Assembly (NCBI GenBank): GCA_023511995.1
Contig: JAIMAL010000001.1
Coordinates: forward strand, 62,001-126,000
Direction: 5' to 3'
Length of the DNA stretch: 64,000 nucleotides
Source of the DNA: Burkholderiales bacterium
GTDB lineage: Bacteria; Pseudomonadota; Gammaproteobacteria; Burkholderiales; Thiobacteraceae
The notes beneath the pieces are model-generated. The model ran no database searches, had not been told where the DNA came from, and saw nothing but the letters and a program-made list of their open reading frames with translations. A program made the translations under genes and the position numbers. Positions 1-64,000 of this stretch are shown here, one piece after another (position 1 is the stretch's first letter; every line of letters starts with the position of its first letter).

Positions 1-94
1 AAATGGCGATGTTTCCTTCCGCACGCCTGACCACCCGCGCGCCCCGCGGCGGGATGTCGCTCAGACGGCCGATGACGATCCACTGTTCCTCCAT
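1..94 (-). CDS. nirD: Nitrite reductase small subunit NirD, partial (N-terminus)
   Basis: Only the first 31 codons lie in the window; the gene runs off the left edge. The visible protein starts MEEQWIVIGRLSDIPPRG and continues with an RVVRR...GNIAI stretch, which fits the opening strands of the Rieske-like NirD fold. NirD is the small partner of the cytoplasmic NADH-dependent assimilatory nitrite reductase (nitrite to ammonium). The start lies 3 bases after the nirB stop, so the two are translationally linked. The call rests mainly on this position behind nirB; the fragment alone would be weak evidence. Confidence 0.8.
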   Translation of the reverse strand, partial: MEEQWIVIGRLSDIPPRGARVVRRAEGNIAI

Positions 95-97
95 GAT

Positions 98-2557
98 TCA
101 CTCCATGTGGGCGAGAGGTTGAAATTCATGGGCCTCCCGGCCTTGCGCCCGTTCGGCCCAGGGGTCGCGCTGCGCATGCTGCTGGGAGGCCTGGAAGCGC
201 TCGGCAAGCGCCCGGCGTGATGCCCCATCGTGCACCACCCGTTCCTGGATGTAGTTGAGGCCCACGCGTTCCACCCAGGGTGCGGTGCGTTCCAGGTAGC
301 GGGCTTCCTCGCGGTAGAGCTGGATGAAAGCCGCGCAGTGTTCCAGCACCTCGGCCTCGGTGGCCACCTTGGTGAGGAGATCGGTGATGCGGACCTTGAT
401 GCCGCCGTTGCCCCCCACGTGGAGTTCATAGCCGGATTCCACACACACCACGCCGAAGTCCTTGATGGTCGCTTCGGCGCAGTTGCGGGGACAGCCGGAC
501 ACCGCCATCTTGAACTTGTGGGGCATCCACGAACCCCAGGTGAGTTTTTCCAGCTTAACCCCTAGCCCGGTGGAATCCTGGGTGCCGAAGCGGCACCACT
601 GGCTGCCGACACAGGTTTTCACGGTGCGCAGCGCCTTGCCGTACGCATGACCGGAGACGAAGCCGGCAGCGGCGAGATCGCGCCAGACAGCAGGCAAATC
701 CTCCTTGCGGATGCCGAAGAGGTCGATGCGTTGTCCGCCGGTGATTTTCATCTCCGGCACGCGGTACTTTTCCGCCACGTCGGCGATGGCGCGCAGTTCC
801 TGTGGGGTAACCAGACCACCCCACAGGCGCGGCACCACCGAGAAAGTGCCATCCTTCTGGATATTGCCGTGGGCGCGCTCGTTGATGAAGCGTGACTGGG
901 GATCGTCCCGATATTCCCCCGGCCACGCCGCGAGCAGGTAGTAGTTGAGGGCCGGCCGGCATTTGGCGCAGCCGTCCTCGGTCTTCCAACCCAGAGCGCG
1001 CATCACCGCCGGGATGGATTTCAGACCCTGCTCGACGATGGCGCGCCGCACCTCGTCGTGGCTCACCTCCGTGCAGGGGCAGAGGGGCTTGGCCGAGGGT
1101 TTGGCCGCGTACTCGCCACCCAGGGTGTGGGCGAGCAGGGCCTCCACCAAACCAGTGCACGAACCGCAGGAAGCGGAGGCCTTGGTGTGGGCGCGCACCT
1201 CTTCCAGGGTGTAGAGCTGTTTGTCGCGGATGGCGCGCACGATCTCGCCCTTGCACACCCCATTGCAGCCGCAGATTTCCGCGCCGTCGGGCAGCGCGGC
1301 GACCCGCGCCTTGGGATCGGTGCCGGCATCACCCACGTGGGGGCGGCCGAAGAGCAGGCTCTCTCTCAGCGCTCCGATGTCCGTGCCCTCGCGCAATAGG
1401 TCGAAATACCACGCGCCATCCACGGTGTCGCCATACAGGCAGGCGCCCACCAGCCGGTTGTCGCGCACCACCAGCTTTTTGTAAACGCCACGACCGGCAT
1501 CTTCGAAGAGCAGGGTCTCATCGCCGGCTTCCGGCAGAAAGCGGCCTGCGGAGAAAAGATCGATGCCCGTCACTTTCAGGCGGGTGGCGACAGCCGAGCC
1601 GCCATAGCGGGCGATGCCCCACTCCGCCAGGTGATTGGCGCACACCTTGGCCTGCTCGAAGAGGGGGGCCACCAGGCCATAGGTCACGCCGCGGTGGTTC
1701 ACACACTCCCCCACGGCGTAGATGCGCGGATCGGTGAGCGTCTGCATGGTGTCGTGCACGCGCACGCCCCGCTCCACCATGAGGCCGGCCGCCTGGGCAA
1801 GTTCGGTATCCGGGCGGATACCCACCGCCATCACCACCAGCGTGGCGGGCAACACCTCGCCGTTGGCCAGACGCACACCGCGCACTTCCCCATTCTCCGT
1901 TTCGATGGCCTCTGTCTGGCTGGCCAGGCGGAAGGTGATCCCACGTCCCGCAAGGTGCCGGGCGAGCAGCCCGGCCGCCGGTTCGTCCAGTTGTTTTTCC
2001 ATCAGCCACGGCGCCAGGTGCACCACCGTCACCCGCATGCCGCGCGCCGCCAGACCATTGGCGGCTTCCAGCCCCAACAGGCCACCGCCGATCACCACTG
2101 CCGGCGCCCCGGCACGGGCGCGGGCAAGCATGGCCTCAACGTCGGCGAAGTCACGGAAGGCGACCACACCCGCCGCCTGCGCACCCGGTAGCGGCAGGAT
2201 GATGGGACGCGAACCGGTGGCCAGCACCAAGCGGTCGTAACCCACCACCGAGCCATCGTCGGCGTGCACCTCGCGCCGCCAGCGGTCGATACGGGTGACC
2301 CGCACGCCCTGACGCAGGGTGATGCCGTGGCTTGCGTACCAGTCGGCGGGATGGGTGATGATCTCCTCCGGGGCCTGTTCACCGGCCAGCACCGGCGACA
2401 GCAGGATGCGGTTGTAACCCGGGTGGGGCTCGGCACCGAAAACGGTGATGGCAAAACGGTCGGGCGCAAGGCGCAGGAGTTCTTCCAGAAGGCGGGTGGC
2501 GGCCATGCCATTGCCGACCACCACCAGACGGATGCGGGAGGGAGGGTGCATGTCCAT
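98..2557 (-). CDS. nirB: NADH-dependent assimilatory nitrite reductase large subunit NirB
   Basis: 819 residues, usual length for NirB. It reduces nitrite to ammonium in the cytoplasm with electrons from NADH. Order of domains: N-terminal FAD/NAD(P)-binding fold (VVVGNGMAA near residue 10, second dinucleotide motif VIGGGLLGLEAA near 150), a BFD-like 2Fe-2S region (CGCNGVC and CGSC), a second cysteine cluster (CPC...CAKC), then the sulfite/nitrite reductase repeat with siroheme/4Fe-4S ligands TCVGSQWC and GCPRNC. The start was set at 2557 because AGGAG lies 6 bases upstream; an in-frame extension upstream has no homology. It sits 10 bases after nrtD and 3 bases before nirD in one operon. Confidence 0.95.
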   Translation of the reverse strand: MDMHPPSRIRLVVVGNGMAATRLLEELLRLAPDRFAITVFGAEPHPGYNRILLSPVLAGEQAPEEIITHPADWYASHGITLRQGVRVTRIDRWRREVHADDGSVVGYDRLVLATGSRPIILPLPGAQAAGVVAFRDFADVEAMLARARAGAPAVVIGGGLLGLEAANGLAARGMRVTVVHLAPWLMEKQLDEPAAGLLARHLAGRGITFRLASQTEAIETENGEVRGVRLANGEVLPATLVVMAVGIRPDTELAQAAGLMVERGVRVHDTMQTLTDPRIYAVGECVNHRGVTYGLVAPLFEQAKVCANHLAEWGIARYGGSAVATRLKVTGIDLFSAGRFLPEAGDETLLFEDAGRGVYKKLVVRDNRLVGACLYGDTVDGAWYFDLLREGTDIGALRESLLFGRPHVGDAGTDPKARVAALPDGAEICGCNGVCKGEIVRAIRDKQLYTLEEVRAHTKASASCGSCTGLVEALLAHTLGGEYAAKPSAKPLCPCTEVSHDEVRRAIVEQGLKSIPAVMRALGWKTEDGCAKCRPALNYYLLAAWPGEYRDDPQSRFINERAHGNIQKDGTFSVVPRLWGGLVTPQELRAIADVAEKYRVPEMKITGGQRIDLFGIRKEDLPAVWRDLAAAGFVSGHAYGKALRTVKTCVGSQWCRFGTQDSTGLGVKLEKLTWGSWMPHKFKMAVSGCPRNCAEATIKDFGVVCVESGYELHVGGNGGIKVRITDLLTKVATEAEVLEHCAAFIQLYREEARYLERTAPWVERVGLNYIQERVVHDGASRRALAERFQASQQHAQRDPWAERAQGREAHEFQPLAHME

Positions 2558-2567
2558 GGTGTGCTCC

Positions 2568-3359
2568 TCAGGCGGCCGGCCGCAACTGGCGCTGGTGGAG
2601 GAATTCCAGCACCCGGCGGCGCAGCAGGTGGTAACGGGAATCGTCGGCCAGGGCAAGGCGGGAGCGCGGACGCGGCAAATCCACGGTCAGAATTTCGCCG
2701 ATGGTGGCGGCCGGCCCGTTGGTGAGCATGACGATGCGGTCGGAAAGCAGCACCGCCTCGTCCACGTCGTGGGTCACCATCACCACGGTGACCTGGCGGT
2801 CGGCAACGATGCGCATCAGCTCGTCCTGGAGGGCGGCACGGGTCAGGGCATCGAGGGCGCCGAAGGGCTCGTCGAGGAGCAGCACCGCCGGTTCCATGGC
2901 CAACGCACGGGCAATGCCCACCCGTTGTTTCATGCCGCCCGAGATTTCGTGGGGATAGCGCTCCCGCGCATGGGCAAGCCCCACCAGGGCGATGGCAGCG
3001 TCGGTGCGCTGACGCAGCTTTGCCTTCGTCTCCCGGGCGCCGAACACCTTGTGTACCGCCAGGTACACGTTGCCGAAGACGGTGAGCCAGGGCAGCAGGG
3101 AATGGTTCTGGAACACCACCGCGCGGTCGGGACCGGGGCCGGGAATCTCGCGACCGCTGCAGAGGGCGGCGCCGCTAGTGGGCATGACCAGACCGGCGAT
3201 CACATTGAGCAGGGTGGATTTGCCGCAGCCGGAATGGCCGATGAGGCTCAGGAATTCGCCGCGGCCGATGGCGAGCGTGATGTCCTGCAGGGCAACGAAA
3301 CGCCCGCGGGGTGTATCGAAGGTGACCGAGACGTGGTCGAGCACGACGTGTTTTTCCAT
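2568..3359 (-). CDS. nrtD: Nitrate ABC transporter ATP-binding protein (NrtD/NasD type)
   Basis: 263-residue ABC ATPase energising nitrate/nitrite import. Walker A GHSGCGKST lies near residue 40, Q-loop region VVFQNHSLLPW near 80, signature SGGMKQR near 140, Walker B VLLLDEPFGALDALTR near 160 and the switch histidine in VTHDVDEA. Start at 3359 is supported by GGAG nine bases upstream. It follows the permease with 11 bases between them and precedes nirB. The family also includes SsuB/TauB and CmpD; the nitrate assignment comes from neighbours nrtA, nirB and nasT. Confidence 0.9.
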   Translation of the reverse strand: MEKHVVLDHVSVTFDTPRGRFVALQDITLAIGRGEFLSLIGHSGCGKSTLLNVIAGLVMPTSGAALCSGREIPGPGPDRAVVFQNHSLLPWLTVFGNVYLAVHKVFGARETKAKLRQRTDAAIALVGLAHARERYPHEISGGMKQRVGIARALAMEPAVLLLDEPFGALDALTRAALQDELMRIVADRQVTVVMVTHDVDEAVLLSDRIVMLTNGPAATIGEILTVDLPRPRSRLALADDSRYHLLRRRVLEFLHQRQLRPAA

Positions 3360-3370
3360 GGCGGGTCTCC

Positions 3371-4237
3371 TCATTGGCCGGGGCTGAAACGACGGGCGAC
3401 GAGGAGGATGAGCTGCTCCAGCGCCAAGCCCACGATGCCCACGACGAAGATGGCGATCAGGATGTGTTCCACGTTGAGGTTGTTCCACTCGTCCCACACC
3501 CAGAAGCCGATGCCCACGCCCCCGGTCAGCATTTCGGCGGCGACGATCACCAGCCATGCCACACCCACTGCCAGCCGCACGCCGGTGAGGATGGCGGGGA
3601 GCATGGCCGGCAGAAGAATGCGGGTGATCGTCTGCAGTTCGGAGAAGCCGAGCACCCGCGCGACGTTCAGGTAATCCTGGGGCACCTGGCGGACGCCGAC
3701 TGCGGTGTTGAGGATCATGGGCCAGATGCTGGAGATGAAGATCACCCAGATGGCGGCCGGATGCGCCGCCTTGAATACCAGCAGCCCGATGGGCAGCCAC
3801 GCCAGGGGCGATACCGGGCGCAGCAGGGCGATGATGGGTGCCGCCATGCCGGCGAAGAAGGCAAAACGGCCAATGAGAAAGCCAAGGGGAATGCCCACCG
3901 CCGCCGCCAGGCCGAAGCCGATGCCAACGCGGGAAAGCGAGGAGAGGAGGTTCCAGCCGATGCCCTGGTCGTTGGGACCGCGGTCATAGAAGGGATCGGC
4001 GAAGAGCTGCCGCGCCGCCTCCCAGGTGGCCAGCGGTCCCGGAATGCGGCCGTCGGCGGCGATGGCTGCCCACAGGCCGACGAACAGGGCAAGGCCCAGC
4101 ATCGGCGCGGCAAGGGGGATGAGAAGACGGCGCAGGTGGCCGGCCGCCTGGCGCAAGGCATGGCCACGGCGCTGTGGTGGCAGCGGCAGGACCGGGGCCG
4201 GGCGGTCAAAGGGTTTTGCTGTGGGATAAGGCATCAT
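3371..4237 (-). CDS. nrtB: Nitrate ABC transporter permease (NrtB type)
   Basis: 288-residue inner-membrane permease with about six hydrophobic segments and the BPD_transp_1 core; the EAA-like loop reads around PAMLPAILTGVRLAVGVAWL. The segment GGVGIGFWVWDEWNNLNV is typical of the NrtB/CmpB branch. The start is one of two adjacent ATGs (4237 or 4234); GGAGCCCGCC lies just before 4237. It stands 14 bases after nrtA and 11 before nrtD. Substrate nitrate is inferred from operon context. Confidence 0.9.
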   Translation of the reverse strand: MMPYPTAKPFDRPAPVLPLPPQRRGHALRQAAGHLRRLLIPLAAPMLGLALFVGLWAAIAADGRIPGPLATWEAARQLFADPFYDRGPNDQGIGWNLLSSLSRVGIGFGLAAAVGIPLGFLIGRFAFFAGMAAPIIALLRPVSPLAWLPIGLLVFKAAHPAAIWVIFISSIWPMILNTAVGVRQVPQDYLNVARVLGFSELQTITRILLPAMLPAILTGVRLAVGVAWLVIVAAEMLTGGVGIGFWVWDEWNNLNVEHILIAIFVVGIVGLALEQLILLVARRFSPGQ

Positions 4238-4251
4238 GGCGGGCTCCACGT

Positions 4252-5550
4252 TCAGACCTTGATGGAAAAGCTGTCGGCATAGGCCTGGGGATTTCTGCCA
4301 TCCCAGACCACGCCGTCGATGAGCCGGGAGGTGCGCAGCGGCTCCTTCGGTAGCGCCGTGCGGGTGGCGGTGGCGGCATCGCGGTAGAGGTCGATGCGGT
4401 TGATGGCCCGCGCGGTGGCGAGGTAATCCGGGTGCGCCTTGATGAGGCCCCAGCGTTTGTGCTGGGTGAGGAACCACATGCCGTCCGACAGATAGGGGAA
4501 ATTGACCGCCCCCTCGTCGTAGAACTTCATGAAATGGGGGTCCTGCCACTTGCGCCCGATGCCGTTGTCGTACTGGCCCAGCATGCGGCCTTCGATGGAA
4601 GCAACATCGGTGTTGACGAACGACTTGGCGGCGATGATCTGCGCCACTTCCCGGCGGTTGGCCGGGGTGTCGATGTAGCGGGACGCCTCCAGCACAGCGC
4701 TGACCAGGGCGCGGGCGGTGTTCGGGTATTTTTCGACGAACTCGGCGGTGGTGCCCAACACCTTCTCCGGATGCTCCGGCCAGATGTCCTGGCTGGTCGC
4801 GGCGGTGAAGCCCACCCCATCGTGGATGGCGCGCGCATTCCAGGGCTCGCCCACGCAGTAGCCATCCATATTGCCCACCCGCATGTTGGCGATCATCTGC
4901 GGCGGCGGCACGGTGATCACCTTGACGTCGCTGAAGGGATGCACGCCATGGGCGGCCAGCCAGTAATACAGCCACATGGCATGGGTGCCGGTGGGGAAGG
5001 TCTGGGCGAAGGTGTACTCCCGGTTTTTCGTCCGCACCAATCTGGCGAGTCTGGCGCCGTCGGTGACCCCCTGGCCTTGCAATTGCCGGGAAAGGGTGAT
5101 GGCCTGACCGTTGCGGTTGAGGGTCATGAGCACGGCCATGTCCTTCTTCGGCCCGCCGATGCCGAGGTGCACGCCATAGACCAGGCCATAGAGGACGTGC
5201 GCGGCGGAAAGCTCGCCATTGATTAGCTTGTCGCGGACCGCCGCCCAGGAGGCTTCCTTGCTGGGGACGATGCGGATGCCGTATTTCGCGTCGAAACCTT
5301 TGACGGAGGCGATGACCACGCTGGCACAGTCGGTCAAGGGAATGAAGCCCACCTTGACCTCGCGCAATTCCGGCGCATCCGATCCCGCCGCCCAGGCCGC
5401 ATGGCGCACTGCGGGCGGTACCAGCCCCATCAGGGTGGCGGCGGCAGACAAGCCTGTGTTTTTGAGGAAGCGCCGGCGGTGCGGGTCACGGGGTGCGGTG
5501 TGCCTTCCGCTGCGCCTTGGGCGTGGGCTTGTGCGGTTTGACGACTCCAT
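4252..5550 (-). CDS. nrtA: Nitrate-binding periplasmic protein NrtA, Tat-exported
   Basis: 432-residue substrate-binding protein of the NrtA/CmpA family. The N-terminus carries a twin-arginine signal (HRRRFLKNTGLSAAATLMG near residue 25) ending near AAWAAG, so export is by Tat. The body has the family segments VKVGFIPLTDCA, GNMDGYCVGEPWNARAI and DGVVWDGRNP. Start at 5550 is supported by GGAG eight bases upstream, directly after an attenuator hairpin. First structural gene of the nrtABD-nirBD operon. NasS, the cytosolic sensor that pairs with NasT, is a relative, but the signal peptide here argues for a transporter component. Confidence 0.93.
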   Translation of the reverse strand: MESSNRTSPRPRRSGRHTAPRDPHRRRFLKNTGLSAAATLMGLVPPAVRHAAWAAGSDAPELREVKVGFIPLTDCASVVIASVKGFDAKYGIRIVPSKEASWAAVRDKLINGELSAAHVLYGLVYGVHLGIGGPKKDMAVLMTLNRNGQAITLSRQLQGQGVTDGARLARLVRTKNREYTFAQTFPTGTHAMWLYYWLAAHGVHPFSDVKVITVPPPQMIANMRVGNMDGYCVGEPWNARAIHDGVGFTAATSQDIWPEHPEKVLGTTAEFVEKYPNTARALVSAVLEASRYIDTPANRREVAQIIAAKSFVNTDVASIEGRMLGQYDNGIGRKWQDPHFMKFYDEGAVNFPYLSDGMWFLTQHKRWGLIKAHPDYLATARAINRIDLYRDAATATRTALPKEPLRTSRLIDGVVWDGRNPQAYADSFSIKV

Positions 5551-5561
5551 GGGTGTGCTCC

Positions 5562-5600
5562 AAAACAAAACGGCGTCCCCCTTCGCGGGGTGGACGCCGT
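5562..5600 (-). terminator. Leader attenuator terminator before nrtA
   Basis: On the minus strand ACGGCGTCC (5600-5592) pairs perfectly with GGACGCCGT (5578-5570), extended by a short C/G inner helix, and is followed at once by TTTTGTTTTG. This is a textbook intrinsic terminator, yet it lies inside the 5' leader, ending only about 12 bases before the nrtA start. It would stop transcription of the whole nitrate operon unless it is prevented from forming. Its 5' arm is shared with the upstream hairpin at 5592-5605. Confidence 0.88.
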
Positions 5601-5605
5601 TGTCC
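5592..5605 (-). promoter_or_regulatory. ANTAR-target hairpin P2 (hexaloop AACGGC), overlaps terminator
   Basis: Reads GGAC-AACGGC-GTCC on the transcribed strand: a 4-bp stem closing a six-base loop with A at position 1 and G at position 4, the signature recognised by ANTAR RNA-binding domains. The loop and 3' arm (5600-5592) are also the 5' arm of the terminator, so the two structures exclude each other. Binding by NasT would be expected to favour this hairpin and allow read-through. Confidence 0.72.
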
Positions 5606-5626
5606 CTGAAAAACGTTCCGATCTTC

Positions 5627-5652
5627 GAGCCGGCACGCCATTGCACCGGCTC
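5627..5652 (-). promoter_or_regulatory. ANTAR-target hairpin P1 (hexaloop AATGGC)
   Basis: The transcribed strand has GAGCCGGTGC and GTGCCGGCTC flanking a six-base loop AATGGC: seven Watson-Crick pairs, then U-G, G-U and C-G pairs. Loop positions 1 (A) and 4 (G) match the ANTAR target consensus and the loop differs from that of P2 in one base. Given the sigma-54 promoter at 5665-5680, this hairpin would form the extreme 5' end of the transcript. Confidence 0.75.
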
Positions 5653-5664
5653 GCTTTCACGTCA

Positions 5665-5680
5665 AGCAATCCACGTGCCA
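5665..5680 (-). promoter_or_regulatory. Sigma-54 promoter of the nrtABD-nirBD operon
   Basis: The minus strand reads TGGCACGTGGATTGCT, matching TGGCACG-N4-TTGCW at every defined position, with exactly ten bases between the -24 GG and the -12 GC. The predicted transcript start is near 5654, immediately before hairpin P1. Two NtrC-like sites lie about 86 and 117 bases upstream. Confidence 0.85.
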
Positions 5681-5732
5681 GGGCGCCTTGAGCGCAAAAC
5701 TGCATCCCTCAAGGCATTGCGCCGCAGGCCGT

Positions 5733-5747
5733 GCCCGCCCAAGGTGC
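5733..5747 (-). promoter_or_regulatory. Possible second, weaker NtrC site
   Basis: Minus strand GCACC-N5-CGGGC: one perfect NtrC half site and one degenerate half. Its centre is 31 bases, three helical turns, from the perfect site at 5764-5778, which matches the usual tandem spacing of NtrC enhancers. Weak on its own. Confidence 0.45.
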
Positions 5748-5763
5748 AAACGGCGCAAACATC

Positions 5764-5778
5764 GCACCGGCCTGGTGC
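5764..5778 (-). promoter_or_regulatory. NtrC enhancer-like site
   Basis: GCACC-N5-GGTGC, a perfect inverted repeat equal to the NtrC consensus core, centred about 117 bases upstream of the predicted sigma-54 transcript start. It falls between the nasT stop and the nrtA promoter, the expected place for an enhancer. Confidence 0.72.
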
Positions 5779-5781
5779 GCC

Positions 5782-6360
5782 TCAAGTGCGGCGGCTCCGT
5801 TGCAGAAGGCGCCGTGCCGCCTCCGCTTTGGTGATGCCTGCATCCATGGCCAGCCGGCGCAGGCGGGCATGGGCTTCACTCTCGCTCAACCCCTCCTGCA
5901 TCAGCAGACGTTTGGCCGCATCCACCGCCTCCCGCCCGGCGAGTCGTTGCTTTGTCGCCTCGAGTTCCGCATGCAGGTTGCGCAGGGATTCGTGGCGCAC
6001 GCGCGCCGCTTCCAGGATGGGCAACAGCCGCTCGGGGGCAAGGCCCGCGACCACATAGGCGGCCACGCCGGCGCGCACCGCGCGGCGCAGTTTGCCCACG
6101 TCCGGGTCTTCCGTGAACACCACCATGGGGCGGGGCAGCGCCGTGCCGAAGAGGCAGATGCTCTCCAGGGTGTCCCTTTCCATGGCATCCGCCGCCACCA
6201 TGATCACATCCGGTTGCAGCGCGGAAATGGTGGCTTCCAGACGGAAGAGGGGGCCGTCAAACACCTCCACCCGGCAGCCAATGGCGGCCAGGCAGGAACG
6301 GGCCTCCTCCCAGTAACGGTCGTGGCCGCGCAGGAGCAGAACGGTGATGGGGGATTCCAT
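5782..6360 (-). CDS. nasT: ANTAR-domain antiterminator response regulator NasT
   Basis: 192 residues. The N-terminal two thirds is a receiver-like domain (VLLLRGHDRYW, PDVIMVAADAM, PMVVFTEDPD) and the C-terminal third is a helical ANTAR domain (LAGREAVDAAKRLLMQEGL, then SESEAHARLRRLAMD), which binds hexaloop RNA hairpins. It lies directly upstream of the nitrate operon whose leader carries two such hairpins and a terminator, so it almost certainly controls that operon by antitermination. A sigma-54-like promoter precedes it. The usual nitrate sensor partner NasS is not adjacent. Confidence 0.92.
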   Translation of the reverse strand: MESPITVLLLRGHDRYWEEARSCLAAIGCRVEVFDGPLFRLEATISALQPDVIMVAADAMERDTLESICLFGTALPRPMVVFTEDPDVGKLRRAVRAGVAAYVVAGLAPERLLPILEAARVRHESLRNLHAELEATKQRLAGREAVDAAKRLLMQEGLSESEAHARLRRLAMDAGITKAEAARRLLQRSRRT

Positions 6361-6386
6361 GGCGGTGTGCGGACAAGGGCAATCTA

Positions 6387-6402
6387 TGCAAACGTTGTGC
6401 CA
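6387..6402 (-). promoter_or_regulatory. Sigma-54-like promoter upstream of nasT
   Basis: Minus strand TGGCACAACGTTTGCA: -24 GG and -12 GC separated by ten bases, with TGGCAC and TTGCA both intact. The transcript would start about 15 bases before the nasT ATG. No convincing NtrC site was found further upstream. Confidence 0.68.
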
Positions 6403-6574
6403 GGCGGCCGATCGAGCCTATCGATGAAGACCATGGGAACAATCGATCACACCCCGAGGCGGCGGTGACCATAATAGAGATATGGGTGCAGGGCGGCAGG
6501 ATACGGATCGAAGAGAACCCGCGTGGAGGCAAGGACCGATGGGCGCTGGAACATTTGCAAAGGACAGGCCGTTG

Positions 6575-7063
6575 ATGGCCACACTGCGGCCGGCCAGGGC
6601 CGGCGACCTACCAGCCGTCAACGGCGTGATCCAACGGGCCATCGGCACCTGGCGGCTGCCGCCGCGGGTCAAGCGTCTGGCGGTGCCCCTTTATTGCTAT
6701 CGTGAAACGGATCTCACCGCCCTCGAGCTCACCGTGGCCGAGCGCGCGGGCGAAGTGGTGGCGGTCGCCGCCTGGGAGCCCGCGGCGGCGCAGGATTTGC
6801 CGTCGGGGCAACGCGGTCTGTTGCTGCATGGGCTCTATGTGGACCCGGCCTGGCAGGGGCGTGGCCTGGGGCGGCTGCTGCTATACAGGGCCTGTGCTGC
6901 CGCGGGGGAGGCGGGTTTCGATGGTGTGCTGGTGAAGGCCCAGGCAGAGGCAGCGCCCTTTTTCGCCGCCGCGGGGTGTCGGTTGTTGCCGGTGCAGGAT
7001 CCCGCGCGCGACTATCCCCACCGTTACTGGTGTGCCCCGGCGGCGGGCTGTCCCGGCGGCTGA
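6575..7063 (+). CDS. GNAT-family N-acetyltransferase
   Basis: 162 residues from the chosen start. The GNAT core is visible: an opening strand MATLRPARAGDLPAVN, then LYVDPAWQGRGLGRLLL near residue 90, the acetyl-CoA pyrophosphate-binding motif A (Q/RxxGxG/A), and a late AAPFFAAAGCRLLP segment typical of motif B. The acceptor substrate cannot be told. Start at 6575 has AAAGGA about nine bases upstream and matches the beginning of the fold; an ATG at 6539 with a GGAGGCAAGGA stretch before it would add 12 residues and is a fair alternative. It is divergent from nasT. Confidence 0.82.
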   Translation: MATLRPARAGDLPAVNGVIQRAIGTWRLPPRVKRLAVPLYCYRETDLTALELTVAERAGEVVAVAAWEPAAAQDLPSGQRGLLLHGLYVDPAWQGRGLGRLLLYRACAAAGEAGFDGVLVKAQAEAAPFFAAAGCRLLPVQDPARDYPHRYWCAPAAGCPGG

Positions 7064-7099
7064 TCTGCCCGGGGGAATGTTTTGCGAGGCGACGTTGCC

Positions 7100-8032
7100 A
7101 TGGAACTTGCCCCCCACTCCCAAGCCCCGGCCTGGCGCAGTGTCTGGCGCGCGCAAGCCCGGGCGCATCCCCATGCGGCGGCGGCGCTTATCGCCGGTGC
7201 CGGCGCCGTCCTGCTGCTTTTTGTGGTGAGTCTCAAGCGCCTCTTTGCAGGGGAGGCTGAAGGGGCGCTCCGGCTCGCCCTGCTGGGCGGGGCGGCCGGT
7301 TTCCTCGCCACCGCCCTGGGTGCCCTGCCGGCATTTTTCCTCACGCGGCTTGCCTCCCGCGTCGAAGACATTCTGCTGGGCTTCGCGGCGGGTATGATGC
7401 TGGCCGCCAGCGCCTTTTCCCTCATCCTGCCAGGACTTGCGGCGGGTGCCGCCCTCACCGGCCAACCCCTCGCCGGCGCCGGCCTGGTGGTGCTGGGGCT
7501 GATTTTCGGCACGGCGCTCATGGTGGGGCTCGACGATTTCATGCCCCACGAACACGCCCATCTCGGCGTGCACGGAGCGGGGGGTGAGCGACTGTCGCGG
7601 GTGTGGCTGTTCGTCTTCGCCATCGCCCTGCACAACCTGCCGGAAGGCATGGCCATTGGTGTGGCCTTCTCCCGCGGCGATTGGTCGGTGGGGCTGCCGT
7701 TGACCACGGCCATCGCCGTGCAGGACATTCCCGAAGGGCTGGCGGTGGCCATGGCCCTCAAGGCGGCTGCCCTCCCGCCGGGGCGTGCGGTGGCGGTGGC
7801 CGTGGCCAGTGGTCTGATGGAGCCGGTGGGAGCCCTGCTCGGGTTGGGCCTTGCCGGCGGGCTGGCCGCCGCCTATCCGGTCGGTTTGGGGCTTGCGGCC
7901 GGCGCCATGATTTTCGTCGTCTCCCACGAGGTGATCCCGGAGACCCACCGCAACGGGCACCAGACCCCTGCCACCCTGGGGCTGATGGCGGGGTTTGCGC
8001 TGATGATGGTGTTGGATACCACCCTGGGGTGA
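7100..8032 (+). CDS. ZIP-family divalent metal transporter (ZupT-like)
   Basis: 310-residue membrane protein with about eight hydrophobic segments. The two ZIP metal-binding helices are clear: HNLPEGMAIGV (near residue 180) and QDIPEGLAVAM (near 210), followed by EPVGALLG and a late SHEVIPETHRNGH helix that supplies further ligands. It likely imports Zn, Fe or Mn. The variable loop is short (HEHAHLGVH). ATG 7100 was preferred over a TTG at 7082 because GAGG lies ten bases before it. It precedes a ferritin-like gene, consistent with iron handling. Confidence 0.88.
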   Translation: MELAPHSQAPAWRSVWRAQARAHPHAAAALIAGAGAVLLLFVVSLKRLFAGEAEGALRLALLGGAAGFLATALGALPAFFLTRLASRVEDILLGFAAGMMLAASAFSLILPGLAAGAALTGQPLAGAGLVVLGLIFGTALMVGLDDFMPHEHAHLGVHGAGGERLSRVWLFVFAIALHNLPEGMAIGVAFSRGDWSVGLPLTTAIAVQDIPEGLAVAMALKAAALPPGRAVAVAVASGLMEPVGALLGLGLAGGLAAAYPVGLGLAAGAMIFVVSHEVIPETHRNGHQTPATLGLMAGFALMMVLDTTLG

Positions 8033-8077
8033 GGCGGTGACGGAAAAGTTTTTTCATCCCACCTGACGGAGGAAGCC

Positions 8078-8647
8078 ATGAAGCGGAAAGCAGACAAATC
8101 GGGCGCCAAGGCAGAGAGCGCCTTTCTCACCGACATCAAGCTGTTGCGCGAGCGTGCGCGCAAACACATCGAGGATGGCGCCGTCACCCCCGGCTACAAG
8201 GCCGACCGGGAAACGGTGATCAAGCTCCTCAACGAAGCGCTGGCCACGGAGCTCGTGTGCATCCTGCGCTACAAACGCCACTACTTCATGGCGAGTGGCA
8301 TCAACGCCGATGCGGTGGCGCAGGAATTCCTACAGCACGCCAACGAGGAGCAGATGCATGCCGACCAGATCGCCGCGCGCATCGTGCAACTGAAGGGGGA
8401 ACCCAACTTCAACCCCGACGGCCTGTCCTCCCGCAGCCACGCCGAGTATGTGGAAGGCCGGGACCTGATCGACATGATCCGCGAGGACCTCGTTGCCGAG
8501 CGCATCGCCATCGACAGCTATGGCGAGATGATCCGCTACATCGGTGACAAGGACCCCACCACCCGCCGCATGCTGGAGGGGATCCTCGCCATGGAGGAGG
8601 AGCACGCCGACGATCTGGCAAGCCTCCTCGCCGATCTTGCGCGTTGA
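8078..8647 (+). CDS. Ferritin-like / bacterioferritin-type diiron protein
   Basis: 189-residue four-helix protein. Carboxylate and histidine ligands appear in the order expected of a diiron ferritin-like fold: EALATELVCILRYKRHYF (near 50), ANEEQMHADQIAAR (near 90), EDLVAERIAIDSYGEMI (near 135) and MEEEHADDLASLL (near 170), the second and last giving ExxH pairs. It may store or oxidise iron, or protect DNA as Dps-like members do. GGAGG precedes the ATG by five bases. A strong terminator follows, so it ends a transcription unit with the ZIP transporter. Confidence 0.85.
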   Translation: MKRKADKSGAKAESAFLTDIKLLRERARKHIEDGAVTPGYKADRETVIKLLNEALATELVCILRYKRHYFMASGINADAVAQEFLQHANEEQMHADQIAARIVQLKGEPNFNPDGLSSRSHAEYVEGRDLIDMIREDLVAERIAIDSYGEMIRYIGDKDPTTRRMLEGILAMEEEHADDLASLLADLAR

Positions 8648-8689
8648 GGCGCGGCCGGGACGCACAAACCGTCTCCGCAATGAGGGGTT

Positions 8690-8715
8690 GCCCGCGGTTT
8701 CGCCGCGGGCTTTAT
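8690..8715 (+). terminator. Rho-independent terminator after the ferritin-like gene
   Basis: GCCCGCGG, a five-base loop, CCGCGGGC, then TTTAT: a perfect 8-bp GC-rich stem with a short T tract. Confidence 0.85.
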
Positions 8716-8817
8716 CGCCGGGACAGCCTGCGCCTCAACTTCGTGTATAAAATGGCGCCAGCGCCACCCCCGCGCACCGGGACGGGGGCGGACGGCTTTC
8801 AGTGAGGGGGCGCAGAA

Positions 8818-11373
8818 ATGAACAGAACAAGAATGCCGCGCGCGGTGCGGCTGGGTCTGCTTTTGCTGGGGTGTTTCGCGGCGACCGCTTTGGCAGAGGT
8901 GGTGCCGCAGGAAGGGAGCCCCAGGCCGTCGGCACCCCGCGGCGGCTTTGGTCTTTCCATTGATCTGGGCAGTCTCTTCGGGGCCATCCGCGATGCGGTG
9001 AAGAAAAGCGAGACGGCGGAGGAAACGCCGCCCCTTGCCAAGCAGGCGGTGCAGGTGAGCCCCGTTTCCGGCGGGGGTTACACCATCGACTGGGTGGTGC
9101 AGTACGCCAACAATACCAATGCCGTGCAAAACGGCGTGACCCTGGTGGACGGGCCGATCGCCACGATTCTGCCGGGCTCCCTGCAGCAGCCCGCGGGGTG
9201 GGTGGGGACCACCAATGCCAATCCTCCGGTGGACAACTGGGTGAAATGGACGGGCAACGCGCCGCCCCTTTCCGGTTACATGAGCGCCACCCTGCCCACG
9301 GCGGCACCCGCTTCCTTCAACCCCGGTGCCGGCTCCGGTGACGGCTTCATGCCCATCCCCTATCGGCGCGCGGGGGTGCTGCGCATCTATTTCATCAACC
9401 ACCACATCGGCGGCGCGCTCCCGCCCAACGATGTGAACACCGCTAAGCCCTTCGGTTGTGTGGACACCACGACCGGCATGCCCTGTGCGGGGTTCCCCAA
9501 GAAGTTGCCAAAGGGCGATGGCAGCGGCCAGCCTTCGGCGGTGAACTTCTATCCCGAGGAGTATGACCTGCAGGGTGGTCTCCTGTTTTACGCGGTGACG
9601 GCGCGCGGCGCGGGCGGTGTCTGGGAATACGGGCTTGGCTGCTATGACCTCAACCTGGATCAGGAATGCGGTTTCTATCGTCTGGGCACGCTAGCGCCCA
9701 GCTACAGCGGCGAAGCCTATGTGAAGGGGCCTTGGCGGATTGGCAATCGCCTCTACCTCCTTGGCGGTGACCGCAGGCTCTATTGTCTGGACGCCGGCAA
9801 TCCCTCCGTCTTTTGCCCGGGCCTGTCTTCCTACGCCACGGGCTTTATCCTGCCTGCGGCCGCCTTCCCCCTGCCGGGGCCCTTCAACTACTGGGGACCA
9901 GCGGTGTTCGGGGAGGTGATCGGCGGGCGCCTCTACCTCACCACGGACAGCAATCCCCAGAGTGGTTGGTCGGCGGTGGGGAAGACCCTGCGCACGTTTT
10001 GTTTCGATGCCACGACGCAGGGTCCCTGCGCCGGCTTCGCCGTGGTGCCGCGCAACGTCACTGCGGTGCGCACGACGACTTTTCTCTACTACGATGCGGC
10101 GGGGGTTGCCCGCCATGTCTGCACCCGCCTTATGGGCATGAACCAAAGCTGTGTCGATGCGGCCACCGGGGCGCCGAGCACGCCGCCGGTGGTGATGCCG
10201 GCTTTCTCCTCCAACGAGGGTTTCGGCTCCGAGGTGACGGTGGGTGGGCGTACCTATTTTCCCGACTACCACATGGGCGATCAGTCGGTGAAGTGCTGGG
10301 ACTGGGCGACACAGGCGGCCTGCACGCCGGTCCCGTCCTTCCTGGCGTGGACCGCCATGCCCAAGAATTACGCGGTCAACGTGGATGATCAGGGCTGCAT
10401 CTGGGTGCTGGGCGACAATGCCTCCGCCACCTGGAATTTCGATCCGCGCAAGCCCCTTGCCAACGGCAAGGCGCAGCGCTGCGGCGGTCCCGAGGGGGTG
10501 TACGAACAGGTGTTCCTGCCCTGGCGTTATTGCTCCGGGCCGCGGCCCTTCGCCTGGACGCAGCTGGAAATTGCCAACGCTGCGCTCGCCCAGTTCAGCA
10601 AACTCATCCTGCGCGTCAAGGATGCGGCCGGCAATGTGATCCTGACCTTCGATGCACTGGCCAATGGCAGCCTCATCGCCCCCCTTGCCGCCATCGATCC
10701 CCAGACCAACGGCCAGCCGCTGCGCGTGGAGGTGGAGTATGCCCTGGTACCCGGTGCCAGTGTGACGCCGGAGCTGCGCGCCCACTACCGCGCCTCGCCC
10801 CTGGAATTCTGTTTCCGCAGCACGCACACCTGCGGCCAGGGCCCGATCACCAACACCCTCGGCATCACGGCGCCCGTGGCGCTTCAGGCGCCACCCGTCA
10901 CGGTGCAGGTGCCCCTGCCGACGGCTTGTGGGGAGGGCGCACCGGCGGAGGGGACGCCTGCTGGCGGCGCCTCATCGGCTTCCCCTGCCCCCGATACGGG
11001 CGGTGGGGCGGGCGGCGCCGGCCCGCTGGCGGGGGCGCTCGCGGGGGGTGTGGCCGCGGCCATCCTAAATCCCCAGGCGGCGGGCGTGGAGCCGGTGGAA
11101 TGTCCGCCCGGCATCGCAAACTGCCGGCCTGCGCAAAGCACACCCGAGGCCCCGCCGAAACGCTGCTATTGGCGGCCCAAGGTCAAGGCGGCCCAGCCTG
11201 CGCCGGCCGCGGTCAAGCCGGCCCATTCAAGCGCGCCGCGCAAAGCGAGCCAGGGGACGGCGGCCAAAGCGGCCAGCACGGCCGGCAAGCCGGCCCGCGC
11301 GCCCGTTAAGCCCAAGGCGCGGCCGAAGGCGAAACCCAGGCAGCCGGAAATGGAATGGGTGTGCGATGAGTGA
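8818..11373 (+). CDS. Large secreted protein with repeated C-(Y/F/V)D...C motifs, unknown function
   Basis: 851 residues. A signal peptide (LRLGLLLLGCF-type core, probable cleavage after TALA near 26) sends it out of the cytoplasm; LLGC could also act as a weak lipobox. Residues about 60-200 resemble a DUF11-like beta domain. From about 210 to 510 short paired-cysteine motifs recur: GCVDTTTGMPC, GCYDLNLDQEC, YCLDAGNPSVFC, FCFDATTQGPC, CVDAATG and KCWDWATQAAC, suggesting a beta-propeller or similar repeat fold. The last 80 residues are Ala/Pro/Lys-rich and low-complexity, ending EMEWVCDE. A terminator lies upstream and a convergent gene follows 16 bases downstream, so it appears monocistronic. 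Function not recognised. Confidence 0.7.
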   Translation: MNRTRMPRAVRLGLLLLGCFAATALAEVVPQEGSPRPSAPRGGFGLSIDLGSLFGAIRDAVKKSETAEETPPLAKQAVQVSPVSGGGYTIDWVVQYANNTNAVQNGVTLVDGPIATILPGSLQQPAGWVGTTNANPPVDNWVKWTGNAPPLSGYMSATLPTAAPASFNPGAGSGDGFMPIPYRRAGVLRIYFINHHIGGALPPNDVNTAKPFGCVDTTTGMPCAGFPKKLPKGDGSGQPSAVNFYPEEYDLQGGLLFYAVTARGAGGVWEYGLGCYDLNLDQECGFYRLGTLAPSYSGEAYVKGPWRIGNRLYLLGGDRRLYCLDAGNPSVFCPGLSSYATGFILPAAAFPLPGPFNYWGPAVFGEVIGGRLYLTTDSNPQSGWSAVGKTLRTFCFDATTQGPCAGFAVVPRNVTAVRTTTFLYYDAAGVARHVCTRLMGMNQSCVDAATGAPSTPPVVMPAFSSNEGFGSEVTVGGRTYFPDYHMGDQSVKCWDWATQAACTPVPSFLAWTAMPKNYAVNVDDQGCIWVLGDNASATWNFDPRKPLANGKAQRCGGPEGVYEQVFLPWRYCSGPRPFAWTQLEIANAALAQFSKLILRVKDAAGNVILTFDALANGSLIAPLAAIDPQTNGQPLRVEVEYALVPGASVTPELRAHYRASPLEFCFRSTHTCGQGPITNTLGITAPVALQAPPVTVQVPLPTACGEGAPAEGTPAGGASSASPAPDTGGGAGGAGPLAGALAGGVAAAILNPQAAGVEPVECPPGIANCRPAQSTPEAPPKRCYWRPKVKAAQPAPAAVKPAHSSAPRKASQGTAAKAASTAGKPARAPVKPKARPKAKPRQPEMEWVCDE

Positions 11374-11388
11374 ACGGCCGGCGCCAGT

Positions 11389-11730
11389 TCAGCCGGTGCT
11401 CCAGGCGCGGGGTTTGATCATCCCGGCAAGTTTGCACGCCTGCTTCACATAGCCATAGGGGAAGAGGCGGTAGAGGTGTTCCTTGGCCGCCTTGCGGTCC
11501 ATGCCGCGCTGCGCAAGGAAATCCTGCACATGGCGGACATCGGGCGCGAGCTGGTGTTCGTTCCAATACCTGCGCATGAAGTGGAGTACCTCCCAGTGGT
11601 CATCGGTGAGCACGATACCCTCCTCGCGGGCAAGCTCCCGCGCCACGTCCTCGTTCCAGTCCTCGGGATTGATCAGATAGCCCTCCGCGTCCCGTGGCAG
11701 GGCCAGGGCATGGGCCTCAACGCTTTTCAT
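11389..11730 (-). CDS. DsrC/TusE-family sulfur-carrier-like protein lacking the penultimate cysteine
   Basis: 113 residues, full length for the family, with the conserved NPEDWNEDVARELA region and C-terminal arm LFPYGYVKQACKLAG. DsrC carries two arm cysteines and TusE keeps the penultimate one; here only the inner one (Cys99, in QACKLAG) is present and the protein ends MIKPRAWSTG with no cysteine. The alternative frame gives none either, so this is not a simple frameshift. It may therefore not act as a standard persulfide carrier. Start at 11730 has GGAGG six bases upstream. It is divergent from a LysR gene and convergent with the large secreted protein. Confidence 0.85.
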   Translation of the reverse strand: MKSVEAHALALPRDAEGYLINPEDWNEDVARELAREEGIVLTDDHWEVLHFMRRYWNEHQLAPDVRHVQDFLAQRGMDRKAAKEHLYRLFPYGYVKQACKLAGMIKPRAWSTG

Positions 11731-11784
11731 CCTGTACCTCCGCAGCCGTAAAAACCCGTCTGGCAACATACGGGCGACGATGCA

Positions 11785-11831
11785 TATAATCAAGCGATAT
11801 TCTTTGCGGCTTGCTATCGAAAAAAGCGATA
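11785..11831 (+). promoter_or_regulatory. Putative promoter and operator between dsrC-like gene and lysR
   Basis: A perfect TATAAT (11785-11790) with a weak TGGCAA 18 bases upstream would serve the LysR gene. Downstream, TATCG-N7-CGATA (11815-11831) is an inverted repeat, and AAGCGATA occurs twice (11792 and 11824). This fits a LysR-type autoregulatory site, but the assignment is only by position. Confidence 0.45.
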
Positions 11832-11839
11832 ATAACCCC

Positions 11840-12709
11840 ATGCACCCGGCGAAACGGCTGCCCCTCGACGTGGAACAGGCGAGGACTTTCCTTGCTATCG
11901 TCGCCCGCGGCAGTTTTCTCGAGGCGGCGCATCAGCTCAATCTCACCCAGTCCACCGTGAGCGCCCGCATCCGCGCCCTGGAAGAGGCGCTGGGGGTGCG
12001 TCTTTTTCAACGCAACCGCGCCGGTGCCAGTCTCACCCTTGCCGGCCGCCGGTTCCTGCCCCACGCCCAACGTCTGGTGCGCGTGGCGGAACAGGCCTGG
12101 CGCGAGGTGGGGCTGCCTTCCCGCTATCGCAGCACGCTGCGGGTGGGGGCGCGCATTGCCCTGTGGGAGGGGCTATTGCCCGCATGGCTTGCCCGCCTGC
12201 GCCGCCTGCACCCGGATGTCGCCGTGGAGGCGGAGATCGGCTTCGAGGCGGATCTGCAGGGCCGGCTCACCGAAGGCAGCCTGGACCTCGCCTTCATGTA
12301 TTCCCCTACCCATACGCCGGGGCTGGTGGTGCGTCATCTCTTCGACGAGACCCTGGTCCTCGTCTCCGACCGCCCCCGCCGGCGGCCAGGGCGGGAGTAC
12401 ATCCACGTGCGCTGGGGACCCGGTTTCGATCAGCAGGAAGCGGCGGCTTTCCCCGGCCTCGAACCGCCGCCGCGGGTGGTCAATGTGGGCTGGCTTGCCG
12501 TGCAACTGCTGCTCGCCGAAGGCGGCTCCTGTTACCTGCCCTGGCGCATGGCGCAGCCCTTTGTGGAGGCCGGCCGTTTCCATGTGCTGCGCCAGGCGCC
12601 GCGCCTGGCATTGCCGGCCTATGGGGTGTACCGGGAGGAGGAAGGGCAGGGACTGCCGGGGACGGCGCTGGGGGTCTTTTCCGGCTTGCTGCGGCTGGCG
12701 CAAGCTTAG
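11840..12709 (+). CDS. LysR-family transcriptional regulator
   Basis: 289 residues. The N-terminal winged helix is classic: ARTFLAIVARGSFLEAA, then LNLTQSTVSARIRALEEALG and LFQRNRAGASLTLAG. The effector domain follows (LRVGARIALWEGLLPAWL onward). Start at 11840 was chosen because an in-frame ATG at 11780 would place the apparent promoter inside the gene. It is divergent from the DsrC/TusE-like gene, its likeliest target, and ends in a 4-base convergent overlap with the MidA gene. The ligand is unknown. Confidence 0.88.
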   Translation: MHPAKRLPLDVEQARTFLAIVARGSFLEAAHQLNLTQSTVSARIRALEEALGVRLFQRNRAGASLTLAGRRFLPHAQRLVRVAEQAWREVGLPSRYRSTLRVGARIALWEGLLPAWLARLRRLHPDVAVEAEIGFEADLQGRLTEGSLDLAFMYSPTHTPGLVVRHLFDETLVLVSDRPRRRPGREYIHVRWGPGFDQQEAAAFPGLEPPPRVVNVGWLAVQLLLAEGGSCYLPWRMAQPFVEAGRFHVLRQAPRLALPAYGVYREEEGQGLPGTALGVFSGLLRLAQA

Positions 12710-13851
12710 AGACGGTGTCGCGCATCGCGCAGGCCGAAGCCGGTGGGCAGGCGGTGGAGATTGCGGGCAAAGCCGATCACCTTGACGAGCTCGCCCATCT
12801 CCGCCGGTGACAGGAGGGTTTGCACCTCCGCCGCAAGGCGAAGATAGCGGGCATCCACGACCGGGGTTTCCGCAAGCCGCTCGGTGATGCCGCAGCCAAG
12901 CAGGAAGGCGGCCTGGCTGGTGTAGCCCAAAAGTTCCAGCCCCTCGCCCAGGGCGGCTTCTGCGATGGCGGTGAATTCCACATGGGCGGTGATGTCGGCA
13001 AGCCCCGGCCAGAAAAACGGATCGTCATGGACATGGTGGCGGTAATGACAGAGGAGGGTACCTGTGCGCCGCTCCGGGTGGTAATACTCGGCACGTCCAA
13101 AGCCATAGTCGATGAAAAGGAGCATGCCGGCGGCAAGGCGTCGGGCGAGGCTTGCCACCAGCGCAACGGCGGCGGGGTGCAGCTCCACCAGATAGTTTTC
13201 CGGAAGGTCGAGGGCGGCCGCCTGCGCGATGAGGGCGGGCGACCCACAGGGGCGATCCTTCCAGACGAAGGCGTCGCCGGCCACCGTCACCCCCCTTTCC
13301 AGCCAGATACCGTCGCGGCGCAGCAGCAGATGGACCGGCAGCGCATCCAGCACTTCGTTGCCGAAGACCACGCCGCTTGTCTTCTCGGGCAGTTCCTCAA
13401 GCCATTGCACGCGCCCGGCGAGGGTGGCGGGCAGGGCGGCGAGCCGCTGCTTCTGGCGGGCAGCGAGCTCGGCTGAAGGCTCCAGGATGAGATAGCGCCG
13501 CGGCAGACAGTCAAGCCTGGCCAGCTCCTGCAGCACATCCTCCGCCAGACGGCCGCTGCCTGCGCCCAGCTCCAGGATGTCGCCGCCGGTCTCGGCGAGC
13601 ACGTCGGCAAGGCAGTGGGCGAGACTCCTGCCAAAAAGGGGGCTGATTTCCGGTGCGGTGACGAAATCGCCCCCGGGACCGAATTTGGCCGCCCCCGCCG
13701 CGTAGTAACCCAGCCCAGGCGCGTAGAGGGCAAGCTCCATGTAGCGGGCGAAGGAAAGCCAGCCGCTTTTGCGGATTTCCTCACGGATGAGCTGCGTAAG
13801 GCGCCGACTGTGCTGCGCGGCCTCGGGCGAGGGAGCGGGCAGGGCAGGCAT
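12706..13851 (-). CDS. MidA/NDUFAF7-type SAM-dependent methyltransferase
   Basis: 381 residues. It belongs to the DUF185/MidA family: N-terminal MELALYAPGLGYYAAG and FVTAPEISPLFG, SAM-binding ILELGAGSGRLAEDVL near residue 95, and VFGNEVLDALPVHLL near 165, followed by FIDYGFGRAEYYHPERR and the family's GTLLCHYRHHVHDDPFFWPG stretch. The eukaryotic relative methylates an arginine of complex I; the bacterial substrate is not established. It stands head to head with the pteridine reductase gene and tail to tail with lysR. Confidence 0.88.
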   Translation of the reverse strand: MPALPAPSPEAAQHSRRLTQLIREEIRKSGWLSFARYMELALYAPGLGYYAAGAAKFGPGGDFVTAPEISPLFGRSLAHCLADVLAETGGDILELGAGSGRLAEDVLQELARLDCLPRRYLILEPSAELAARQKQRLAALPATLAGRVQWLEELPEKTSGVVFGNEVLDALPVHLLLRRDGIWLERGVTVAGDAFVWKDRPCGSPALIAQAAALDLPENYLVELHPAAVALVASLARRLAAGMLLFIDYGFGRAEYYHPERRTGTLLCHYRHHVHDDPFFWPGLADITAHVEFTAIAEAALGEGLELLGYTSQAAFLLGCGITERLAETPVVDARYLRLAAEVQTLLSPAEMGELVKVIGFARNLHRLPTGFGLRDARHRL

Positions 13852-13937
13852 GTGGTAGATTTCCCTTGACGGCCAGACCGGCCATTCTACCGTGGCGGCT
13901 TCGGCGGCAAGCCGCTGCGTTTTCTGACTCTAAAGCG

Positions 13938-14690
13938 ATGCCCAACTCGGAAAGCGACAAAGTCGTCCTCATCACCGGCGGGGCCAAACGCGTTGGCGCG
14001 GCGATCTGCCGCATGCTCCATGCCGCCGGCTGCCGGCTGATGATCCATTACCGTTCCTCGCGCGGCGAGGCGGAGGCGCTGGCCGCGGAACTCAACGGGC
14101 GCCGTCCCGACAGTGTGGGGCTTACACAGGCAGACCTCCTGGATTGCGCCGGGTTGCCCCGCCTGGTCAAGGATACGCTGGCGAAATTCGGCCGGTTAGA
14201 CGTGCTCATCAACAATGCGTCGAGTTTCTATCCCACCGAGGTGGGTTCCATCACCGAGGAGAACTGGACGGATCTCATGGGCACCAACCTCAAGGCGCCC
14301 CTGTTCCTCGCCCAGGCGGCGGCGGATGCCCTGCGCCATGCCCGGGGCGCCATCGTCAACATCGCCGACATCCATGCCGAGCGGCCCATGAAGTCCTACG
14401 TCGTGTACAGCATCGCCAAGGCCGGGCTGCTCGCCCTCACCAAGTCCCTGGCCCATGAGCTGGGACCCTATGTGCGGGTGAATGCCATCGGCCCGGGGCC
14501 GATCTTGTGGCCGGAGGACGACCCCACCTTCGATGAGACCGAGCGCCGCCGCATCATCGCCCATACCCTGCTCAAGCGGGAGGGCACGCCGGAAGACATC
14601 GCGCGGGCGGTGCGTTTCCTGATTTTCGATGCCACCTACACCACTGGTCACATGCTGACCGTGGACGGCGGACGGAGTGCCAGCCTGTGA
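13938..14690 (+). CDS. Pteridine reductase (SDR family, FolM/PTR1-like)
   Basis: 250-residue short-chain dehydrogenase reducing dihydrobiopterin/dihydrofolate-type pteridines with NADPH. Seen: cofactor motif ITGGAKRVGAAI, NNASSFYPTEVG (typical of pteridine reductases rather than general SDRs), catalytic Ser region NIADIHAERP, YSIAK Tyr-Lys pair near residue 155, and GPGPILWPE. ATG 13938 begins directly at the Rossmann fold; its ribosome site is weak. The stop overlaps the GTG start of ttcA by four bases, so they are co-translated. With FolE2 at 44807 it suggests a non-canonical folate route. Confidence 0.88.
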   Translation: MPNSESDKVVLITGGAKRVGAAICRMLHAAGCRLMIHYRSSRGEAEALAAELNGRRPDSVGLTQADLLDCAGLPRLVKDTLAKFGRLDVLINNASSFYPTEVGSITEENWTDLMGTNLKAPLFLAQAAADALRHARGAIVNIADIHAERPMKSYVVYSIAKAGLLALTKSLAHELGPYVRVNAIGPGPILWPEDDPTFDETERRRIIAHTLLKREGTPEDIARAVRFLIFDATYTTGHMLTVDGGRSASL

Positions 14691-15472
14691 CGGAAACCGT
14701 GATCCCGCCACGCAGCCTGGTGGTACGCGCCGGGCGTGCCATCGGCGACTATGACATGATTCGCGACGGTGACCGCGTTCTGGTCGCGGTGTCCGGCGGC
14801 AAGGACAGTCTGTCGCTGCTCCACGTGCTGCTCCATCTGCAACGGAAGGCGCCAGTGCGTTTCCATCTGGCCGCCGCCACGGTGGACCCCCAGTCGCCGG
14901 ACTTCGACCCGAGCCCCCTCAAGGACTACGTGCCGCAACTGGGCATCCCGTATTTCTACGAGTCTTTCCCCATTGTCGAGCAGGCGAAGACCTCGATGGA
15001 GGGCGATTCCTTCTGCGCCTTCTGCGCCCGGCTGCGCCGCGGGCTTCTCTATGGCTGCGCGCGCCGCGAGGGATACAACGTGCTGGCGCTGGCCCAGCAT
15101 CTGGATGATCTGGCGGAGACCTTCCTCATGTCGGCTTTCTTCGGCGGCAAGCTGCGTACCATGCAAGCCCACTACGTGATCGACGCCGGTGATCTGCGGG
15201 TCATCCGCCCCTTTGTCTATGTGCGGGAGCGGCAGACCGCCGCCTTTGCCAGGCAAGCCGGTCTGCCGGTGATCCAGGAGAACTGCCCGGCGTGTTTCAA
15301 GCATCCCACCGAACGCATGCACATGAAACAGTTACTCGCCGGGCTGGAGAAGGCGCATCCGCGACTGTTCCCCAACCTGCTTGCCGCCATGCGGCCCCTG
15401 ATGGGCCCGATGCAGGAAAAACTCCGCCACATGCCCCGCCGCGAGGCGGGCGCGCGGCTGGTGGTAGATTGA
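14687..15472 (+). CDS. ttcA: tRNA 2-thiocytidine(32) synthetase TtcA
   Basis: 261 residues. It thiolates cytidine 32 of tRNA in an ATP- and Fe-S-dependent reaction. The PP-loop SGGKDSLSLL lies near residue 36, followed by CxxC pairs FCAFC (near 110) and NCPAC (near 200) that bind the cluster. The start is GTG in a GTGA overlap with the pteridine reductase stop. It is convergent with metE, four bases away. Confidence 0.94.
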   Translation: MTETVIPPRSLVVRAGRAIGDYDMIRDGDRVLVAVSGGKDSLSLLHVLLHLQRKAPVRFHLAAATVDPQSPDFDPSPLKDYVPQLGIPYFYESFPIVEQAKTSMEGDSFCAFCARLRRGLLYGCARREGYNVLALAQHLDDLAETFLMSAFFGGKLRTMQAHYVIDAGDLRVIRPFVYVRERQTAAFARQAGLPVIQENCPACFKHPTERMHMKQLLAGLEKAHPRLFPNLLAAMRPLMGPMQEKLRHMPRREAGARLVVD

Positions 15473-15475
15473 GCC

Positions 15476-17764
15476 TCAGGCGCCAAGCCGCCGGCGCACC
15501 TGGGCGGCCGCCGCCACCATGTTGGCGAGGGCGACCTCCACTTCCTCCCAATTCCGTGTCTTCAGGCCGCAATCGGGGTTGACCCACAGGCGTTGCGCCG
15601 GAAAGACCGCCACCGCTTCTTCGATGAGCTGCGCCATGGCCGCGGTGCTGGGCACCTGCGGGGAATGGACGTCGAAGACCCCGGGACCCAACTCGTTGGG
15701 GTAACCGATGCGGGCGAAGCCGGCGAGGGAATCCATGGCCGAGCGGCTGGCCTCGATGGTGAGCACGTCCGCATCCAGCTCCACCAGGGTGGGCAGGATG
15801 TCGCCGAATTCGGCGTAACACATGTGGGTGTGAATCTGGGTGCTGTCCCGCGTCTGCGCCGCAGCGAGACGGAAGGCGCGGGCGGCGGCCTGGAGATAGC
15901 CGGACTGCGCCGGACCCCGCAAGGGCAGCCCCTCCCGCAGCGCCGGCTCGTCAATCTGGATGATGTCGATGCCGGCCTCTTCCAGATCCCGCACCTCGTC
16001 CCGGATGGCCAGGGCAAGCTGCAGCAGGACCGTCGCCAGAGGCAGGTCGGTGCGCACGAAGGACCACTTGAACAGCGTCACTGGCCCGGTGAGCATGCCC
16101 TTCACCGGCTTGTCCGTGAGCCCCTGGGCGAGGCGTGTCCAGGACACGGTGATGGCGTGGGGCCGGTGGATGTCCCCATAGAGGATGGGGGGCTTGACAC
16201 AGCGGGAACCATAGGACTGCACCCAGCCGTTGCGGGTGACGGCGAAGCCTTCCAGATGTTCGGCGAAGTATTCCACCATGTCGTTGCGTTCCGGCTCGCC
16301 GTGCACCAGCACATCGAGTCCCAGTGCTGTCTGCAGCCGCAGGGCACGGGCGATCTCCCTTTCCATCATGCCGCGGTAGGTGCCGGCATCGAGCTCGCCG
16401 CGGGCCAGGGCGGCGCGGGCCTGGCGGATTTCCCGTGTCTGGGGGAAGGAGCCGATGGTGGTGGTGGGCAGCACAGGCAGGGGATGGCGGGCCCGCTGGG
16501 CGGCGCGCCGCTTGCCATAGGGTGTGGCGCGGAAACCCGGCTCCTGCCCGAGGGCGGCGATCCTTTCCGCCACCTGCGGCCGGTGGACACGGGGGCTTAT
16601 GCGGCGGGATTCCAGGGCGCGGCGCATCGCGGTCCAGTCCACCGCTTTGCCCCGCGCCGCGTTTGCAAGTTGCGCCAACTCGTCGAGCTTTTCCCGGGCA
16701 AAGGCGAGCCAGCTTTTGAGCTCCCCATCGAGGCCCGTTTCGCCGGCGAGCGTCAGCGGCACGTGCAGGAGCGAGCAGGAGGGGGCCAGCCACACCTCCG
16801 CTCTCTGTCGCAGCGCCGGCAGCAGGCGCGCGCTTGCTGCATCGAGATCGGTGCGCCAGACATTGCGCCCGTCGATGATGCCCAGCGAGAGTACCTTGTG
16901 CGCCGGTAGCCAGTCGAGCACGGGAACAAGATCGGTGCCTGCGCTCACGAGGTCGAGGTGCAGCCCCGCCACGGGGAGCTGACAGGCCAGGCGCGCATTT
17001 TCCGCAAGGGGCGAAAAATAGGTCGCGATGAGCAGGTTCACCCCACTGCCGGTGAGCGCCGCATAGGCGGGTTCGAAAGCCCTGCGCCAGGCTTCCGGCA
17101 GTTCCAGGCCCAGCACCGGCTCGTCCATCTGCACCCACTTCACCCCCAGGGCGGAAAGCTGTGCCAGCACTTCGCCATAGACCGGCAGCAGGCGGGGCAG
17201 CAGGTCGAGCCGGGAAAAGCCCGCGGCCTTTTCCTTGCCCAGCCAGAGGAAAGTCAGCGGACCCAGCAGCACGGCTTTCAGCGGCCGCCCGAGGGCGCGT
17301 GCTTCGGCCACCTCATCGAAGAGCCGTCGCGAGGCGAGGCGGAAAGTGGTGTCCGGCAGAAACTCCGGGACCAGGTAGTGGTAATTGGTGTCGAACCACT
17401 TGGTCATTTCCAGTGCCGCCCCGTTTGCCCCACAGCAGCCGGCCTGTTGACTCCCCCTTGCCATGGCGAAATAGCGGGCAAGCGCCGTGTCCGTGGGGGA
17501 AAAGCGGAAGCGGGCCGGCTCGCAGCCGAAAAGCTGGATGTGGTCGAGGACATGGTCGTAGAGGGAGAAATCGCCCACGGTGAGGAAATCGAGACCGGCC
17601 TCCATCTGGTGGGCCCAGTGGGTGGCGCGCAGCCCCCGGGCCACCGCCTCCAGTTCATCGGCGCGGGCTTCCCCCCGCCAGAAAGCTTCCAGGGCGAATT
17701 TGAGTTCCCGTTGCGCCCCCATGCGTGGGTAGCCCAGGATGTGGGTGCGGATGGTTGGTGTCAT
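15476..17764 (-). CDS. metE: Cobalamin-independent methionine synthase MetE
   Basis: 762 residues, full length. It transfers a methyl group from polyglutamylated 5-methyltetrahydrofolate to homocysteine. Duplicated barrel architecture is seen; the catalytic C-terminal half starts around TTIGSFPQTREIRQAR (near 435), the zinc ligands lie in HTHMCYAEF (His-x-Cys, near 645), DVLTIEASRS and NPDCGLKTR (near 730). GAGGAG lies upstream of the ATG. It is divergent from metR across an 89-base gap, the classic MetR-regulated arrangement. Confidence 0.96.
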   Translation of the reverse strand: MTPTIRTHILGYPRMGAQRELKFALEAFWRGEARADELEAVARGLRATHWAHQMEAGLDFLTVGDFSLYDHVLDHIQLFGCEPARFRFSPTDTALARYFAMARGSQQAGCCGANGAALEMTKWFDTNYHYLVPEFLPDTTFRLASRRLFDEVAEARALGRPLKAVLLGPLTFLWLGKEKAAGFSRLDLLPRLLPVYGEVLAQLSALGVKWVQMDEPVLGLELPEAWRRAFEPAYAALTGSGVNLLIATYFSPLAENARLACQLPVAGLHLDLVSAGTDLVPVLDWLPAHKVLSLGIIDGRNVWRTDLDAASARLLPALRQRAEVWLAPSCSLLHVPLTLAGETGLDGELKSWLAFAREKLDELAQLANAARGKAVDWTAMRRALESRRISPRVHRPQVAERIAALGQEPGFRATPYGKRRAAQRARHPLPVLPTTTIGSFPQTREIRQARAALARGELDAGTYRGMMEREIARALRLQTALGLDVLVHGEPERNDMVEYFAEHLEGFAVTRNGWVQSYGSRCVKPPILYGDIHRPHAITVSWTRLAQGLTDKPVKGMLTGPVTLFKWSFVRTDLPLATVLLQLALAIRDEVRDLEEAGIDIIQIDEPALREGLPLRGPAQSGYLQAAARAFRLAAAQTRDSTQIHTHMCYAEFGDILPTLVELDADVLTIEASRSAMDSLAGFARIGYPNELGPGVFDVHSPQVPSTAAMAQLIEEAVAVFPAQRLWVNPDCGLKTRNWEEVEVALANMVAAAAQVRRRLGA

Positions 17765-17829
17765 GATGTGCTCCTCGTTCCAAGGCAGGCATCATGGGGC
17801 GGGTGGTAAAATGAAGCAAGCGCATTCTT

Positions 17830-17845
17830 TTCATGAAATCATGAA
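17830..17845. promoter_or_regulatory. Palindromic operator candidate in the metE-metR gap
   Basis: TTCATGA-AA-TCATGAA, a perfect inverted repeat with 7-base arms, nine bases before the metR start and 66 bases upstream of metE. It contains TGAA/TTCA elements as in MetR sites, though arranged outward rather than as TGAA-N5-TTCA. Binding by MetR is an inference from position. Confidence 0.55.
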
Positions 17846-17853
17846 CGACCTGC

Positions 17854-18759
17854 ATGATTGAGCTTCGCCACCTGAAGACCCTGCTCACCGTGGCGGAGAC
17901 CGGCAGCATCAGCGCCGCCGCCAGCCGTCTCCATCTCACCCAGTCGGCGCTGTCGCACCAGATTGCGGCGCTGGAGGATGTCCTCGGCCTTGCCCTTTTC
18001 GAGCGCGGCCAGCGGCCCCTGCGGCTGACCGCTGCCGGGACCAGGTTGCTCGCGGTGGCGCGGCGGGTGGTGCCGGAGGTGGAAAACGTCCGTCAGGAGC
18101 TGCTGCGGCTGGCCAAGGGGGGTGTGCGCCGCGAGCTGCGCATCGCCGTGGAGTGCCATACCTGTTATGACTGGCTGATGCCGGCCATGGATGCCCATCG
18201 GGAGCGCCATCCGGAAGTGGAGCAGGACCTGGTCCCGGGCTTCCATGCCGATCCGCTGGGGCTGCTTGCCGCGCGCACGGCGGATCTGGTCATCGTCTCC
18301 GAGGCGCGGCCGCGGCGCGGGGTGGCCTACTTTCCCCTCTTCCGCTACGAAATGGTGGCGCTCCTTGCCCGCGGCCACAGGCTTTTGGAGCGGCCCTATC
18401 TGCGGCCGCGGGATTTCGCCGGCGAGACCCTCATCACCTATCCCGTTCCCGACCGCATGCTCGATGTGGTGCGGCGGGTGCTTCAGCCCGCCGGCGTCAA
18501 TCCGCCGCGGCGCACGGCGGAGCTCACCGTGGCCATCCTCCAGCTCGTCGCTTCCAGAAGGGGGATCGCGGTGCTGCCCCGCTGGGCAGTGCAGGGCTAT
18601 CTGGAACGGGGCTATGTGGTGGACAGACCGGTCGGGCCGCGGGGGTTGTGGGCGCGCCTCTATGCCGCGGTGCGCAGCGCGGAAAAGAGCCAGCACGCCG
18701 ATTTCGCCGCCCTCCTCATCGACTGCGCCCGGCAGCACCTCAAGGGGGTGGGCGGGTAG
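17854..18759 (+). CDS. metR: LysR-family activator MetR
   Basis: 301 residues. The N-terminal helix-turn-helix is MIELRHLKTLLTVAETGSIS followed by LHLTQSALSHQIAALED. The effector domain has ECHTCYDWLMPAMD (near 95), a segment characteristic of MetR, which senses homocysteine and activates metE. It is divergent from metE with a palindrome in the gap. The ribosome site is weak. Confidence 0.92.
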   Translation: MIELRHLKTLLTVAETGSISAAASRLHLTQSALSHQIAALEDVLGLALFERGQRPLRLTAAGTRLLAVARRVVPEVENVRQELLRLAKGGVRRELRIAVECHTCYDWLMPAMDAHRERHPEVEQDLVPGFHADPLGLLAARTADLVIVSEARPRRGVAYFPLFRYEMVALLARGHRLLERPYLRPRDFAGETLITYPVPDRMLDVVRRVLQPAGVNPPRRTAELTVAILQLVASRRGIAVLPRWAVQGYLERGYVVDRPVGPRGLWARLYAAVRSAEKSQHADFAALLIDCARQHLKGVGG

Positions 18760-18768
18760 GCGGGCGGC

Positions 18769-19170
18769 TTACGGACGCCGAAGCTTGATGACCTTGGCCG
18801 GGCCGCTGTGGGTGTTTTTGCGTGCCAGTTGTTCCAAGGCCAGGTGAAATTCCCGCGGCAGCCGCTTCATGGTTTCCCGGCCCTTGGTCTGGTAATACAC
18901 CCGCTCATAGGGCACGGGCTCGTCCAGGGCTTGACGCAGATGGGGGGCAAAGCTTTGCCAGGCCAGTTCGATCTCCCGCCGGCCTTCGCGGTCCACGAAG
19001 ATGATTTCCTCGTGGTCGATCACCGCCAGATACTGCATGCTGCGGATGGGGACGAAGACGCAGCCATGGGGGCTTCGCGCCAGCAGGATGCGGGTGAGGT
19101 TGTAAGTGGCGGCCGGCAGGCGGGAAGCCTCGCGGGCGATTTCGGCGTCGCGCCAGAAGGATTCTTCCAC
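18769..19170 (-). CDS. Conserved protein of unknown function
   Basis: 133 residues, not recognised. No signal peptide or membrane segment is seen. Hydrophobic strands (GCVFVPIRSMQYLAVID, EIIFVD) followed by a basic C-terminus (KTHSGPAKVIKLRRP-like) suggest a small soluble alpha/beta protein. The GTG start at 19170 was chosen because GGAGG lies five bases upstream; an open frame continues further but overlaps the preceding gene. It follows the GlcG-like gene by 29 bases and is probably co-transcribed, and it is convergent with metR. Confidence 0.6.
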   Translation of the reverse strand: MEESFWRDAEIAREASRLPAATYNLTRILLARSPHGCVFVPIRSMQYLAVIDHEEIIFVDREGRREIELAWQSFAPHLRQALDEPVPYERVYYQTKGRETMKRLPREFHLALEQLARKNTHSGPAKVIKLRRP

Positions 19171-19199
19171 GGGCGCCTCCAGGGGTTGGCCAATCCTGA

Positions 19200-19697
19200 C
19201 TAGTCGGCAAATTCCAGACGATCTTGCACCGCGGCCACGGCTTCCCACGCGCAGGCTTCATCCTTGTCGCCCCCGGGGGCGCCCGATACGCCCACCGCGC
19301 CCAAAAGCGCGCCTTGGGCGCGGATGGGCACCGCCCCTTCCAACATCAACAGTTCCCGCACGCTGTTGATTTCCTCGCGGATGTCCTGACGGGCGCGGCG
19401 GAACTCGGAGCCGGCAGCGCCCGACAGCGTCACCGCATTGGCCTTGCGCTGCGCCAGCTCCATGGTGAAACGGCTGGCCAGGTTGTCGCGCAGAACGACC
19501 TGCACGATACCGTCCCGGTCCACCACCACGGCGCTGACGTTGTAGCCCTGGCGGCGGCAGGATTCCACGGCCTTCTGCGCGATGTCCCGGGCAAGTTCCA
19601 GGGACATGCGGCGCAGGGGCAGCAGCTCGCCTGCGGTCGCGGCGGCGGCCAGGGTCAGGGCGGTGAGGAGGGCGGCAAGACGCAGCGCGGCGGGCAT
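19200..19697 (-). CDS. Secreted GlcG/HbpS-family (DUF336) protein
   Basis: 165 residues with a Sec signal peptide (ALRLAALLTALTLAAAATAG). The body matches GlcG/HbpS: SLELARDIAQKAVESCRRQG, NVSAVVVDRDG, LRDNLASRFTMELAQRKANA and the glycine-rich GAVGVSGAPGGDKDEACA end. Family members bind heme or corrinoids, or accompany glycolate genes; the ligand here is unknown. GGAGG lies five bases before the ATG. It is divergent from the small heat shock gene. Confidence 0.82.
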   Translation of the reverse strand: MPAALRLAALLTALTLAAAATAGELLPLRRMSLELARDIAQKAVESCRRQGYNVSAVVVDRDGIVQVVLRDNLASRFTMELAQRKANAVTLSGAAGSEFRRARQDIREEINSVRELLMLEGAVPIRAQGALLGAVGVSGAPGGDKDEACAWEAVAAVQDRLEFAD

Positions 19698-19799
19698 GTT
19701 TCCTCCGTTTTCCTTGCGGGGACAGGGCGCGTCTCCTATTGTGGGGAATACGTGGCGGGTTTTCCAGCGCCACGGACAAAACGTAAGGAGGAGACCATC

Positions 19800-20213
19800 A
19801 TGACCCGCGTCCGTCTCGATACCCCTTTTGATCTGCGGCCTTTCACCGATTTGCTTTCCCTCTTCGCCCCGGCCACCGAGAGCGGCCAGCCCCTCGGGCA
19901 CATCAACATCGATGTCCTGGAGACCAATGATGCCTTCGTCGTGGATGCGGAACTGCCCGGTGTGTTAAGGGACGCGATTCACGTGAAGGTGGACCGCAAC
20001 CAGGTGGAGATCAGCGCCCAGGCCCGGCCGCGCCAGCTTGCGGAGGGTCAACGCTTCCTTGCCCGCGAACGCCACGAGGGGCTGTTTTACCGGAGTTTCA
20101 GGCTGCCTCAGGAGGTGGATCCGGAACGCGCCACGGGCCGCTTTGCCGACGGCGTCCTGGAGCTGGTCCTGCCGAAAAAGGCGGGGGCCCGCCGCGAGTT
20201 GCGTATCCAGTGA
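19800..20213 (+). CDS. Small heat shock protein (Hsp20/IbpA family)
   Basis: 137-residue ATP-independent holdase chaperone. The alpha-crystallin domain is seen from INIDVLETNDAFVVDAELPG through VKVDRNQVEISAQ to FYRSFRLPQEVDPE and GRFADGVLELVLPKK. AAGGAGGAG precedes the ATG. A CTTGC...CTCCTATT arrangement near 19713-19741 is only a faint match to a heat-shock sigma promoter. It is convergent with the iclR gene, six bases away. Confidence 0.93.
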   Translation: MTRVRLDTPFDLRPFTDLLSLFAPATESGQPLGHINIDVLETNDAFVVDAELPGVLRDAIHVKVDRNQVEISAQARPRQLAEGQRFLARERHEGLFYRSFRLPQEVDPERATGRFADGVLELVLPKKAGARRELRIQ

Positions 20214-20219
20214 GGGGCG

Positions 20220-20990
20220 CTACGCCTTCTGCCGGTAGCCGAGGGCGGCGGAAATGGCCTGCGCCGTTTCTTTGACCTTCTGCGCCCAGTTGCGGTCGAA
20301 GCGTTCGGCGGGAGCGGAAATGGAAAGTCCCGCCACCAGCCGGCCGTCAGCATCGCGGATGCCGGCACCGATGCAGCACACCCCTTTTTCCGCCTCCTCG
20401 TCGTCGAAGGCCACGCCGCGACGCCGCACCCGCGCCAGCTCCTCCAAAAGCGCCTTTTCGTTGGTGAGGGTGTGGGGCGTGTAGGCGGGCAGTCCCGTGC
20501 GCCGCGCATAGGCCCGCGCTTCCTCATCCCCCGCCTCGGCGAGGAAAATTTTGCCCACCGCGGTGATGTGTAGCGGCGCGCGCGCCCCCACGATCTGCAC
20601 CACGCGCATCATGGCACGGCCGCTGGCGGTGCGCTCCACGTACACCATCTCGTCCCCTTCGCGCAGGCTCAGGTTGACGGTTTCGTTGATTTCCTGATGC
20701 AGGCGCTGCATGAAGGGCAGTGCCTCGCGCCGGATGTCAAGCCGCGCCTTCACCAGGTTGCCCAGCTCCAGCAGCTTGAGTCCCAGCCGGTAAGTGCCGG
20801 GTTCCTGCTTGGCCACCAGCCCCTTTTCCACCATCACGTTGAGGATGCGATGGGCACTGGAGGGGTGCAGGCCGGTGAGGCTGGCGAGCTGCTTGAGATT
20901 CACCGGCTCCGTGTGGGCGGCCAGCACTTCGATCAGCTTCATCATGCGGTCGATGACCTGGATGGAGGATTTGCCGTCGTGGGTGTTCAT
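20220..20990 (-). CDS. IclR-family transcriptional regulator
   Basis: 256 residues. The N-terminal winged helix reads QVIDRMMKLIEVLAAHTEPV then LASLTGLHPSSAHRILNVMV; the C-terminal effector domain includes GDEMVYVERTASG, LHITAVGKIFLAE and the late GVCCIGAGIRD loop of IclR ligand domains. It is divergent from lutABC and the TRAP operon and is probably their local regulator. A perfect inverted repeat lies 15 bases before its start. The effector is likely a small organic acid, unproven. Confidence 0.9.
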   Translation of the reverse strand: MNTHDGKSSIQVIDRMMKLIEVLAAHTEPVNLKQLASLTGLHPSSAHRILNVMVEKGLVAKQEPGTYRLGLKLLELGNLVKARLDIRREALPFMQRLHQEINETVNLSLREGDEMVYVERTASGRAMMRVVQIVGARAPLHITAVGKIFLAEAGDEEARAYARRTGLPAYTPHTLTNEKALLEELARVRRRGVAFDDEEAEKGVCCIGAGIRDADGRLVAGLSISAPAERFDRNWAQKVKETAQAISAALGYRQKA

Positions 20991-21005
20991 GGCGGAACGG
21001 GGGTG

Positions 21006-21022
21006 ATTTCAGATGGTGAAAT
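21006..21022. promoter_or_regulatory. Candidate IclR operator (iclR-lutA)
   Basis: ATTTCA-N5-TGAAAT, a perfect 6-5-6 inverted repeat in the gap between divergent iclR and lutA. A near copy, TTTCA-N5-TAAAA, occurs at 24360-24374 before dctP. Confidence 0.6.
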
Positions 21023-21094
21023 GGTATTGCAAAATTTCCCCACGGCCAAGCCCGGCTTGATTAAACTTGCTCCATCGTGCAAACGGGCGCGGCC

Positions 21095-21838
21095 ATGCGT
21101 GTGGGATTGTTCGTCACCTGTATCGCGAACCTGATGCGGCCTGCGGTGGGGTTCGCTGCTCTGCGTCTTCTTCAGGCGGCAGGCTGTGAGGTGGTCGTGC
21201 CCCCCGGCCAGACCTGCTGCGGCCAGCCCGCCTACAACTCGGGAGACTTCGAGACGGGCCGGAAGATTGCCTGCAAATGGGCGCAAGACTTCGCCGGCTG
21301 CGATTATGTGGTGGTGCCCTCCGGCTCCTGCGCGGGCATGATCCGCGTCCACTATCCGCGGCTTTTCGCGGAAAGCGACATGCAGGGCGAGGCGGTGAGG
21401 CAGCTTGCCGCGCGTACCTGGGAGCTTACCGCCTTCCTCGTCGAAGTCGCGGGACTGTCGCAGCCGCCGGGGTGGTACCAGGGAAAGATCACCTACCACG
21501 ATTCCTGCTCCGGCCTGCGGGAACTTATGGTGAAGACGGCGCCGCGCACGCTGCTTGCCCGCATGCCGGGCCTGGTCCTCGAGGAGATGGACGGTTGCGA
21601 GACCTGCTGCGGCTTTGGCGGCACCTTCGCCGTGAAGTTCGGCGAGATTTCGAGCCACCTGGCGGACAACAAGTGTGCCGCCATCCATGCCACCGGGGCG
21701 CAGGCGGTGGTCGCCGGTGATCTTGGCTGTCTGCTCCACATCGAAGGCCGCCTGCGCCGTCTGGGCGATACCACCACACAGGTGCTGCACGTGGCCGAGG
21801 TGCTGGCCGGCAGGCAGGGGGAAGTGGCATGGAAGTGA
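21095..21838 (+). CDS. lutA: Lactate utilisation protein LutA (LldE)
   Basis: 247 residues. It is the CCG-domain subunit of the LutABC L-lactate oxidation complex (lactate to pyruvate). Two cysteine-rich CCG motifs are seen: QTCCGQPAYNSG (near 40) and CETCCGFGGTFAVKFG (near 170), which hold Fe-S clusters. ATG 21095 begins at the fold; a GTG at 21077 would add six residues and neither has a strong ribosome site. It overlaps lutB by ten bases. Confidence 0.92.
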   Translation: MRVGLFVTCIANLMRPAVGFAALRLLQAAGCEVVVPPGQTCCGQPAYNSGDFETGRKIACKWAQDFAGCDYVVVPSGSCAGMIRVHYPRLFAESDMQGEAVRQLAARTWELTAFLVEVAGLSQPPGWYQGKITYHDSCSGLRELMVKTAPRTLLARMPGLVLEEMDGCETCCGFGGTFAVKFGEISSHLADNKCAAIHATGAQAVVAGDLGCLLHIEGRLRRLGDTTTQVLHVAEVLAGRQGEVAWK

Positions 21839-23238
21839 AGGCCGTGGAATTCGTACGCAAGGCGCACGAAGCGCTCCACAATCCCCGCCTGCAGGAGGCC
21901 CTGCGCCGCACCGAAGCCAAGTTCGTGCAGGGCCGGCGCGAGGCCCTGCGTCACCTGGAGGACCCCGATGCGGTGCGCCGGCATGCGACGGCGATCCGCG
22001 ACACCGTGCTGCGCCAGCTCGATGCCTGGCTGATCCATTTCGAGCGGCAGGCGCAAGCCCGCGGCGCCACCGTGCACTGGGCCGAGGATGGGCGGGAGGT
22101 GGCGCGCATCCTCACCGACATCGCCCGCCGCCATGGCGTGAGGAAGGCGGTGAAATCCAAATCCATGGTGAGCGAGGAGGTGGGGCTCAACGCGGCCCTT
22201 GAGGCCGCCGGCGTGCAGGTGGTGGAAACCGACCTCGGCGAATACATCCTGCAGCTAGCCGAGGAGCCGCCCTCCCACATCGTCGCGCCCGTGCTGCACA
22301 AGACGCGCGATGAGATCGCCGACCTCTTCGCCCGCCACCACGGGCGGCCGCGCAAGACGGACACTGCCGCGCTCACGCGCGAGGCGCGCGAGTTTCTGCG
22401 GCCCCATTTTCTGTCCGCGGACATGGGCATCTCCGGCGCGAATTTCCTCGTTGCCGAGACCGGCTCGGTGCTCATCGTCACCAACGAGGGCAACGGACGG
22501 CTTGCCACCACCCTGCCGCGGGTGCACGTGGCCATCACCGGCATCGAAAAGGTCGTGCCCACCCTGGAGGATGCGGCGACCCTGCTCCGTCTTCTGCCCC
22601 GCTCGGCCACCGGGCAGGACATCACGAACTACGTCTCCCTGCTCACCGGCACGAAACAGGCGGGGGATGCGGACGGGCCCGAGCATTTCCACATCATCCT
22701 CCTCGACAACGGCCGCAGCCGGCTGCTGGGCAGCGAACTGGAGCCTATCCTGCGCTGCATCCGCTGCGGCGCCTGCATGAACCATTGCCCGGTCTATCAG
22801 AGCGTGGGCGGGCACGCCTACGGCTGGGTCTATCCCGGTCCCATGGGCTCCATCCTCACGCCGCTGTTGGCGGGCCTCGAACGGGCCACGCCGCTGCCCA
22901 ACGCCTCTACCCTTTGTGGGCGCTGCGCGGAGGTGTGTCCGGTGAACATTCCCCTTGCCGACCTGTTGCGGGAGCTGCGCCATGTGCAACAGGTGCGCGG
23001 ACTGCGCCCCCGCCTGGAAACCCTGAGCCTGCGTCTTTGGCGGGCGCTGGTGCTGCGGCCCCGTCTTTATCACGCGGTGATGGGCATGGCCGCGTGGCTT
23101 CTTACCCGCCTTGCCGGTGCGCGGGGCCGGCTTTGCCGTCTGCCCGGCGCGGCGGGATGGTTCGCCCACCGCGATCTGCCGGCGCCCGCCGGCGAAACCT
23201 TCCTTGCCGCCTGGGCGCGCCGCCGGGGCAAACCATGA
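21829..23238 (+). CDS. lutB: Lactate utilisation iron-sulfur protein LutB (LldF)
   Basis: 469 residues. N-terminal LUD domain (AVKSKSMVSEEVGLNAALE, MGISGANFLVAETGS, VVPTLEDA) followed by a two-cluster ferredoxin region: CIRCGACMNHCPVY (near 310) and CGRCAEVCPVNIPL (near 362), which pass electrons from lactate oxidation. The C-terminus has the usual helical extension. The 3' end overlaps lutC in ATGA. Confidence 0.94.
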   Translation: MEVKAVEFVRKAHEALHNPRLQEALRRTEAKFVQGRREALRHLEDPDAVRRHATAIRDTVLRQLDAWLIHFERQAQARGATVHWAEDGREVARILTDIARRHGVRKAVKSKSMVSEEVGLNAALEAAGVQVVETDLGEYILQLAEEPPSHIVAPVLHKTRDEIADLFARHHGRPRKTDTAALTREAREFLRPHFLSADMGISGANFLVAETGSVLIVTNEGNGRLATTLPRVHVAITGIEKVVPTLEDAATLLRLLPRSATGQDITNYVSLLTGTKQAGDADGPEHFHIILLDNGRSRLLGSELEPILRCIRCGACMNHCPVYQSVGGHAYGWVYPGPMGSILTPLLAGLERATPLPNASTLCGRCAEVCPVNIPLADLLRELRHVQQVRGLRPRLETLSLRLWRALVLRPRLYHAVMGMAAWLLTRLAGARGRLCRLPGAAGWFAHRDLPAPAGETFLAAWARRRGKP

Positions 23239-23861
23239 GCGCTCGCGAGCGGATTCTGGGGCGGCTTGCCGCCGCCCGCCGGGATGACACGCCGGTGGCG
23301 GCCCGGGTAGAAAATCCCGTGCGCGGCCCTGCCACGCCCCACTGCAGCGATCCCGCAAGCCGCTTCACCGAACGCGCCCGGCAACTGGCCAGCACGGTGG
23401 CGCGGGTGGCGGATTTCTCTGCCGTGCCGGCGGAGGTGGCGCGTTACCTCGACGCAGAGGGCCTGCCCCGGCGCCTTGCCGCCTGGCCGGAGTTCGCCAA
23501 GCTTGCCTGGCAGGCGGTGGGCATTGAGGCCGTCTTCCGCCCGGCTGGCGCGGATGATCCGGTGGGGCTGACCGGTGTCTTTGCCGCCATTTGCGAGACC
23601 GGCACCCTCATGGTGACGTCCGGTGAGGGCACGCCAGCCACCACCAGCCTCCTGCCGGAGACCCACATCGCGGTGGTGCCGGTGCAACGGCTCGTTCCCA
23701 CCCTGGAGGATGCCTTCGCCCTGCTGCGGCGCGAAGCGGCCATCTGGCCGCGGGCGGTGAATCTCATCTCCGGACCGTCGCGCACCGCGGACATCGAACA
23801 GACGGTGACCCTGGGCGCGCACGGACCCTACCGGGTGCACATCATCCTGGTGGGACCCTGA
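23235..23861 (+). CDS. lutC: Lactate utilisation protein LutC (LldG)
   Basis: 208-residue LUD-domain subunit of LutABC. Seen: SARERILGRLAAARR start typical of LutC, then GVFAAICETGTLMVTSGEGT, PETHIAVVPVQRLVPTLEDAF and LISGPSRTADIEQTVTLGAHGP, the conserved LUD end. The ATG overlaps the lutB stop by four bases, giving coupled translation. A decayed mmsA copy follows. Confidence 0.94.
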   Translation: MSARERILGRLAAARRDDTPVAARVENPVRGPATPHCSDPASRFTERARQLASTVARVADFSAVPAEVARYLDAEGLPRRLAAWPEFAKLAWQAVGIEAVFRPAGADDPVGLTGVFAAICETGTLMVTSGEGTPATTSLLPETHIAVVPVQRLVPTLEDAFALLRREAAIWPRAVNLISGPSRTADIEQTVTLGAHGPYRVHIILVGP

Positions 23862-23934
23862 GGGGAAGTCCCGGTGTCTGCGCCGCGATCAAAGTGAAGA
23901 CCTGCCCCCGAGGTGCAGATCGAGGAGGTATTCC

Positions 23935-24303
23935 ATGGCAGTGCTGCGCCCGTGGAGCGATGGCAAACGCGAAGCGGCCGCGTCGGCGACGTGTTCAATT
24001 CCGCCACGGAGCAGGCGGTGCGTCAGGTGGCGCTTCCCGGCGAGGAGGACGTGGCGCGGGCGCTGAGGCGGCCCGGCGCGCCGCTTCGAGCACGACGTGG
24101 AGGCGGGCATGGTGGGCATCAACGTGCCGATTCCGGTGCCCATGGCTTTCTTTTCCTTCGGCGGCTGGAAACAGTCCTTGTTCGGGGACCTGCACGTTCA
24201 TGGCATGGAGGGCATATGGTTCTATACTCCAACGAAGACGGTCACCAGCCGCTGGCTGACCCCGACGCGGGAGCAGGCCGGCTTGAGCATGCCCACGCTC
24301 TGA
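23935..24303 (+). pseudogene. Remnant of methylmalonate-semialdehyde dehydrogenase (mmsA)
   Basis: The region keeps a perfect ribosome site (AGGAGGT) and an ATG at 23935 starting MAVLRPWSDGKRE, an MmsA-like opening. After about 14 codons the homology moves to another frame (SGRVGDVFNSATEQAVRQV...). Near 24065 it jumps, in a third register, to the C-terminus ([20 protein letters not shown] from about 24085, then [17 protein letters not shown] and TKTVTSRW). About 110 of the usual 500 residues remain; the catalytic cysteine region is gone. So there is one frameshift and one large internal deletion. It sits between lutC and dctP and may mark a former valine/propionate or malonate-semialdehyde function of the cluster. 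Confidence 0.85.
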
Positions 24304-24359
24304 GGGGGCTTGAAAATCTCCCGCTTGCGGTCTAGGCTTTATCACAGGACAAGACTCGT

Positions 24360-24374
24360 TTTCACGATGTAAAA
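24360..24374. promoter_or_regulatory. Second candidate IclR operator (before dctP)
   Basis: TTTCA-N5-TAAAA, one base different from the arms of the inverted repeat at 21006-21022 with the same 5-base spacer. It lies 70 bases before the dctP start, inside the presumed promoter region. Confidence 0.42.
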
Positions 24375-24444
24375 AAATCGGCCGGTGCGTTGGCACGACC
24401 GTCTGAGTGGTCCCACGTCCCATCAACAACCGTCAGGAGGCAAC

Positions 24445-25584
24445 ATGAGCAAGACAAAAACCCCCACCCCGCAACAACCCAGCCGCCGCAAGTTCCTGGG
24501 CGCGGCCGCCGCCACCGCGGCCGGTGCCACGACCCTGGGCTTCCCCATGATCGCCAAGGCGGCCGGGCCCATCACCCTGCGCTTCCAGAGCACCTGGCCG
24601 GCCAAGGATATCTTCCATGAATACGCCTTGGATTTCGCCGCCAAGGTCAATGCCATGTCCGGCAACGAGCTCAAGATCGAGGTGCTGCCTGCCGGCGCGG
24701 TGGTCAAGGCCTTCGACCTGCTGGATGCAGTGAGCAAAGGCACCCTGGATGGCGGCCACGGCGTGGTGGCCTACTGGTACGGCAAGAACTCCGCGGTGGC
24801 CCTGTGGGGTTCCGGCCCGGCCTTCGGCATGGATCCCAACATGGTGCTCGCCTGGCACTACTATGGCGGCGGCAAGGAACTGCTGGACGAGATCTACAAG
24901 AGCATGAACATGGATGTGGTGTCCATGCTCTACGGCCCCATGCCGACGCAGCCTTTGGGCTGGTTCAAGAAACCCGTGACCAAGGTGCAGGACTTCCAGG
25001 GCCTGAAATACCGCACCGTGGGCCTGGCGGTGGACATCTTCAAGGAACTGGGCGCCGCGGTCACCCCCTTGCCCGGTGGTGAAATCGTGCCCGCCATGGA
25101 CCGTGGCTTGATCGATGCCGCCGAATTCAACAACGCCTCTTCCGACCGCGTGCTGGGCTTTCCCGATGTGTCCAAGGTCTGCATGCTGCAGAGCTTCCAT
25201 CAGGCCAGCGAGCAGTTCGAGATCCTGTTCAACAAGAAGAAATACGACGCACTCAATGCCGAGCACAAGTCCATCATCAAGCATGCGGTGGAGGCGGCTT
25301 CCGCCGACATGTCCTGGAAGGCCATCGACCGTTATTCCAAGGACTATTTCGAAATGTCAACCAAGCAGGGGGTGAAGTTCTACAAGACGCCCGATGCCAT
25401 CCTCAAGGCGCAGCTTGCCGCCTGGGACAAGGTCGTCGCCGCCAAGAGCGCGGAAAACCCAATGTTCAAGAAGGTGCTGGAATCCCAGCGGGCCTTCGCG
25501 GCGCGGGCGGCGCGTTGGCAGAATGACACCTTGGTGGACTACAAGATGGCCTACAACCACTTCTTTGCCGCCAAGAAGTCCTGA
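24445..25584 (+). CDS. dctP: TRAP transporter solute-binding protein DctP (TakP/lactate-binding-like)
   Basis: 379 residues. The N-terminus carries a Tat-type signal (SRRKFLGAAAATAAGATTLG). The mature part has the TRAP-P fold: ITLRFQSTWPAKDIFHEYAL, GPMPTQPLGWFKKPV, GLKYRTVGLAVDIFKELGAA and PGGEIVPAMDRGLIDAAEF. These segments resemble the branch that binds 2-oxo acids or calcium lactate rather than C4-dicarboxylates, which fits the lut genes upstream. GGAGG lies before the ATG. Exact ligand not determined. Confidence 0.9.
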   Translation: MSKTKTPTPQQPSRRKFLGAAAATAAGATTLGFPMIAKAAGPITLRFQSTWPAKDIFHEYALDFAAKVNAMSGNELKIEVLPAGAVVKAFDLLDAVSKGTLDGGHGVVAYWYGKNSAVALWGSGPAFGMDPNMVLAWHYYGGGKELLDEIYKSMNMDVVSMLYGPMPTQPLGWFKKPVTKVQDFQGLKYRTVGLAVDIFKELGAAVTPLPGGEIVPAMDRGLIDAAEFNNASSDRVLGFPDVSKVCMLQSFHQASEQFEILFNKKKYDALNAEHKSIIKHAVEAASADMSWKAIDRYSKDYFEMSTKQGVKFYKTPDAILKAQLAAWDKVVAAKSAENPMFKKVLESQRAFAARAARWQNDTLVDYKMAYNHFFAAKKS

Positions 25585-25594
25585 TCCCGATCAC

Positions 25595-25622
25595 CCGCCG
25601 GCCGCAAGGCCGGCGGATTTTT
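25595..25622 (+). terminator. Intercistronic stem-loop between dctP and dctQ
   Basis: CCGCCGGCC-GCAA-GGCCGGCGG: a perfect 9-bp stem closed by a GCAA tetraloop, followed by ATTTTTG. It can act as a partial terminator or mRNA stabiliser, giving more binding protein than membrane subunits, as is common in binding-protein-dependent systems. Confidence 0.8.
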
Positions 25623-25634
25623 GCAGGAAACCCC

Positions 25635-26216
25635 ATGCAGAATTTCCTTCTCGCCGTGGACCGGCTGTCCACTTTCATCGGCCGCTTCTTTGCCTGGGCC
25701 ATCGTGCTGCTGACGCTGATGGTGGTCTGGGAGGTCTTCTCCCGCTATCTGCTGCTCAATCCCCATGCCTGGGCGCTGGATGCCCAGATCATGCTCTACG
25801 GCATTCTGTTCATGATGGCGGGCGCCTATGCGCTGGCCCATCAGGCCCACGTGCGCGGCGACATTCTCTATGCCTCGTTTTCGCCCCGTGTTCAGGCCGC
25901 CATCGATCTCATCCTGTACGGGCTTTTCTATTTCCCCAGCGTGCTTGCCCTGACCTGGGCCGGCTGGAACTTTGCCAACGAATCCCTCGCCATCCGCGAG
26001 AACACCTTCAGTCCCGAGCCCTTGCCCCTTTATCCCTTCAAATTCGTGATTCCCGTTGCGGGCGCCCTGCTCATGCTGCAGGGTGTGGTGGAGGTCCTGC
26101 GCTGTGTCATCTGTCTGCGCGATAACCGCTGGCCGCCGCGCAGCAAGGACGTGGAGGAGATCGACGTGGAAGAACTCAAGGCCATGGTCAAGGATGCGCC
26201 GGAGGTCCGGGAATGA
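25635..26216 (+). CDS. dctQ: TRAP transporter small membrane subunit DctQ
   Basis: 193 residues with four hydrophobic segments. The DctQ hallmarks are seen: LMVVWEVFSRYLLLNPHAWALDA region near 30-55 and AHQAHVRGDILYASFSPR near 75-90. The C-terminus is a charged cytoplasmic tail (KDVEEIDVEELKAMVK). The stop overlaps the dctM start by four bases. Confidence 0.92.
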   Translation: MQNFLLAVDRLSTFIGRFFAWAIVLLTLMVVWEVFSRYLLLNPHAWALDAQIMLYGILFMMAGAYALAHQAHVRGDILYASFSPRVQAAIDLILYGLFYFPSVLALTWAGWNFANESLAIRENTFSPEPLPLYPFKFVIPVAGALLMLQGVVEVLRCVICLRDNRWPPRSKDVEEIDVEELKAMVKDAPEVRE

Positions 26217-28351
26217 AGAAGCTCAAACCGGAGGTCGCCGTCGGCGCGACCCTGATGGCCCTGATCCTGATCGGGATCGCCGTTCTCACCCCCTGGTCAT
26301 CCCTCAACAACGGCCATATCGGCATCATCATGCTGTGCCTGATCGTGGTCGCCATGATGATGGGCTTCCCCAGTGCCTTCACCCTCACCGGTCTGGGGGT
26401 GCTCTTCTCCTGGATCGCCTACCGTTCCGTGGACCCCAACATTGCCGTGCGCCAGACGCTGGACCTTGCCGTGCAGCGGGCCTATGGCGTGATGACGAGC
26501 GACGTGTTGATCTCCGTACCCCTTTTCCTCTTCATGGGCTATCTGGTGGAACGGGCAAACCTCATCAAGAAACTGTTCCACGCCGTCCACATCGCCACGG
26601 CGCGCATTCCTGGTTCCCTGGCGGTGGCCACCCTGGTCACCTGCGCCGTGTTTGCCACCGCCACCGGCATCGTCGGTGCGGTGGTGACCCTGATGGGGTT
26701 GCTGGCCATGCCGGCCATGCTGCGCGCGGGTTACGACACCAAGCTCACCTCGGGGGTGATCGCCGCCGGCGGCACGTTGGGCATTCTCATTCCGCCTTCC
26801 ATCATGCTCATCGTCTATGGGGCGACGGCCGGGGTGTCGGTGGTGCAGCTCTATGCCGGCGCGTTTTTCCCGGGTCTCCTCCTGGCGGGAATCTACATCG
26901 TCTATGTGATGGTGCTGGCCAAGCTCAAACCGCAGCTTGCACCGCCCCTGGCCGAAGAGGCACGCCGGGTGCCGCTGCCGCCGCATCTTGCCGCTGTGGC
27001 GCAACGCCATGGCCGGCTGGCCCTGCCTGCTCTGCTGCGGGCTTGCGTGGCGGGGGATGCGGAAATCCCGCGCCGTGTCCTGTGCAAGGAGCTGGCGATT
27101 GCCAGCCTGCCGCTTGCGGCCTTCGTCCTCATCATGGGGCTCACCTGGAATGCACTCACCAAGCCTGATGAGGCTTACGACACCACCGGCCTCGTGGAAA
27201 TGGGGGTGACGGCGGAAGCCCTCGACCAAAAGGCGGAAGGTGGTGCGCCGGGTATTGCCGAGCCACCGGCCGAGGAAGCCGCCCCGGCGATCGCCGAACC
27301 CCCCGCGGCAGAGGGCGCTACCGCGGCGGAAGCGACGCCTGCGCCGCAAAAGCCTGCCGAGGCCGCCCCCGCGGCTTCCCATGGGGCGAAGGAGACGTCG
27401 CGGCTTCCGACGCCGCCCGCCTTCTGGAAGGTGCTTGGGATCGGTGTGGCCGTGCTGGTGGTGGGTTATCTGCTCCTCAACTTCCCCCGCCTCGAGGTGT
27501 TCCGCATGTTGCTCACCTCGTTTTTCCCGCTGGCCCTGCTGATTCTGGGGGTGCTGGGTTCCATCATCTTCGGTCTGGCCACGCCCACCGAGGCGGCGGC
27601 CATCGGCGCCTTGGGCGGCTTCGTGCTTGCCGCCTTCTACCTGGCGTTGGAGCAACCAAAGGAAATCCGGCGCCGCTGGTGGCCGGCCTGGGCGGTGCTA
27701 TGGGGGATTTTCCTCTTCTCCATCGTCTGGTTCATCCTCTACCGGGCGCAGGTAGTGAGCACGCCCCTTGATCGCACCGTGGGCACGATTTCCATGCTCG
27801 CCTTCCTGCTCTGGGCGGTGTTGGCGGTCCATCAGGTGAAGCTTCTGCCCGTGCTCACGGAATCGGTTTTCCTCACCGCGAAAACCTCGGCCATGGTCTG
27901 CTGGCTGTTCGTGGGGGCGAGCATCTATTCCGCGGCCTTCTCCCTCTTGGGTGGGCACCAGGTGGTGGAAAACTGGGTGCTTTCCCTGGACATGAGCCCC
28001 ACCCAGTTCCTGATCCTCACCCAGTTCATCATTTTCCTCCTCGGCTGGCCGCTGGAATGGACGGAGATCATCGTCATCTTCATGCCGATCTTCGTGCCCC
28101 TGCTCTCCCACTACGGCATCGATCCGCTGTTCTTCGGCCTGCTGGTGGCGCTGAATCTGCAGACGGCTTTCCTGTCGCCCCCCATGGCCCCTTCCGCCTT
28201 CTACCTGAAAGGGGTGGCCCCGCCGCAGGTGACACTGACCCAGATTTTGCTCGGCTCCATGCCTTTCATGGCGCTGGTGATCGTCTCCATGGTGATGCTG
28301 TACATCTGGCCGCAGATCGGGCTTTGGCTGCCGGCCCAGTTCTACAAATAG
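26213..28351 (+). CDS. dctM: TRAP transporter large membrane subunit DctM with large central insertion
   Basis: 712 residues; typical DctM proteins have about 430. The N-terminal half is normal (MMGFPSAFTLTGLGVLFSW, RIPGSLAVATLVTCAVFATA, TLGILIPPSIMLIVYG). From about 245 to 405 comes an insertion with an Ala/Pro/Glu-rich low-complexity linker (about 340-400). The canonical FGLATPTEAAAIGALGGF then appears near 450, followed by an extra pair of hydrophobic helices before the normal C-terminal helices (GWPLEWTEIIVIFMPIFVPLL). The frame is continuous, so this is not a fusion by error. It presumably forms the sodium-driven channel part with DctQ. The amidase gene starts three bases downstream. Confidence 0.9.
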   Translation: MKKLKPEVAVGATLMALILIGIAVLTPWSSLNNGHIGIIMLCLIVVAMMMGFPSAFTLTGLGVLFSWIAYRSVDPNIAVRQTLDLAVQRAYGVMTSDVLISVPLFLFMGYLVERANLIKKLFHAVHIATARIPGSLAVATLVTCAVFATATGIVGAVVTLMGLLAMPAMLRAGYDTKLTSGVIAAGGTLGILIPPSIMLIVYGATAGVSVVQLYAGAFFPGLLLAGIYIVYVMVLAKLKPQLAPPLAEEARRVPLPPHLAAVAQRHGRLALPALLRACVAGDAEIPRRVLCKELAIASLPLAAFVLIMGLTWNALTKPDEAYDTTGLVEMGVTAEALDQKAEGGAPGIAEPPAEEAAPAIAEPPAAEGATAAEATPAPQKPAEAAPAASHGAKETSRLPTPPAFWKVLGIGVAVLVVGYLLLNFPRLEVFRMLLTSFFPLALLILGVLGSIIFGLATPTEAAAIGALGGFVLAAFYLALEQPKEIRRRWWPAWAVLWGIFLFSIVWFILYRAQVVSTPLDRTVGTISMLAFLLWAVLAVHQVKLLPVLTESVFLTAKTSAMVCWLFVGASIYSAAFSLLGGHQVVENWVLSLDMSPTQFLILTQFIIFLLGWPLEWTEIIVIFMPIFVPLLSHYGIDPLFFGLLVALNLQTAFLSPPMAPSAFYLKGVAPPQVTLTQILLGSMPFMALVIVSMVMLYIWPQIGLWLPAQFYK

Positions 28352-28354
28352 GCC

Positions 28355-29713
28355 ATGCACGGGACGGACACACTCGTCTCCTTAACCGCGACGCAGGTGG
28401 TTGCGGCGCTCACGGCGGGCGAACTTTCGGCGGCGGATTACGCCGAAGCGCTGGTTGCGGAGGTGGAAAAGCGCGAAGGGCGCATACACGCCTTCGCCTG
28501 GTGGGACCCCGCCCGCTGGCGGCAGGCCGCCCGGGACTCTGGCAGGAGCAGCCTTCTTGCCGGCATCCCGGTGGCGGTCAAGGACATCATCGATACTGCG
28601 GGCATGCCCACGGAATACGGCACTGTCGCCTGCCGGGGGCGTGTGCCCGAGTCCTCGGCCACCGTGGTGCGGCGCATCGAGGCGGCCGGAGGCTATGTGG
28701 CGGGCAAGACGGTGACTGCGGAACTCGCCTACAGCGAGCCGGGACCGACCCGCAATCCCTGGAACCTCGCCCATACCCCCGGCGGCTCCTCCAGCGGCTC
28801 GGCGGCGGCGGTGGCGGCGGGTTTTGTTCCCCTGGCCGTGGGCACCCAGACCAATGGTTCGGTGATCCGTCCCGCCGCCTTCTGTGGCGTGGTGGGATTC
28901 AAACCCTCCAGCGGCCTGATTCCCCGCACAGGCATTCTGCGTTTTTCCGCCACCCTGGATACGGTGGGCGTGTTTGCCCGCAGCGTGGAGGATGCGGCAC
29001 GGCTGGCCTGCTGCCTGGCGGGGTTCGATGCCGGCGATGCCGCCGGGGTGGATGCCCCCCAGGTGCTTTGCCGGCTTAAAAGCCCACCGCCGGCGCGCGG
29101 TCAGCCGCCCCGTCTGGCGCTGGTGCGTTCACCCGCCTGGTGGCAGGCGGAAGTCCATCAGCGGGAACACCTTCTCGATGTGGCGAGCCGCTTCGCCGCG
29201 GCCGACGCCGTGGTGGAGGAGGTGGCGCTGCCGCCGGTGTTCGAGGAGGCGTGGACGTTGCATCGCACCATCATGTTCGGCGAAGGTGCGCGCGCCCTGC
29301 GGTCGTTCCAGGAACAGCACCGCGCGCAGTTGAGCGAGCGGCTCAACGCCCTCATCGACGAGGGCCTCAGCATTTCCGATGCCGAGATCGAGGCGGCGCT
29401 GGCCCGGCGGCTGCAACTCAACGGGGAGATGCGGGCCATCCTGGGGCGGTTTGATGCCATCCTCACACCCCCCGCCAGCGGCGAGGCGCCGGCGACCCTC
29501 GAACACACCGGTGACCCGGTTTTCTGCACCCTGTGGACGCTCACCGGACTGCCGGCGGTGACGTTACCCTCCGGTTTCGGTCCCAACGGCCTGCCGCTGG
29601 GGGTGCAGTTGGTGGGCGCCTATCTGCGGGATGACCGGCTGGTGGGCGTGGCGAAATGGTGTGAAGAGGTGATCGGACTGGCGCCCCTTCGGGCGCCGGA
29701 TGCAGTGCATTGA
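28355..29713 (+). CDS. Amidase-signature family amidohydrolase
   Basis: 452 residues. The Ser-cisSer-Lys triad is intact: VAVKDIID (Lys near 77), GGSSSGSAAAVAAG (near 145) and TNGSVIRPAAFCG (near 170). It hydrolyses a C-N amide bond; GatA and indole-acetamide hydrolase are relatives. No gatB or gatC is near, so a tRNA amidotransferase role is unlikely. Its position three bases behind dctM suggests it acts on an imported or derived amide, but the substrate cannot be told. Confidence 0.85.
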   Translation: MHGTDTLVSLTATQVVAALTAGELSAADYAEALVAEVEKREGRIHAFAWWDPARWRQAARDSGRSSLLAGIPVAVKDIIDTAGMPTEYGTVACRGRVPESSATVVRRIEAAGGYVAGKTVTAELAYSEPGPTRNPWNLAHTPGGSSSGSAAAVAAGFVPLAVGTQTNGSVIRPAAFCGVVGFKPSSGLIPRTGILRFSATLDTVGVFARSVEDAARLACCLAGFDAGDAAGVDAPQVLCRLKSPPPARGQPPRLALVRSPAWWQAEVHQREHLLDVASRFAAADAVVEEVALPPVFEEAWTLHRTIMFGEGARALRSFQEQHRAQLSERLNALIDEGLSISDAEIEAALARRLQLNGEMRAILGRFDAILTPPASGEAPATLEHTGDPVFCTLWTLTGLPAVTLPSGFGPNGLPLGVQLVGAYLRDDRLVGVAKWCEEVIGLAPLRAPDAVH

Positions 29714-29738
29714 TTTTTTGAGGCACGGAGGAGAACAC

Positions 29739-30617
29739 ATGAACATCGCTTTCATCGGCATGGGCATCATGGGCAAGCCCATGGCCATCAATCTGAAAAA
29801 GGCCGGTCATACCGTCTATGTCCACGGCCGTCGTCCCGAATCCATGGAAGGGCCGGCCCAGGCCGGCTGCATTCCTTGTCCCTCCTCGGCCGATGCAGCC
29901 TCCCGCGCGGAGATCATCATCATCATGGTCTCCGACACGCCCGACGTGGAGGAGGTGCTGTTCGGTGAGAGGGGCGTCATCCACGGAGCGAAACCCGGCT
30001 CGGTGGTGGTGGACATGAGCACCATCTCCCCCACCGCCACCCGCCGCTTTGCCGCCATGCTGGGCCAAAGCCAGATCGACATGCTCGATGCGCCAGTCTC
30101 CGGCGGCGAGATCGGGGCCATCGAGGGTACCCTTTCCATCATGGTGGGGGGCAAGCCCGAGGTGTTTGAGCGGGTGAGGCCCGTCTTCGAGGCCATGGGC
30201 AAAAACATCGTCCACGTCGGGGATCATGGCGCCGGCCAGGTGGCCAAGGCCTGCAACCAGATCGTCGTGGCGGTGACCATCGAGGCGGTGGCGGAAGCGC
30301 TGCTTTTCGCACGCAAAAACGGTGTGGATCCGGCCAAGGTGCGCGAGGCCCTCATGGGTGGCTTCGCCGGCAGCCGTATTCTCGAGGTGCATGGCAAGCG
30401 CATGCTGGACAACGAATACAAACCCGGTTTCAAGACGCGACTGCACCAGAAGGACATGAATATCGTCATGCAGACGGCAAAGGAGCTGGGGCTTGCCCTG
30501 CCCGCCGCGGCGCTGGTGATGCAGCACTTGAATGCCCTGATGGGCATGGGCGGCGCGGAGCTGGATTCGGCGGCGGTGATGAAGGTGGTCGAGCGCACCT
30601 CCGGCATGGAGCGCTGA
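29739..30617 (+). CDS. garR: Tartronate-semialdehyde reductase (GarR/GlxR, beta-hydroxyacid dehydrogenase family)
   Basis: 292 residues. Opening dinucleotide motif IAFIGMGIMGKPMA, substrate motif DAPVSGGEIGAIEGTL near 120, and catalytic Lys in HGAGQVAKACNQ near 170. The family also includes 3-hydroxyisobutyrate dehydrogenase (mmsB). The neighbouring glycerate dehydrogenase and glycerate kinase favour tartronate semialdehyde to D-glycerate; the nearby mmsA relic keeps the other option open. GGAGGAG lies before the ATG. Confidence 0.82.
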   Translation: MNIAFIGMGIMGKPMAINLKKAGHTVYVHGRRPESMEGPAQAGCIPCPSSADAASRAEIIIIMVSDTPDVEEVLFGERGVIHGAKPGSVVVDMSTISPTATRRFAAMLGQSQIDMLDAPVSGGEIGAIEGTLSIMVGGKPEVFERVRPVFEAMGKNIVHVGDHGAGQVAKACNQIVVAVTIEAVAEALLFARKNGVDPAKVREALMGGFAGSRILEVHGKRMLDNEYKPGFKTRLHQKDMNIVMQTAKELGLALPAAALVMQHLNALMGMGGAELDSAAVMKVVERTSGMER

Positions 30618-30695
30618 GTCGGCAATCCCAAACCCCATGGGTCAGGGCGGGGCAAAGTTTTTCCGCCGTGTCCTGCGTTGGGCAAGAGGCTTCTC

Positions 30696-31646
30696 ATGAA
30701 ACACAGGATCGTTTTCCTCGACCGCGCCAGCCTGATCGCGAACCTCCGTGCGCCCGCCTTTTCCCATGAGTGGATCGAATACGAGCGCACCCGCCCGGAG
30801 GAAGTGGTGGAGCGCATTTCCGGGGCGAGCATCGTCATCACCAACAAGGTGCGCCTCACGGCGGAGGTGCTGAGCCAGGCCCCTGCGGTGAAAATGATCG
30901 CGGTGGCCGCCACCGGCACCGACAACGTGGACCTTGCCTACTGCCGGGCGCATGGCATCGTCGTCTCCAACATCCGCGGCTATGCCGTGCATACGGTGCC
31001 GGAACACGTGTTCATGATGATGCTCGCCCTGCGCCGCAGCCTGCTGGGCTGGCGCGAGGATTTGCGCGCGGGCCGGTGGGAGACCGCGGACCAGTTCTGC
31101 CTCTTCACCCGTCCCATCCATGACCTCCATGGTTCCACCCTGGGCGTCATCGGCTATGGTTCCCTGGGCCGTGGCGTGGCGCGACTGGCGGAAGCCTTCG
31201 GCATGCGTGTGCTCATCGCTGAACACAAAGGCGCGCGGGAAGTGCGCGAGGGTTACACGGCCTTCGAAACGGTACTCAAGGAGGCGGACGTGATTACGCT
31301 GCACACGCCGCTCACGCCCGAGACGCGGCACCTCATCGGCTCCCGGGAGTTACTGATGATGAAGCCCAGCGCCATCCTCATCAACACGGCGCGCGGGGGA
31401 CTGGTGGATGAAGCGGCGCTGGTGGATGCGTTGAAAAGCGGGGCGATCGCGGGGGCCGGCTTCGATGTGCTGTCGGTGGAGCCGCCGCGGCAGGGCAATC
31501 CCTTGCTCGAACTCGACCTGCCCAATTTCATCCTCACGCCGCATGTGGCCTGGTCCAGCCGGGAGGCGATGCAGACCCTCGCCGACCAGCTCATCGACAA
31601 CATCGAGGCCTTCGTCGCGGGCACGCCACGCAACGTGGTGACGTGA
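30696..31646 (+). CDS. hprA: D-2-hydroxyacid dehydrogenase, glycerate dehydrogenase / hydroxypyruvate reductase type
   Basis: 316 residues. NAD-binding motif LGVIGYGSLGRGVARLAEAFG near 150, catalytic Arg in NTARGGLVDEAALVDAL near 230, Glu in DVLSVEPP and His in LTPHVAWSS near 280. IAVAATGTDNVDLAYC is typical of the glycerate dehydrogenase group. It interconverts hydroxypyruvate and D-glycerate. ATG 30696 has AAGAGG seven bases upstream. The stop overlaps the GTG start of the kinase gene. Confidence 0.87.
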   Translation: MKHRIVFLDRASLIANLRAPAFSHEWIEYERTRPEEVVERISGASIVITNKVRLTAEVLSQAPAVKMIAVAATGTDNVDLAYCRAHGIVVSNIRGYAVHTVPEHVFMMMLALRRSLLGWREDLRAGRWETADQFCLFTRPIHDLHGSTLGVIGYGSLGRGVARLAEAFGMRVLIAEHKGAREVREGYTAFETVLKEADVITLHTPLTPETRHLIGSRELLMMKPSAILINTARGGLVDEAALVDALKSGAIAGAGFDVLSVEPPRQGNPLLELDLPNFILTPHVAWSSREAMQTLADQLIDNIEAFVAGTPRNVVT

Positions 31647-32803
31647 ACATCGTCATCGCACCCGATTCCTTCAAGGGCTCCCTCACCGCCCTCGAGGCGG
31701 CGCAGGCGATGGCCGCCGGTGTGCGTCGGGTGTTTCCCGAAGCGAACCTGCGCCTCGTGCCCCTGGCCGACGGTGGCGAAGGCACCCTTGACGCGCTTCT
31801 CTACAGCGTGGGGGGTGAGCGCCGCACCGCCAGCGTCAGCGGCGCCGATGGCCGGCCGGTCTCCGCGGCCTGGGGCGTGTTGTCAAGCGGTTCCCGCCTC
31901 GAGGCCGTCATCGAATCGGCGCAGGTGGTGGGCTTTGCCCAGGCCGGGCAAAGCCGGGTGGCGCACCGGTCGAGCCGCGGGGTCGGGGAGCTCTTGCGGC
32001 TGGTGCTTGAGGCAGGCTTTGCCCGCATCCTCGTCGGCCTGGGCGGCACCAGCACCAATGACGGTGGCGCCGGTTTCCTGGCGGCGCTGGGCGTGCGGCT
32101 CCTGGATTACGCCGGGCAGCCGGTGGACCCCACACCCGAGGGGCTTGGGCGCCTTGGCCGCGTGGATTTTTCCAACCTCGATGCGCGCCTGGCCGACGCA
32201 CATCTCATCGCCCTTACCGATGTGGACAATCCATTGACCGGGCCGCAGGGTGCCACCGCGGTGTTCGGTCCGCAGAAGGGCGTGGAAGCCCACGAGGTGG
32301 CGGAATTCGATGCGCGGCTTGCCCACTTCGCCGCCCTTTGCGATGCCTGGGCGGGCCGTGCCGTCTCCCGCCTTCCCGGGGCGGGGGCGGCTGGCGGGCT
32401 GGGCTATGCCCTGCTCCTCATCGGCGCGCAGCGTATGCCCGGGGCGAGGCTGGTGTGCGAACGGGTGGGGTTGGCTGATGCGGTGAGAAAGGCCGACTGG
32501 GTGCTCACCGGGGAAGGGCGATCGGATGCGCAGACCCTGCACGGCAAGCTTCCCCTGGAGGTGGCGCGCATCGCCCGTCTCCATGGTGTGCCCGTGACCC
32601 TGGTCTCGGGCCGCATCGAGGCCGACGCACGTGATCTCCTCGCCCGCCAGTTCGATGGCTGTTTCGAGGCCGCGCCGGAACCCATGCCGCTTGCGACGGC
32701 GCTCAAGGAGGCGGCACAATTGCTGGCGCAGGCGGCGGAGGCGGCGGCGCAAAGGCGCAAGGCCCCGGGCCGCGTGAGCACGGAGGATGACAAAGGTGTC
32801 TGA
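31643..32803 (+). CDS. glxK: Glycerate 2-kinase (GlxK/GarK family)
   Basis: 386 residues. It phosphorylates D-glycerate to 2-phosphoglycerate, feeding glycolysis. The family signature opens the protein (IVIAPDSFKGSLTALEAAQAM), followed by PLADGGEGTLDAL, VGLGGTSTNDGGAGFLAALG near 130 and ADWVLTGEGRSDAQTLHGK near 285. The start is GTG in a GTGA overlap with the dehydrogenase. It completes a tartronate-semialdehyde/hydroxypyruvate to 2-phosphoglycerate path with its two upstream neighbours. Confidence 0.93.
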   Translation: MNIVIAPDSFKGSLTALEAAQAMAAGVRRVFPEANLRLVPLADGGEGTLDALLYSVGGERRTASVSGADGRPVSAAWGVLSSGSRLEAVIESAQVVGFAQAGQSRVAHRSSRGVGELLRLVLEAGFARILVGLGGTSTNDGGAGFLAALGVRLLDYAGQPVDPTPEGLGRLGRVDFSNLDARLADAHLIALTDVDNPLTGPQGATAVFGPQKGVEAHEVAEFDARLAHFAALCDAWAGRAVSRLPGAGAAGGLGYALLLIGAQRMPGARLVCERVGLADAVRKADWVLTGEGRSDAQTLHGKLPLEVARIARLHGVPVTLVSGRIEADARDLLARQFDGCFEAAPEPMPLATALKEAAQLLAQAAEAAAQRRKAPGRVSTEDDKGV

Positions 32804-33029
32804 GGACGAGATTCGCTACGGCCGGTGTTACAGCAACGGCGCCTATGGTGCCAAGTGGGCGGTGTATCAGGTCATCGCCGAAAACGCCGATGGGTCCATC
32901 ACCTTCAAGGTCGTGGCCGGAGCCAACCGCCGCCGGACGGCCACTCTGCCCCGCGGGGACTTCGCCCGTTGGGCCCAGTATGAGGTGGTGCTGCGGGAAA
33001 ACGAGTGGGTGCGGCTTGAGCAGTCATGA
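32796..33029 (+). CDS. Small protein of unknown function in the glycerate operon
   Basis: 77 residues from a GTG start; an ATG three codons earlier abuts the GGAGG and leaves no spacing. The sequence (EIRYGRCYSNGAYGAKWAVYQV, then ITFKVVAGANRRRTATLPRG) looks like a compact all-beta domain with a basic patch. It overlaps the end of the kinase gene by eight bases. No family was recognised. A terminator follows 27 bases downstream. Confidence 0.6.
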   Translation: MSEDEIRYGRCYSNGAYGAKWAVYQVIAENADGSITFKVVAGANRRRTATLPRGDFARWAQYEVVLRENEWVRLEQS

Positions 33030-33055
33030 GGCGCTGCGCCGCGCCCGGCCCGTGA

Positions 33056-33079
33056 CGGGGCAACCCCGCCCCGATTTTT
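33056..33079 (+). terminator. Terminator between the small protein gene and lrgA
   Basis: CGGGGC-N6-GCCCCG followed by ATTTTTG. A second hairpin (GCCCGCC-N7-GGCGGGC, 33080-33100) follows immediately. These could end the main operon or attenuate read-through into lrgAB. Confidence 0.68.
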
Positions 33080-33122
33080 GCCCGCCGGCAACAGGCGGGC
33101 AGGTCTGCTGACGCGGGTTTCC

Positions 33123-33473
33123 ATGCTGGGCGGCTTCACCCTCCTGCTCCTTTTCCAGCTGGCCGGCGAAGTGCTGGCGAAGGCGTTGGCCCTGCCTGTC
33201 CCCGGGCCGGTGATCGGCATGGCACTCATGCTTGCCTTCCTGATCCTGCGCGGTGGCGTGCCTGCCGCCCTGGATGGTGCCGCCAACGGCCTGCTCGCGC
33301 ATCTATCCATCCTCTTCGTGCCGGGCGGGGTGGGGGTGATGCTCTACCTGCCGCAACTGCGCGCCGAGTGGCTGCCCATCGCCGGCAGTCTGCTTCTCAG
33401 CACTCTCCTCACCCTCGTCACCACCGCCCTGCTGCTGCGCTTCCTCATGCGCCATTGGGGGAAAAAGCCATGA
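33123..33473 (+). CDS. lrgA: LrgA/CidA-family membrane protein
   Basis: 116 residues with four hydrophobic segments. Family motifs: LLLLFQLAGEVLAKALALPVPGPVIGM and HLSILFVPGGVGVM. LrgA pairs with LrgB; the pair has been described as holin-like and, in Bacillus and plants, as a transporter for pyruvate or glycolate/glycerate. The start is uncertain (ATG 33123 has only a weak ribosome site; a TTG at 33078 would add 15 residues). The stop overlaps lrgB in ATGA. Confidence 0.85.
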   Translation: MLGGFTLLLLFQLAGEVLAKALALPVPGPVIGMALMLAFLILRGGVPAALDGAANGLLAHLSILFVPGGVGVMLYLPQLRAEWLPIAGSLLLSTLLTLVTTALLLRFLMRHWGKKP

Positions 33474-34192
33474 GCGGCCGGCTCGGCCATCTCTGGGTTT
33501 ATCTTGCCGCCAGTCCCCTTTTGTGGCTCACCCTCACGTTGGCGGCCTACCAGGCGGCGCACGCGCTCGCCGCACGCCTTAACTTCCATCCCCTGGCCAA
33601 CCCGGTGCTGTTGTCCATCATCGCCCTGGTGGCGGTGTTGCGCCTCAGCGGCACGCCCTATGCCGTGTATTTCGACGGCGCGCAGTTTGTGCACTTCCTC
33701 CTCGGTCCGGCCACCGTGGCGCTGGCCATTCCCCTCTATCAGCATTGGGATCGGCTGCGGCGCATGTGGCTGCCCCTGGGGCTGAGCCTCGTGGTGGGTT
33801 CGGCGACTGCTGCCCTGTCCGCCTTCGGCATCGCCCGCCTGCTGGGGGCAAGTCGGGACGTGGCGCTTTCCACTGCGCCCAAATCGGCCACCATGCCCAT
33901 TGCCATGGGCATTGCGGAGAAAATCGGCGGCATTCCCAGCCTCACCGCGGTCTTCGTCGTGCTGACCGGCATCCTGGGTGCCATGCTGGGCAAGGGGCTC
34001 CTCGACCGTCTGGGCTGCCGCGACGATGCCATCAAGGGTTTTGCCATCGGGCTGACTTCCCATGGCATCGGCACCGCGCGCGCCTTCCAGATCTCCAATC
34101 TCGCCGGTGCCTTTTCCGGCCTGGCCATGGGGCTCAACGGCCTGATGACTGCGGTATTGGTACCCTTTCTTCGCGGCTGGATGACTGCATGA
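33470..34192 (+). CDS. lrgB: LrgB-family membrane protein, possible glycolate/glycerate or pyruvate carrier
   Basis: 240 residues and about seven to eight hydrophobic segments. LrgB motifs are clear: FLLGPATVALAIPLYQH, STAPKSATMPIAMGIAEKIGG and GLTSHGIGTARAF. GGGGGAAAAAG lies before the ATG. Position directly behind the glycerate genes favours a carrier role for a C2/C3 acid over cell-lysis control; this is inference. The stop overlaps the patatin gene start in ATGA. Confidence 0.88.
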   Translation: MSGRLGHLWVYLAASPLLWLTLTLAAYQAAHALAARLNFHPLANPVLLSIIALVAVLRLSGTPYAVYFDGAQFVHFLLGPATVALAIPLYQHWDRLRRMWLPLGLSLVVGSATAALSAFGIARLLGASRDVALSTAPKSATMPIAMGIAEKIGGIPSLTAVFVVLTGILGAMLGKGLLDRLGCRDDAIKGFAIGLTSHGIGTARAFQISNLAGAFSGLAMGLNGLMTAVLVPFLRGWMTA

Positions 34193-35079
34193 ATCGTCCG
34201 CCCCGCATCGGTCTCGCCTTGGGCAGCGGCTCCGCGCGCGGTTGGGCCCATGTGGGCGCGCTGCGCGCGCTGGAGGAGGCGGGCATCCGGCCGGATGTGG
34301 TCTGCGGCACCTCTATCGGGGCGCTCGTCGCCGCCGCCTATGCCGCAGGGGAGATCGAGCGGTTCGAGCGTTGGATTGCCGGGCTGCGTGTTGCCGACGT
34401 GATCAGCTTCCTGGATGTGAAGCTGGCCGGCGGGTTGATCCAGGGCGAGCGTCTGATGGATTTCTTCCGCCGCAATTTCGTCGACCGGCCGGTGGAGGCG
34501 CTCGCCCTTCCCTTCGCTGCCGTTGCCACCGAGCTTGCCACCGGCAACGAGGTCTGGCTGCGCGAAGGTTCCACCATGGATGCGGTGCGGGCGTCCATCG
34601 CCCTCCCGGGTCTGTTCACGCCGGTGGTGCGGGACGGCCATCTGCTGGTGGATGGGGGACTCGTCAACCCCGTCCCGGTGTCGCTGGCGCGTGCCATGGG
34701 TGCGGACATCGTGATCGCCGTGGATTTGTCCGCCGACGTGCTCGGCCGCCATCTGCGCCCCAAGCGGCAGATCGCCCGCGAAGGGGAGGTGAGTGCCTGG
34801 CTGCGCAAGCTGCAGGAACGGCTGTCCGACTTCGTGCCGCGTAACGGCCCGGCGCTGCCTTCGCTGCTGGACGTGGTGGCCTCCAGCATCAACATCATGC
34901 AGGTGCGCATCGCCCGCAGCCGCATGGCGGGTGAGCCGCCGGATGCGGTGATCGCGCCGCGGCTTGCGCACCTGGGTCTCATGGAATTCCACCGGGGCAA
35001 GGAAGCCATGGAAGAAGGACGCCGCGCCACCCGGGCGGCGCTGCCCCAAATCCGTCAGGCTCTGGAAAGCTGGGGGTGA
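34189..35079 (+). CDS. rssA: Patatin-like phospholipase, RssA family
   Basis: 296 residues. Oxyanion loop GLALGSGSARGWAHVG (near 10), nucleophile elbow GTSIGAL (Ser near 42) and DGG catalytic Asp in LVDGGLVNPVPV (near 155) form the Ser-Asp dyad of patatin-like lipases. No signal peptide, so it should act in the cytoplasm or at the inner membrane face. Substrate unknown. It overlaps lrgB by four bases and ends one base from the convergent parA gene. Confidence 0.88.
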   Translation: MNRPPRIGLALGSGSARGWAHVGALRALEEAGIRPDVVCGTSIGALVAAAYAAGEIERFERWIAGLRVADVISFLDVKLAGGLIQGERLMDFFRRNFVDRPVEALALPFAAVATELATGNEVWLREGSTMDAVRASIALPGLFTPVVRDGHLLVDGGLVNPVPVSLARAMGADIVIAVDLSADVLGRHLRPKRQIAREGEVSAWLRKLQERLSDFVPRNGPALPSLLDVVASSINIMQVRIARSRMAGEPPDAVIAPRLAHLGLMEFHRGKEAMEEGRRATRAALPQIRQALESWG

Positions 35080-35856
35080 TCAGGCGGCCTGGCGGCGGGC
35101 GAAGTCGCTGGCCAGCAATTCCTCGAGGAAAGCCTGGTAGTCGCGCGCGCCGCGACAGTTGGGGGCATGCTGGAAGACGTTCTTGCACAGGGCGGGGCTT
35201 TCCGCCACGCGCACGTCTTCGCAGATGGTGGTGCTGCACAGATCTTCGCCGAAGCGGGCGCGCGCGGCAGCAAGGATTTCCCGGGCCATGCGCCGGCGGC
35301 GGTCGAAACGGGTGATGAGGTAGCGCCGCGGCAGACGTCTCTTCAACACGTGTTCCAGGGCCTTCAAGGTCTTTTCCACCTGCTGGGCGCCGTTCAGGGC
35401 CAGGAAATCGGTGGAAATGGGCACCACCACCAGATCGCAGGCGAACAGCGCATTGAGGGAAAGCACGCCCAGCATCGGACTGCAGTCGATGATCACCGGC
35501 GCATTGGGGCTCACCAGGGCTTCCGCGCGCAGACTCGTGGCGAGCCGGGTGACGATGTTGTAGCTCTTGCCGAACACCGCATCCGCCTTGGCCAGATCCA
35601 GATGGGCGGGGATGAGCCGCATGCCACCAGCCACACGGACCAGCTCGGTGAGGGTGCGGCTGCGTTGAAAATAGGCGTAGAGACTCTGCTCGCCGGAGTC
35701 TATGCTGACACCCAAGGTGTGGCTCAGGTGGCACTGGGGGTCGAGGTCGATGAGGAGCGGACTTTGCCCGCGCGCCGCCATCGCCGCGGCGAGATTGAGG
35801 CTGGTGGTGGTCTTGCCCACCCCACCCTTCTGATTGAAGATGCTGATGACTGCCAT
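35080..35856 (-). CDS. parA: ParA-family ATPase, orphan
   Basis: 258 residues. Deviant Walker A KGGVGKTTTS near residue 10, second motif VIIDCSPMLGVLSLNAL near 120, and VVPISTDFLALNGAQQVEKT near 145 define ParA/Soj. No parB, chemotaxis or pilus-pole gene is adjacent, so its cargo is unknown; it could position a protein complex rather than DNA. AGGGGGG precedes the ATG. It stands alone between convergent rssA and a divergent amidohydrolase remnant. Confidence 0.87.
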   Translation of the reverse strand: MAVISIFNQKGGVGKTTTSLNLAAAMAARGQSPLLIDLDPQCHLSHTLGVSIDSGEQSLYAYFQRSRTLTELVRVAGGMRLIPAHLDLAKADAVFGKSYNIVTRLATSLRAEALVSPNAPVIIDCSPMLGVLSLNALFACDLVVVPISTDFLALNGAQQVEKTLKALEHVLKRRLPRRYLITRFDRRRRMAREILAAARARFGEDLCSTTICEDVRVAESPALCKNVFQHAPNCRGARDYQAFLEELLASDFARRQAA

Positions 35857-35947
35857 GGTGCCCCCCTTGCCCCGCAGTCCGGCACGGAAAACAAAATATG
35901 CAACAAATCGAGCCCTTACGCAACGAATGTGAGGAATAGCTCCAACT

Positions 35948-36292
35948 ATGGGCGCTAACTTTGCTCAGGTGTCTCTCCGCCGGCGGCTCCTCGCGTGGCT
36001 CGCGGGGCTTTTGCTATCGTCGGTCTGCGGGGCACAGGGGTGGGTGGACACGCACCTCCACCTGGATCAGGAACGGCGCCTGCGCCCGGAGTGGCTGGCG
36101 CGCATCAACCAGTTCCCGGACCGTTTCCTTTTGGGCAGCGACGCGTTCCTGCGCGTCCCCCGCGAGGGAAGACGGCGCGCCGGGGAACTGCTGGCCCCCA
36201 CCCTGTCCATTGCCGAACAATTGCCGGAGGAGCTGGCGCGCCGCGTCGGCTACGAAAATGCCCAACGACTCTACCGCAGGCCCGCGTTCTGA
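35948..36292 (+). pseudogene. Internally deleted secreted amidohydrolase
   Basis: 114 codons open throughout. It begins with an export signal (RRRLLAWLAGLLLSSVCGAQG) and the metal-binding opening strand WVDTHLHLDQ of TIM-barrel amidohydrolases. It then passes within about ten residues to the usual C-terminal end: RPEWLARINQFPDRFLLGSDAF and LPEELARRVGYENAQRLYRRP. The middle of the barrel, normally some 150-200 residues with most metal ligands, is missing. An in-frame deletion is the simplest reading; the product cannot form the barrel. The next gene overlaps its 3' end by 35 bases. Confidence 0.7.
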
Positions 36293-36752
36293 TTCACCGC
36301 CCGATGTCGCGGCCCTCCTTTCCGCGTGTCGGCCGCGCACCCTGCTGCTTTTGGGCATTGCGGAGGGTGTGAGGCCTCCCGCGGATTGTGTGGTCACCCA
36401 CTGCCCCGCCGGGGAGGTCGGCGGTGCACTCGACGGGGCCGCCCGCTTCGACGTGGTTTTCGTCCGCGGGGTGCTGGAGGCGCTCAACAAGGTGGAGGGT
36501 CTGCGCCTGCTGTGCCGGCTGCGGGATTTCCACACTTCCCGCCTTTACGTGTGGGTCCGCCTCGATGCCTGGGAGGAAAACGATTTGTTCGGGCTCGGCA
36601 TGGAGCGCCTCGCCGTCTGGCAGGAGGAAGGCCAAGCCCACGCCCTCTTCCGTTTCGACATCGCCACCTACAAGCCGGCCCCGGAATGGTTCAACGCCAA
36701 ATACTGGGCGCATCCCGAATTGTGGGACAAATACCCCTGGCTACCCTCCTGA
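36258..36752 (+). CDS. DUF6231-like protein, methyltransferase-fold remnant
   Basis: 164 residues. RTLLLLGIAEG, RFDVVFVRGVLEAL and LRDFHTSRLYVWVRLDAW recall a reduced Rossmann-like methyltransferase fold without a clear SAM loop. The end, YKPAPEWFNAKYWAHPELWDKYPW, matches my memory of the DUF6231 family. Function unknown. The ATG at 36258 overlaps the preceding remnant and has a weak ribosome site. It is convergent with the FHA gene. Confidence 0.68.
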   Translation: MPNDSTAGPRSDSPPDVAALLSACRPRTLLLLGIAEGVRPPADCVVTHCPAGEVGGALDGAARFDVVFVRGVLEALNKVEGLRLLCRLRDFHTSRLYVWVRLDAWEENDLFGLGMERLAVWQEEGQAHALFRFDIATYKPAPEWFNAKYWAHPELWDKYPWLPS

Positions 36753-36765
36753 ACGGCGGCCGGCG

Positions 36766-37734
36766 TCAATCCAGCGCGCCGGAATCAAGGCGCGGCACGA
36801 TGGCGCGCGCCTCCTCGGCGAAACGGGCCGGGCTTTTGGCCTTGCCGAGGGCAAAGGCCGGCGGCTTGAGTTCGCCCGGATAGGGCAGCTCATCGCTGAA
36901 TTCCTGCTGCGCTGCGTAGTCGGAAAGCGCCGCCATCCCCACCAGCGCCGCGGCAGACAGAAACGCCGTCACTCCCACCACCCGTGGCGTGAGCAGGGTG
37001 GCGAACCGCAGATGGCCATAAAGGGCAGCCGCCGCCACCACGATGGCCGCCACCTCGAAGACGAGATCGGCGGACATCTGGGCGGAAAAGGCAAAGGCGT
37101 AGTATTGCGCGGCGGTGTCGAGGAGAAAGAAGCCCACCACCGCCGCGCCGGCAATGGCCAGGTGGGGCACGAAATACGCATGGTGGGCAAAGCTGCGGCT
37201 CACCAGCGCCCACACCCCCGCCCACACCGGCAGGGCAACGGCGAGGGGCACTGCGGAGGCGAGGAGTTGCTGCGGACTCATCACCTCCGCGCTGCTTTGC
37301 ACGTGTTCCAGCACCATGAGGCCCAGGGCGAGCATATAGGTCAGGGCCGCGCCCGCGCTGTGGGTGAGCCAGCGGGTGGCGGGGTTCAACCCCAGATTGT
37401 CCCGCCGCGCGGGCGGTACCTGGAAATCGGCGCGGCGCAGACGGATGAGGGTGTGCCCCAACCGCAGCAGGCTTTCCCCGGCCAACGGTTGGCGGGTGAT
37501 GCGGGTCAATGCCGGCAGGAGAAAGGTGCCGTTGTCGCTGGCGAGATCGACGATGACCGGCTGGCCCGTTTCGTCCAGTTCGAGGCGGGCGTGGTCGGGG
37601 GAGACGAATTCATCATCGAGGATGATGTCGTTGTGGTAGGCGCGCCCGATGGAAACCGGGAAGTGGTCGAGGCGCAGCCGCTCGTGCACCCGGCCGGATT
37701 TGTCCAGTACCTCCGCCACCATCAGCGGTTCCAT
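36766..37734 (-). CDS. FHA-domain membrane protein
   Basis: 322 residues. An FHA phosphopeptide-binding domain occupies about 20-100 (FPVSIGRAYHNDIILDDEFV, SPDHARLELDE, LASDNGTFL), followed by about six hydrophobic helices (130-285) and a short cytoplasmic-type tail. No kinase or phosphatase gene is adjacent. Its start overlaps the 3' end of the secreted protease gene by 13 bases on the same strand, so the two are co-translated. GGGGAGCAGGCC precedes the ATG. Confidence 0.85.
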   Translation of the reverse strand: MEPLMVAEVLDKSGRVHERLRLDHFPVSIGRAYHNDIILDDEFVSPDHARLELDETGQPVIVDLASDNGTFLLPALTRITRQPLAGESLLRLGHTLIRLRRADFQVPPARRDNLGLNPATRWLTHSAGAALTYMLALGLMVLEHVQSSAEVMSPQQLLASAVPLAVALPVWAGVWALVSRSFAHHAYFVPHLAIAGAAVVGFFLLDTAAQYYAFAFSAQMSADLVFEVAAIVVAAAALYGHLRFATLLTPRVVGVTAFLSAAALVGMAALSDYAAQQEFSDELPYPGELKPPAFALGKAKSPARFAEEARAIVPRLDSGALD

Positions 37735-38999
37735 GGCCTGCTCCCCTCGCTGAAGCTTTCCAGATAATGGCGGGCGAAGCGCCGCGCATTGTCCTCGGTG
37801 ACCCCACCCAGGATCAGGGTGGTGACCAGGCCCCGGGTGGGGGCGTTGAGGGTGGCCGCGCGCAGCACCGCATCATAGAGGCCGGGCACGGTCTTGTAGC
37901 GGCGCAGACATAGGGCGGCCTTGAAGGTGAGGCTGCCGTGGCGCACGAAGTCCGTATGGCAGGCGAAGCGGGAGACGTCTTCCCGCTCCGCGGGAATCTT
38001 CTCGTAGGGTTGATTGAATTGCGCCTGATACAGGGCATAGAAGCGGAAGCGGTTGATGTTGCGGCCGACGGAATAGTCGTGCTGATAGTGAATCATGCCC
38101 GTCTGCTGGGTGCGCGAGAGGTAGAGGTCATCCTCGGAGGAACATTGCTGGGTGACCTGCTCCACCACCTGGCCGGGCTCGCGCCGGGCATCCCCCCAAC
38201 ACCGCAGAAAGGAAGCGATGCGCCCGGGCACCTGGTATTCGCCGAGGCGCGTGGTGGCAAGGGGTGTGGCAAGCAGCGTTTCCACATAGCGGGCCTGGTT
38301 GGCGATGAGGTCGTGGCTTAGCAGCCGGCGCGCCGCCTCGGCGGTGAGGGGGGTGCGGTCCGGGGTGCGGGCCAGCAGCGCCGCCACATGGCGCGCCGGG
38401 ACAAGGAAGCTCACCTGGTTGCCGGCGGTGGCCACATTCACGCCCACCACACGCCCGTCCCCGAGCAGCGCCGGCCCACCACTCATGCCGGGGTTGAGGG
38501 AGCCGGTGAAGTGGATTTTCTCGTAGAGGGAGTGCTGCAGCAGGCCGTTGTAGGTGCCTTCGACGATGGTGAATCCCAGATCGAGGGGCGTGCCGATGGA
38601 GTAGACCCGCTCCCCCACGGCCACCGGGCCGGTGGCAAGCAGCAGGTGGCCGCGGAAGGGCAGGTCTGTCGCCACCAGGGCGAGATCGTGCACCACGTCG
38701 AAGTTCACCAGATGCAGGGGCGCGAGCCGGCCATCGGCGGTCAACACCTCGCCCCGGTAGTGTGCCGGCTTGTGCACGAGATCCGCGATCACGTGATAGT
38801 TGGTGACGATGAGGCCGGAAGGCGAAGCAACGAAGCCGGAACCCACGCCCGCCTTGGCGCCGGAGGAGGCCTCCAAGATGCGCACCTGGACGATGCGATC
38901 CTGGTAACGGCTGAAGATTTTTTGCGTCTGCGCGGCGGCGCAAGGCGCCGCCAGCCCAAGCAGCAGGAGGGAAAAGCAGAAAAGTCGCAAGCGGTGCAT
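37722..38999 (-). CDS. Secreted trypsin-like serine protease with C-terminal extension
   Basis: 425 residues. Sec signal (LRLFCFSLLLLGLAAPCAAAQ), then a chymotrypsin-fold domain with His in TNYHVIADLV (near 67), Asp in VVHDLALVATD (near 107) and Ser in NPGMSGGPALLGDG (near 172). No PDZ domain follows; residues 225-425 form an uncharacterised region with several cysteines (FLRCWGD, TQQCSSEDD, RFACHTDF, ALCLRRY). It probably acts in the periplasm. It is translationally coupled to the FHA-membrane protein downstream. Confidence 0.88.
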   Translation of the reverse strand: MHRLRLFCFSLLLLGLAAPCAAAQTQKIFSRYQDRIVQVRILEASSGAKAGVGSGFVASPSGLIVTNYHVIADLVHKPAHYRGEVLTADGRLAPLHLVNFDVVHDLALVATDLPFRGHLLLATGPVAVGERVYSIGTPLDLGFTIVEGTYNGLLQHSLYEKIHFTGSLNPGMSGGPALLGDGRVVGVNVATAGNQVSFLVPARHVAALLARTPDRTPLTAEAARRLLSHDLIANQARYVETLLATPLATTRLGEYQVPGRIASFLRCWGDARREPGQVVEQVTQQCSSEDDLYLSRTQQTGMIHYQHDYSVGRNINRFRFYALYQAQFNQPYEKIPAEREDVSRFACHTDFVRHGSLTFKAALCLRRYKTVPGLYDAVLRAATLNAPTRGLVTTLILGGVTEDNARRFARHYLESFSEGSRPWNR

Positions 39000-39061
39000 C
39001 GCGCGATTGTACCCGGCGCGGCACGGCTCACCAACGTTGCGCGCGCCCGGAGACCGGGGCT

Positions 39062-39412
39062 TTAGCCCGTGTCACTGCAGACCCAGGCCCGCGCCTCATC
39101 GTAGTCGTCGAACACCTCGATGTCGGCATCGACGAAAATGCGCTGCAGCCAGGCGCTCCAGGCCACCCATTGGCTGTCGGTCACCACCGCGATCTTGTCG
39201 AAGTCGTACTGATGCTCGCGGGAGAATTTGATTTCCTCCCACACCACATCCAGGGTGTAGCCCACCATGTCGCGCAGATCGATGAGCAGGGTCACCGGCC
39301 CGAGCTTCGCCGCATAAAGGACGTGTTCCTCGAACTGCCGGAAATCGTCGAGGGTGAATTCACCCAGGACGGACAGGGTGACGACGTTCTTCTCCACGGA
39401 GAGGCTGATCAT
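39062..39412 (-). CDS. STAS/SpoIIAA-like protein
   Basis: 116 residues. ISLSVEKNVVTLSVLGEFTLDDF, VTLLIDLRDMVGYTLDVVWEEI and FDKIAVVTDSQWVAW match the SpoIIAA-like (STAS/SEC14-type) family found as single-domain soluble proteins. Exact role unknown; such proteins bind small hydrophobic or nucleotide ligands. GAGG lies eight bases before the ATG. It is upstream of the protease gene on the same strand, about 60 bases away. Confidence 0.78.
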   Translation of the reverse strand: MISLSVEKNVVTLSVLGEFTLDDFRQFEEHVLYAAKLGPVTLLIDLRDMVGYTLDVVWEEIKFSREHQYDFDKIAVVTDSQWVAWSAWLQRIFVDADIEVFDDYDEARAWVCSDTG

Positions 39413-39514
39413 GATGGGCACCTCGACTGGGTTTCGCGCCCATTGTAGAGAGGCGCTGACAACCGGGGCAAGGCTTGGGGCGATTCTCCTACCGCCTAAG
39501 CGCCCGGGCGGCAA

Positions 39515-40363
39515 TCAGCCCATGGCCTTGGCCTGGCCTGCCCGGCTCGCCCAGGCACCGCTCAAGGCGATGAGGAGGATGGCCAGCCACGAGGCTGGCG
39601 GCAGAACCTCGTTCCAGAGCATCAGGCCCAGGAGACTGGCGAAGACCACCGTGCTGTAGGCCAGACTGCCCACCACCAGGGGATGGCCCCGCTTCCAGGC
39701 GCGGGTCATGGCGAGCTGCCCCAGGGTGGCGGTCGCGCCCAGGCCGAGGAGGAGGGGCAGATCGGCCACACCGGGAAGCCGGATACCGGTGAACCCCATC
39801 CAGATGGCCGCCCCCACCGTGCACACCAGGGTGAAGTAGAACACCACGCGCCATTCCGGTTCGCCCAGGGCGCCGAGCTGTCGCACGTTGAGGTAGGCCA
39901 CGCCGGCGAAAAAACCCGAGGCCAGGCCGAGGAGCCTGGGCAAAAACGCCGTCCCCTCGAAACGGGGATTGAGCAGCAGCACCACGCCGACGAAACCCAG
40001 CACCAGCGCCGCGATGAGCCACCAGGCGGGCTTCTCCCGCAGGGTGAGGATGAGGAGCAGGGCGAGGAAAAGGGGTGAGGTGTAGTTGAGGGTGATGGCG
40101 GTGGCAAGCGGCAGGGCGGTGAGGGCGTAGAAGAAAAGCATCAGGGCGAAAAAGCCGGCAAGCCCCCGCGAAACATGCATACGTAAGTGGGGCGTGGCCA
40201 GACTGAGGCGCTGCCAGCGCACGCTGCCATAGACCACAGCCAGACCGATGAGGGAGCGGTAGAAGACGAGCTCAACGGCGGAAAAATGGCGGGCGCCCAG
40301 TTTCACGAACACGCCCATGAGGGCGAACATGAACCCGGCCACCACCATCCAGCCGGATTTCAT
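39515..40363 (-). CDS. EamA/DMT-superfamily transporter
   Basis: 282 residues with ten hydrophobic segments in two repeated halves, each an EamA domain. The first half ends ALTALPLATAITLNYTSPLF, a typical motif; the second contains GATATLGQLAMTRAWKRG and LAYSTVVFASLLGLMLWNEVL. It likely exports a small metabolite; substrate unknown. It lies 36 bases after the Rieske oxygenase gene on the same strand. Confidence 0.88.
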   Translation of the reverse strand: MKSGWMVVAGFMFALMGVFVKLGARHFSAVELVFYRSLIGLAVVYGSVRWQRLSLATPHLRMHVSRGLAGFFALMLFFYALTALPLATAITLNYTSPLFLALLLILTLREKPAWWLIAALVLGFVGVVLLLNPRFEGTAFLPRLLGLASGFFAGVAYLNVRQLGALGEPEWRVVFYFTLVCTVGAAIWMGFTGIRLPGVADLPLLLGLGATATLGQLAMTRAWKRGHPLVVGSLAYSTVVFASLLGLMLWNEVLPPASWLAILLIALSGAWASRAGQAKAMG

Positions 40364-40399
40364 GCCGTGAAGAAGGCAAGCGGTGGCACGGGCAGGCCT

Positions 40400-41503
40400 T
40401 CAGAGGTGGGGCTCGATGTGCCGGCGCAGAAAGGCGTGGAAGTGGAGCATGCCGTCCTCGGTGGGCGACTGGTAGGGGCCGACTTCGTTGTCGCCCCGCT
40501 GCCACAACGCCTTGCGGCCATCCTGCATGCGCTGGCAGATTTCCTCGTCCTCCACCGCCGTCTCCATGTAGGCGGCCTGCTCCGCCTCGACGAACTCGCG
40601 CTCGAAGAGGACGATGTCTTCGGGATAATAGAACTCCACCACGTTGATGCAGGACTCGATGCCCGTTGGCCAGACAGTGCTCACCACCAGGGTGTGGGGG
40701 TACCACTCCACCATGATGTTGGGGAAATAGGTGAGCCAGATCGCGCCATAGGGGGGCAGTCTGCCCTCGTCGTAGCGCAGCACCTGCTCGTGCCATTTCT
40801 GGTAGACGGGTGAGCCGGGTTTGCGCAGGCCGTCGGCAACCCCCACCGTCTGCACGCTATACCAGTCGCCGAACTCCCACTTGAGGGCATTGCAATCGAC
40901 GAAATGGCCAAGCCCGGGGTGGAAGGGCACGACGTGGTAGTCCTCCAGATAGACCTCGATGAAGGTCTTCCAACTGAAGTTGTAGGGCTGGATGTGCACC
41001 CGGTCCAACATGTAGCCCTCGAAGCTCAGCTCCTTGGCCACGCCCAGCCCGGCCAGATCACGCGCCGCATCCCGCGGGCCGGTGAACAGCAGGCCGTTCC
41101 AGGTTTTGAGGGGCGTGCGTTTGAGGTCGAGACAGGGCTGGCTTTCGAACTGGGGTGCCCCCATCAGTTTGCCGGTGAGATCGTAGGTCCAGCGGTGCAG
41201 GGGGCAGACGATGTTGCGGGTGTTGCCGCGGCCGCTCAACATCAGCGCCTGCCGGTGGCGGCAGACGTTGGAGAGGAGCTCGATGCCCTGCGGCCCGTTG
41301 ACGAGGGCACTGCCCTTGTTCATCCAGTCGAGGACGTAATAATCCCCCGGGTTGGGGACCATCAGCGCGTGGCCCACATAGCCCGGCCCCTCATCGAATA
41401 GGAGCTTTTTCTCCAGCTCGAAAATCTTCGGATCGAAATACCACTCGATGGGAAGCTGGGTGGGGTTGCGCGTCAGCGCGGAAGTGGTGGACAGATCGGA
41501 CAT
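40400..41503 (-). CDS. Rieske non-heme iron oxygenase, alpha subunit type
   Basis: 367 residues. Rieske 2Fe-2S ligands CRHR...CPLHRW (near 82-105, Cys-x-His and Cys-x2-His) are followed by a catalytic domain with the mononuclear iron site in YLEDYHVVPFHPG (near 190-200) and a later Asp/Glu region (VEDEEICQRMQDGR). The short family resembles choline monooxygenase or other single-component oxygenases. No reductase gene is adjacent, and the substrate is unknown. A 228-base gap to xseB upstream should hold its promoter. Confidence 0.87.
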   Translation of the reverse strand: MSDLSTTSALTRNPTQLPIEWYFDPKIFELEKKLLFDEGPGYVGHALMVPNPGDYYVLDWMNKGSALVNGPQGIELLSNVCRHRQALMLSGRGNTRNIVCPLHRWTYDLTGKLMGAPQFESQPCLDLKRTPLKTWNGLLFTGPRDAARDLAGLGVAKELSFEGYMLDRVHIQPYNFSWKTFIEVYLEDYHVVPFHPGLGHFVDCNALKWEFGDWYSVQTVGVADGLRKPGSPVYQKWHEQVLRYDEGRLPPYGAIWLTYFPNIMVEWYPHTLVVSTVWPTGIESCINVVEFYYPEDIVLFEREFVEAEQAAYMETAVEDEEICQRMQDGRKALWQRGDNEVGPYQSPTEDGMLHFHAFLRRHIEPHL

Positions 41504-41731
41504 AGGCCCCTTGCGGATGGAACGCTGTCAGTCAACGCCCTCGGCGGTCAGGGATGACCGCTGTAGCCCCCTCTTGCGACGGCCGCCGGCAACTCGGCGC
41601 CCCGCGCTAAAAATGACAATTATGTCCACTTTTCGCGACCGCGGCAAGGGCCGCAGAAGGAGGGGCTTTCCGCATTGACCGGCCCGGCCCGGCTGCGGTA
41701 CTTTTAGACTCTTTTCCCGCACAGGGTTCCC

Positions 41732-41965
41732 ATGAGCAAATCCCAGAAAGCGCCCACCTTCGAGGCGGCCATCGCCGAGCTGGAAAAAATCGTCGCCAGC
41801 ATGGAAAGCGGCCAGTTGTCCCTCAAGGAATCCCTCGACGCCTACCGCCGTGGCGCGGAACTCGTCAAGCTGTGCCAGCGCGAACTGCAAGATGCCGAAC
41901 AGCAGGTGCGCATTCTCACCGAATCCGGCGAGCTTGCGCCCTTCGTGCCCGAGGCGGCCAAGTGA
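41732..41965 (+). CDS. xseB: Exodeoxyribonuclease VII small subunit XseB
   Basis: 77 residues. FEAAIAELEKIVASMESGQLSL and ESLDAYRRGAELVKLCQREL are the family helices. With XseA it degrades single-stranded DNA. Its TGA overlaps the GTG start of ispA. The xseB-ispA-dxs order is widely conserved in proteobacteria. Confidence 0.95.
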   Translation: MSKSQKAPTFEAAIAELEKIVASMESGQLSLKESLDAYRRGAELVKLCQRELQDAEQQVRILTESGELAPFVPEAAK

Positions 41966-42873
41966 GCGGTCCTGACGCCGCGTTCTCCCCGGCCTTCGAG
42001 GACTGGGCGCATCGCCACTGGGCGCGCATGGAGGAGGTGCTCGGCCGCATGCTGCCCGCCCCCGACATCTCCCCCATGCGCCTGCACCAGGCCATGCGCT
42101 ATGCCGTGCTGGGCGGGGGCAAACGGATACGGCCGCTATTGGCCTTTGCCGCGGGGGAGCTCGCCGATGCCCATCCCGAACGGGTGGAGGTGGTGGCCTG
42201 CGCGGTGGAACTCATCCACACCTATTCCCTCGTCCACGACGATCTGCCCTGCATGGACGATGACGTGCTGCGGCGGGGCAAACCCACCGTCCACGTGGAA
42301 TTCGACGAGGCCACCGCCCTCCTGGTGGGGGATGGGCTGCACAGCCTCGCCTTCCAGCTCCTCGCCCAGTATCCCCTGGCGGACGATCCCCACCGGCAAC
42401 TGGAAATGGTGGCCCTGCTGGCGGTCGCGGCGGGCTCCCGCGGCATGGTGGGGGGCCAGGCCATCGACCTTGCCAGCGTCGGCAGGCAGCTCACCCTGCC
42501 CGAGCTGGAATCCATGCACGTGCATAAGACCGGGGCGCTGATCCGCGCCTCGGTCATGCTGGGCGCCCTCTGTGGCCGGCTCGCCGAGGAGGACGTGGCG
42601 CGGCTGGATCACTTTGCCAAGTTCATCGGGCTTGCCTTCCAGGTGGTGGATGACGTGCTGGATGCCGAGGCCAGCACGGCCACCCTGGGCAAGACGGCGG
42701 GCAAGGACGCCCGGCAGAACAAACCCACCTATGTGAGCCTGCTGGGGCTCAACGAGGCGCGCCGCCTGGCCCAGGAAATGCGCGAGGATGCCATCGCCGC
42801 CCTGGAACCCTTCGGCGATCGCGCCCGGCGGCTTAAGGAGATCGCCGATTTCATCGTGCTGCGCCGTTTCTAG
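41962..42873 (+). CDS. ispA: Farnesyl diphosphate synthase (geranyltranstransferase) IspA
   Basis: 303 residues. First aspartate-rich motif [17 protein letters not shown] near 95 and second FQVVDDVLD near 235 bind Mg-diphosphates; [10 protein letters not shown] precedes the first. It condenses IPP with DMAPP/GPP to farnesyl diphosphate. The GTG start at 41962 (GTGA overlap) gives the expected length. The next gene, dxs, starts three bases after its stop. Confidence 0.95.
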
Positions 42874-42875
42874 CC

Positions 42876-44765
42876 ATGTCCACGTCTTGGCTGCTCGAGA
42901 CCATCCACGACCCCCGTGACCTGCGGCGGCTTAACCGGCGCGACCTGCCGCGTCTGGCTGCCGAGCTGCGGGCCTTTCTCGTGGAAAGTGTTTCGCGCAC
43001 CGGTGGTCATCTCGCCTCCAATCTGGGCGCGGTGGAGCTCACCATCGCCCTCCATTACGTCTTCAACACGCCGGAGGACCGGCTGGTGTGGGACGTGGGC
43101 CACCAAAGTTACGTGCACAAGATTCTCACCGGCCGCCGCGAAGCCATGGCCACCCTGCGCCAGCGGGGTGGGATTGCCGGGTTCCCGAAGCGGGAGGAAA
43201 GCCCCTACGACACCTTCGGCACGGGGCATTCCAGCACGTCCATTTCCGCGGCGCTGGGCATGGCCATCGCCGCCAAACGGGCCGGCCTCGACCGGCGCAC
43301 GGTGGCGGTCATCGGCGATGGGGCGCTCACCGGCGGTATGGCGTTCGAGGCCCTCAACAACGCCGGGGCAAGCGATGCCAACCTGCTCGTGGTGCTCAAC
43401 GACAACGAGATGTCCATCTCCCCCAACGTGGGGGCGCTGACCAACTACCTGGCCAAGCTTTTGTCCGGCCGCTTCTACACCGCCGTGAAAAAGACCGGCG
43501 GCCAGATGCTGGAGGCCATCCCCCCCATCCGCGAGCTCGCCAAACGGGCGGAGGAACATTTCAAGGGCATGGTCATGCCCGGCACCCTGTTCGAGGAATT
43601 CGGTTTCAACTACGTGGGCCCCATCGACGGCCACGACCTCGACGTGCTAATCGATACCTTGAGCAACCTGCGCCGCCTGGAGGGGCCGCAGTTTCTCCAC
43701 GTGGTCACCCGCAAGGGGCAGGGTTACAAGCTCGCCGAGGAGGACCCCTGTCTCTACCACGGGGTGGCGCGCTTCAACCCGGCGCAGGGGCTCGCCAGCC
43801 GGTCCGCCCCGGCGAGGACCTATACCGAGGTCTTCGGCGAGTGGCTGTGCGACATGGCCGAGGCCGATTCCCGCCTCATCGGCATCACGCCCGCCATGCG
43901 CGAGGGGTCGGGCATGGTGGCCTTTGCCGAACGCTTCCCGGATCGCTTCTTCGACGTGGGGATTGCCGAGCAACACGCCCTCACCTTTGCCGCGGGGCTC
44001 GCCTGCGAGGGCCTGAAGCCGGTGGTGGCGATCTACTCCACCTTCCTGCAGCGGGGCTATGACCAGGTCATCCATGACATCGCGCTGCAGAACCTGCCGG
44101 TGATGCTGGCCATCGACCGCGCCGGCTTGGTGGGGGCGGACGGGCCCACCCACGCCGGCGCCTTCGATCTGTCCTTTCTGCGCTGCATTCCCAATCTCAC
44201 CGTCTTCACCCCGGCCGATGAGAACGAATGCCGGCAGATGCTCTACACCGCCTTCACCCTGGATACCCCCACCGCGGTGCGTTATCCCCGGGGGGTGGGC
44301 CCCGGGGTGCCGGTGGAGCCCACCCTGCGCGCCCTGCCTATTGGCAAAGGGGAGATCCGCCGCCGGGGCAGACAGGTCGCGCTGCTTGCCTTCGGCAGCA
44401 TGCTGGCGCCCGCCCTGGCCGCCGGGGAGGAGTTGGACGCCACGGTGGCCAACATGCGTTTCGTCAAACCCCTGGACGATGCGCTGGTGAAGCTGCTCGC
44501 GGAAAGCCATGGGCTGCTGGTCACCCTGGAGGAAAACGCGATTGCCGGCGGGGCGGGCAGCGCGGTACTCGAATCCCTGCAAAAACAAGGGCTTGTCGTG
44601 CCGGTCCTGCAGCTTGGGCTGCCCGATCGCTTCATCGAGCATGGGGACCCCGCCGAGCTTCTGGCCGAGTGCGGCCTCAATGTGGCGGGCGTGGTGGCCA
44701 GTGTCCGTCGCCATACCCGAGTACTTTACTCAAGTATTGAGCTGGCTTATACTGGGGCCAAGTGA
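42876..44765 (+). CDS. dxs: 1-deoxy-D-xylulose-5-phosphate synthase Dxs
   Basis: 629 residues, full length. The thiamine diphosphate site is seen as [18 protein letters not shown] with [13 protein letters not shown] (near 150-185); transketolase motifs include [46 protein letters not shown] and the RYPRG segment. It makes the first MEP-pathway intermediate from pyruvate and glyceraldehyde 3-phosphate. In operon with xseB and ispA; folE2 follows by 41 bases. Confidence 0.97.
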
Positions 44766-44806
44766 ACCCCGCCCGCTTGCGGGCTCCAGTCGAGAAGGAC
44801 CTCCCC

Positions 44807-45619
44807 ATGAACCAGTGTGAAGTGCTCCCCATGGCCGACGTGCAGGCCACGGCCGACACCCGACAGCTCGCCATCGACAAGGTGGGCGTCAAGTCCGTCC
44901 GTCACCCCATCCGGGTCGCCGACAAGAGCGCCGGTGTGCAGCACACCGTGGCCGTCTTCAACATGTATGTCTATCTGCCCCATCACTTCAAGGGCACCCA
45001 CATGTCCCGCTTCCTGGAGATTCTCAATGGCTATGAGCGGGAGATCTCCGTCGAGAATTTCGAGCACATGCTGCGGGAGATGGTGCGGCGGCTGGAGGCG
45101 GAGTCGGGTTATGTGGAGATGACCTTCCCCTATTTCGTCAACAAGACGGCGCCGGTGTCAGGCGTGCAGAGCCTGATGGACTACGAGGTGACCTTCATCG
45201 GCGAAATCGACAAGGGACAATACCGGCAGACCATGAAGGTCGTGGTGCCCGTCACCAGTCTGTGCCCCTGCTCCAAGAAGATTTCCGCCTACGGTGCCCA
45301 CAACCAGCGCTCCCACGTGACCATCACCGCGCGCTGCAACAGCTTCGTCTGGATCGAGGACTTGATCCGCGTGGCCGAAGAACAGGCCTCCTGTGAGCTT
45401 TATGGGCTGCTCAAGCGCACCGACGAGAAATACGTCACCGAGCGCGCCTATGACAATCCCAAGTTCGTGGAGGACATCGTCCGCGACGTGGCCGCCGTGC
45501 TCAACCGCGACGACCGCATCGACGCCTACATCGTCGAGTCGGAGAATTTCGAGTCCATTCACAATCACTCGGCTTATGCCCTGATCCAGCGGGACAAGAC
45601 CAGGCAATCGGTGGTCTGA
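44807..45619 (+). CDS. folE2: GTP cyclohydrolase FolE2
   Basis: 270 residues. Family motifs: [29 protein letters not shown], and the metal-site region [21 protein letters not shown] near 150-170; the end [13 protein letters not shown] is also typical. It opens GTP to dihydroneopterin triphosphate, the first step of folate synthesis, and works with various metals, replacing zinc-dependent FolE. AAGGA lies eight bases before the ATG. No zinc-uptake regulator site was recognised. Confidence 0.95.
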
Positions 45620-45631
45620 CTCGAAAAGCCT

Positions 45632-45655
45632 GGGGCGGGCACCCGCCTCCGCCCC
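45632..45655. terminator. Stem-loop between convergent folE2 and retropepsin genes
   Basis: GGGGCGG-N10-CCGCCCC, a 7-bp GC stem without a T tract. Possibly a bidirectional transcription stop for the two convergent genes; weak as an intrinsic terminator. Confidence 0.5.
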
Positions 45656-45676
45656 GCTGATCCCTGATTCCTGCTC
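45656..45676 (-). repeat. Heptamer array (3 units) at the end of the retropepsin gene
   Basis: Minus strand GAGCAGG-AATCAGG-GATCAGC, three 7-base units of the GATCAGG type found also at 47159-47186 and 63110-63158. It begins three bases after the retropepsin TGA. Confidence 0.6.
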
Positions 45677-45678
45677 CC

Positions 45679-46332
45679 TCAGTAGTTCTGGGTGAGGGTG
45701 AGGACGTTGCCCTCGCGGCTCATTTGCAGGCGGGAAAGAAAGCTGTTGCCCAGCAGGGCGAAGCCATCGGGCAGGCTGTCGACGACGGTGGCCTCGACGA
45801 AATTGAGGGAGATGGGCCCCACCTTGACGTTGTCCAGGGTGACCTTGTAGGCCATCACCATGCCGCCTGCGGTGGAAACCGCGCCCTGCGGAGCGCGGGT
45901 GAGGTCGATGCCCATCTGGCGCGCGGTGTTGGTGCTGAAGGAAACCAGGGTGGCGCCGGTGTCCACGAGGAAACGGATGGGCCGGCCGTTGATGCTGCCC
46001 GTGGTGGAGAAATGGCCGCCCGCGTCCGCCACCAGCTTGACGGTGGGCTTGGCGCCGCCGGCGTAGGCGGTGGCAATGCGCTGGCCCATGGCCACCCGCT
46101 TGCGTTGGCCATCCACTTCGAACACCGCCGCTGCCGAGTCGGCACTGATGAGCTTCACCCCTTCGGGGGAGGTTTGCCCCACGCTCATCACCCGGGGCGG
46201 GCCGCCGTTGATGGAGACCATGGCCTTGTTGGCGAAAAGCCCGCTGACTTCGATGTCCGTTGCCCACGCCGGGGCCGCGGCGAGCAGAAACAGCAGGAAG
46301 CGGTTAAAATGGCGGCGGATTCCCTTGCCCAT
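45679..46332 (-). CDS. Secreted retropepsin-like aspartic protease (TIGR02281-type)
   Basis: 217 residues. Signal peptide (NRFLLFLLAAAPAWAT), a first domain (VSINGGPPRVMSVGQTSPEG), then a single retropepsin domain from about 105 with the DTGA active site in FLVDTGATLVSF (near 125) and the family end LPDGFALLGNSFLSRLQM. Such clan AA proteases dimerise through one Asp per chain; a periplasmic processing role is likely but the substrate is unknown. GGGGGAG precedes the ATG. Only 12 bases separate it from the divergent glutamine amidotransferase gene. Confidence 0.87.
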   Translation of the reverse strand: MGKGIRRHFNRFLLFLLAAAPAWATDIEVSGLFANKAMVSINGGPPRVMSVGQTSPEGVKLISADSAAAVFEVDGQRKRVAMGQRIATAYAGGAKPTVKLVADAGGHFSTTGSINGRPIRFLVDTGATLVSFSTNTARQMGIDLTRAPQGAVSTAGGMVMAYKVTLDNVKVGPISLNFVEATVVDSLPDGFALLGNSFLSRLQMSREGNVLTLTQNY

Positions 46333-46344
46333 TTCGTCTCCCCC

Positions 46345-47052
46345 ATGAAGCCGGTTGCCGTCTTTCGTCATGCGCCCACCGAAGGGCCAGGCTATTTTGC
46401 CAGCTTTCTCGAACGCCGGGGTATTCCTTTGGCATTGATCCCCATCGACAATGGCGCCCCTGTGCCGCGGGAGCCCGATGCCTATGCCGGTCTGGTGTTC
46501 ATGGGCGGCCCGATGAGTGTGAACGATGATCTTCCCTGGATTGCCCGCGTGCTGGAACTCATCCGGCGCGCGGTGGAGCGGGAGGTGCCGGTGCTGGGCC
46601 ATTGCCTGGGTGGCCAGCTCATGGCCAAGGCCCTGGGCGGCCAGGTGGGGCCCAATCCGGTGAAGGAAATCGGCTGGGGCGAAGTGGAGGTGCTTGAAAA
46701 CGACGCCGCCCACGCCTGGTTCGGCGATGCACCCCGGCGTTTCCTTTCCTTTCACTGGCATGGCGAGACCTTCACCCTGCCGCCGGGCGCAACCCACATC
46801 CTGCGTTCCGCCCATTGTGAGAATCAGGCCTTCGTGCTGGGCCCGCATCTGGGCATGCAATGCCACGTGGAGATGACGGCGGAGATGGTGAGGACCTGGT
46901 GCGAGGTGGGAGCGGAGGAAATTGCCTCCGCGAAAAGCCCGGCAGTGCAGACGCCCTTCGAGATCCTCACCGATCTCGAAGGGCGGGTGAGCCGCCTCAA
47001 TGCCGTGGCGGACCGGCTCTACAGTCACTGGATCGCGGGCTTGCGCACGTGA
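46345..47052 (+). CDS. Class I glutamine amidotransferase-like protein
   Basis: 235 residues. Catalytic Cys lies in VLGHCLGGQLMAKALGG (near 96), and His-Glu in MQCHVEMTAEMV (near 172). AGLVFMGGPMSVNDD is the oxyanion region. No synthase domain is attached, as in the YfeJ/GuaA-like stand-alone group; the product is unknown. ATG 46345 lacks a clear ribosome site. An ATG at 46309 with AGGAAG eight bases upstream would add 12 residues but overlap the divergent gene; both are possible. Confidence 0.85.
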   Translation: MKPVAVFRHAPTEGPGYFASFLERRGIPLALIPIDNGAPVPREPDAYAGLVFMGGPMSVNDDLPWIARVLELIRRAVEREVPVLGHCLGGQLMAKALGGQVGPNPVKEIGWGEVEVLENDAAHAWFGDAPRRFLSFHWHGETFTLPPGATHILRSAHCENQAFVLGPHLGMQCHVEMTAEMVRTWCEVGAEEIASAKSPAVQTPFEILTDLEGRVSRLNAVADRLYSHWIAGLRT

Positions 47053-47058
47053 AAGCCT

Positions 47059-47086
47059 CCCTCCCCCCGCCCTTCGGGGGAGAGGG
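47059..47086. terminator. Stem-loop after the glutamine amidotransferase gene
   Basis: CCCTCCCCCCG-N5-CGGGGGAGAGGG, an 11-bp imperfect stem with one bulge and no T tract, in the 131-base gap between the amidotransferase and rpsT. It could be a bidirectional terminator or a dispersed palindromic element. Confidence 0.5.
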
Positions 47087-47158
47087 AAACGCTTTGACGG
47101 AACGGATAAGGGGGAAGGGGAGCCTTGCCGAAAGACACCCCAAGGGCCCGGGCTTTGA

Positions 47159-47186
47159 TCTGATGCTTGATGCCTGATCCCTGTCA
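47159..47186 (-). repeat. Heptamer array (4 units) starting at the rpsT stop codon
   Basis: Minus strand TGACAGG-GATCAGG-CATCAAG-CATCAGA. The first unit includes the rpsT stop codon TGA. Same heptamer type as at 45656 and 63110. Confidence 0.65.
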
Positions 47187-47447
47187 CCCCATCGCCTTGA
47201 TGGCGGCGGACAGGCGGCTCTTGTGGCGCGCAGCCTTGTTCTTGTGCACGATTTTCTTGTCGGCGATGCGGTCGATGATGCGCATCGACTCGCGGAACAC
47301 CTGCTGGGCCACGGTCTTGTCGCCGGCCTCGATGGCCTTGCGGACCTTCTTGATGGCGGTGCGCAGGCTCGAGCGCAGGCTCGCATTGTGCATGCGGGCT
47401 TTCTCCGACTGGCGCGCGCGCTTGCGGGCTTGGGCTGAGTTGGCCAT
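47184..47447 (-). CDS. rpsT: 30S ribosomal protein S20
   Basis: 87 residues, usual length. [37 protein letters not shown] and the end [17 protein letters not shown] match S20, a 16S rRNA-binding protein of the small subunit. AGGAG precedes the ATG. It is divergent from murJ, a common proteobacterial arrangement. Confidence 0.97.
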
Positions 47448-47579
47448 GTAAGCTCCTGAAGACGAGAACTCGGAAAAAGGCGCAAATCCTACCCCAGAGT
47501 CGGCCGTTTTGCAACGTCACCAAGGGCTTGCACGCCTGCGCCGCGGCTGCCTGTATCATGCAGACTTTTCGCCTTTTCC

Positions 47580-49118
47580 ATGAATCTCCTCAAAGCCCTG
47601 GCCACCGTGGGGTCCATGACCCTGGTGTCGCGCATCCTCGGTTTCGTGCGCGACGCCGTGATCGCCCGCGCCTTCGGCGCCGGGGTGATGACCGACGCGT
47701 TTTTTGTCGCTTTCCGCATTCCCAACCTGCTGCGGCGGCTCTTTGCCGAGGGGGCGTTCTCCCAGGCCTTCGTCCCCATCCTCGCCGAATACCGGACCCA
47801 GCGCGGCCAGGATGCCACGCGGCTTTTGCTGGACCACGTGGCGGGGATGCTCCTGCTGGCACTGTTTCTGGTGACGGTCCTGGGGGTGCTTGCCGCGCCG
47901 TGGGTGATCTATGTCAGCGCGCCGGGCTTTGCCGACGAGGCGGACAAATTCGCCCTCACGGTGGCCATGCTGCGCATCACCTTTCCCTACATTCTCTTCA
48001 TTTCCCTGGTGGCTTTCGCCGGGGGCATCCTCAACACCTACAGCCGTTTCTCGGTGCCGGCCTTCACGCCGGTGCTGCTCAATCTCTCCATGATCGCCGG
48101 CGCCCTGTGGCTTGCACCCCACTTCGATCCCCCGGTGTTGGCGCTGGCCTGGTCGGTGTTCATCGGCGGGGTGCTGCAGCTTGCCTTCCAGTGGCCCCAT
48201 CTGGCGCGCCTCGGCCTTTTGCCCCGGCCCCGCTTTGCCTTCCGCCACGAGGGGCTCTGGCGCATCCTGCGTCTCATGGGGCCGGCGGTGTTCGGTGTGT
48301 CCATCGCCCAGCTTTCGCTCCTCATCAACACCATCTTCGCCTCCTTCCTGGTGACGGGCAGCGTTTCCTGGCTCTACTATGCCGACCGGCTGATGGAATT
48401 CCCCACCGGCATTCTCGGCGTGGGCCTGGGCACCATCCTGCTGCCCAGCCTGTCCCGGCACTTCGCCAGCCAGGACCACGGCGAGTATGCGAAGCTGCTC
48501 GACTGGGGACTGCGGCTCACCCTGCTCCTTGCCCTGCCGGCGGCGCTGGCGCTGGCGCTCCTTGCCGTTCCCCTGATCACCACGCTCTTTCACTACGGCC
48601 AGTTTTCCGCCCACGACGTGTGGATGACGCGCAAGGCGCTGATGGCCTACAGCGTGGGGCTGGTGGGGCTGATCCTGGTCAAGGTGCTGGCGCCCGGCTT
48701 TTATGCCCGCCAGAACATCAGGACTCCGGTGAAAATCGCCGTGCTCACCCTGGCTGCCACACAGGCCATGAACCTCGCCTTCATTGGCTTCCTGCACCAT
48801 GCCGGGCTTGCCCTTGCCATCGGCCTGGGGGCGTGTCTCAATGCGGCGCTCCTCTTCCGCGGCCTGCGGGGCGCGGGCGTGTATGTGCCGCAGCCGGGTT
48901 GGGGTGGTTTCTTGCTGCGCCTTGCCATCGCCCTTGCGGTGATGGGCGGGGTTCTGGCGTGGCTGGCGGGGCCTAACGAGGCCTGGCTTGCGGCCGGTGC
49001 CGCCCGCCGCGTCCTTCACCTCACCCTCCTGGTGCTGGCCGGTGCGGTGAGCTATTTCGCCATGCTCTTCGCCCTCGGCATGCGTCCCCGGGATTTCGTC
49101 CGCCGCGCGGCCGACTAG
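47580..49118 (+). CDS. murJ: Lipid II flippase MurJ (MviN)
   Basis: 512 residues with about fourteen hydrophobic segments. Family motifs: [22 protein letters not shown] at the start, [29 protein letters not shown] near 45-70, and [23 protein letters not shown] near 265. It flips the peptidoglycan precursor lipid II across the inner membrane. The ribosome site is weak. ribF follows 41 bases downstream. Confidence 0.96.
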
Positions 49119-49159
49119 TGGCTTGCGCCGTGCCTGGCTGCCGTTAGAATCGGAAGCCT

Positions 49160-50104
49160 ATGCTGAATACCCTCAAACTTACGCCCCGTGCCTGCCGGGC
49201 GCAGGCCGGTGTGGCCCTCACCATCGGCAATTTCGATGGCGTGCACCGCGGACACCAGGCGATGCTCGCCCGGCTTCGGGCCGCCGCCAATGAGTGGGGA
49301 TTGCCCGCGGCGGTGATGACCTTCGAGCCCCATCCGCGGGAATTCTTCGCTCCCCAGCAGGCGCCGGCGCGGCTTACCACGCTGCGGGAGAAGGTCGAGC
49401 TGATGCGGGAGCTGGGGGTGGACCTCGTCTATCTTTGCCGCTTCGGCGCGCGGCTGGCCGCCATGGCTGCGGAAGCGTTCATCGAGCAGGTGGTGGTGGG
49501 CGAAGCGCGCGCCAAATGGGTCCTGGTGGGGGACGATTTCCGTTTCGGCGCCGGGCGCAAAGGCGATTTCGCCCTCCTTGAGGCTGCAGGCCTCCGCCAT
49601 GGCTTCACCGCGGAGAGCCTGGGGAGCGTCATGGTGGATGGCACGCGTGTGTCCTCGACGGCGGTGCGGGAGGCACTCGCCGCCGGTGACATGGCGTGGG
49701 CGGCGCGTCTGCTGGGACGTCCCTACAGCATCAGTGGCCGGGTGGTGCATGGCGACAAGCTGGGTCAGGTGTTCGGCTTTCCCACCGCCAACATCCAGAT
49801 GAAGCACAACCGCCCGCCGTTGTCCGGCATCTTTGCGGTAGAATTGTGCGGCCTCGAAGGCGCCTGCCTGCCCGGGGTGGCAAGCCTCGGGGTGCGCCCC
49901 ACGGTGAAGCGGGACGGAGCCCCCACCCTGGAGGTCCACATCTTCGATTTCCACGAACGCATTTACGGCGCCCATGTGCGGGTGAATTTCCTGCACAAGC
50001 TGCGCGACGAGGAAAAATACCCCACCGTCGAAGCCCTCATCGCCCAGATCGAACGCGACGTGGCGCAGGCAAAGCTTTTTTTCAAGGCAAGGGCACAAGG
50101 CTAG
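49160..50104 (+). CDS. ribF: Bifunctional riboflavin kinase / FAD synthetase RibF
   Basis: 314 residues. N-terminal FAD synthetase domain with [18 protein letters not shown] and [19 protein letters not shown]-terminal riboflavin kinase domain with [22 protein letters not shown] near 195 and [21 protein letters not shown] near the end. It makes FMN and then FAD. It precedes ileS by 41 bases in the conserved ribF-ileS-lspA-fkpB-ispH order. Confidence 0.96.
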
Positions 50105-50145
50105 CGAGGGCTTCGTTCCCCTTGCTGCCTGCATTTGGATTGGAC

Positions 50146-52929
50146 ATGGCTGACTACAAGAGCACGTTGAATCTGCCGGATACGCCTTTTCCCATGCGGG
50201 GCGATCTGGCGAAACGGGAACCGGGCATGGTGGAGCGCTGGCAGCAGGGGAGGCTCTACCAGCGTATCCGTGAAGCCTGCCGCGGCCGGCCCAAGTTTAT
50301 CCTGCATGACGGACCGCCCTATGCCAATGGCGACATCCATATCGGTCATGCGGTGAACAAAATCCTCAAGGACATCATCGTCAAGAGCAAGACGCTGGCC
50401 GGCTTCGATGCGCCCTACGTGCCGGGCTGGGACTGCCATGGGCTGCCCATCGAGCTGCAGGTGGAAAAGACCCATGGCAAGAACATCGACCCCGCCCGCT
50501 TCCGCGAGCTGTGCCGTGCCTATGCGGCAAGCCAGATCGAGCGCCAGAAAAAGGACTTCATCCGCCTCGGTGTGCTGGGGGATTGGGACAATCCCTATCT
50601 CACCATGGATTACCGCTTCGAGGCGGACATCATGCGCGCCCTGGGGAAAATTCTGGAAAGCGGCTATCTCTACCAGGGCATGAAGCCGGTGCACTGGTGC
50701 GTGGATTGCGCCTCGGCGCTGGCCGAGGCGGAGGTGGAATACGAGGAGCGTGTCTCCCCCGCCATCGATGTCGCCTTCGCCGCTGAAGACAGCGCCGACA
50801 TTGCGCGGCGCTTCCATCTTGCCGGCGTGGCGGCACCGGTGTTCGCCGTGATCTGGACCACTACCCCCTGGACGCTGCCGGCCAACCAGGCCATCTGCGT
50901 GCATCCGGAGTTCTATTACGACTTGGTGCAGACGGAAAAGGGTGTGCTGCTTTTGGCCCGCGATCTGGTGGAAGCCTGCATGGCGCGCTACGGTCTTGCC
51001 CAGTGGGAGGTGCACTCCAGCGTCCGCGGTGCCGCGCTGGAAGGGGCGCGCTTCGTCCATCCCTTCCTTTCCCGTGTGGTGCCGGTGATTCTCGGCGAGC
51101 ACGTCACGCTGGAGACGGGCACCGGGCTTGTGCACACCGCGCCCGGCCATGGTCTGGAGGACTACGTGGTGGGCCTGCGCTACGGCCTGCCGGTGGAGGC
51201 ACCGGTGGGGGACGACGGCCGTTTCCTGGAGGGCACCGCGTTTGTCGCCGGGCAGAACGTCTGGGCGGCCAATGAAACCATCCTGCGTCTGCTCGCCGAG
51301 GGCGGGCGGCTTTTGAAGCACGACAAGGTGCAGCACAGCTATCCCCATTGCTGGCGCCATAAGACGCCCATCATCTTCCGCGCCACGCGCCAGTGGTTCA
51401 TCGCCATGGACCGACCGGGACGCAGCCGTGAAGCGACCCTGCGCAGCCAGGCCCTCGCCGCAGTGGAACACACCCGCTTCTTTCCCCACTGGGGGCGGGC
51501 ACGCCTGGAAGCCATGATCCGCAATCGCCCGGACTGGTGTGTCTCCCGGCAGCGCAACTGGGGCGTGCCGTTGCCGCTGTTCGTCAACCAAGAGACTGGG
51601 GAGCTCCATCCGCGCACACCGGAATTGATCGAAAAGGCCGCACGCCGTGTGGAGGAGGCGGGCATCGAAGCCTGGTTCAGCCTCGATGCGCGGGAATGGC
51701 TGGGGGAGGAGGCGGAGCGTTACCGCAAGGTCACCGACACCCTGGATGTCTGGTTCGATTCCGGTGTCACCCATGCCTGTGTCCTGAAGCGTCGCGCCGG
51801 GCTTAGCCATCCCGCCGATCTCTATCTGGAAGGCTCCGACCAGCACCGCGGCTGGTTCCAATCCTCACTCCTTACCGGTTGCGCCATCGATGGCCATGCG
51901 CCTTTCAAGGCGCTGCTCACCCATGGTTTCGTCGTTGACGGCCAGGGTCACAAGATGAGCAAATCCAGGGGTAACGTGGTGGCGCCGCAGAAGGTGGTGG
52001 ACACCCTGGGGGCGGACATCCTGCGCCTATGGGTGGCGGCCACCGATTACTCCGGGGAGCTCTCCATCTCCGACGAGATTCTCAAACGGGTGGTGGAAGC
52101 CTACCGCCGGCTGCGTAACACGTTGCGCTTTCTCCTTGCCAACGTGGCGGATTTCGATCCCCGCCAGCATGCCCTGCCGGTGGATGAATGGTTCGACCTC
52201 GACCGTTACGCCTGGGTGCTCACCGCCGATTTGCAGGCGGAGCTGGAACGGCATTACGCCGAGTTCGAGTTCCACCACGTGGTGCAGAAACTGCAGACCT
52301 TTTGCTCGGAGGAGCTGGGCGGTTTCTATCTCGACATCCTCAAGGACCGTCTCTACACCACCGGCCGCGACTCCCGCGCGCGCCGTTCGGCGCAGAATGC
52401 CCTCTACCACATCACCCACGTCCTCACCCGCCTGCTGGCGCCGGTGCTCTCCTTCACCGGCGAGGAGGTGTGGGCGGTGCTGACGGGGCGCGAGGATGAC
52501 AGTGTCTTCCTCACCACCTGGCACCGCCATCCGCTGCCCAAGGATGCTGCGGCCCTGCGCGCCAAGTGGCAGGCGGTGCGCGAGGTCAAGGCCCAGGTGC
52601 AAAAACGCCTGGAAGAGGTGCGGGTGGCAGGCAGAATCGGCTCCTCCCTGCAGGCCGAGGTGGACATTTATGCAAGCGGCGCCCGCTACACCGTGCTGCG
52701 CGAGCTGGAGGACGACCTGCGCTTCGTGCTCATCACTTCCCAGGCGCGACTCTTCGAAGTGGCCAATGCTGCGGAGGAACGCATCGAAGTGACACCCAGC
52801 CCTCACCCCAAGTGCGAGCGCTGTTGGCACTACCGCGCCGACGTGGGGGCGGACCCGCGCCATCCCACCCTGTGCGGCCGGTGTCTGGCCAATCTCTTCG
52901 GCGGCGGGGAGCCACGCCGCCATGCCTAA
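50146..52929 (+). CDS. ileS: Isoleucine--tRNA ligase
   Basis: 927 residues. Class I signature motifs GDIHIGHA (near 62) and KMSKSRGN (near 605), the editing-domain segment [14 protein letters not shown] near 245 and the C-terminal zinc ligands CERCWHY and CGRCLANLF are intact. It charges tRNA-Ile and edits valine. ATG 50146 matches the family start; the ribosome site is weak. The 3' end overlaps lspA by eight bases. Confidence 0.97.
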
Positions 52930-53404
52930 GGCGTGGGCGGATCTTGTCCGCTGGTACGCGGTCGCCCTTGCCGTGGTCGTGATCGATCAGGCGAGCAAGC
53001 TCGCAGTGACGAAGTTTATGCTGCCCGGCAGAGAGATCCTGGTGACGCCCTTTTTCAATCTGGTGCTCGCCCACAACACCGGTGCCGCTTTCAGCCTCCT
53101 GGCCGGGGCGGGGGGCTGGCAGCGGGGGTTTTTCATCGTCGTCGCCACCATTGCCGCCGTGGTGATCGGTGTGCTCCTTGCCCGGCATCGCGAGGAACCG
53201 CGTTATTGTCTCGCGCTGGCCGGCATCCTGGGCGGCGCCCTGGGCAATCTCCTGGACCGGCTGCGGCTCGGTTATGTGGTGGATTTCCTGGATTTCCACG
53301 TGGCAGGCTGGCACTGGCCCGCCTTCAACGTCGCCGACATGGCCATCACCGGCGGCGCGGCCCTGCTCATCTGGGACAGCCTGGCCCGGGGGCGGGCGCA
53401 ATGA
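52922..53404 (+). CDS. lspA: Lipoprotein signal peptidase (signal peptidase II)
   Basis: 160 residues, four membrane helices. [28 protein letters not shown] and the catalytic aspartates in [19 protein letters not shown] and [12 protein letters not shown] are present. It removes signal peptides from lipidated prolipoproteins in the inner membrane. It overlaps both ileS and fkpB. Confidence 0.96.
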
Positions 53405-53859
53405 ACACCGTGGCGCCCGGCGACACGGTGGTCCTTCATTACCGCCTGGCGGCGGGGACGGGGGAGGAACTGGAGGGCACCTTCGGCGGCGAGCCGGCTA
53501 CCATCACCCTTGGCCAGGGCGAGCTGGCGGAGAACCTGGAGCGCTGTCTCATCGGGCTTGCCAGCGGGGAGCAGCGGGTTTTCCTGCTGCCCCCGGAGCA
53601 GGCCTTCGGCCATTGCGACCCCGCACTCCTGCAGCGCCTGCCCAGGGCGGCCTTTCCCCCCGACATGGCCGTGGCCCCGCGCGCCCTCATCCGTTTCACC
53701 CTGCCCAACGGCAACGACCTGGTGGGCACGGTCGTGGAATGCGGGGCGGAGACGGTCGTGGTGGATTTCAACCACCCGCTGTGTGACTGTCCGGTACAGT
53801 TCGAGGTGCAGGTTTTGGCGATCAGGCGGCGGGGGAATCCGGCGCCGGAACGACGTTGA
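53401..53859 (+). CDS. fkpB: FKBP-type peptidyl-prolyl isomerase FkpB (SlpA-like)
   Basis: 152 residues. GDTVVLHYRLAAGTGEELEGT start, LGQGELAENLERCLIGLASGE and the flap region FNHPLCDCPVQFEVQVLAI match SlpA/FkpB, a cytoplasmic or peripheral prolyl isomerase and chaperone. The usual N-H-P-L-A-G is changed to NHPLCDC, adding two cysteines. The ATG overlaps the lspA stop by four bases; the 3' end runs 38 bases into the convergent cold shock gene. Confidence 0.92.
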   Translation: MNTVAPGDTVVLHYRLAAGTGEELEGTFGGEPATITLGQGELAENLERCLIGLASGEQRVFLLPPEQAFGHCDPALLQRLPRAAFPPDMAVAPRALIRFTLPNGNDLVGTVVECGAETVVVDFNHPLCDCPVQFEVQVLAIRRRGNPAPERR

Positions 53860-54040
53860 TGGCGTGGGCCCCCTTTTCGCCATAGGCCACATCGAAGCTC
53901 ACGCGCTGTCCATTGCGCAGGGTGCGGTAGCCATCCATCAGGATGGACGAATAGTGGACGAACAGGTCCTCGCCCTCCTCGGGCTCGATGAACCCATAGC
54001 CCTTGCTGTTGTTGAACCACTTGACGACGCCCATGGCCAT
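53822..54040 (-). CDS. cspA: Cold shock domain protein
   Basis: 72 residues with RNP1 KGYGFIEP and RNP2 DLFVHYS, the single-stranded nucleic acid motifs of CspA-type RNA chaperones. GTVKWFN of typical CspA reads GVVKWFN here, and the C-terminus is slightly extended (NVVPAPDSPAA). GGAGGAGCC lies before the ATG. It overlaps the convergent fkpB gene by 38 bases and is divergent from ispH. Confidence 0.94.
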   Translation of the reverse strand: MAMGVVKWFNNSKGYGFIEPEEGEDLFVHYSSILMDGYRTLRNGQRVSFDVAYGEKGAHAINVVPAPDSPAA

Positions 54041-54134
54041 GGCAGGCTCCTCCTCCTTCCAGTGAAACACCGGCGGTTGCCGTAAAACCTTGTTATTATT
54101 GGAAGCGCATCCTATTACACCATCTGAGGCAAAC

Positions 54135-55055
54135 ATGCAAGTCCTGCTGGCCAATCCCCGTGGCTTCTGCGCCGGGGTGGACCGTGCCATCGAGATCGTC
54201 GAGCGCGCATTGGAAAAATTCGGCGCGCCCATCTATGTGCGCCATGAAGTCGTGCACAACACCTTCGTCGTCGAGAGTCTGAAGGCCAAGGGCGCGGTGT
54301 TCGTTGACGAGCTATCCCAGGTGCCCCCTGGCGCCACGGTGATTTTCAGCGCCCATGGCGTGTCCAGGGCGGTGCGCCAGGAAGCCGAAGCGCGCGGCCT
54401 GCGGGTGTTCGACGCCACCTGCCCGCTGGTGACCAAAGTGCACGTGGAAGTGGCGCGCATGCGTGCGGCCGGCAAGGAAATCGTCATGATCGGCCACCGC
54501 GGCCACCCGGAGGTGGAAGGCACCATGGGCCAGGCAGACGGCGGCATGTATCTGGTGGAAAGCGTGGAAGACGTGGCGAGCCTCCGCGTCGGGGAGCCGG
54601 AAAACCTCGCCTTCGTCACCCAGACCACCCTTTCCGTGGATGATGCCGCCCAGGTGATCGCCGCCCTCAAGGCGCGCTTTCCCCTCATCCAGGGGCCGAA
54701 GAAGGACGACATCTGTTACGCCACCCAGAACCGCCAGGACGCCGTCAAACGCCTGGCCGCTGCCTGCGACGTGGTCATTGTCGTGGGCTCCCGCAACAGC
54801 TCCAACTCCAACCGTCTGCGGGAAGTGGCGGAAAACCTCGGCACCCCGGCCTACCTCGTGGACACCGCCGACGACCTGCGCCCCGAGTGGTTCGCCGAAA
54901 GCCAGCGGGTGGGGGTCACCGCCGGCGCCTCGGCGCCGGAAGTGGTGGTGCAGCAGGTGGTGGCCCGCCTTCAGGCCATGGGCGCCGAAGTCGCCGAAAT
55001 GCCCGCCCCCGCCGAGATCGTGCACTTCCCCCTGCCCAGGGGGCTCGCTGACTGA
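54135..55055 (+). CDS. ispH: 4-hydroxy-3-methylbut-2-enyl diphosphate reductase IspH
   Basis: 306 residues. The three Fe-S cysteines are in [13 protein letters not shown] (near 12), [12 protein letters not shown] (near 96) and [13 protein letters not shown] (near 195); [10 protein letters not shown] and the [10 protein letters not shown] loop are also conserved. It makes IPP and DMAPP in the last MEP step, using the same pathway as dxs at 42876. TGAGG precedes the ATG at 54135. Convergent with pilY1. Confidence 0.97.
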
Positions 55056-55068
55056 GCCCCCGGCGCCT

Positions 55069-58000
55069 TCACTGATCGACGATCTCCCGCCACATGATGC
55101 GCCGCTTGGCGCTGCCGCTGGTGGTCACCGGCACGCTGCCACCTTTCTGGGTCTGGTCTGACTGCTGGGTGAGCCACTTGGGCTGGCCGTTGGGCAACAT
55201 GATCACCGTCGGCCGGCTGGCAAGCGCATTGCCAAGCGACATGCCACTTGCACTAAGCGTCGAACCATAGACGCTGCTGCTGAAGGCGTAGTCGAAGAAA
55301 TAGATCCAGCTGCTGCCGCCCGGTTCACAGGGATCGCTGTTGGGCACGTTGGTGGTGACCACCAAGGTGCCCAGGGCGAGGAAGGGAGCGCCGATGACCC
55401 GCTGTCCCACCGTCGAGGGGGTGGTGGCCGTGGTGTTGGGGAAGTCCACGAACCAGCCTTTCTTCGTGTTCCAGTTCACCGTGGTGGGCGTGATGGAGAC
55501 CGTGCTGCCACTGACGCTGATGGTCTGCTGCACCAGATTGCTGCGCAGGGGATTGATCAGCGGATTGGGCGAAAGATCGTCCAGCAACGCATAGAGGCTT
55601 TGCGTCTGGGTGGCATGGGCATTGGCGCCGGCTGTGCCGGGGATGTCGCTCTGACCGAGATAACGGCCGGTGCCCACATAGACCACGCGCTTGCCCAGCG
55701 TGGCCAGTTCCGCCAGTTCGGGTGGCGTGGTGATCGGCTGGTAGTTGCCGGAAGCATCCACCAGTGTCGCCAGTTTCTTCACGTTCCAGCTCCCCGAGGC
55801 ACCGGTCAGGTCGAACCGCCACACATTGCCTTTCAGGTCACCACCGTAGACGTAATCGGTGGTTGCATCCACGTCGCCGTTCTGCACGTAGGCGCTGATG
55901 AAGGCGAGCCCGCTGGGGTCGGTGGAAGAACCCACGCCCGTGCTGATGTCCTTGATGAGATTGCCGGTTTTTGCATCGAGGACGAACAGGTGGCCTTCCC
56001 CGTCGCCCCCGGTGTCGGAGCCGTTGTTGTAACCCGAGGTGACCAGCACCACCCAACCCTTGCTTTGGGTTTTGACGATGATGGGGGTGCCGAAGGAGTA
56101 GCCGATGTTTTTCTTCACGCTCGGGGGCGTTGAATTATTGGGGAACTCCCACAACACCTTCGCCGCCACGTCGGCATCCGAGCTGGCGGAAGGATTGGTG
56201 ATGTCCAGGGCGTAATAGCCGCGGCCCCCCTTGCCCAGGCCGCCCACCAGGATGGTGTGCCAGTCGGGGCTGCCCGAGGAGCTGGCGGTATTGTTGAAGT
56301 CCACATCGCCGGAAACCGGTGTGGCATCGATATAGTTGAGGTGGGTGAAACCTGTGCGCAGGCTGAGGTTCACCAGGCTGCTCGTCCCGGTGTAGCTGCC
56401 GAGATTGGTGTTGAGCAGGATGCCCGGCACATAGGCCCACATCTCCTCGCCGGTATCCGCCTTGAAGGCATGCAGCATGCCATCGTTGGCCCCCTGGTAG
56501 AGCATTTTGGTGCGGCTCGCCTGGGCGGTCTTGAACGCCCCGTAGCCGCTGTCCCCGTAATTGGCGCGGGGTGGCGGCACATAGACCGCCTCGGCATTGA
56601 TGATGTCACCCAGAATATGGGTCCGACCGCGGTAGTCCAAGTTTTCCCGGCTCCGGTCGCCGCGCAGGAAATCGAGCACCTTATTGCCGTCGCTGGTGCC
56701 GGGCGGACTCACCGGGGTGTTGAGCCTGCTTTTGAGGCTGGACGGCAGGCTCGACCAGGTGAAGGGGATGCCGCTGCTTCCGTTGTAGGTGGCGATCTTG
56801 CGGCTGCTCCAGGGCATGGCGTCAAGCTGGATCTGGGCGGGGCTAACCCATTTGGGAGCGCTCAGGTTGGGCAGTCCGGTGACGAGGTCGATGGCGTAGG
56901 CATTGAGCTCGCCAAACCAGTTGCCCGAGTTGTAACCGGAAATGAAAGCCGAATTGTCGCTGCTGGTGACATAGGGATTGCTCACCGTGATCGCCGCCGC
57001 CGCCCCCTCGCGGCCGATGATGTTGTTCAGCGCATCGATCAGCCCCTGGGCGAACTCGGTGGGATTGGAGGCACTGAAGAAGCGCCCATGCCCGTTGATG
57101 GCGGCGTGGAAAAGATCGTCCACATTCTCAAACGTACCGCTAGCGGAGGGCTGGGGCCAGGAAATGGCGTAGCAGGCCGTCGCATTGTAGGGTGGCGGGC
57201 AAGTCGCGGGATTGATGGAGCCAACCACCCCCAGGCCCACGGTATAGGTCACCATGTGTTGCCAGAAGGCCTCGTCTTCTGCGGTGCGGCGCAGCTTGTT
57301 GGGCAGGTCCGGGCGCAGGTCACGATACCAGTAATACATGGCTACATCGGCCAGGGTGTTGCTCCAGTTATCGCTGTAGGGCGCTGCCTTCACCGTCTGC
57401 GGGTTGCTGTAGGGGGGTGAGCCCGTGGGAGCCTTGTACTGGTAGCTCAGGGCGGCACCCGTCGCGGGATCGGTGCCACTGATGAGGGGCCCGTTGGTGT
57501 TATCCACGTTCCCGGTGGCGGTGGAGGCAGCCGTGCTGTTCCAATAACCGTCGGTCATGAGCACCGTATAGTTCTGCCGGCAGTAGGCATGGGGCGTGGT
57601 GGAGGTGCTGGAGCCGGGATTGTCCCCCCACGGCCCTGCATTGTCGGTACGCATGAAATATTGGCCCACGTCATCCAGGGCCCTGCGCAGGGGTGTTCCT
57701 GCCGCGGGGATCACGTGGTTGTAGAGGGTGGAGAAGAAGTTTCCGCGGTCGGTGCCCGTGAAGGGCCGCACGCCGTTGATGATGGTGGCCGTGGCTACCC
57801 CGTCCACCGTGGTGGAACCCTTGTTGATGGCACCAAAGCCCACGCGCGGGGTCTCGGGCAGGCGGGAAAAAGCATGACCTACGCCGGCGCGAGCGGCCAG
57901 TACCCGGGAACGGTAGTAGGTGTACCAGTTGGCGAAGTTCTGGATTTCCTCCGCGTAGGTACAGGTGGCGGTGGCCGCACTGGCGCAGTCGGTGCGGTTT

Positions 58001-58644
58001 TCCCGGCCCTCACCCGTATAGGTGGGGGTGCTTGATTTGATCTCCACCTTGGTGAAATTGCTCCAAGCCGTGCCAGTTCCCGAGTCGAGGCGGAAGTAGG
58101 TCGCCGGGTAGTAGCTCTTGGATCCCGTACTGCAGCTCCACGATCCTGGCCATGTGGGCCCTACCTTGCACCACGTCGCCGACTCAGTAAGCGTGGTGGT
58201 CAGATTGCGGCAACCCTTGGAGGTGTCGGCTGGGTTGTTGTAGGCACAGGTGGGGCTGGCGGCAGGCCACAGCGTCCCATCTGCCTTGGCCCAGGGACGG
58301 TAGGTCACCGCAGGGTTGTAGTAGAGCTTGTTGATGTCCTTTGAGCGGCTGCGGGCGTTGAAGGCGTCATTGTTGTCCGGGGTGGGCACCATATTCGAGT
58401 AGTCGCTACCACCGTATATACCGCTCACCAGTCTGGGAAAGACGTAGTAAACCCAAGTCACCTCATCGGGCAGCAACTCCCACTGCATGGACCCGGAGTC
58501 ATCCAGCACGAACATGATATTGGGCGCGGCGCGGGTGGTGACGGCCATGGGTACATCGGCAATGTCGGTGGAAGCCGCGTGCGCCATGGGCAACGCCGTG
58601 GCCAGCAGCGCAAGCCAGGGAGGGAAACGGGATGGACGGTTCAT
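55069..58644 (-). CDS. pilY1: Type IV pilus tip/biogenesis protein PilY1
   Basis: 1191 residues. Signal peptide ends near PMAHAAS. A von Willebrand A-like domain opens with the MIDAS motif FVLDDSGSMQ (near 50). The C-terminal half is a quinoprotein-like beta-propeller (YQGANDGMLHAF, GGLGKGGRGYYALDI, GEGHLFVLDAKTG) with a calcium-binding loop DVDATTDYVYGGD near 925. It is exported, sits at the pilus tip and affects pilus assembly, adhesion and surface sensing. Last gene of the minor-pilin operon, 16 bases after pilX. Confidence 0.95.
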   Translation of the reverse strand: MNRPSRFPPWLALLATALPMAHAASTDIADVPMAVTTRAAPNIMFVLDDSGSMQWELLPDEVTWVYYVFPRLVSGIYGGSDYSNMVPTPDNNDAFNARSRSKDINKLYYNPAVTYRPWAKADGTLWPAASPTCAYNNPADTSKGCRNLTTTLTESATWCKVGPTWPGSWSCSTGSKSYYPATYFRLDSGTGTAWSNFTKVEIKSSTPTYTGEGRENRTDCASAATATCTYAEEIQNFANWYTYYRSRVLAARAGVGHAFSRLPETPRVGFGAINKGSTTVDGVATATIINGVRPFTGTDRGNFFSTLYNHVIPAAGTPLRRALDDVGQYFMRTDNAGPWGDNPGSSTSTTPHAYCRQNYTVLMTDGYWNSTAASTATGNVDNTNGPLISGTDPATGAALSYQYKAPTGSPPYSNPQTVKAAPYSDNWSNTLADVAMYYWYRDLRPDLPNKLRRTAEDEAFWQHMVTYTVGLGVVGSINPATCPPPYNATACYAISWPQPSASGTFENVDDLFHAAINGHGRFFSASNPTEFAQGLIDALNNIIGREGAAAAITVSNPYVTSSDNSAFISGYNSGNWFGELNAYAIDLVTGLPNLSAPKWVSPAQIQLDAMPWSSRKIATYNGSSGIPFTWSSLPSSLKSRLNTPVSPPGTSDGNKVLDFLRGDRSRENLDYRGRTHILGDIINAEAVYVPPPRANYGDSGYGAFKTAQASRTKMLYQGANDGMLHAFKADTGEEMWAYVPGILLNTNLGSYTGTSSLVNLSLRTGFTHLNYIDATPVSGDVDFNNTASSSGSPDWHTILVGGLGKGGRGYYALDITNPSASSDADVAAKVLWEFPNNSTPPSVKKNIGYSFGTPIIVKTQSKGWVVLVTSGYNNGSDTGGDGEGHLFVLDAKTGNLIKDISTGVGSSTDPSGLAFISAYVQNGDVDATTDYVYGGDLKGNVWRFDLTGASGSWNVKKLATLVDASGNYQPITTPPELAELATLGKRVVYVGTGRYLGQSDIPGTAGANAHATQTQSLYALLDDLSPNPLINPLRSNLVQQTISVSGSTVSITPTTVNWNTKKGWFVDFPNTTATTPSTVGQRVIGAPFLALGTLVVTTNVPNSDPCEPGGSSWIYFFDYAFSSSVYGSTLSASGMSLGNALASRPTVIMLPNGQPKWLTQQSDQTQKGGSVPVTTSGSAKRRIMWREIVDQ

Positions 58645-58660
58645 GGATGGGTCCTCCTCA

Positions 58661-59242
58661 TCAGCGGAAACCGACGACGGCCTGGGCCAGGGTCGTGGTG
58701 CCCCGCGGCCCCTGCACCCTTGCCGTGACGCGGTAATAGATCATCCCGGTGCCTGCAAAAACGGGGACACCGGCTCGTTTCGAGCCGCCACCGGTGGCTT
58801 GATCCTGCACACAGTTGGCATCCTTGTCCGTCACCGGCAGGCTGCCCTGGCAGAGGCGGTCGATCACGTACTGGATGCGGTCGGCGCCGGCGGCAACGCT
58901 GCCACATGTCACGGCGGCACCAATAGCGGTGCGGCAGGGCACGGTGCTCCAATCGATGGTGGTGGGTACGCCAAGGGGATCAACCGGTTGTTGCAGGGCA
59001 AAGTACTGGTTGGGGACATCTGCCTCCGCGGTGGTGGACAGGTTGGCCGCCAGCCAGTCGAGGGCCATTTCGAAGGCCTGGTCGGTGGCCTGCAGGGTGT
59101 CCTGCTTGAAGGCCATGTTGCCGGCAATGAGGCTGCCGGTACTGTGGGAACGCACCAGACCGATGGCAGCCAGCGTCATCGCCACCAAGGCGATGAGGGC
59201 GATGATCAGCACCACGCCGCGTTGACGATTGATTCCGCTCAT
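58661..59242 (-). CDS. pilX: Type IV pilus assembly protein PilX
   Basis: 193 residues. The N-terminus is a single hydrophobic helix preceded by a basic residue run (RQRGVVLIIALIALVAMTLAA), as in PilX-type minor pilins, which lack the strict Phe/Glu pattern of the major pilin. RSHSTGSLIAGNMAFKQ is typical. Cysteines later may form disulfides. It overlaps pilW by four bases. Confidence 0.88.
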   Translation of the reverse strand: MSGINRQRGVVLIIALIALVAMTLAAIGLVRSHSTGSLIAGNMAFKQDTLQATDQAFEMALDWLAANLSTTAEADVPNQYFALQQPVDPLGVPTTIDWSTVPCRTAIGAAVTCGSVAAGADRIQYVIDRLCQGSLPVTDKDANCVQDQATGGGSKRAGVPVFAGTGMIYYRVTARVQGPRGTTTLAQAVVGFR

Positions 59243-60354
59243 ACGCTTCCCCAGATGACATTGCGCAAGGGCACGACGGTTTCATAGACGCGGAAACGAT
59301 GGCATTGCCAGTTGGCGGGCAGGTTGAAATTGCCGCCGCTCCAGGTGGGGGCCACGGTGGTGGTGTCACATGCCCCTCCGGCCACGGACGGCTTTTCCGC
59401 GATGGGTGAGCGCACCAGCACCGCCAGACGCACCGCCCGGATGCCGCGAACCTGGGCCGCCGTGGGGGTTTGCCAGTTCCCGGGGGCGCAGGCGCTGCCG
59501 GCCGCTGTGGCATCCACCCAGCAGGTGACCTGCTGGCTGCCCGCGGGGGCGACGCCATACTGGGCTTGTAAATCCACGACGTCCGCCGCCAGGGGGCTTG
59601 CGCCGGCACCTGGCGGAATCAGTTCCTCCACAAAAAGGGACTGGGTGGCGGCGGAGGGTTGGACGGAGTACCGGCGCGATACCAGTTGCCCCAACTGGTA
59701 GACGTTGGCACCGATCCCATAGGCGGGCCAGCCGCTGGTGATGGCGCCACTCATGTTGTAGGGCGCGCCAGCGCCGTTGTTGTGCACGAAGCCGAACAGC
59801 CCGGACCCCCCCGCGGGAGCCTGGATGTTGGTGATCTGCATGAGGCTGCAGTTCACTCCGTCGCTGACGATGATCACGTCGCCGACACTGAAGCCGGTGG
59901 TGTTGGTGACCTTCAAGTCCCCAGCCGGGGAGGGCATGGCCTGGCGGATTTGCACGGGAATGCCGGGGCGCAGGGAGGCACTGGAGATGAGTTCGATCTG
60001 GTCGGGGTTGCTCCCGCCTTCGATGATGCGCACTGGCATGATGGCCGTGGTGCCGAGACCGGGCGCCGGGGTGACCACGCCGCCCGGCCCATCGTAGCCG
60101 CTGAAGACATTCGTGCAGGTCATGAGGGGGTTGGCGGTGAGTCCGTAGCCCGCCATGCGGATGTCGCGTTCCAGGGTGAGGAGGGCGGCGAGGCCGTTTT
60201 CCTGGGTATTGGCACCCGCAACGCTGGTGCGTTTCTGCCCCTCGAAATTGGCGTACATCTGGGTGATGACGAGGGTGGCGATGAGCGCCACCGCCATCCC
60301 CACCAGCAATTCCACCAGGGTGACGCCGAGCTCACGCAGACGGAAGGCATTCAT
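59239..60354 (-). CDS. pilW: Type IV pilus assembly protein PilW
   Basis: 371 residues. Prepilin-type N-terminus GVTLVELLVGMAVALIATLV with Glu at +5 of the mature helix; LLTLERDIRMAGYG is a family hallmark. A minor pilin that primes pilus assembly. It overlaps pilX and pilV by four bases each, so translation is coupled. Confidence 0.92.
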   Translation of the reverse strand: MNAFRLRELGVTLVELLVGMAVALIATLVITQMYANFEGQKRTSVAGANTQENGLAALLTLERDIRMAGYGLTANPLMTCTNVFSGYDGPGGVVTPAPGLGTTAIMPVRIIEGGSNPDQIELISSASLRPGIPVQIRQAMPSPAGDLKVTNTTGFSVGDVIIVSDGVNCSLMQITNIQAPAGGSGLFGFVHNNGAGAPYNMSGAITSGWPAYGIGANVYQLGQLVSRRYSVQPSAATQSLFVEELIPPGAGASPLAADVVDLQAQYGVAPAGSQQVTCWVDATAAGSACAPGNWQTPTAAQVRGIRAVRLAVLVRSPIAEKPSVAGGACDTTTVAPTWSGGNFNLPANWQCHRFRVYETVVPLRNVIWGSV

Positions 60355-60848
60355 AGGGCGTTGGGTCCTTTGATGAGGGTGCTCACGCTGTGACTGTGAA
60401 AGGTGCCGCTACTCACGTCCTGCGCGGCCTGCCAGCAGAGGGTCACCGTGACGCGGCGGCTTACGGCATCGACGGTGATCTGCTGCCGGTTGGCGCCGGC
60501 ACCGGGCAGGGTGGCGTTGACCTGGGCCTGCCATTTGGCGATGTTGGTGGCGGCCTGGGAGCCGCCGGGCGCGGCGGACCCGCCGACGAAAGCGCAGTTG
60601 GCACCACCGGTGTTGAGGGCATACTGGGTCAGATTGTTGTCCGGGTCGTCCGACCACATGGCGCCAATGATCGCGTTGGCGAGAAAGGCCGCATCCGCCC
60701 GGTACTTGGCATCCCGCACATCGCTGATGGCCGTGGCTTGCAAACCCATGAGGGCGAGGATGCCGAAGGAAAAGATCAGGATGGCGATCAAGGCTTCCAG
60801 GAGCGTGAAACCCCGGACATTGCCCCGGCTCCGTGAGCGCTGCCGCAT
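60351..60848 (-). CDS. pilV: Type IV pilus modification protein PilV
   Basis: 165 residues. Class III prepilin cleavage motif and helix GFTLLEALIAILIFSFGILA followed by LMGLQATAISDVRDAKYR, characteristic of PilV. Minor pilin of the same priming complex. It lies ten bases after fimT. Confidence 0.92.
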   Translation of the reverse strand: MRQRSRSRGNVRGFTLLEALIAILIFSFGILALMGLQATAISDVRDAKYRADAAFLANAIIGAMWSDDPDNNLTQYALNTGGANCAFVGGSAAPGGSQAATNIAKWQAQVNATLPGAGANRQQITVDAVSRRVTVTLCWQAAQDVSSGTFHSHSVSTLIKGPNAL

Positions 60849-60858
60849 GGTTTTCTCC

Positions 60859-61407
60859 TCAACAGGCCTGAACGTTGCCGGCAGGCAGCGCCGGATCGCA
60901 CAGCCGCACCTGCCCGGCGGGGCTCACCGTGGCGCGTAGGGGCCGGGTGGCGGCCGCCACACTGCTGCCGAAATCGATGGTGACATTGCCCCCGCCCGCC
61001 AGCCGCCCCTGGCCATTGAAGACCAGGGAGGCCTGGGTGGCGTTGACCGTGGCGTTGGCGGTGCCTTCGGCGCGGGTCCGGCCCTCGATGAAGTCGTCGG
61101 CGCCATACACGCCACTTGCCCGGAACACGCGCACCACCCAATGGGGGCCCTGGGGGTCCGGCGCCAGGGCGTTGACATTGGCCGCCACCGGCTCCGTGGA
61201 GGTGAACAGAAATTCCACCGGAGCATTGCGCCGCACCGCTTCGGCCCGCGCCCGTTGCAGGCCGGCCATTGTGGATTCGGCATAGGTGCGGATCTGGCTG
61301 TTCTGCATCCACTCCGTGAACGCGGGCAGGCCTAGGGTGAACAGCACCGCCATGAGCAGGATGGTGATCATGAGTTCGAGGAGGCTGAACCCCGCGGCTT
61401 TCAGCAT
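60859..61407 (-). CDS. fimT: GspH/FimT-family minor pseudopilin
   Basis: 182 residues. Prepilin motif GFSLLELMITILLMAVLFTL, then LPAFTEWMQNSQIRTYAESTMAGLQ and RARAEAVRRNAPVEF, the FimT/GspH pattern. FimT-type pilins can bind DNA during transformation. GGGAGG lies before the ATG at 61407. It overlaps pilE by seven bases. Confidence 0.9.
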   Translation of the reverse strand: MLKAAGFSLLELMITILLMAVLFTLGLPAFTEWMQNSQIRTYAESTMAGLQRARAEAVRRNAPVEFLFTSTEPVAANVNALAPDPQGPHWVVRVFRASGVYGADDFIEGRTRAEGTANATVNATQASLVFNGQGRLAGGGNVTIDFGSSVAAATRPLRATVSPAGQVRLCDPALPAGNVQAC

Positions 61408-61844
61408 ACGCCTCCCCTCCGGGTGATCCAGCAGTTGGTCAAGGGCGCGGCCCAGCCCCCGCCTGCCGTGATGACGGAAGTGCGGTTGCCATCCTGATCG
61501 ATGGTGTAGGTGAAGTTCGCCATGGGACCGATACCATTGGCCGTCAGGACGAAAGTCTGACCGCCATTGGCTGTCACGCAGTTGTAGGTGAAGAACTGGG
61601 TGTTGGGGCAGGGCACCCCACAGTTGCCCCCGCACTGGGCTCCGGCATAGGTGCGGTTGTCCTGATAGAACTGTTCCATCCGCACCCGCAGGGCGGCCAG
61701 GGTGCTGGTGCCATCCTGTATCTGGCCACGCCGGACGTAATCCTGGTAGGCGGGTACGGCGATGGATGCGAGGATGGCGATGATGACCACGACGATCATC
61801 ATCTCGATCAGGGTGAAGCCATTTGCTGTCTTGGGCTGCGCCAT
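61401..61844 (-). CDS. pilE: Type IV pilin PilE
   Basis: 147 residues. Prepilin motif GFTLIEMMIVVVIIAILASI with the cleavage Gly and Glu5, followed by AVPAYQDYVRRGQIQ; the C-terminal domain has several cysteines. In operons of this order PilE is a minor pilin, though a major role cannot be excluded. AGGAGGT precedes the ATG. First gene of the cluster; a partial sigma-54-like site lies upstream. Confidence 0.93.
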   Translation of the reverse strand: MAQPKTANGFTLIEMMIVVVIIAILASIAVPAYQDYVRRGQIQDGTSTLAALRVRMEQFYQDNRTYAGAQCGGNCGVPCPNTQFFTYNCVTANGGQTFVLTANGIGPMANFTYTIDQDGNRTSVITAGGGWAAPLTNCWITRRGGVC

Positions 61845-61882
61845 GGGAACCTCCTCTGTTACGCTCCGGATGCTAGCGGCAT

Positions 61883-61898
61883 GGCCTGGCGCGTGCCA
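61883..61898 (-). promoter_or_regulatory. Weak sigma-54-like site before pilE
   Basis: Minus strand TGGCACGCGCCAGGCC: the -24 box TGGCACG is perfect and GG-N10-GC spacing is kept, but the -12 box is AGGC instead of TTGC. Pilin genes often use sigma-54, so it is noted, but it may be chance in this GC-rich gap. Confidence 0.3.
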
Positions 61899-62044
61899 GC
61901 CCGGCCCGACGAGCGGTCAGCGCCGCGGAATGACCGGCCGGGTGGTTGCCGCGGGGGTGGTTTTCGATCCATCGGGGCGGCCGGGTCGCAGGGGGTTTGT
62001 TAGAATCCTCTGATTCATTGATAGGACGGGCGAGGGGCGGGATT

Positions 62045-63118
62045 TTGCGTGATTTCCTCATTATCGGCGGTGGCGTGATCGGCTGTGCCACCGCCTGGGA
62101 GCTCACCGCAACGGGGGCGCGGGTGACCCTCGTGGAGCGGGGCGCGCTGGGTGGGGAGTCGTCCTGGGCCGGGGCCGGGCTGCTGTTTCCCCTGTTGCCC
62201 TGGGACTACCGGCCAGAGGTGGCGCAGCTTGCGCAGGCGGGCCGCCGGCGCTTTGCCGCGTGGGCGGCTGAGCTGGCGGCGGAAAGCGGTGTCGATCCGG
62301 AATACCTGGAAAGCGGCCTGCTGGTGCTGCCACCCTATGACCGCGAGGCGGCGCTCGCCTGGGCCGCGGCGGAACGGGAGGAGGCCGCGGAAGTGAGCCC
62401 GCGCCTGGTCGAGCCGCAGCTCGACGCCAGGGGGGTGGCCCTGTGGCTGCCCCGGGTGGCTCAGGTGCGCAATCCACGGCTGCTTGCCGCGCTGCGCGGC
62501 GCGCTTGCCGCCCGCGGCGTGCCGATCGTGGAAAACGCGGGCGTGATGCGCTGGCAGGTCAAGGCCGGGCGCATCGAGGCTGTGCTCACCGCCGATGGGC
62601 AACGGCTGGAGGCGGAGCGATACGTGGTTGCCGCCGGTGCCTGGAGCGCCTCCCTGCTCGCGCCCTTGGGGCTTGCGCTCCCCGTCTGGCCGGTGCGGGG
62701 TCAGATGCTGCTTTTCCACGCGCCGGGCGCACTCGGCCACATGGTGCTCGCCGGCGGCCGCTACCTCATCCCCCGCCGGGATGGCCACCTGCTGGTGGGC
62801 AGCACCCTGGAGGAGGTGGGGTTCGACAAAGCCGTGACGGAGGCGGCGCGCAGCGAACTTCTGACGCTCGCCCAGACCCTGGTGCCGGCCCTGCGGGGCC
62901 GCGTGCCCCTGCGTCAGTGGGCGGGGCTGCGCCCGGCCAGCCCCGACAATCTGCCCGTCATCGACCGCGCCCCCGGTTTTTCGAATCTTTGGCTCCACAC
63001 CGGTCATTTCCGCTATGGCGTGACCATGGCCCCCGCCTCGGCGCGGCTTTTCGCCGACCTCGTCCTCGGCCGGGAGCCCCTCCTCGACCCCGTGCCGTAC
63101 CGCTACAGGGATCAGTGA
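62045..63118 (+). CDS. thiO: Glycine oxidase ThiO-like FAD-dependent oxidoreductase
   Basis: 357 residues. FAD-binding FLIIGGGVIGCATAWELTATG at the start, SSWAGAGLLFPLLPWDY near 40, VRGQMLLFH and the end GLRPASPDNLPVIDRAPG, LHTGHFRYGVTMAPASARLF match the ThiO branch of DAO enzymes. It would oxidise glycine to dehydroglycine for thiazole synthesis; other amine substrates are possible. The start appears to be TTG 62045 with GGGGCGGGA before it; no in-frame ATG fits. The stop lies inside the heptamer array. Confidence 0.87.
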   Translation: MRDFLIIGGGVIGCATAWELTATGARVTLVERGALGGESSWAGAGLLFPLLPWDYRPEVAQLAQAGRRRFAAWAAELAAESGVDPEYLESGLLVLPPYDREAALAWAAAEREEAAEVSPRLVEPQLDARGVALWLPRVAQVRNPRLLAALRGALAARGVPIVENAGVMRWQVKAGRIEAVLTADGQRLEAERYVVAAGAWSASLLAPLGLALPVWPVRGQMLLFHAPGALGHMVLAGGRYLIPRRDGHLLVGSTLEEVGFDKAVTEAARSELLTLAQTLVPALRGRVPLRQWAGLRPASPDNLPVIDRAPGFSNLWLHTGHFRYGVTMAPASARLFADLVLGREPLLDPVPYRYRDQ

Positions 63119-63158
63119 TCAGGCATCAGTGATCAGGGGACAGGGGACAGGCGACAGG
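63110..63158 (+). repeat. Heptamer array (7 units) at the thiO stop codon
   Basis: Seven consecutive 7-base units: GATCAGT, GATCAGG, CATCAGT, GATCAGG, GGACAGG, GGACAGG, CGACAGG. The first and second units contain the thiO stop codon (CAG TGA). Related arrays occur at 45656-45676 and 47159-47186, both at gene ends. Confidence 0.82.
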
Positions 63159-63306
63159 GAACGCCGTGCTCTTCCGCGACCGTGGCGCTTGGGCCGCAAG
63201 AAGCCTGCATCCCGGATGGTGGAATGACCCTGGCGCGGGGCAGGGAGCGCACTTTACAGCCCTGGGGGAGGTTCATATACTGCGGCCACTGGCGCCATAA
63301 AGAGAA

Positions 63307-63325
63307 TTTATGCAGTCAGCATAAA
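63307..63325. promoter_or_regulatory. Perfect palindrome upstream of the DUF4212-symporter operon
   Basis: TTTATGC-AGTCA-GCATAAA, 7-base arms and a 5-base spacer, 59 bases before the GTG of the first gene. A likely operator for an unidentified dimeric regulator. The rest of the 266-base gap shows no gene. Confidence 0.6.
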
Positions 63326-63384
63326 CCGTCGCCGGTCCGGCTCTGCCGGTTGCGTCCGTTCCCCAACCCGTTCGAGGAGGCATC

Positions 63385-63651
63385 GTGGAAATCACCGAAA
63401 AGCATCGCGAGTACTGGCGAAGGAATCTCGTCCTTACCGGGGTTCTGCTCGTCATCTGGTTCGTGGTCACCTTCGTGGTGGGCTATTTCGCCCGGGAGCT
63501 CAACCAGTTCACCTTCCTTGGCTTCCCCTTTGCCTTTTACATGGGCGCGCAGGGGTCGCTGATCATCTACGTGATCATGATTTTCTACTACGCCAAGCGC
63601 ATGAACCGCCTCGATGAGGAATACGGGGTGGCGGAAAGGGAGGAAAAATAA
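63385..63651 (+). CDS. DUF4212 small subunit of a sodium:solute symporter
   Basis: 88 residues with two membrane helices (LVLTGVLLVIWFVVTFVVGY and SLIIYVIMIFYYAKRM). KHREYWRRNL at the start and NRLDEEYG at the end match DUF4212, which pairs with an SSF-family symporter. The start is GTG with GAGGAGG upstream. Its stop TAA directly abuts the ATG of the symporter gene. Confidence 0.9.
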   Translation: MEITEKHREYWRRNLVLTGVLLVIWFVVTFVVGYFARELNQFTFLGFPFAFYMGAQGSLIIYVIMIFYYAKRMNRLDEEYGVAEREEK

Positions 63652-64000
63652 ATGGCTGCCACGACTCAGGCTCAGTTCACCCAGTCGCTCAAGAAGTACT
63701 ACAGCTTCTACACGGGTGGCTTCATTCTCTTCATCATTCTGCTCGCCATTGCCGAGCAGATGGGCATGCCGGCGAAATGGATCGGCTATGTCTTCCTCTT
63801 CGCCACTGTGGCCCTCTACGCCGGCATCGGCATCATGAGCCGTACCGCGGACGTGGCCGAGTATTACGTCGCGGGGCGCCGCGTGCCGGCGGTGTTCAAC
63901 GGCATGGCCACCGGCGCCGATTGGATGAGCGCCGCTTCCTTCATCGGCATGGCGGGCGGCCTCTACATCCAGGGCTATGACGGCCTTGCCTTCATCATGG
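63652..64000 (+). CDS. Sodium:solute symporter (SSF family), partial N-terminus
   Basis: The first 116 codons are present; the gene runs off the right edge. Helices GGFILFIILLAIAEQMG and WIGYVFLFATVALYAGIGIM are followed by ADVAEYYVAGRRVPAVFNGMATGADWMSAASFIGMAGG, the SSF hallmark also found in acetate/pyruvate symporters. The coupling to a DUF4212 subunit places it near the VC_2705-type group rather than ActP (which uses DUF485). Substrate likely a short organic acid. Confidence 0.9.
   Translation, partial: MAATTQAQFTQSLKKYYSFYTGGFILFIILLAIAEQMGMPAKWIGYVFLFATVALYAGIGIMSRTADVAEYYVAGRRVPAVFNGMATGADWMSAASFIGMAGGLYIQGYDGLAFIM

Follow-up and report, generated by a model that had tools for sequence, protein, structure and literature searches.

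Does the 231-base intergenic region between nasT and nrtA stack two controls on a nitrate assimilation operon, NtrC/sigma-54-dependent initiation and antitermination by the ANTAR protein NasT, and, if so, how does nitrate enter the decision? The region lies in a window of 64,000 nucleotides, the whole stretch of DNA that was analysed, from a 2.5 Mb genome estimated to be 99.98% complete. The gene order on the minus strand is nasT, the intergenic leader, nrtA, nrtB, nrtC and nirB, with the operon running past the window edge into the nirD/nasA region, and stretch 5562-5778 is the leader of this nrtABC-nirBD-nasA operon. A sequence-only reading had placed here a pair of NtrC sites, a sigma-54 site, two hairpins with A1/G4 hexaloops and an overlapping terminator, with NasT encoded immediately upstream; all of these elements were recovered exactly where they had been put, and nasT adjoins the leader (Table 1).

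Table 1. Features of the nasT-nrtA region and of the downstream operon, numbered from the first letter of the window.
Feature	Position	Strand	Details
Sigma-54 promoter upstream of nasT	6387-6402	-	perfect element, TGGCACAACGTTTGCA; predicted start about 6375
nasT	5782-6360	-	192 aa; pseudo-receiver, coiled coil and ANTAR domain; Pfam ANTAR 41.8 bits over cut-off
NtrC site	5764-5778	-	GCACC-AGGCC-GGTGC, 0 mismatches; 98 bases upstream of sigma-54 site
Weaker NtrC site	5733-5747	-	GCACCTTGGGCGGGC, 7/8 match; 31 bases from perfect site
Sigma-54 promoter of the operon	5665-5680	-	perfect -24/-12 element, TGGCACGTGGATTGCT; predicted start about 5654
ANTAR hairpin P1	5626-5653	-	11 bp; hexaloop AATGGC (5642-5637), A1 and G4
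P1-P2 linker	5606-5625	-	20 nt; unstructured when folded alone
ANTAR hairpin P2	5592-5605	-	4 bp; hexaloop AACGGC (5601-5596), A1 and G4
Intrinsic terminator	5562-5600	-	5' arm is P2 loop and 3' arm; stem about 5600-5570, then TTTTGTTTT, T-run to 5562
nrtA ribosome-binding site	5561-5558	-	GGAG
nrtA, operon gene 1	4252-5550	-	nitrate-binding protein; PF13379 354.5 bits; PDB 2g29 NrtA, E 3.4e-85
nrtA Tat signal	within 4252-5550	-	RRRFLKNTGLSAAATLMG
nrtB, nrtC, nirB	98-4209	-	remaining operon inside the window

The predicted start from the operon promoter lies about 2-3 bases ahead of P1, and an NtrC/sigma-54 promoter is represented here by a perfect element, by NtrC sites upstream of it and by its two proteins, as the genome holds an intact ntrC (NtrC, 725 bits) and an intact rpoN, coding for the single RpoN. 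Sigma-54-like and NtrC-like matches are not commoner in the window than in shuffled sequence, and single protein-binding sites are unconvincing when taken alone; the case is carried by position, RNA layout and conservation. Strict sigma-54 sites were found in 30 of 63 regions downstream of nasT in the same order, where shuffles lead one to expect 0.05, and perfect NtrC sites stand upstream of the strict site in 10 of these 30 regions (0.5% in shuffles), most of them about 88-108 bases upstream of the sigma-54 site. The second sigma-54 promoter, upstream of nasT, had not been part of the sequence-only reading. Strict sites occur upstream of nasT in 23 of 62 regions of the order, this one included, and no perfect NtrC site was found upstream of the nasT promoter here. 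Since nasT and the operon both lie behind sigma-54 sites, nitrogen limitation probably raises NasT together with its target, and the circuit is likely, on the arrangement of its sites, a coherent feed-forward loop.

ANTAR leaders are recognised by two hairpins, each of 3 bp or more and capped by a hexaloop that carries A1 and G4 (PMC3369931), a description that P1 and P2 fit. The hexaloop form of P1 is the minimum-energy fold with an ensemble frequency of 94%, and a tetraloop form, about 3.5 kcal/mol worse, was rejected. P2, which matches the near-invariant GGACAANGGCGTCC of relatives, is weak (-5.4 kcal/mol), the terminator is strong (about -22.8 kcal/mol) and the two are mutually exclusive, so that the RNA should terminate without protein. 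When the entire antiterminated leader is folded, the linker shows a marginal hairpin. The linkers of relatives form two groups, one of 1-13 nt and one of 20-49 nt that mostly has a spacer hairpin. In eut leaders the linkers measure 5-12 nt, unlike the 20 nt found here, and EutV activity is lost with a 14-nt linker (PMC3369931) as well as with a 20-nt linker extension (PMC8934654); by analogy, the nearly unstructured 20-nt linker is a possible weakness. In several relatives (the leaders of L087, L096, L097 and L102 among others) a further hairpin, sometimes with an AANG-type hexaloop, separates P1 from P2. The layout had been called unusually compact, which did not survive comparison: promoter to T-run takes 110 nt here and 104-189 nt in 22 relatives.

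A layout scanner requiring P1, P2, overlap and terminator together gave one match among the 1110 chunks into which the 64 kb was divided, located at the leader, and none in 2000 dinucleotide shuffles, and in nasT-adjacent regions of the order it matched 34 of 63 real but 0 of 630 shuffled sequences. Covariation was read from an alignment of 14 relatives, the rows of which were confirmed as exact substrings of their loci. The alignment contains 17 both-side changes, compared with 4.7 in shuffles, and 97% of the cells in the two helices are paired, compared with 27-54% when the helices are slid. A covariance model (R1) built from the 14 relatives with the window left out detects the leader with an E value of 1.6e-4. 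This is the only R1 match in the genome, and NasT therefore probably has one target there. The leader layout is ordinary for this bacterial order, and the leader probably extends a known mechanism to another lineage. Some loci contain R1 matches in addition to the nasT-adjacent one (L088:4107-4199, L095:8249-8347, L127:4496-4597, L099:9274-9358 and L086:9269-9352), which suggests that attenuators recur inside a single operon or close to it.

The protein belongs to the NasT type, with a receiver-like and an ANTAR domain and its gene beside a nitrate assimilation operon, and is the sole ANTAR match in the genome; a NasT search of genome contigs for related loci returned clostridial ANTAR proteins only. 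The AlphaFold model (pLDDT 88.9) has its best PDB fold matches in AmiR (1qo0) and EutV, including RNA-bound EutV, and set against the EutV-RNA structure (PMC8934654) NasT keeps the equivalents of Arg142, Lys149, Glu160 and Met172. The closest relatives of this NasT within the order share only about 40% identity with it, and the single genome sampled from the same genus (G050) gave no NasT match.

Among Rfam families the nearest match of the leader is P11 (RF00625), which had likewise been absent from the sequence-only reading. As the score of 26.7 bits (E 0.0018) falls short of the 70-bit gathering cut-off, the relation was examined in reverse. Across the class, 229 genomes yielded ten RF00625 matches, each of them immediately upstream of nrtA or nirB, and the ten loci (L130-L139, matches near position 1500-1650) have a sigma-54 site, ANTAR-type hairpins and an overlapping terminator, the second hairpin being of the GGACAA(A/C)GGCGTCC type or a near variant. 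The NasT-leader model, which is independent, detects 10 of the 10 P11 loci. P11 of Pseudomonas and the leader share the sigma-54 promoter, the hexaloop hairpins, GGACAAnGGCGUCC, the overlapping terminator and the setting upstream of nirB or nrtA, and differ in P1 and linker; both belong to one class of element. P11 is known from P. aeruginosa, where it has been described as a small RNA with two roles, regulating nitrogen assimilation and training avoidance in C. elegans. The layout match implies that P11 is a terminated, attenuated NasT leader of the nirB operon, at least in origin. For the nirBD operon of P. aeruginosa, antitermination by NasT was reported in Romeo 2012, as cited in PMC8092218, and NasT goes unmentioned in PMC12080996 and PMC10977744, which present P11 as a small RNA that regulates the nirBD operon. 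A narK RNA match reached 17 bits. The matches to weev_FSE, MIR2907, Xoo5, iscRS and isrG and those on the plus strand, all below gathering, were rejected as chance, the one to the frameshift element weev_FSE being merely the terminator stem.

Among characterised systems, NasS-NasT of Paracoccus denitrificans, Azotobacter vinelandii and Pseudomonas has in common with this locus the NasT-type ANTAR protein, the leader hairpins and the downstream nitrate assimilation operon, but here NasS is not detectable, and nasT is on its own next to a Tat-signalled NrtA and is preceded by a sigma-54 site of its own. With the NasR-nasF leader of Klebsiella oxytoca the locus shares ANTAR antitermination at two hairpins ahead of a nitrate operon; the parallel is looser than had been implied, as NasR senses nitrate via its own NIT domain, while NasT is receiver-like in fold and Pfam finds in it the ANTAR domain only, with no NIT domain. 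The eut leaders with EutV (Enterococcus faecalis) and AmiC-AmiR (P. aeruginosa) share the regulator fold and the A1/G4 hexaloops. AmiR is held by a binding-protein-like partner, and EutV is phosphorylated, whereas the receiver-type domain of NasT lacks the aspartate kept by most relatives.

We assign a probability of about 0.82 to the full explanation, in which a leader started by NtrC and sigma-54 polymerase ends by default at its terminator and is carried into nrtA by NasT antitermination. Under nitrogen limitation NtrC-P would activate sigma-54 polymerase at the operon promoter (5680-5665), and the separate site at 6402-6387 probably drives nasT too. The nascent RNA would by default fold into the strong terminator (5600-5570) and transcription would stop. 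An active NasT dimer meeting the hexaloops of P1 and P2 would stabilise P2, and with P2 held, its loop and 3' arm would be unavailable as terminator 5' arm, allowing transcription into nrtA. The sequence-only reading had claimed this combination of NtrC/sigma-54 initiation and ANTAR antitermination, and it is supported by what is observed, namely the DNA and RNA elements in their layout, the mutual exclusivity of P2 and terminator, conservation with compensatory changes and the presence of NasT and of intact ntrC and rpoN, together with the AmiR/EutV-like NasT model. What we infer from it is that NasT binds this RNA, that transcription starts at the predicted position and that the terminator is read through; antitermination by NasT is in itself likely. 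The full explanation also draws on the match of the R1 model, on the ten P11 loci, on the EutV residues that NasT keeps, and on earlier work in Paracoccus (PMC3795266) and on P. aeruginosa nirBD (Romeo 2012). Counting against it are His at the G4-stacking position of NasT and the replacement of EutV Lys143 and Lys147, the long and nearly unstructured linker, the lack of a detectable NasS and the P11 score below the gathering cut-off.

The AND gate that had been proposed is supported in its nitrogen-limitation start and its NasT antitermination. Its nitrate half is left unexplained because no NasS is detectable. In Paracoccus NasS holds NasT inactive, a nasS mutant is constitutive, and nitrate is sensed by NasS and not by NasT of this type alone (PMC3795266). 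Profile searches of the genome detected no cytoplasmic NasS, that is, none without a signal peptide. Four PF13379 NrtA/NasS-family proteins are encoded, all with exported-type N-termini on inspection, and the only close NasS homologue among them is the operon NrtA, 52% identical and Tat-signalled. An internal start of nrtA, at a Met of the h-region of its Tat signal, was considered as a source of cytoplasmic NasS and rejected, no ribosome-binding site being visible by eye ahead of it. In a tally counted by eye over 45 nasT-bearing genomes, this one included, the nasT-adjacent homologue was Tat-signalled and no second close one was found; at seven loci where the NasS next to nasT has no signal, nrtB and nrtC were not found nearby, and two genomes (G112 and G003) contain both NasS and NrtA. 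This gap at the sensing step seems to extend over much of the order. The description as an AND gate requires a nitrate sensor, and most of these genomes lack one as a separate protein, which makes nitrate sensing by NasT a directly testable question.

Three readings of the sensing step exclude one another there and leave antitermination untouched. NasT may have become constitutively active after loss of NasS, the operon then responding to nitrogen limitation only, twice over, through NtrC and through sigma-54 on nasT. The missing cytoplasmic NasS, the constitutive Paracoccus nasS mutant (PMC3795266) and the lost aspartate of the receiver-type domain all point this way; leader and NasT are nevertheless kept, with covariation, across a NasS-poor order, which would be costly for an always-on switch, and we hold this reading as a tentative one. 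That another partner or ligand controls NasT, be it an ortholog diverged beyond recognition or an input to the pseudo-receiver domain, is rather unlikely: no candidate gene adjoins nasT, although the searches reached only as far as their NMT1_2 and NasS profiles allowed and the receiver-like domain is conserved in fold in the predicted structure. A fourth reading reaches antitermination itself, the leader being a relic from whose RNA NasT has drifted away while the operon is read through by leak. It could draw on the linker, which has no clear spacer hairpin, and on the RNA-contacting face of NasT, where His164 occupies the site of EutV Tyr164, the residue that stacks on G4 (PMC8934654) and that is Tyr or Phe in all 31 aligned relatives, and where Glu and Ala replace EutV Lys143 and Lys147, both RNA-contacting. 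AmiR, however, likewise has His at the G4-stacking position, the leader retains both hexaloops, the terminator and the promoter unbroken, and nasT itself is intact and preceded by a consensus promoter of its own, making a relic improbable.

The remaining reading of the sensing step takes the NrtA precursor as nitrate sensor, holding NasT as NasS does and freeing it on nitrate. Tat exports folded proteins, and a folded cytoplasmic NrtA precursor could therefore hold NasT. NrtA occupies the gene slot that NasS has in relatives with a separate sensor, to which it is 52% identical, and the tally of Tat-signalled homologues beside nasT, along with the seven signal-less NasS loci, agrees with such a role, for which AmiC-AmiR offers a precedent of a binding-protein-like partner. 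When NrtB and NrtC are taken into account, NasT and NrtA distances moreover still correlate (partial r 0.33, Mantel 0.002), but the correlation is weak and the NrtC control noisy. No observation speaks directly against this reading. With both proteins present in G112 and G003, and a precursor lifetime that may be too short, we consider this sensor rather unlikely, and slightly less likely still the broader claim that a Tat-targeted, folded NrtA precursor has replaced NasS in the lineage, binding NasT and releasing it on nitrate. If true, one protein would read uptake capacity and sense nitrate before export, and NrtA would be used in this way by the majority of the nasT-bearing genomes that were sampled across the order. 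The fourth binding protein of the genome, of the NMT1_2 family and with a signal-like N-terminus (C13:40171-40836, L005), adjoins a large sensor histidine kinase.

Follow-up and report, generated by a model that had tools for sequence, protein, structure and literature searches.

Two overlapping genes on the minus strand of the window (the whole stretch of 64,000 nucleotides of Burkholderiales DNA analyzed here) raise the question of whether a secreted protease and a membrane protein with a forkhead-associated (FHA) domain work as one unit across the inner membrane. The original prediction described two same-strand open reading frames that overlap by 13 bases. Both reading frames are present, and the overlap lies at 37722-37734. 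The layout of the pair is as follows:

37722-38999, minus strand: gene for a periplasmic S1C (HtrA-like) serine protease of 425 aa, assigned from the open reading frame, Pfam and the conserved triad
36766-37734, minus strand: gene for the FHA-membrane partner of 322 aa, assigned from the open reading frame, the Pfam FHA match and structure model mb82b250bcb9e
37722-37734, minus strand: the 13-base gene overlap, from the open reading frame coordinates
37741-37748, minus strand: GAGGGGAG, inside the protease gene, 6 bases before the partner ATG

In every pair that we examined (37/37), the protease gene contains an in-frame start of the partner, 4, 10, 13 or 16 bases from its own 3' end. Since this layout is conserved across all 37 pairs, a chance overlap of open reading frames was rejected. 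The stretch GAGGGGAG ahead of the partner ATG, within the protease gene, would suit translational coupling of the two genes.

The co-occurrence of the two genes was analyzed in 300 genomes of the order. The protease query found matches in 294 of them, mostly in the protease domain only, while full-length relatives, with the C-terminal half covered, were found in 34 genomes, one of which (G113) has two. In all 35 loci of these 34 genomes, the window included, the FHA-membrane gene lies directly downstream on the same strand. For the reverse search, the query was the partner's membrane region, which starts near residue 109 and excludes the FHA domain. This region was found in 35 of the 300 genomes, namely the same 34 and G236, a 70% complete genome in which the partner match is a contig-edge fragment. 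Extra partial partner matches at a contig end in G271 (C19) and over 87 positions in G254 (C35) belong to genomes that also carry the pair.

A set of 398 Pseudomonadota genomes, which shares three genomes with the order set, gave the same picture: the cysteine domain found in the C-terminal half of the protease is carried by 19 genomes, and the partner by the identical 19. The partner has the FHA domain in 18 of these and lacks it in G495. A twentieth partner match (G374) covers 48 positions with three stops at E 4.7e-4 and is spurious. Because alignments A1, A3 and A5 include sequences from the genomes searched, those matches are partly by construction, and what is informative is the absence elsewhere together with the agreement of both lists. 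The original prediction suggested a transmembrane signaling or quality-control unit, to be checked by neighborhood conservation, and the partner stands beside the protease in 34/34 order genomes. Rare co-occurrence, which had been named as the refuting result, is contradicted by these 34/34 genomes and by 19/19 Pseudomonadota genomes.

The same pair was found in a Chromatiales MAG (L042) and a Thermodesulfobacteriota MAG (L043); at a further locus of the latter bin (L044), the contig edge falls inside the protease. The observed range of the pair thus extends from the window's order to further lineages within its class and phylum and to one Thermodesulfobacteriota MAG. In the class of G420, with 48 genomes searched, the cysteine domain was found only in the two genomes already known to have it. 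Three further loci (L079-L081) are related in the S1C domain only; they have different C-terminal regions, with neither the cysteine domain nor the FHA-membrane partner.

The wider neighborhoods of the pair differ between loci. A larger operon was rejected, since the neighbors beyond the pair are common mainly within the window's own family. In that family, a ParA/BcsQ-like ATPase gene (window 35080-35856, minus strand) keeps its place beside the pair in eight loci, and a DUF6231 gene (window 36297-36752, plus strand) does so in seven. Between these two in the window lies a secreted-looking open reading frame of 114 aa (35948-36292, plus strand). Its match to the Amidohydro_2 profile is confined to the profile's C-terminal end, and it is perhaps a gene remnant. 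A plasmid-borne module was rejected because 0 of 443 matching plasmid records reach 80% query coverage. A defense system was also rejected, as the PADLOC match RT-Protease_XI (39.3 bits) covers the protease domain only and the partner matches nothing.

The protease was divided into three regions:

38931-38999, minus strand: signal peptide, about residues 1-23, from a hydrophobic N-terminus seen here and in aligned homologues, with the cleavage site placed by eye
38370-38915, minus strand: trypsin-like protease domain, residues 29-210, from Pfam Trypsin_2 and structure model m0f94a40c2185
37749-38357, minus strand: C-terminal cysteine domain, residues 215-417, with invariant C267, C286, C347 and C364 and no Pfam match

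The prediction of a trypsin-like protease was borne out by the Pfam Trypsin_2 match at residues 53-187 (E 8.5e-24). The catalytic triad H69, D105 and S173 is invariant in 63/63 aligned proteases, which comprise the 35 order loci (34 genomes), 15 other Pseudomonadota, 12 of family f69 and L042. The predicted structure (mean pLDDT 89.7) has an HtrA/Deg fold over residues 15-215, and HtrA1, DegS and DegP were matched at Z of about 25-27; the best match is HtrA1 (Z 26.8, rmsd 2.3, 191 residues). In the trypsin-like fold and the Ser-His-Asp triad, the protease agrees with the HtrA/Deg (S1C) group.

The C-terminal half had been predicted to bear cysteines, and indeed C267, C286, C347 and C364 are invariant in the same 63/63 proteases. 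These four cysteines may form two disulfides. In the predicted model, this half is a run of strands plus two helices. A two-repeat origin, prompted by the strand pattern, was unsupported by a half-versus-half profile comparison (probability 1.7%). Pfam and PDB sequence searches with the cysteine domain found nothing credible, and in structure searches with the whole protease model, all matches were filled by the protease domain. Sequence profiles detected no Pfam PDZ match at E<=1 in the window protease or in 17 C-terminal domains. As read from the sequence, the cysteine domain of about 200 residues stands where HtrA proteases carry PDZ.

The partner was likewise divided into three regions:

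37480-37656, minus strand: cytoplasmic FHA domain core, residues 27-85, from Pfam, with G30, R31, S45, H48, N68 and G69
36904-37359, minus strand: five transmembrane helices (126-147, 154-183, 188-216, 219-245 and 250-277), from the model, hydropathy and the positive-inside rule
36769-36903, minus strand: periplasmic C-terminal tail, residues 278-322, from topology, with conserved L289, P291 and F305

An FHA domain and six helices had been predicted for this protein. The FHA domain was confirmed by Pfam at residues 27-85 (E 6.4e-12; 46.2 bits against a gathering score of 20.7), and FHA structures top the Foldseek list for the partner. The helix number had to be corrected to five, on which the model, hydropathy and positive-inside counts agree. 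The Arg and Asn of FHA domains are residues of the phosphothreonine pocket, and both are present in the window partner as R31 and N68. In the 36-sequence alignment of homologues, R31 is kept in 32/36, H48 in 33/36 and N68 in 33/36. Alanine or cysteine often replaces the FHA serine S45. The 36-sequence alignments leave out L043, L044 and L079-L081 from the protease set, the truncated L074 from the FHA set, and L015, which duplicates L053.

Two other identities of the partner were rejected. For YscD/SctD of type III secretion, the NCBIfam type_III_yscD score is 13.7 bits against a cut-off of 86, and the Yop-YscD_cpl match (33.4 against 33.2 bits) covers the FHA fold itself. For type VI secretion TagH or gliding GltG, the scores are far under the cut-offs.

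The partner model (mean pLDDT 87.3) consists of the FHA domain, five long helices and the tail, and hydropathy peaks concur. In the order set, lysine plus arginine residues per protein number 2.5 before TM1, 2.0 between TM2 and TM3 and 2.4 between TM4 and TM5, as against 1.1 in the TM1-2 loop, 0.1 in the TM3-4 loop and 0.9 in the tail. Since these residues are commoner in the first three segments, the FHA domain is predicted to be cytoplasmic and the tail periplasmic. The other two sets follow the positive-inside rule less clearly, their tails having higher counts (1.5 and 2.3). The odd number of helices likewise places the C-terminal tail and the protease on one side of the membrane. The tail residues L289, P291 and F305 are widely conserved, including where the FHA domain is lost. 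The originally proposed arrangement, with the FHA domain inside and the protease outside, agrees with the topology, with the signal-peptide-like N-terminus of the protease and with the canonical residues of the FHA domain.

The pair was then compared with known systems. HtrA, DegP and DegS (S1C) share the protease fold, the conserved triad and, by the signal-peptide-like N-terminus, the periplasmic location. However, the protease of the pair has a four-cysteine domain instead of a detected PDZ, and its scores are far under the curated cut-offs (62.7 bits against 416.2 for NCBIfam degP_htrA_DO). In mycobacterial MarP (Rv3671c), one chain holds both an S1 protease and a multi-helix membrane part, and the Rv3671c structure 3k6y matches the protease model at Z 24.9 (rmsd 2.4, 195 residues). 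In the present case the two parts are separate genes with an added FHA domain and cysteine domain, and the NCBIfam MarP score of 54.8 bits is below the cut-off of 250.

In the DegS/RseA envelope-stress relay, an inner-membrane protein connects a periplasmic HtrA protease with an event in the cytoplasm. The pair is similar in layout, but it has an FHA domain as its cytoplasmic part and no anti-sigma domain. RsgI9 of Clostridium thermocellum (S1C-NTF2, 7sjy), a Foldseek match, has an anti-sigma role, and in it too an S1C peptidase precedes another extracytoplasmic domain; that domain is NTF2-like, and the membrane part differs.

The original prediction did not recognize the pair as described, and we found no such protease/FHA-membrane pair in the literature searched (open-licence papers only). 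The nearest case is Bacteroides thetaiotaomicron NP_811686.1, an FHA-FHA-trypsin fusion that stands as a single case in a survey table (PMC2605481). That fusion joins FHA and trypsin-like domains in one chain, whereas here two genes encode products on the two sides of the membrane. We regard the pair as an envelope protease of HtrA type whose C-terminal domain is new and whose membrane partner is of a new kind, and it looks like an undescribed link of inside kinase signaling to outside proteolysis.

The strict pairing, the gene order and the conserved overlap led us to treat the two genes as a unit. We propose, with a probability of about 0.5, that they encode a periplasmic HtrA-fold protease and a dedicated inner-membrane regulator or anchor with a phosphothreonine input. 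The partner would be an obligate membrane subunit of the protease that spans the membrane five times, with a cytoplasmic FHA domain and a conserved periplasmic tail. The tail or the membrane part would dock on the cysteine domain and in this way hold or gate the protease at the inner membrane. The FHA domain would bind a threonine-phosphorylated cytoplasmic protein, the product of a Hanks-type (perhaps CHASE2-type) kinase, and this binding would then switch or place the protease, so that the kinase would set when or where it acts. In this scheme we infer the contact of both proteins, phosphothreonine binding, the direction of control and the substrate.

In its full form, the proposal is a class of transmembrane signaling with inside-out control of proteolysis in the Gram-negative envelope: cytoplasmic threonine phosphorylation, read by the FHA domain, would switch the periplasmic protease through the five-helix partner with its tail docked on the cysteine domain. 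We put this form forward tentatively. Little is known of what Hanks kinases target in Gram-negative bacteria, and if the proposal is true, Ser/Thr phosphorylation control of envelope proteolysis would join two of their signaling worlds. The hypothesis is directly testable, since neither complete gene turned up on its own and certain lineages have lost nothing but the FHA domain. It implies that the core function survives without the FHA domain and that the phospho-input maps to this domain.

The natural loss of the FHA domain was analyzed in family f69 of the window's class, in which the membrane partner lies downstream of the protease in 12/12 genomes. The FHA domain is absent in 6/12 (L124, L127, L129, L133, L134 and L135), with the membrane part and tail kept, and divergent in the other 6/12 (L125, L126, L128, L130, L131 and L132); L126, not flagged by the FHA model, was judged divergent from its sequence. 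In the partners of L133 and L134, a lysine-rich N-terminal stretch stands in place of the FHA domain. Pfam found an FHA domain in 4/12 genomes, always in the partner, and no other FHA in the 12. Since some lineages keep the rest of the pair with a decayed FHA domain or none at all, the invariant core would be the protease and the membrane protein, with the FHA domain a droppable input. Because a single family is concerned, the loss may represent one or two events.

This loss bears on the alternatives. The partner might be a passive tether, with the FHA domain docking the pair on a phosphorylated cytoplasmic or divisome protein for localization only, so that the protease acts at one site and no signal crosses the membrane. 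Five helices and a conserved tail suit such a role, and the retention of the membrane part in f69 suggests that the FHA domain is dispensable for core function; however, the residues W171, W175, R180, H191 and H241, conserved in the five-helix domain in the order set, exceed what a tether needs, and we consider it somewhat unlikely. Control could also run from outside to inside, the protease cutting the periplasmic tail or loops of the partner and so altering FHA action in the cytoplasm, like site-1 cleavage in regulated intramembrane proteolysis. The tail is periplasmic by topology and among the few features kept where the FHA domain is lost. If the FHA domain were the output, though, the FHA-less lineages (6/12 of f69) should not have kept the protease and the membrane part, and Pfam found no site-2 protease or anti-sigma domain in the pair; the natural loss therefore argues against this route, which appears improbable.

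Rate co-variation was analyzed over 47 loci (without f69, g40, L043 and L074); all partial correlations between domains within loci are positive, which makes them uninformative. Mere co-transcription of proteins with separate roles, for instance a quality-control protease in the periplasm beside an FHA membrane protein of unrelated function, is very improbable. The rate correlations single out no domain pair, but the strict pairing speaks against this reading, as neither gene stands alone in the 300 and 398 genomes save for the G236 fragment and the spurious G374 match, with the neighborhoods differing.

A full Hanks kinase was found in 0/12 f69 genomes, seven having no match and five a weak partial one (E 1e-10 to 3e-14). 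In the same search, all 15 other pair-bearing genomes gave matches at E 1e-20 or better. The FHA domain thus appears to tend to disappear where threonine kinases are gone, as seen in this one family. Two cases count against a simple rule of co-loss. In genus g40 (L063-L065), the FHA domain has lost the Arg and His and mostly the Asn, with the membrane part intact and 9-13 kinase matches per genome. G169 gave no kinase match, although the FHA domain of its pair looks intact. In the order, kinases were found in 33/34 genomes with the pair and 223/266 without it (Fisher p 0.039, uncorrected for relatedness), a weak contrast by which kinase presence separates the two groups poorly.

A linked Ser/Thr kinase had been suggested as a further check, and a kinase motif scan of 58 loci (the L015/L053 duplicate and controls included) found one, at L117, and none adjoining the pair in the window. 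At L117 (5914-12335, plus strand), the protease and FHA-membrane partner genes head a co-directional series that continues with genes for a CHASE2-Ser/Thr kinase of 861 aa (Pkinase E 1.7e-57), a PP2C phosphatase of 270 aa (E 5.8e-12) and another FHA protein. This CHASE2 kinase is a candidate cognate kinase of the pair. In the genome of the window itself, matches to kinase (three), PP2C (three) and FHA (five) were found. They include a cluster of PP2C, FHA, Hanks kinase, PP2C and FHA matches at G000:C11:17530-22414.
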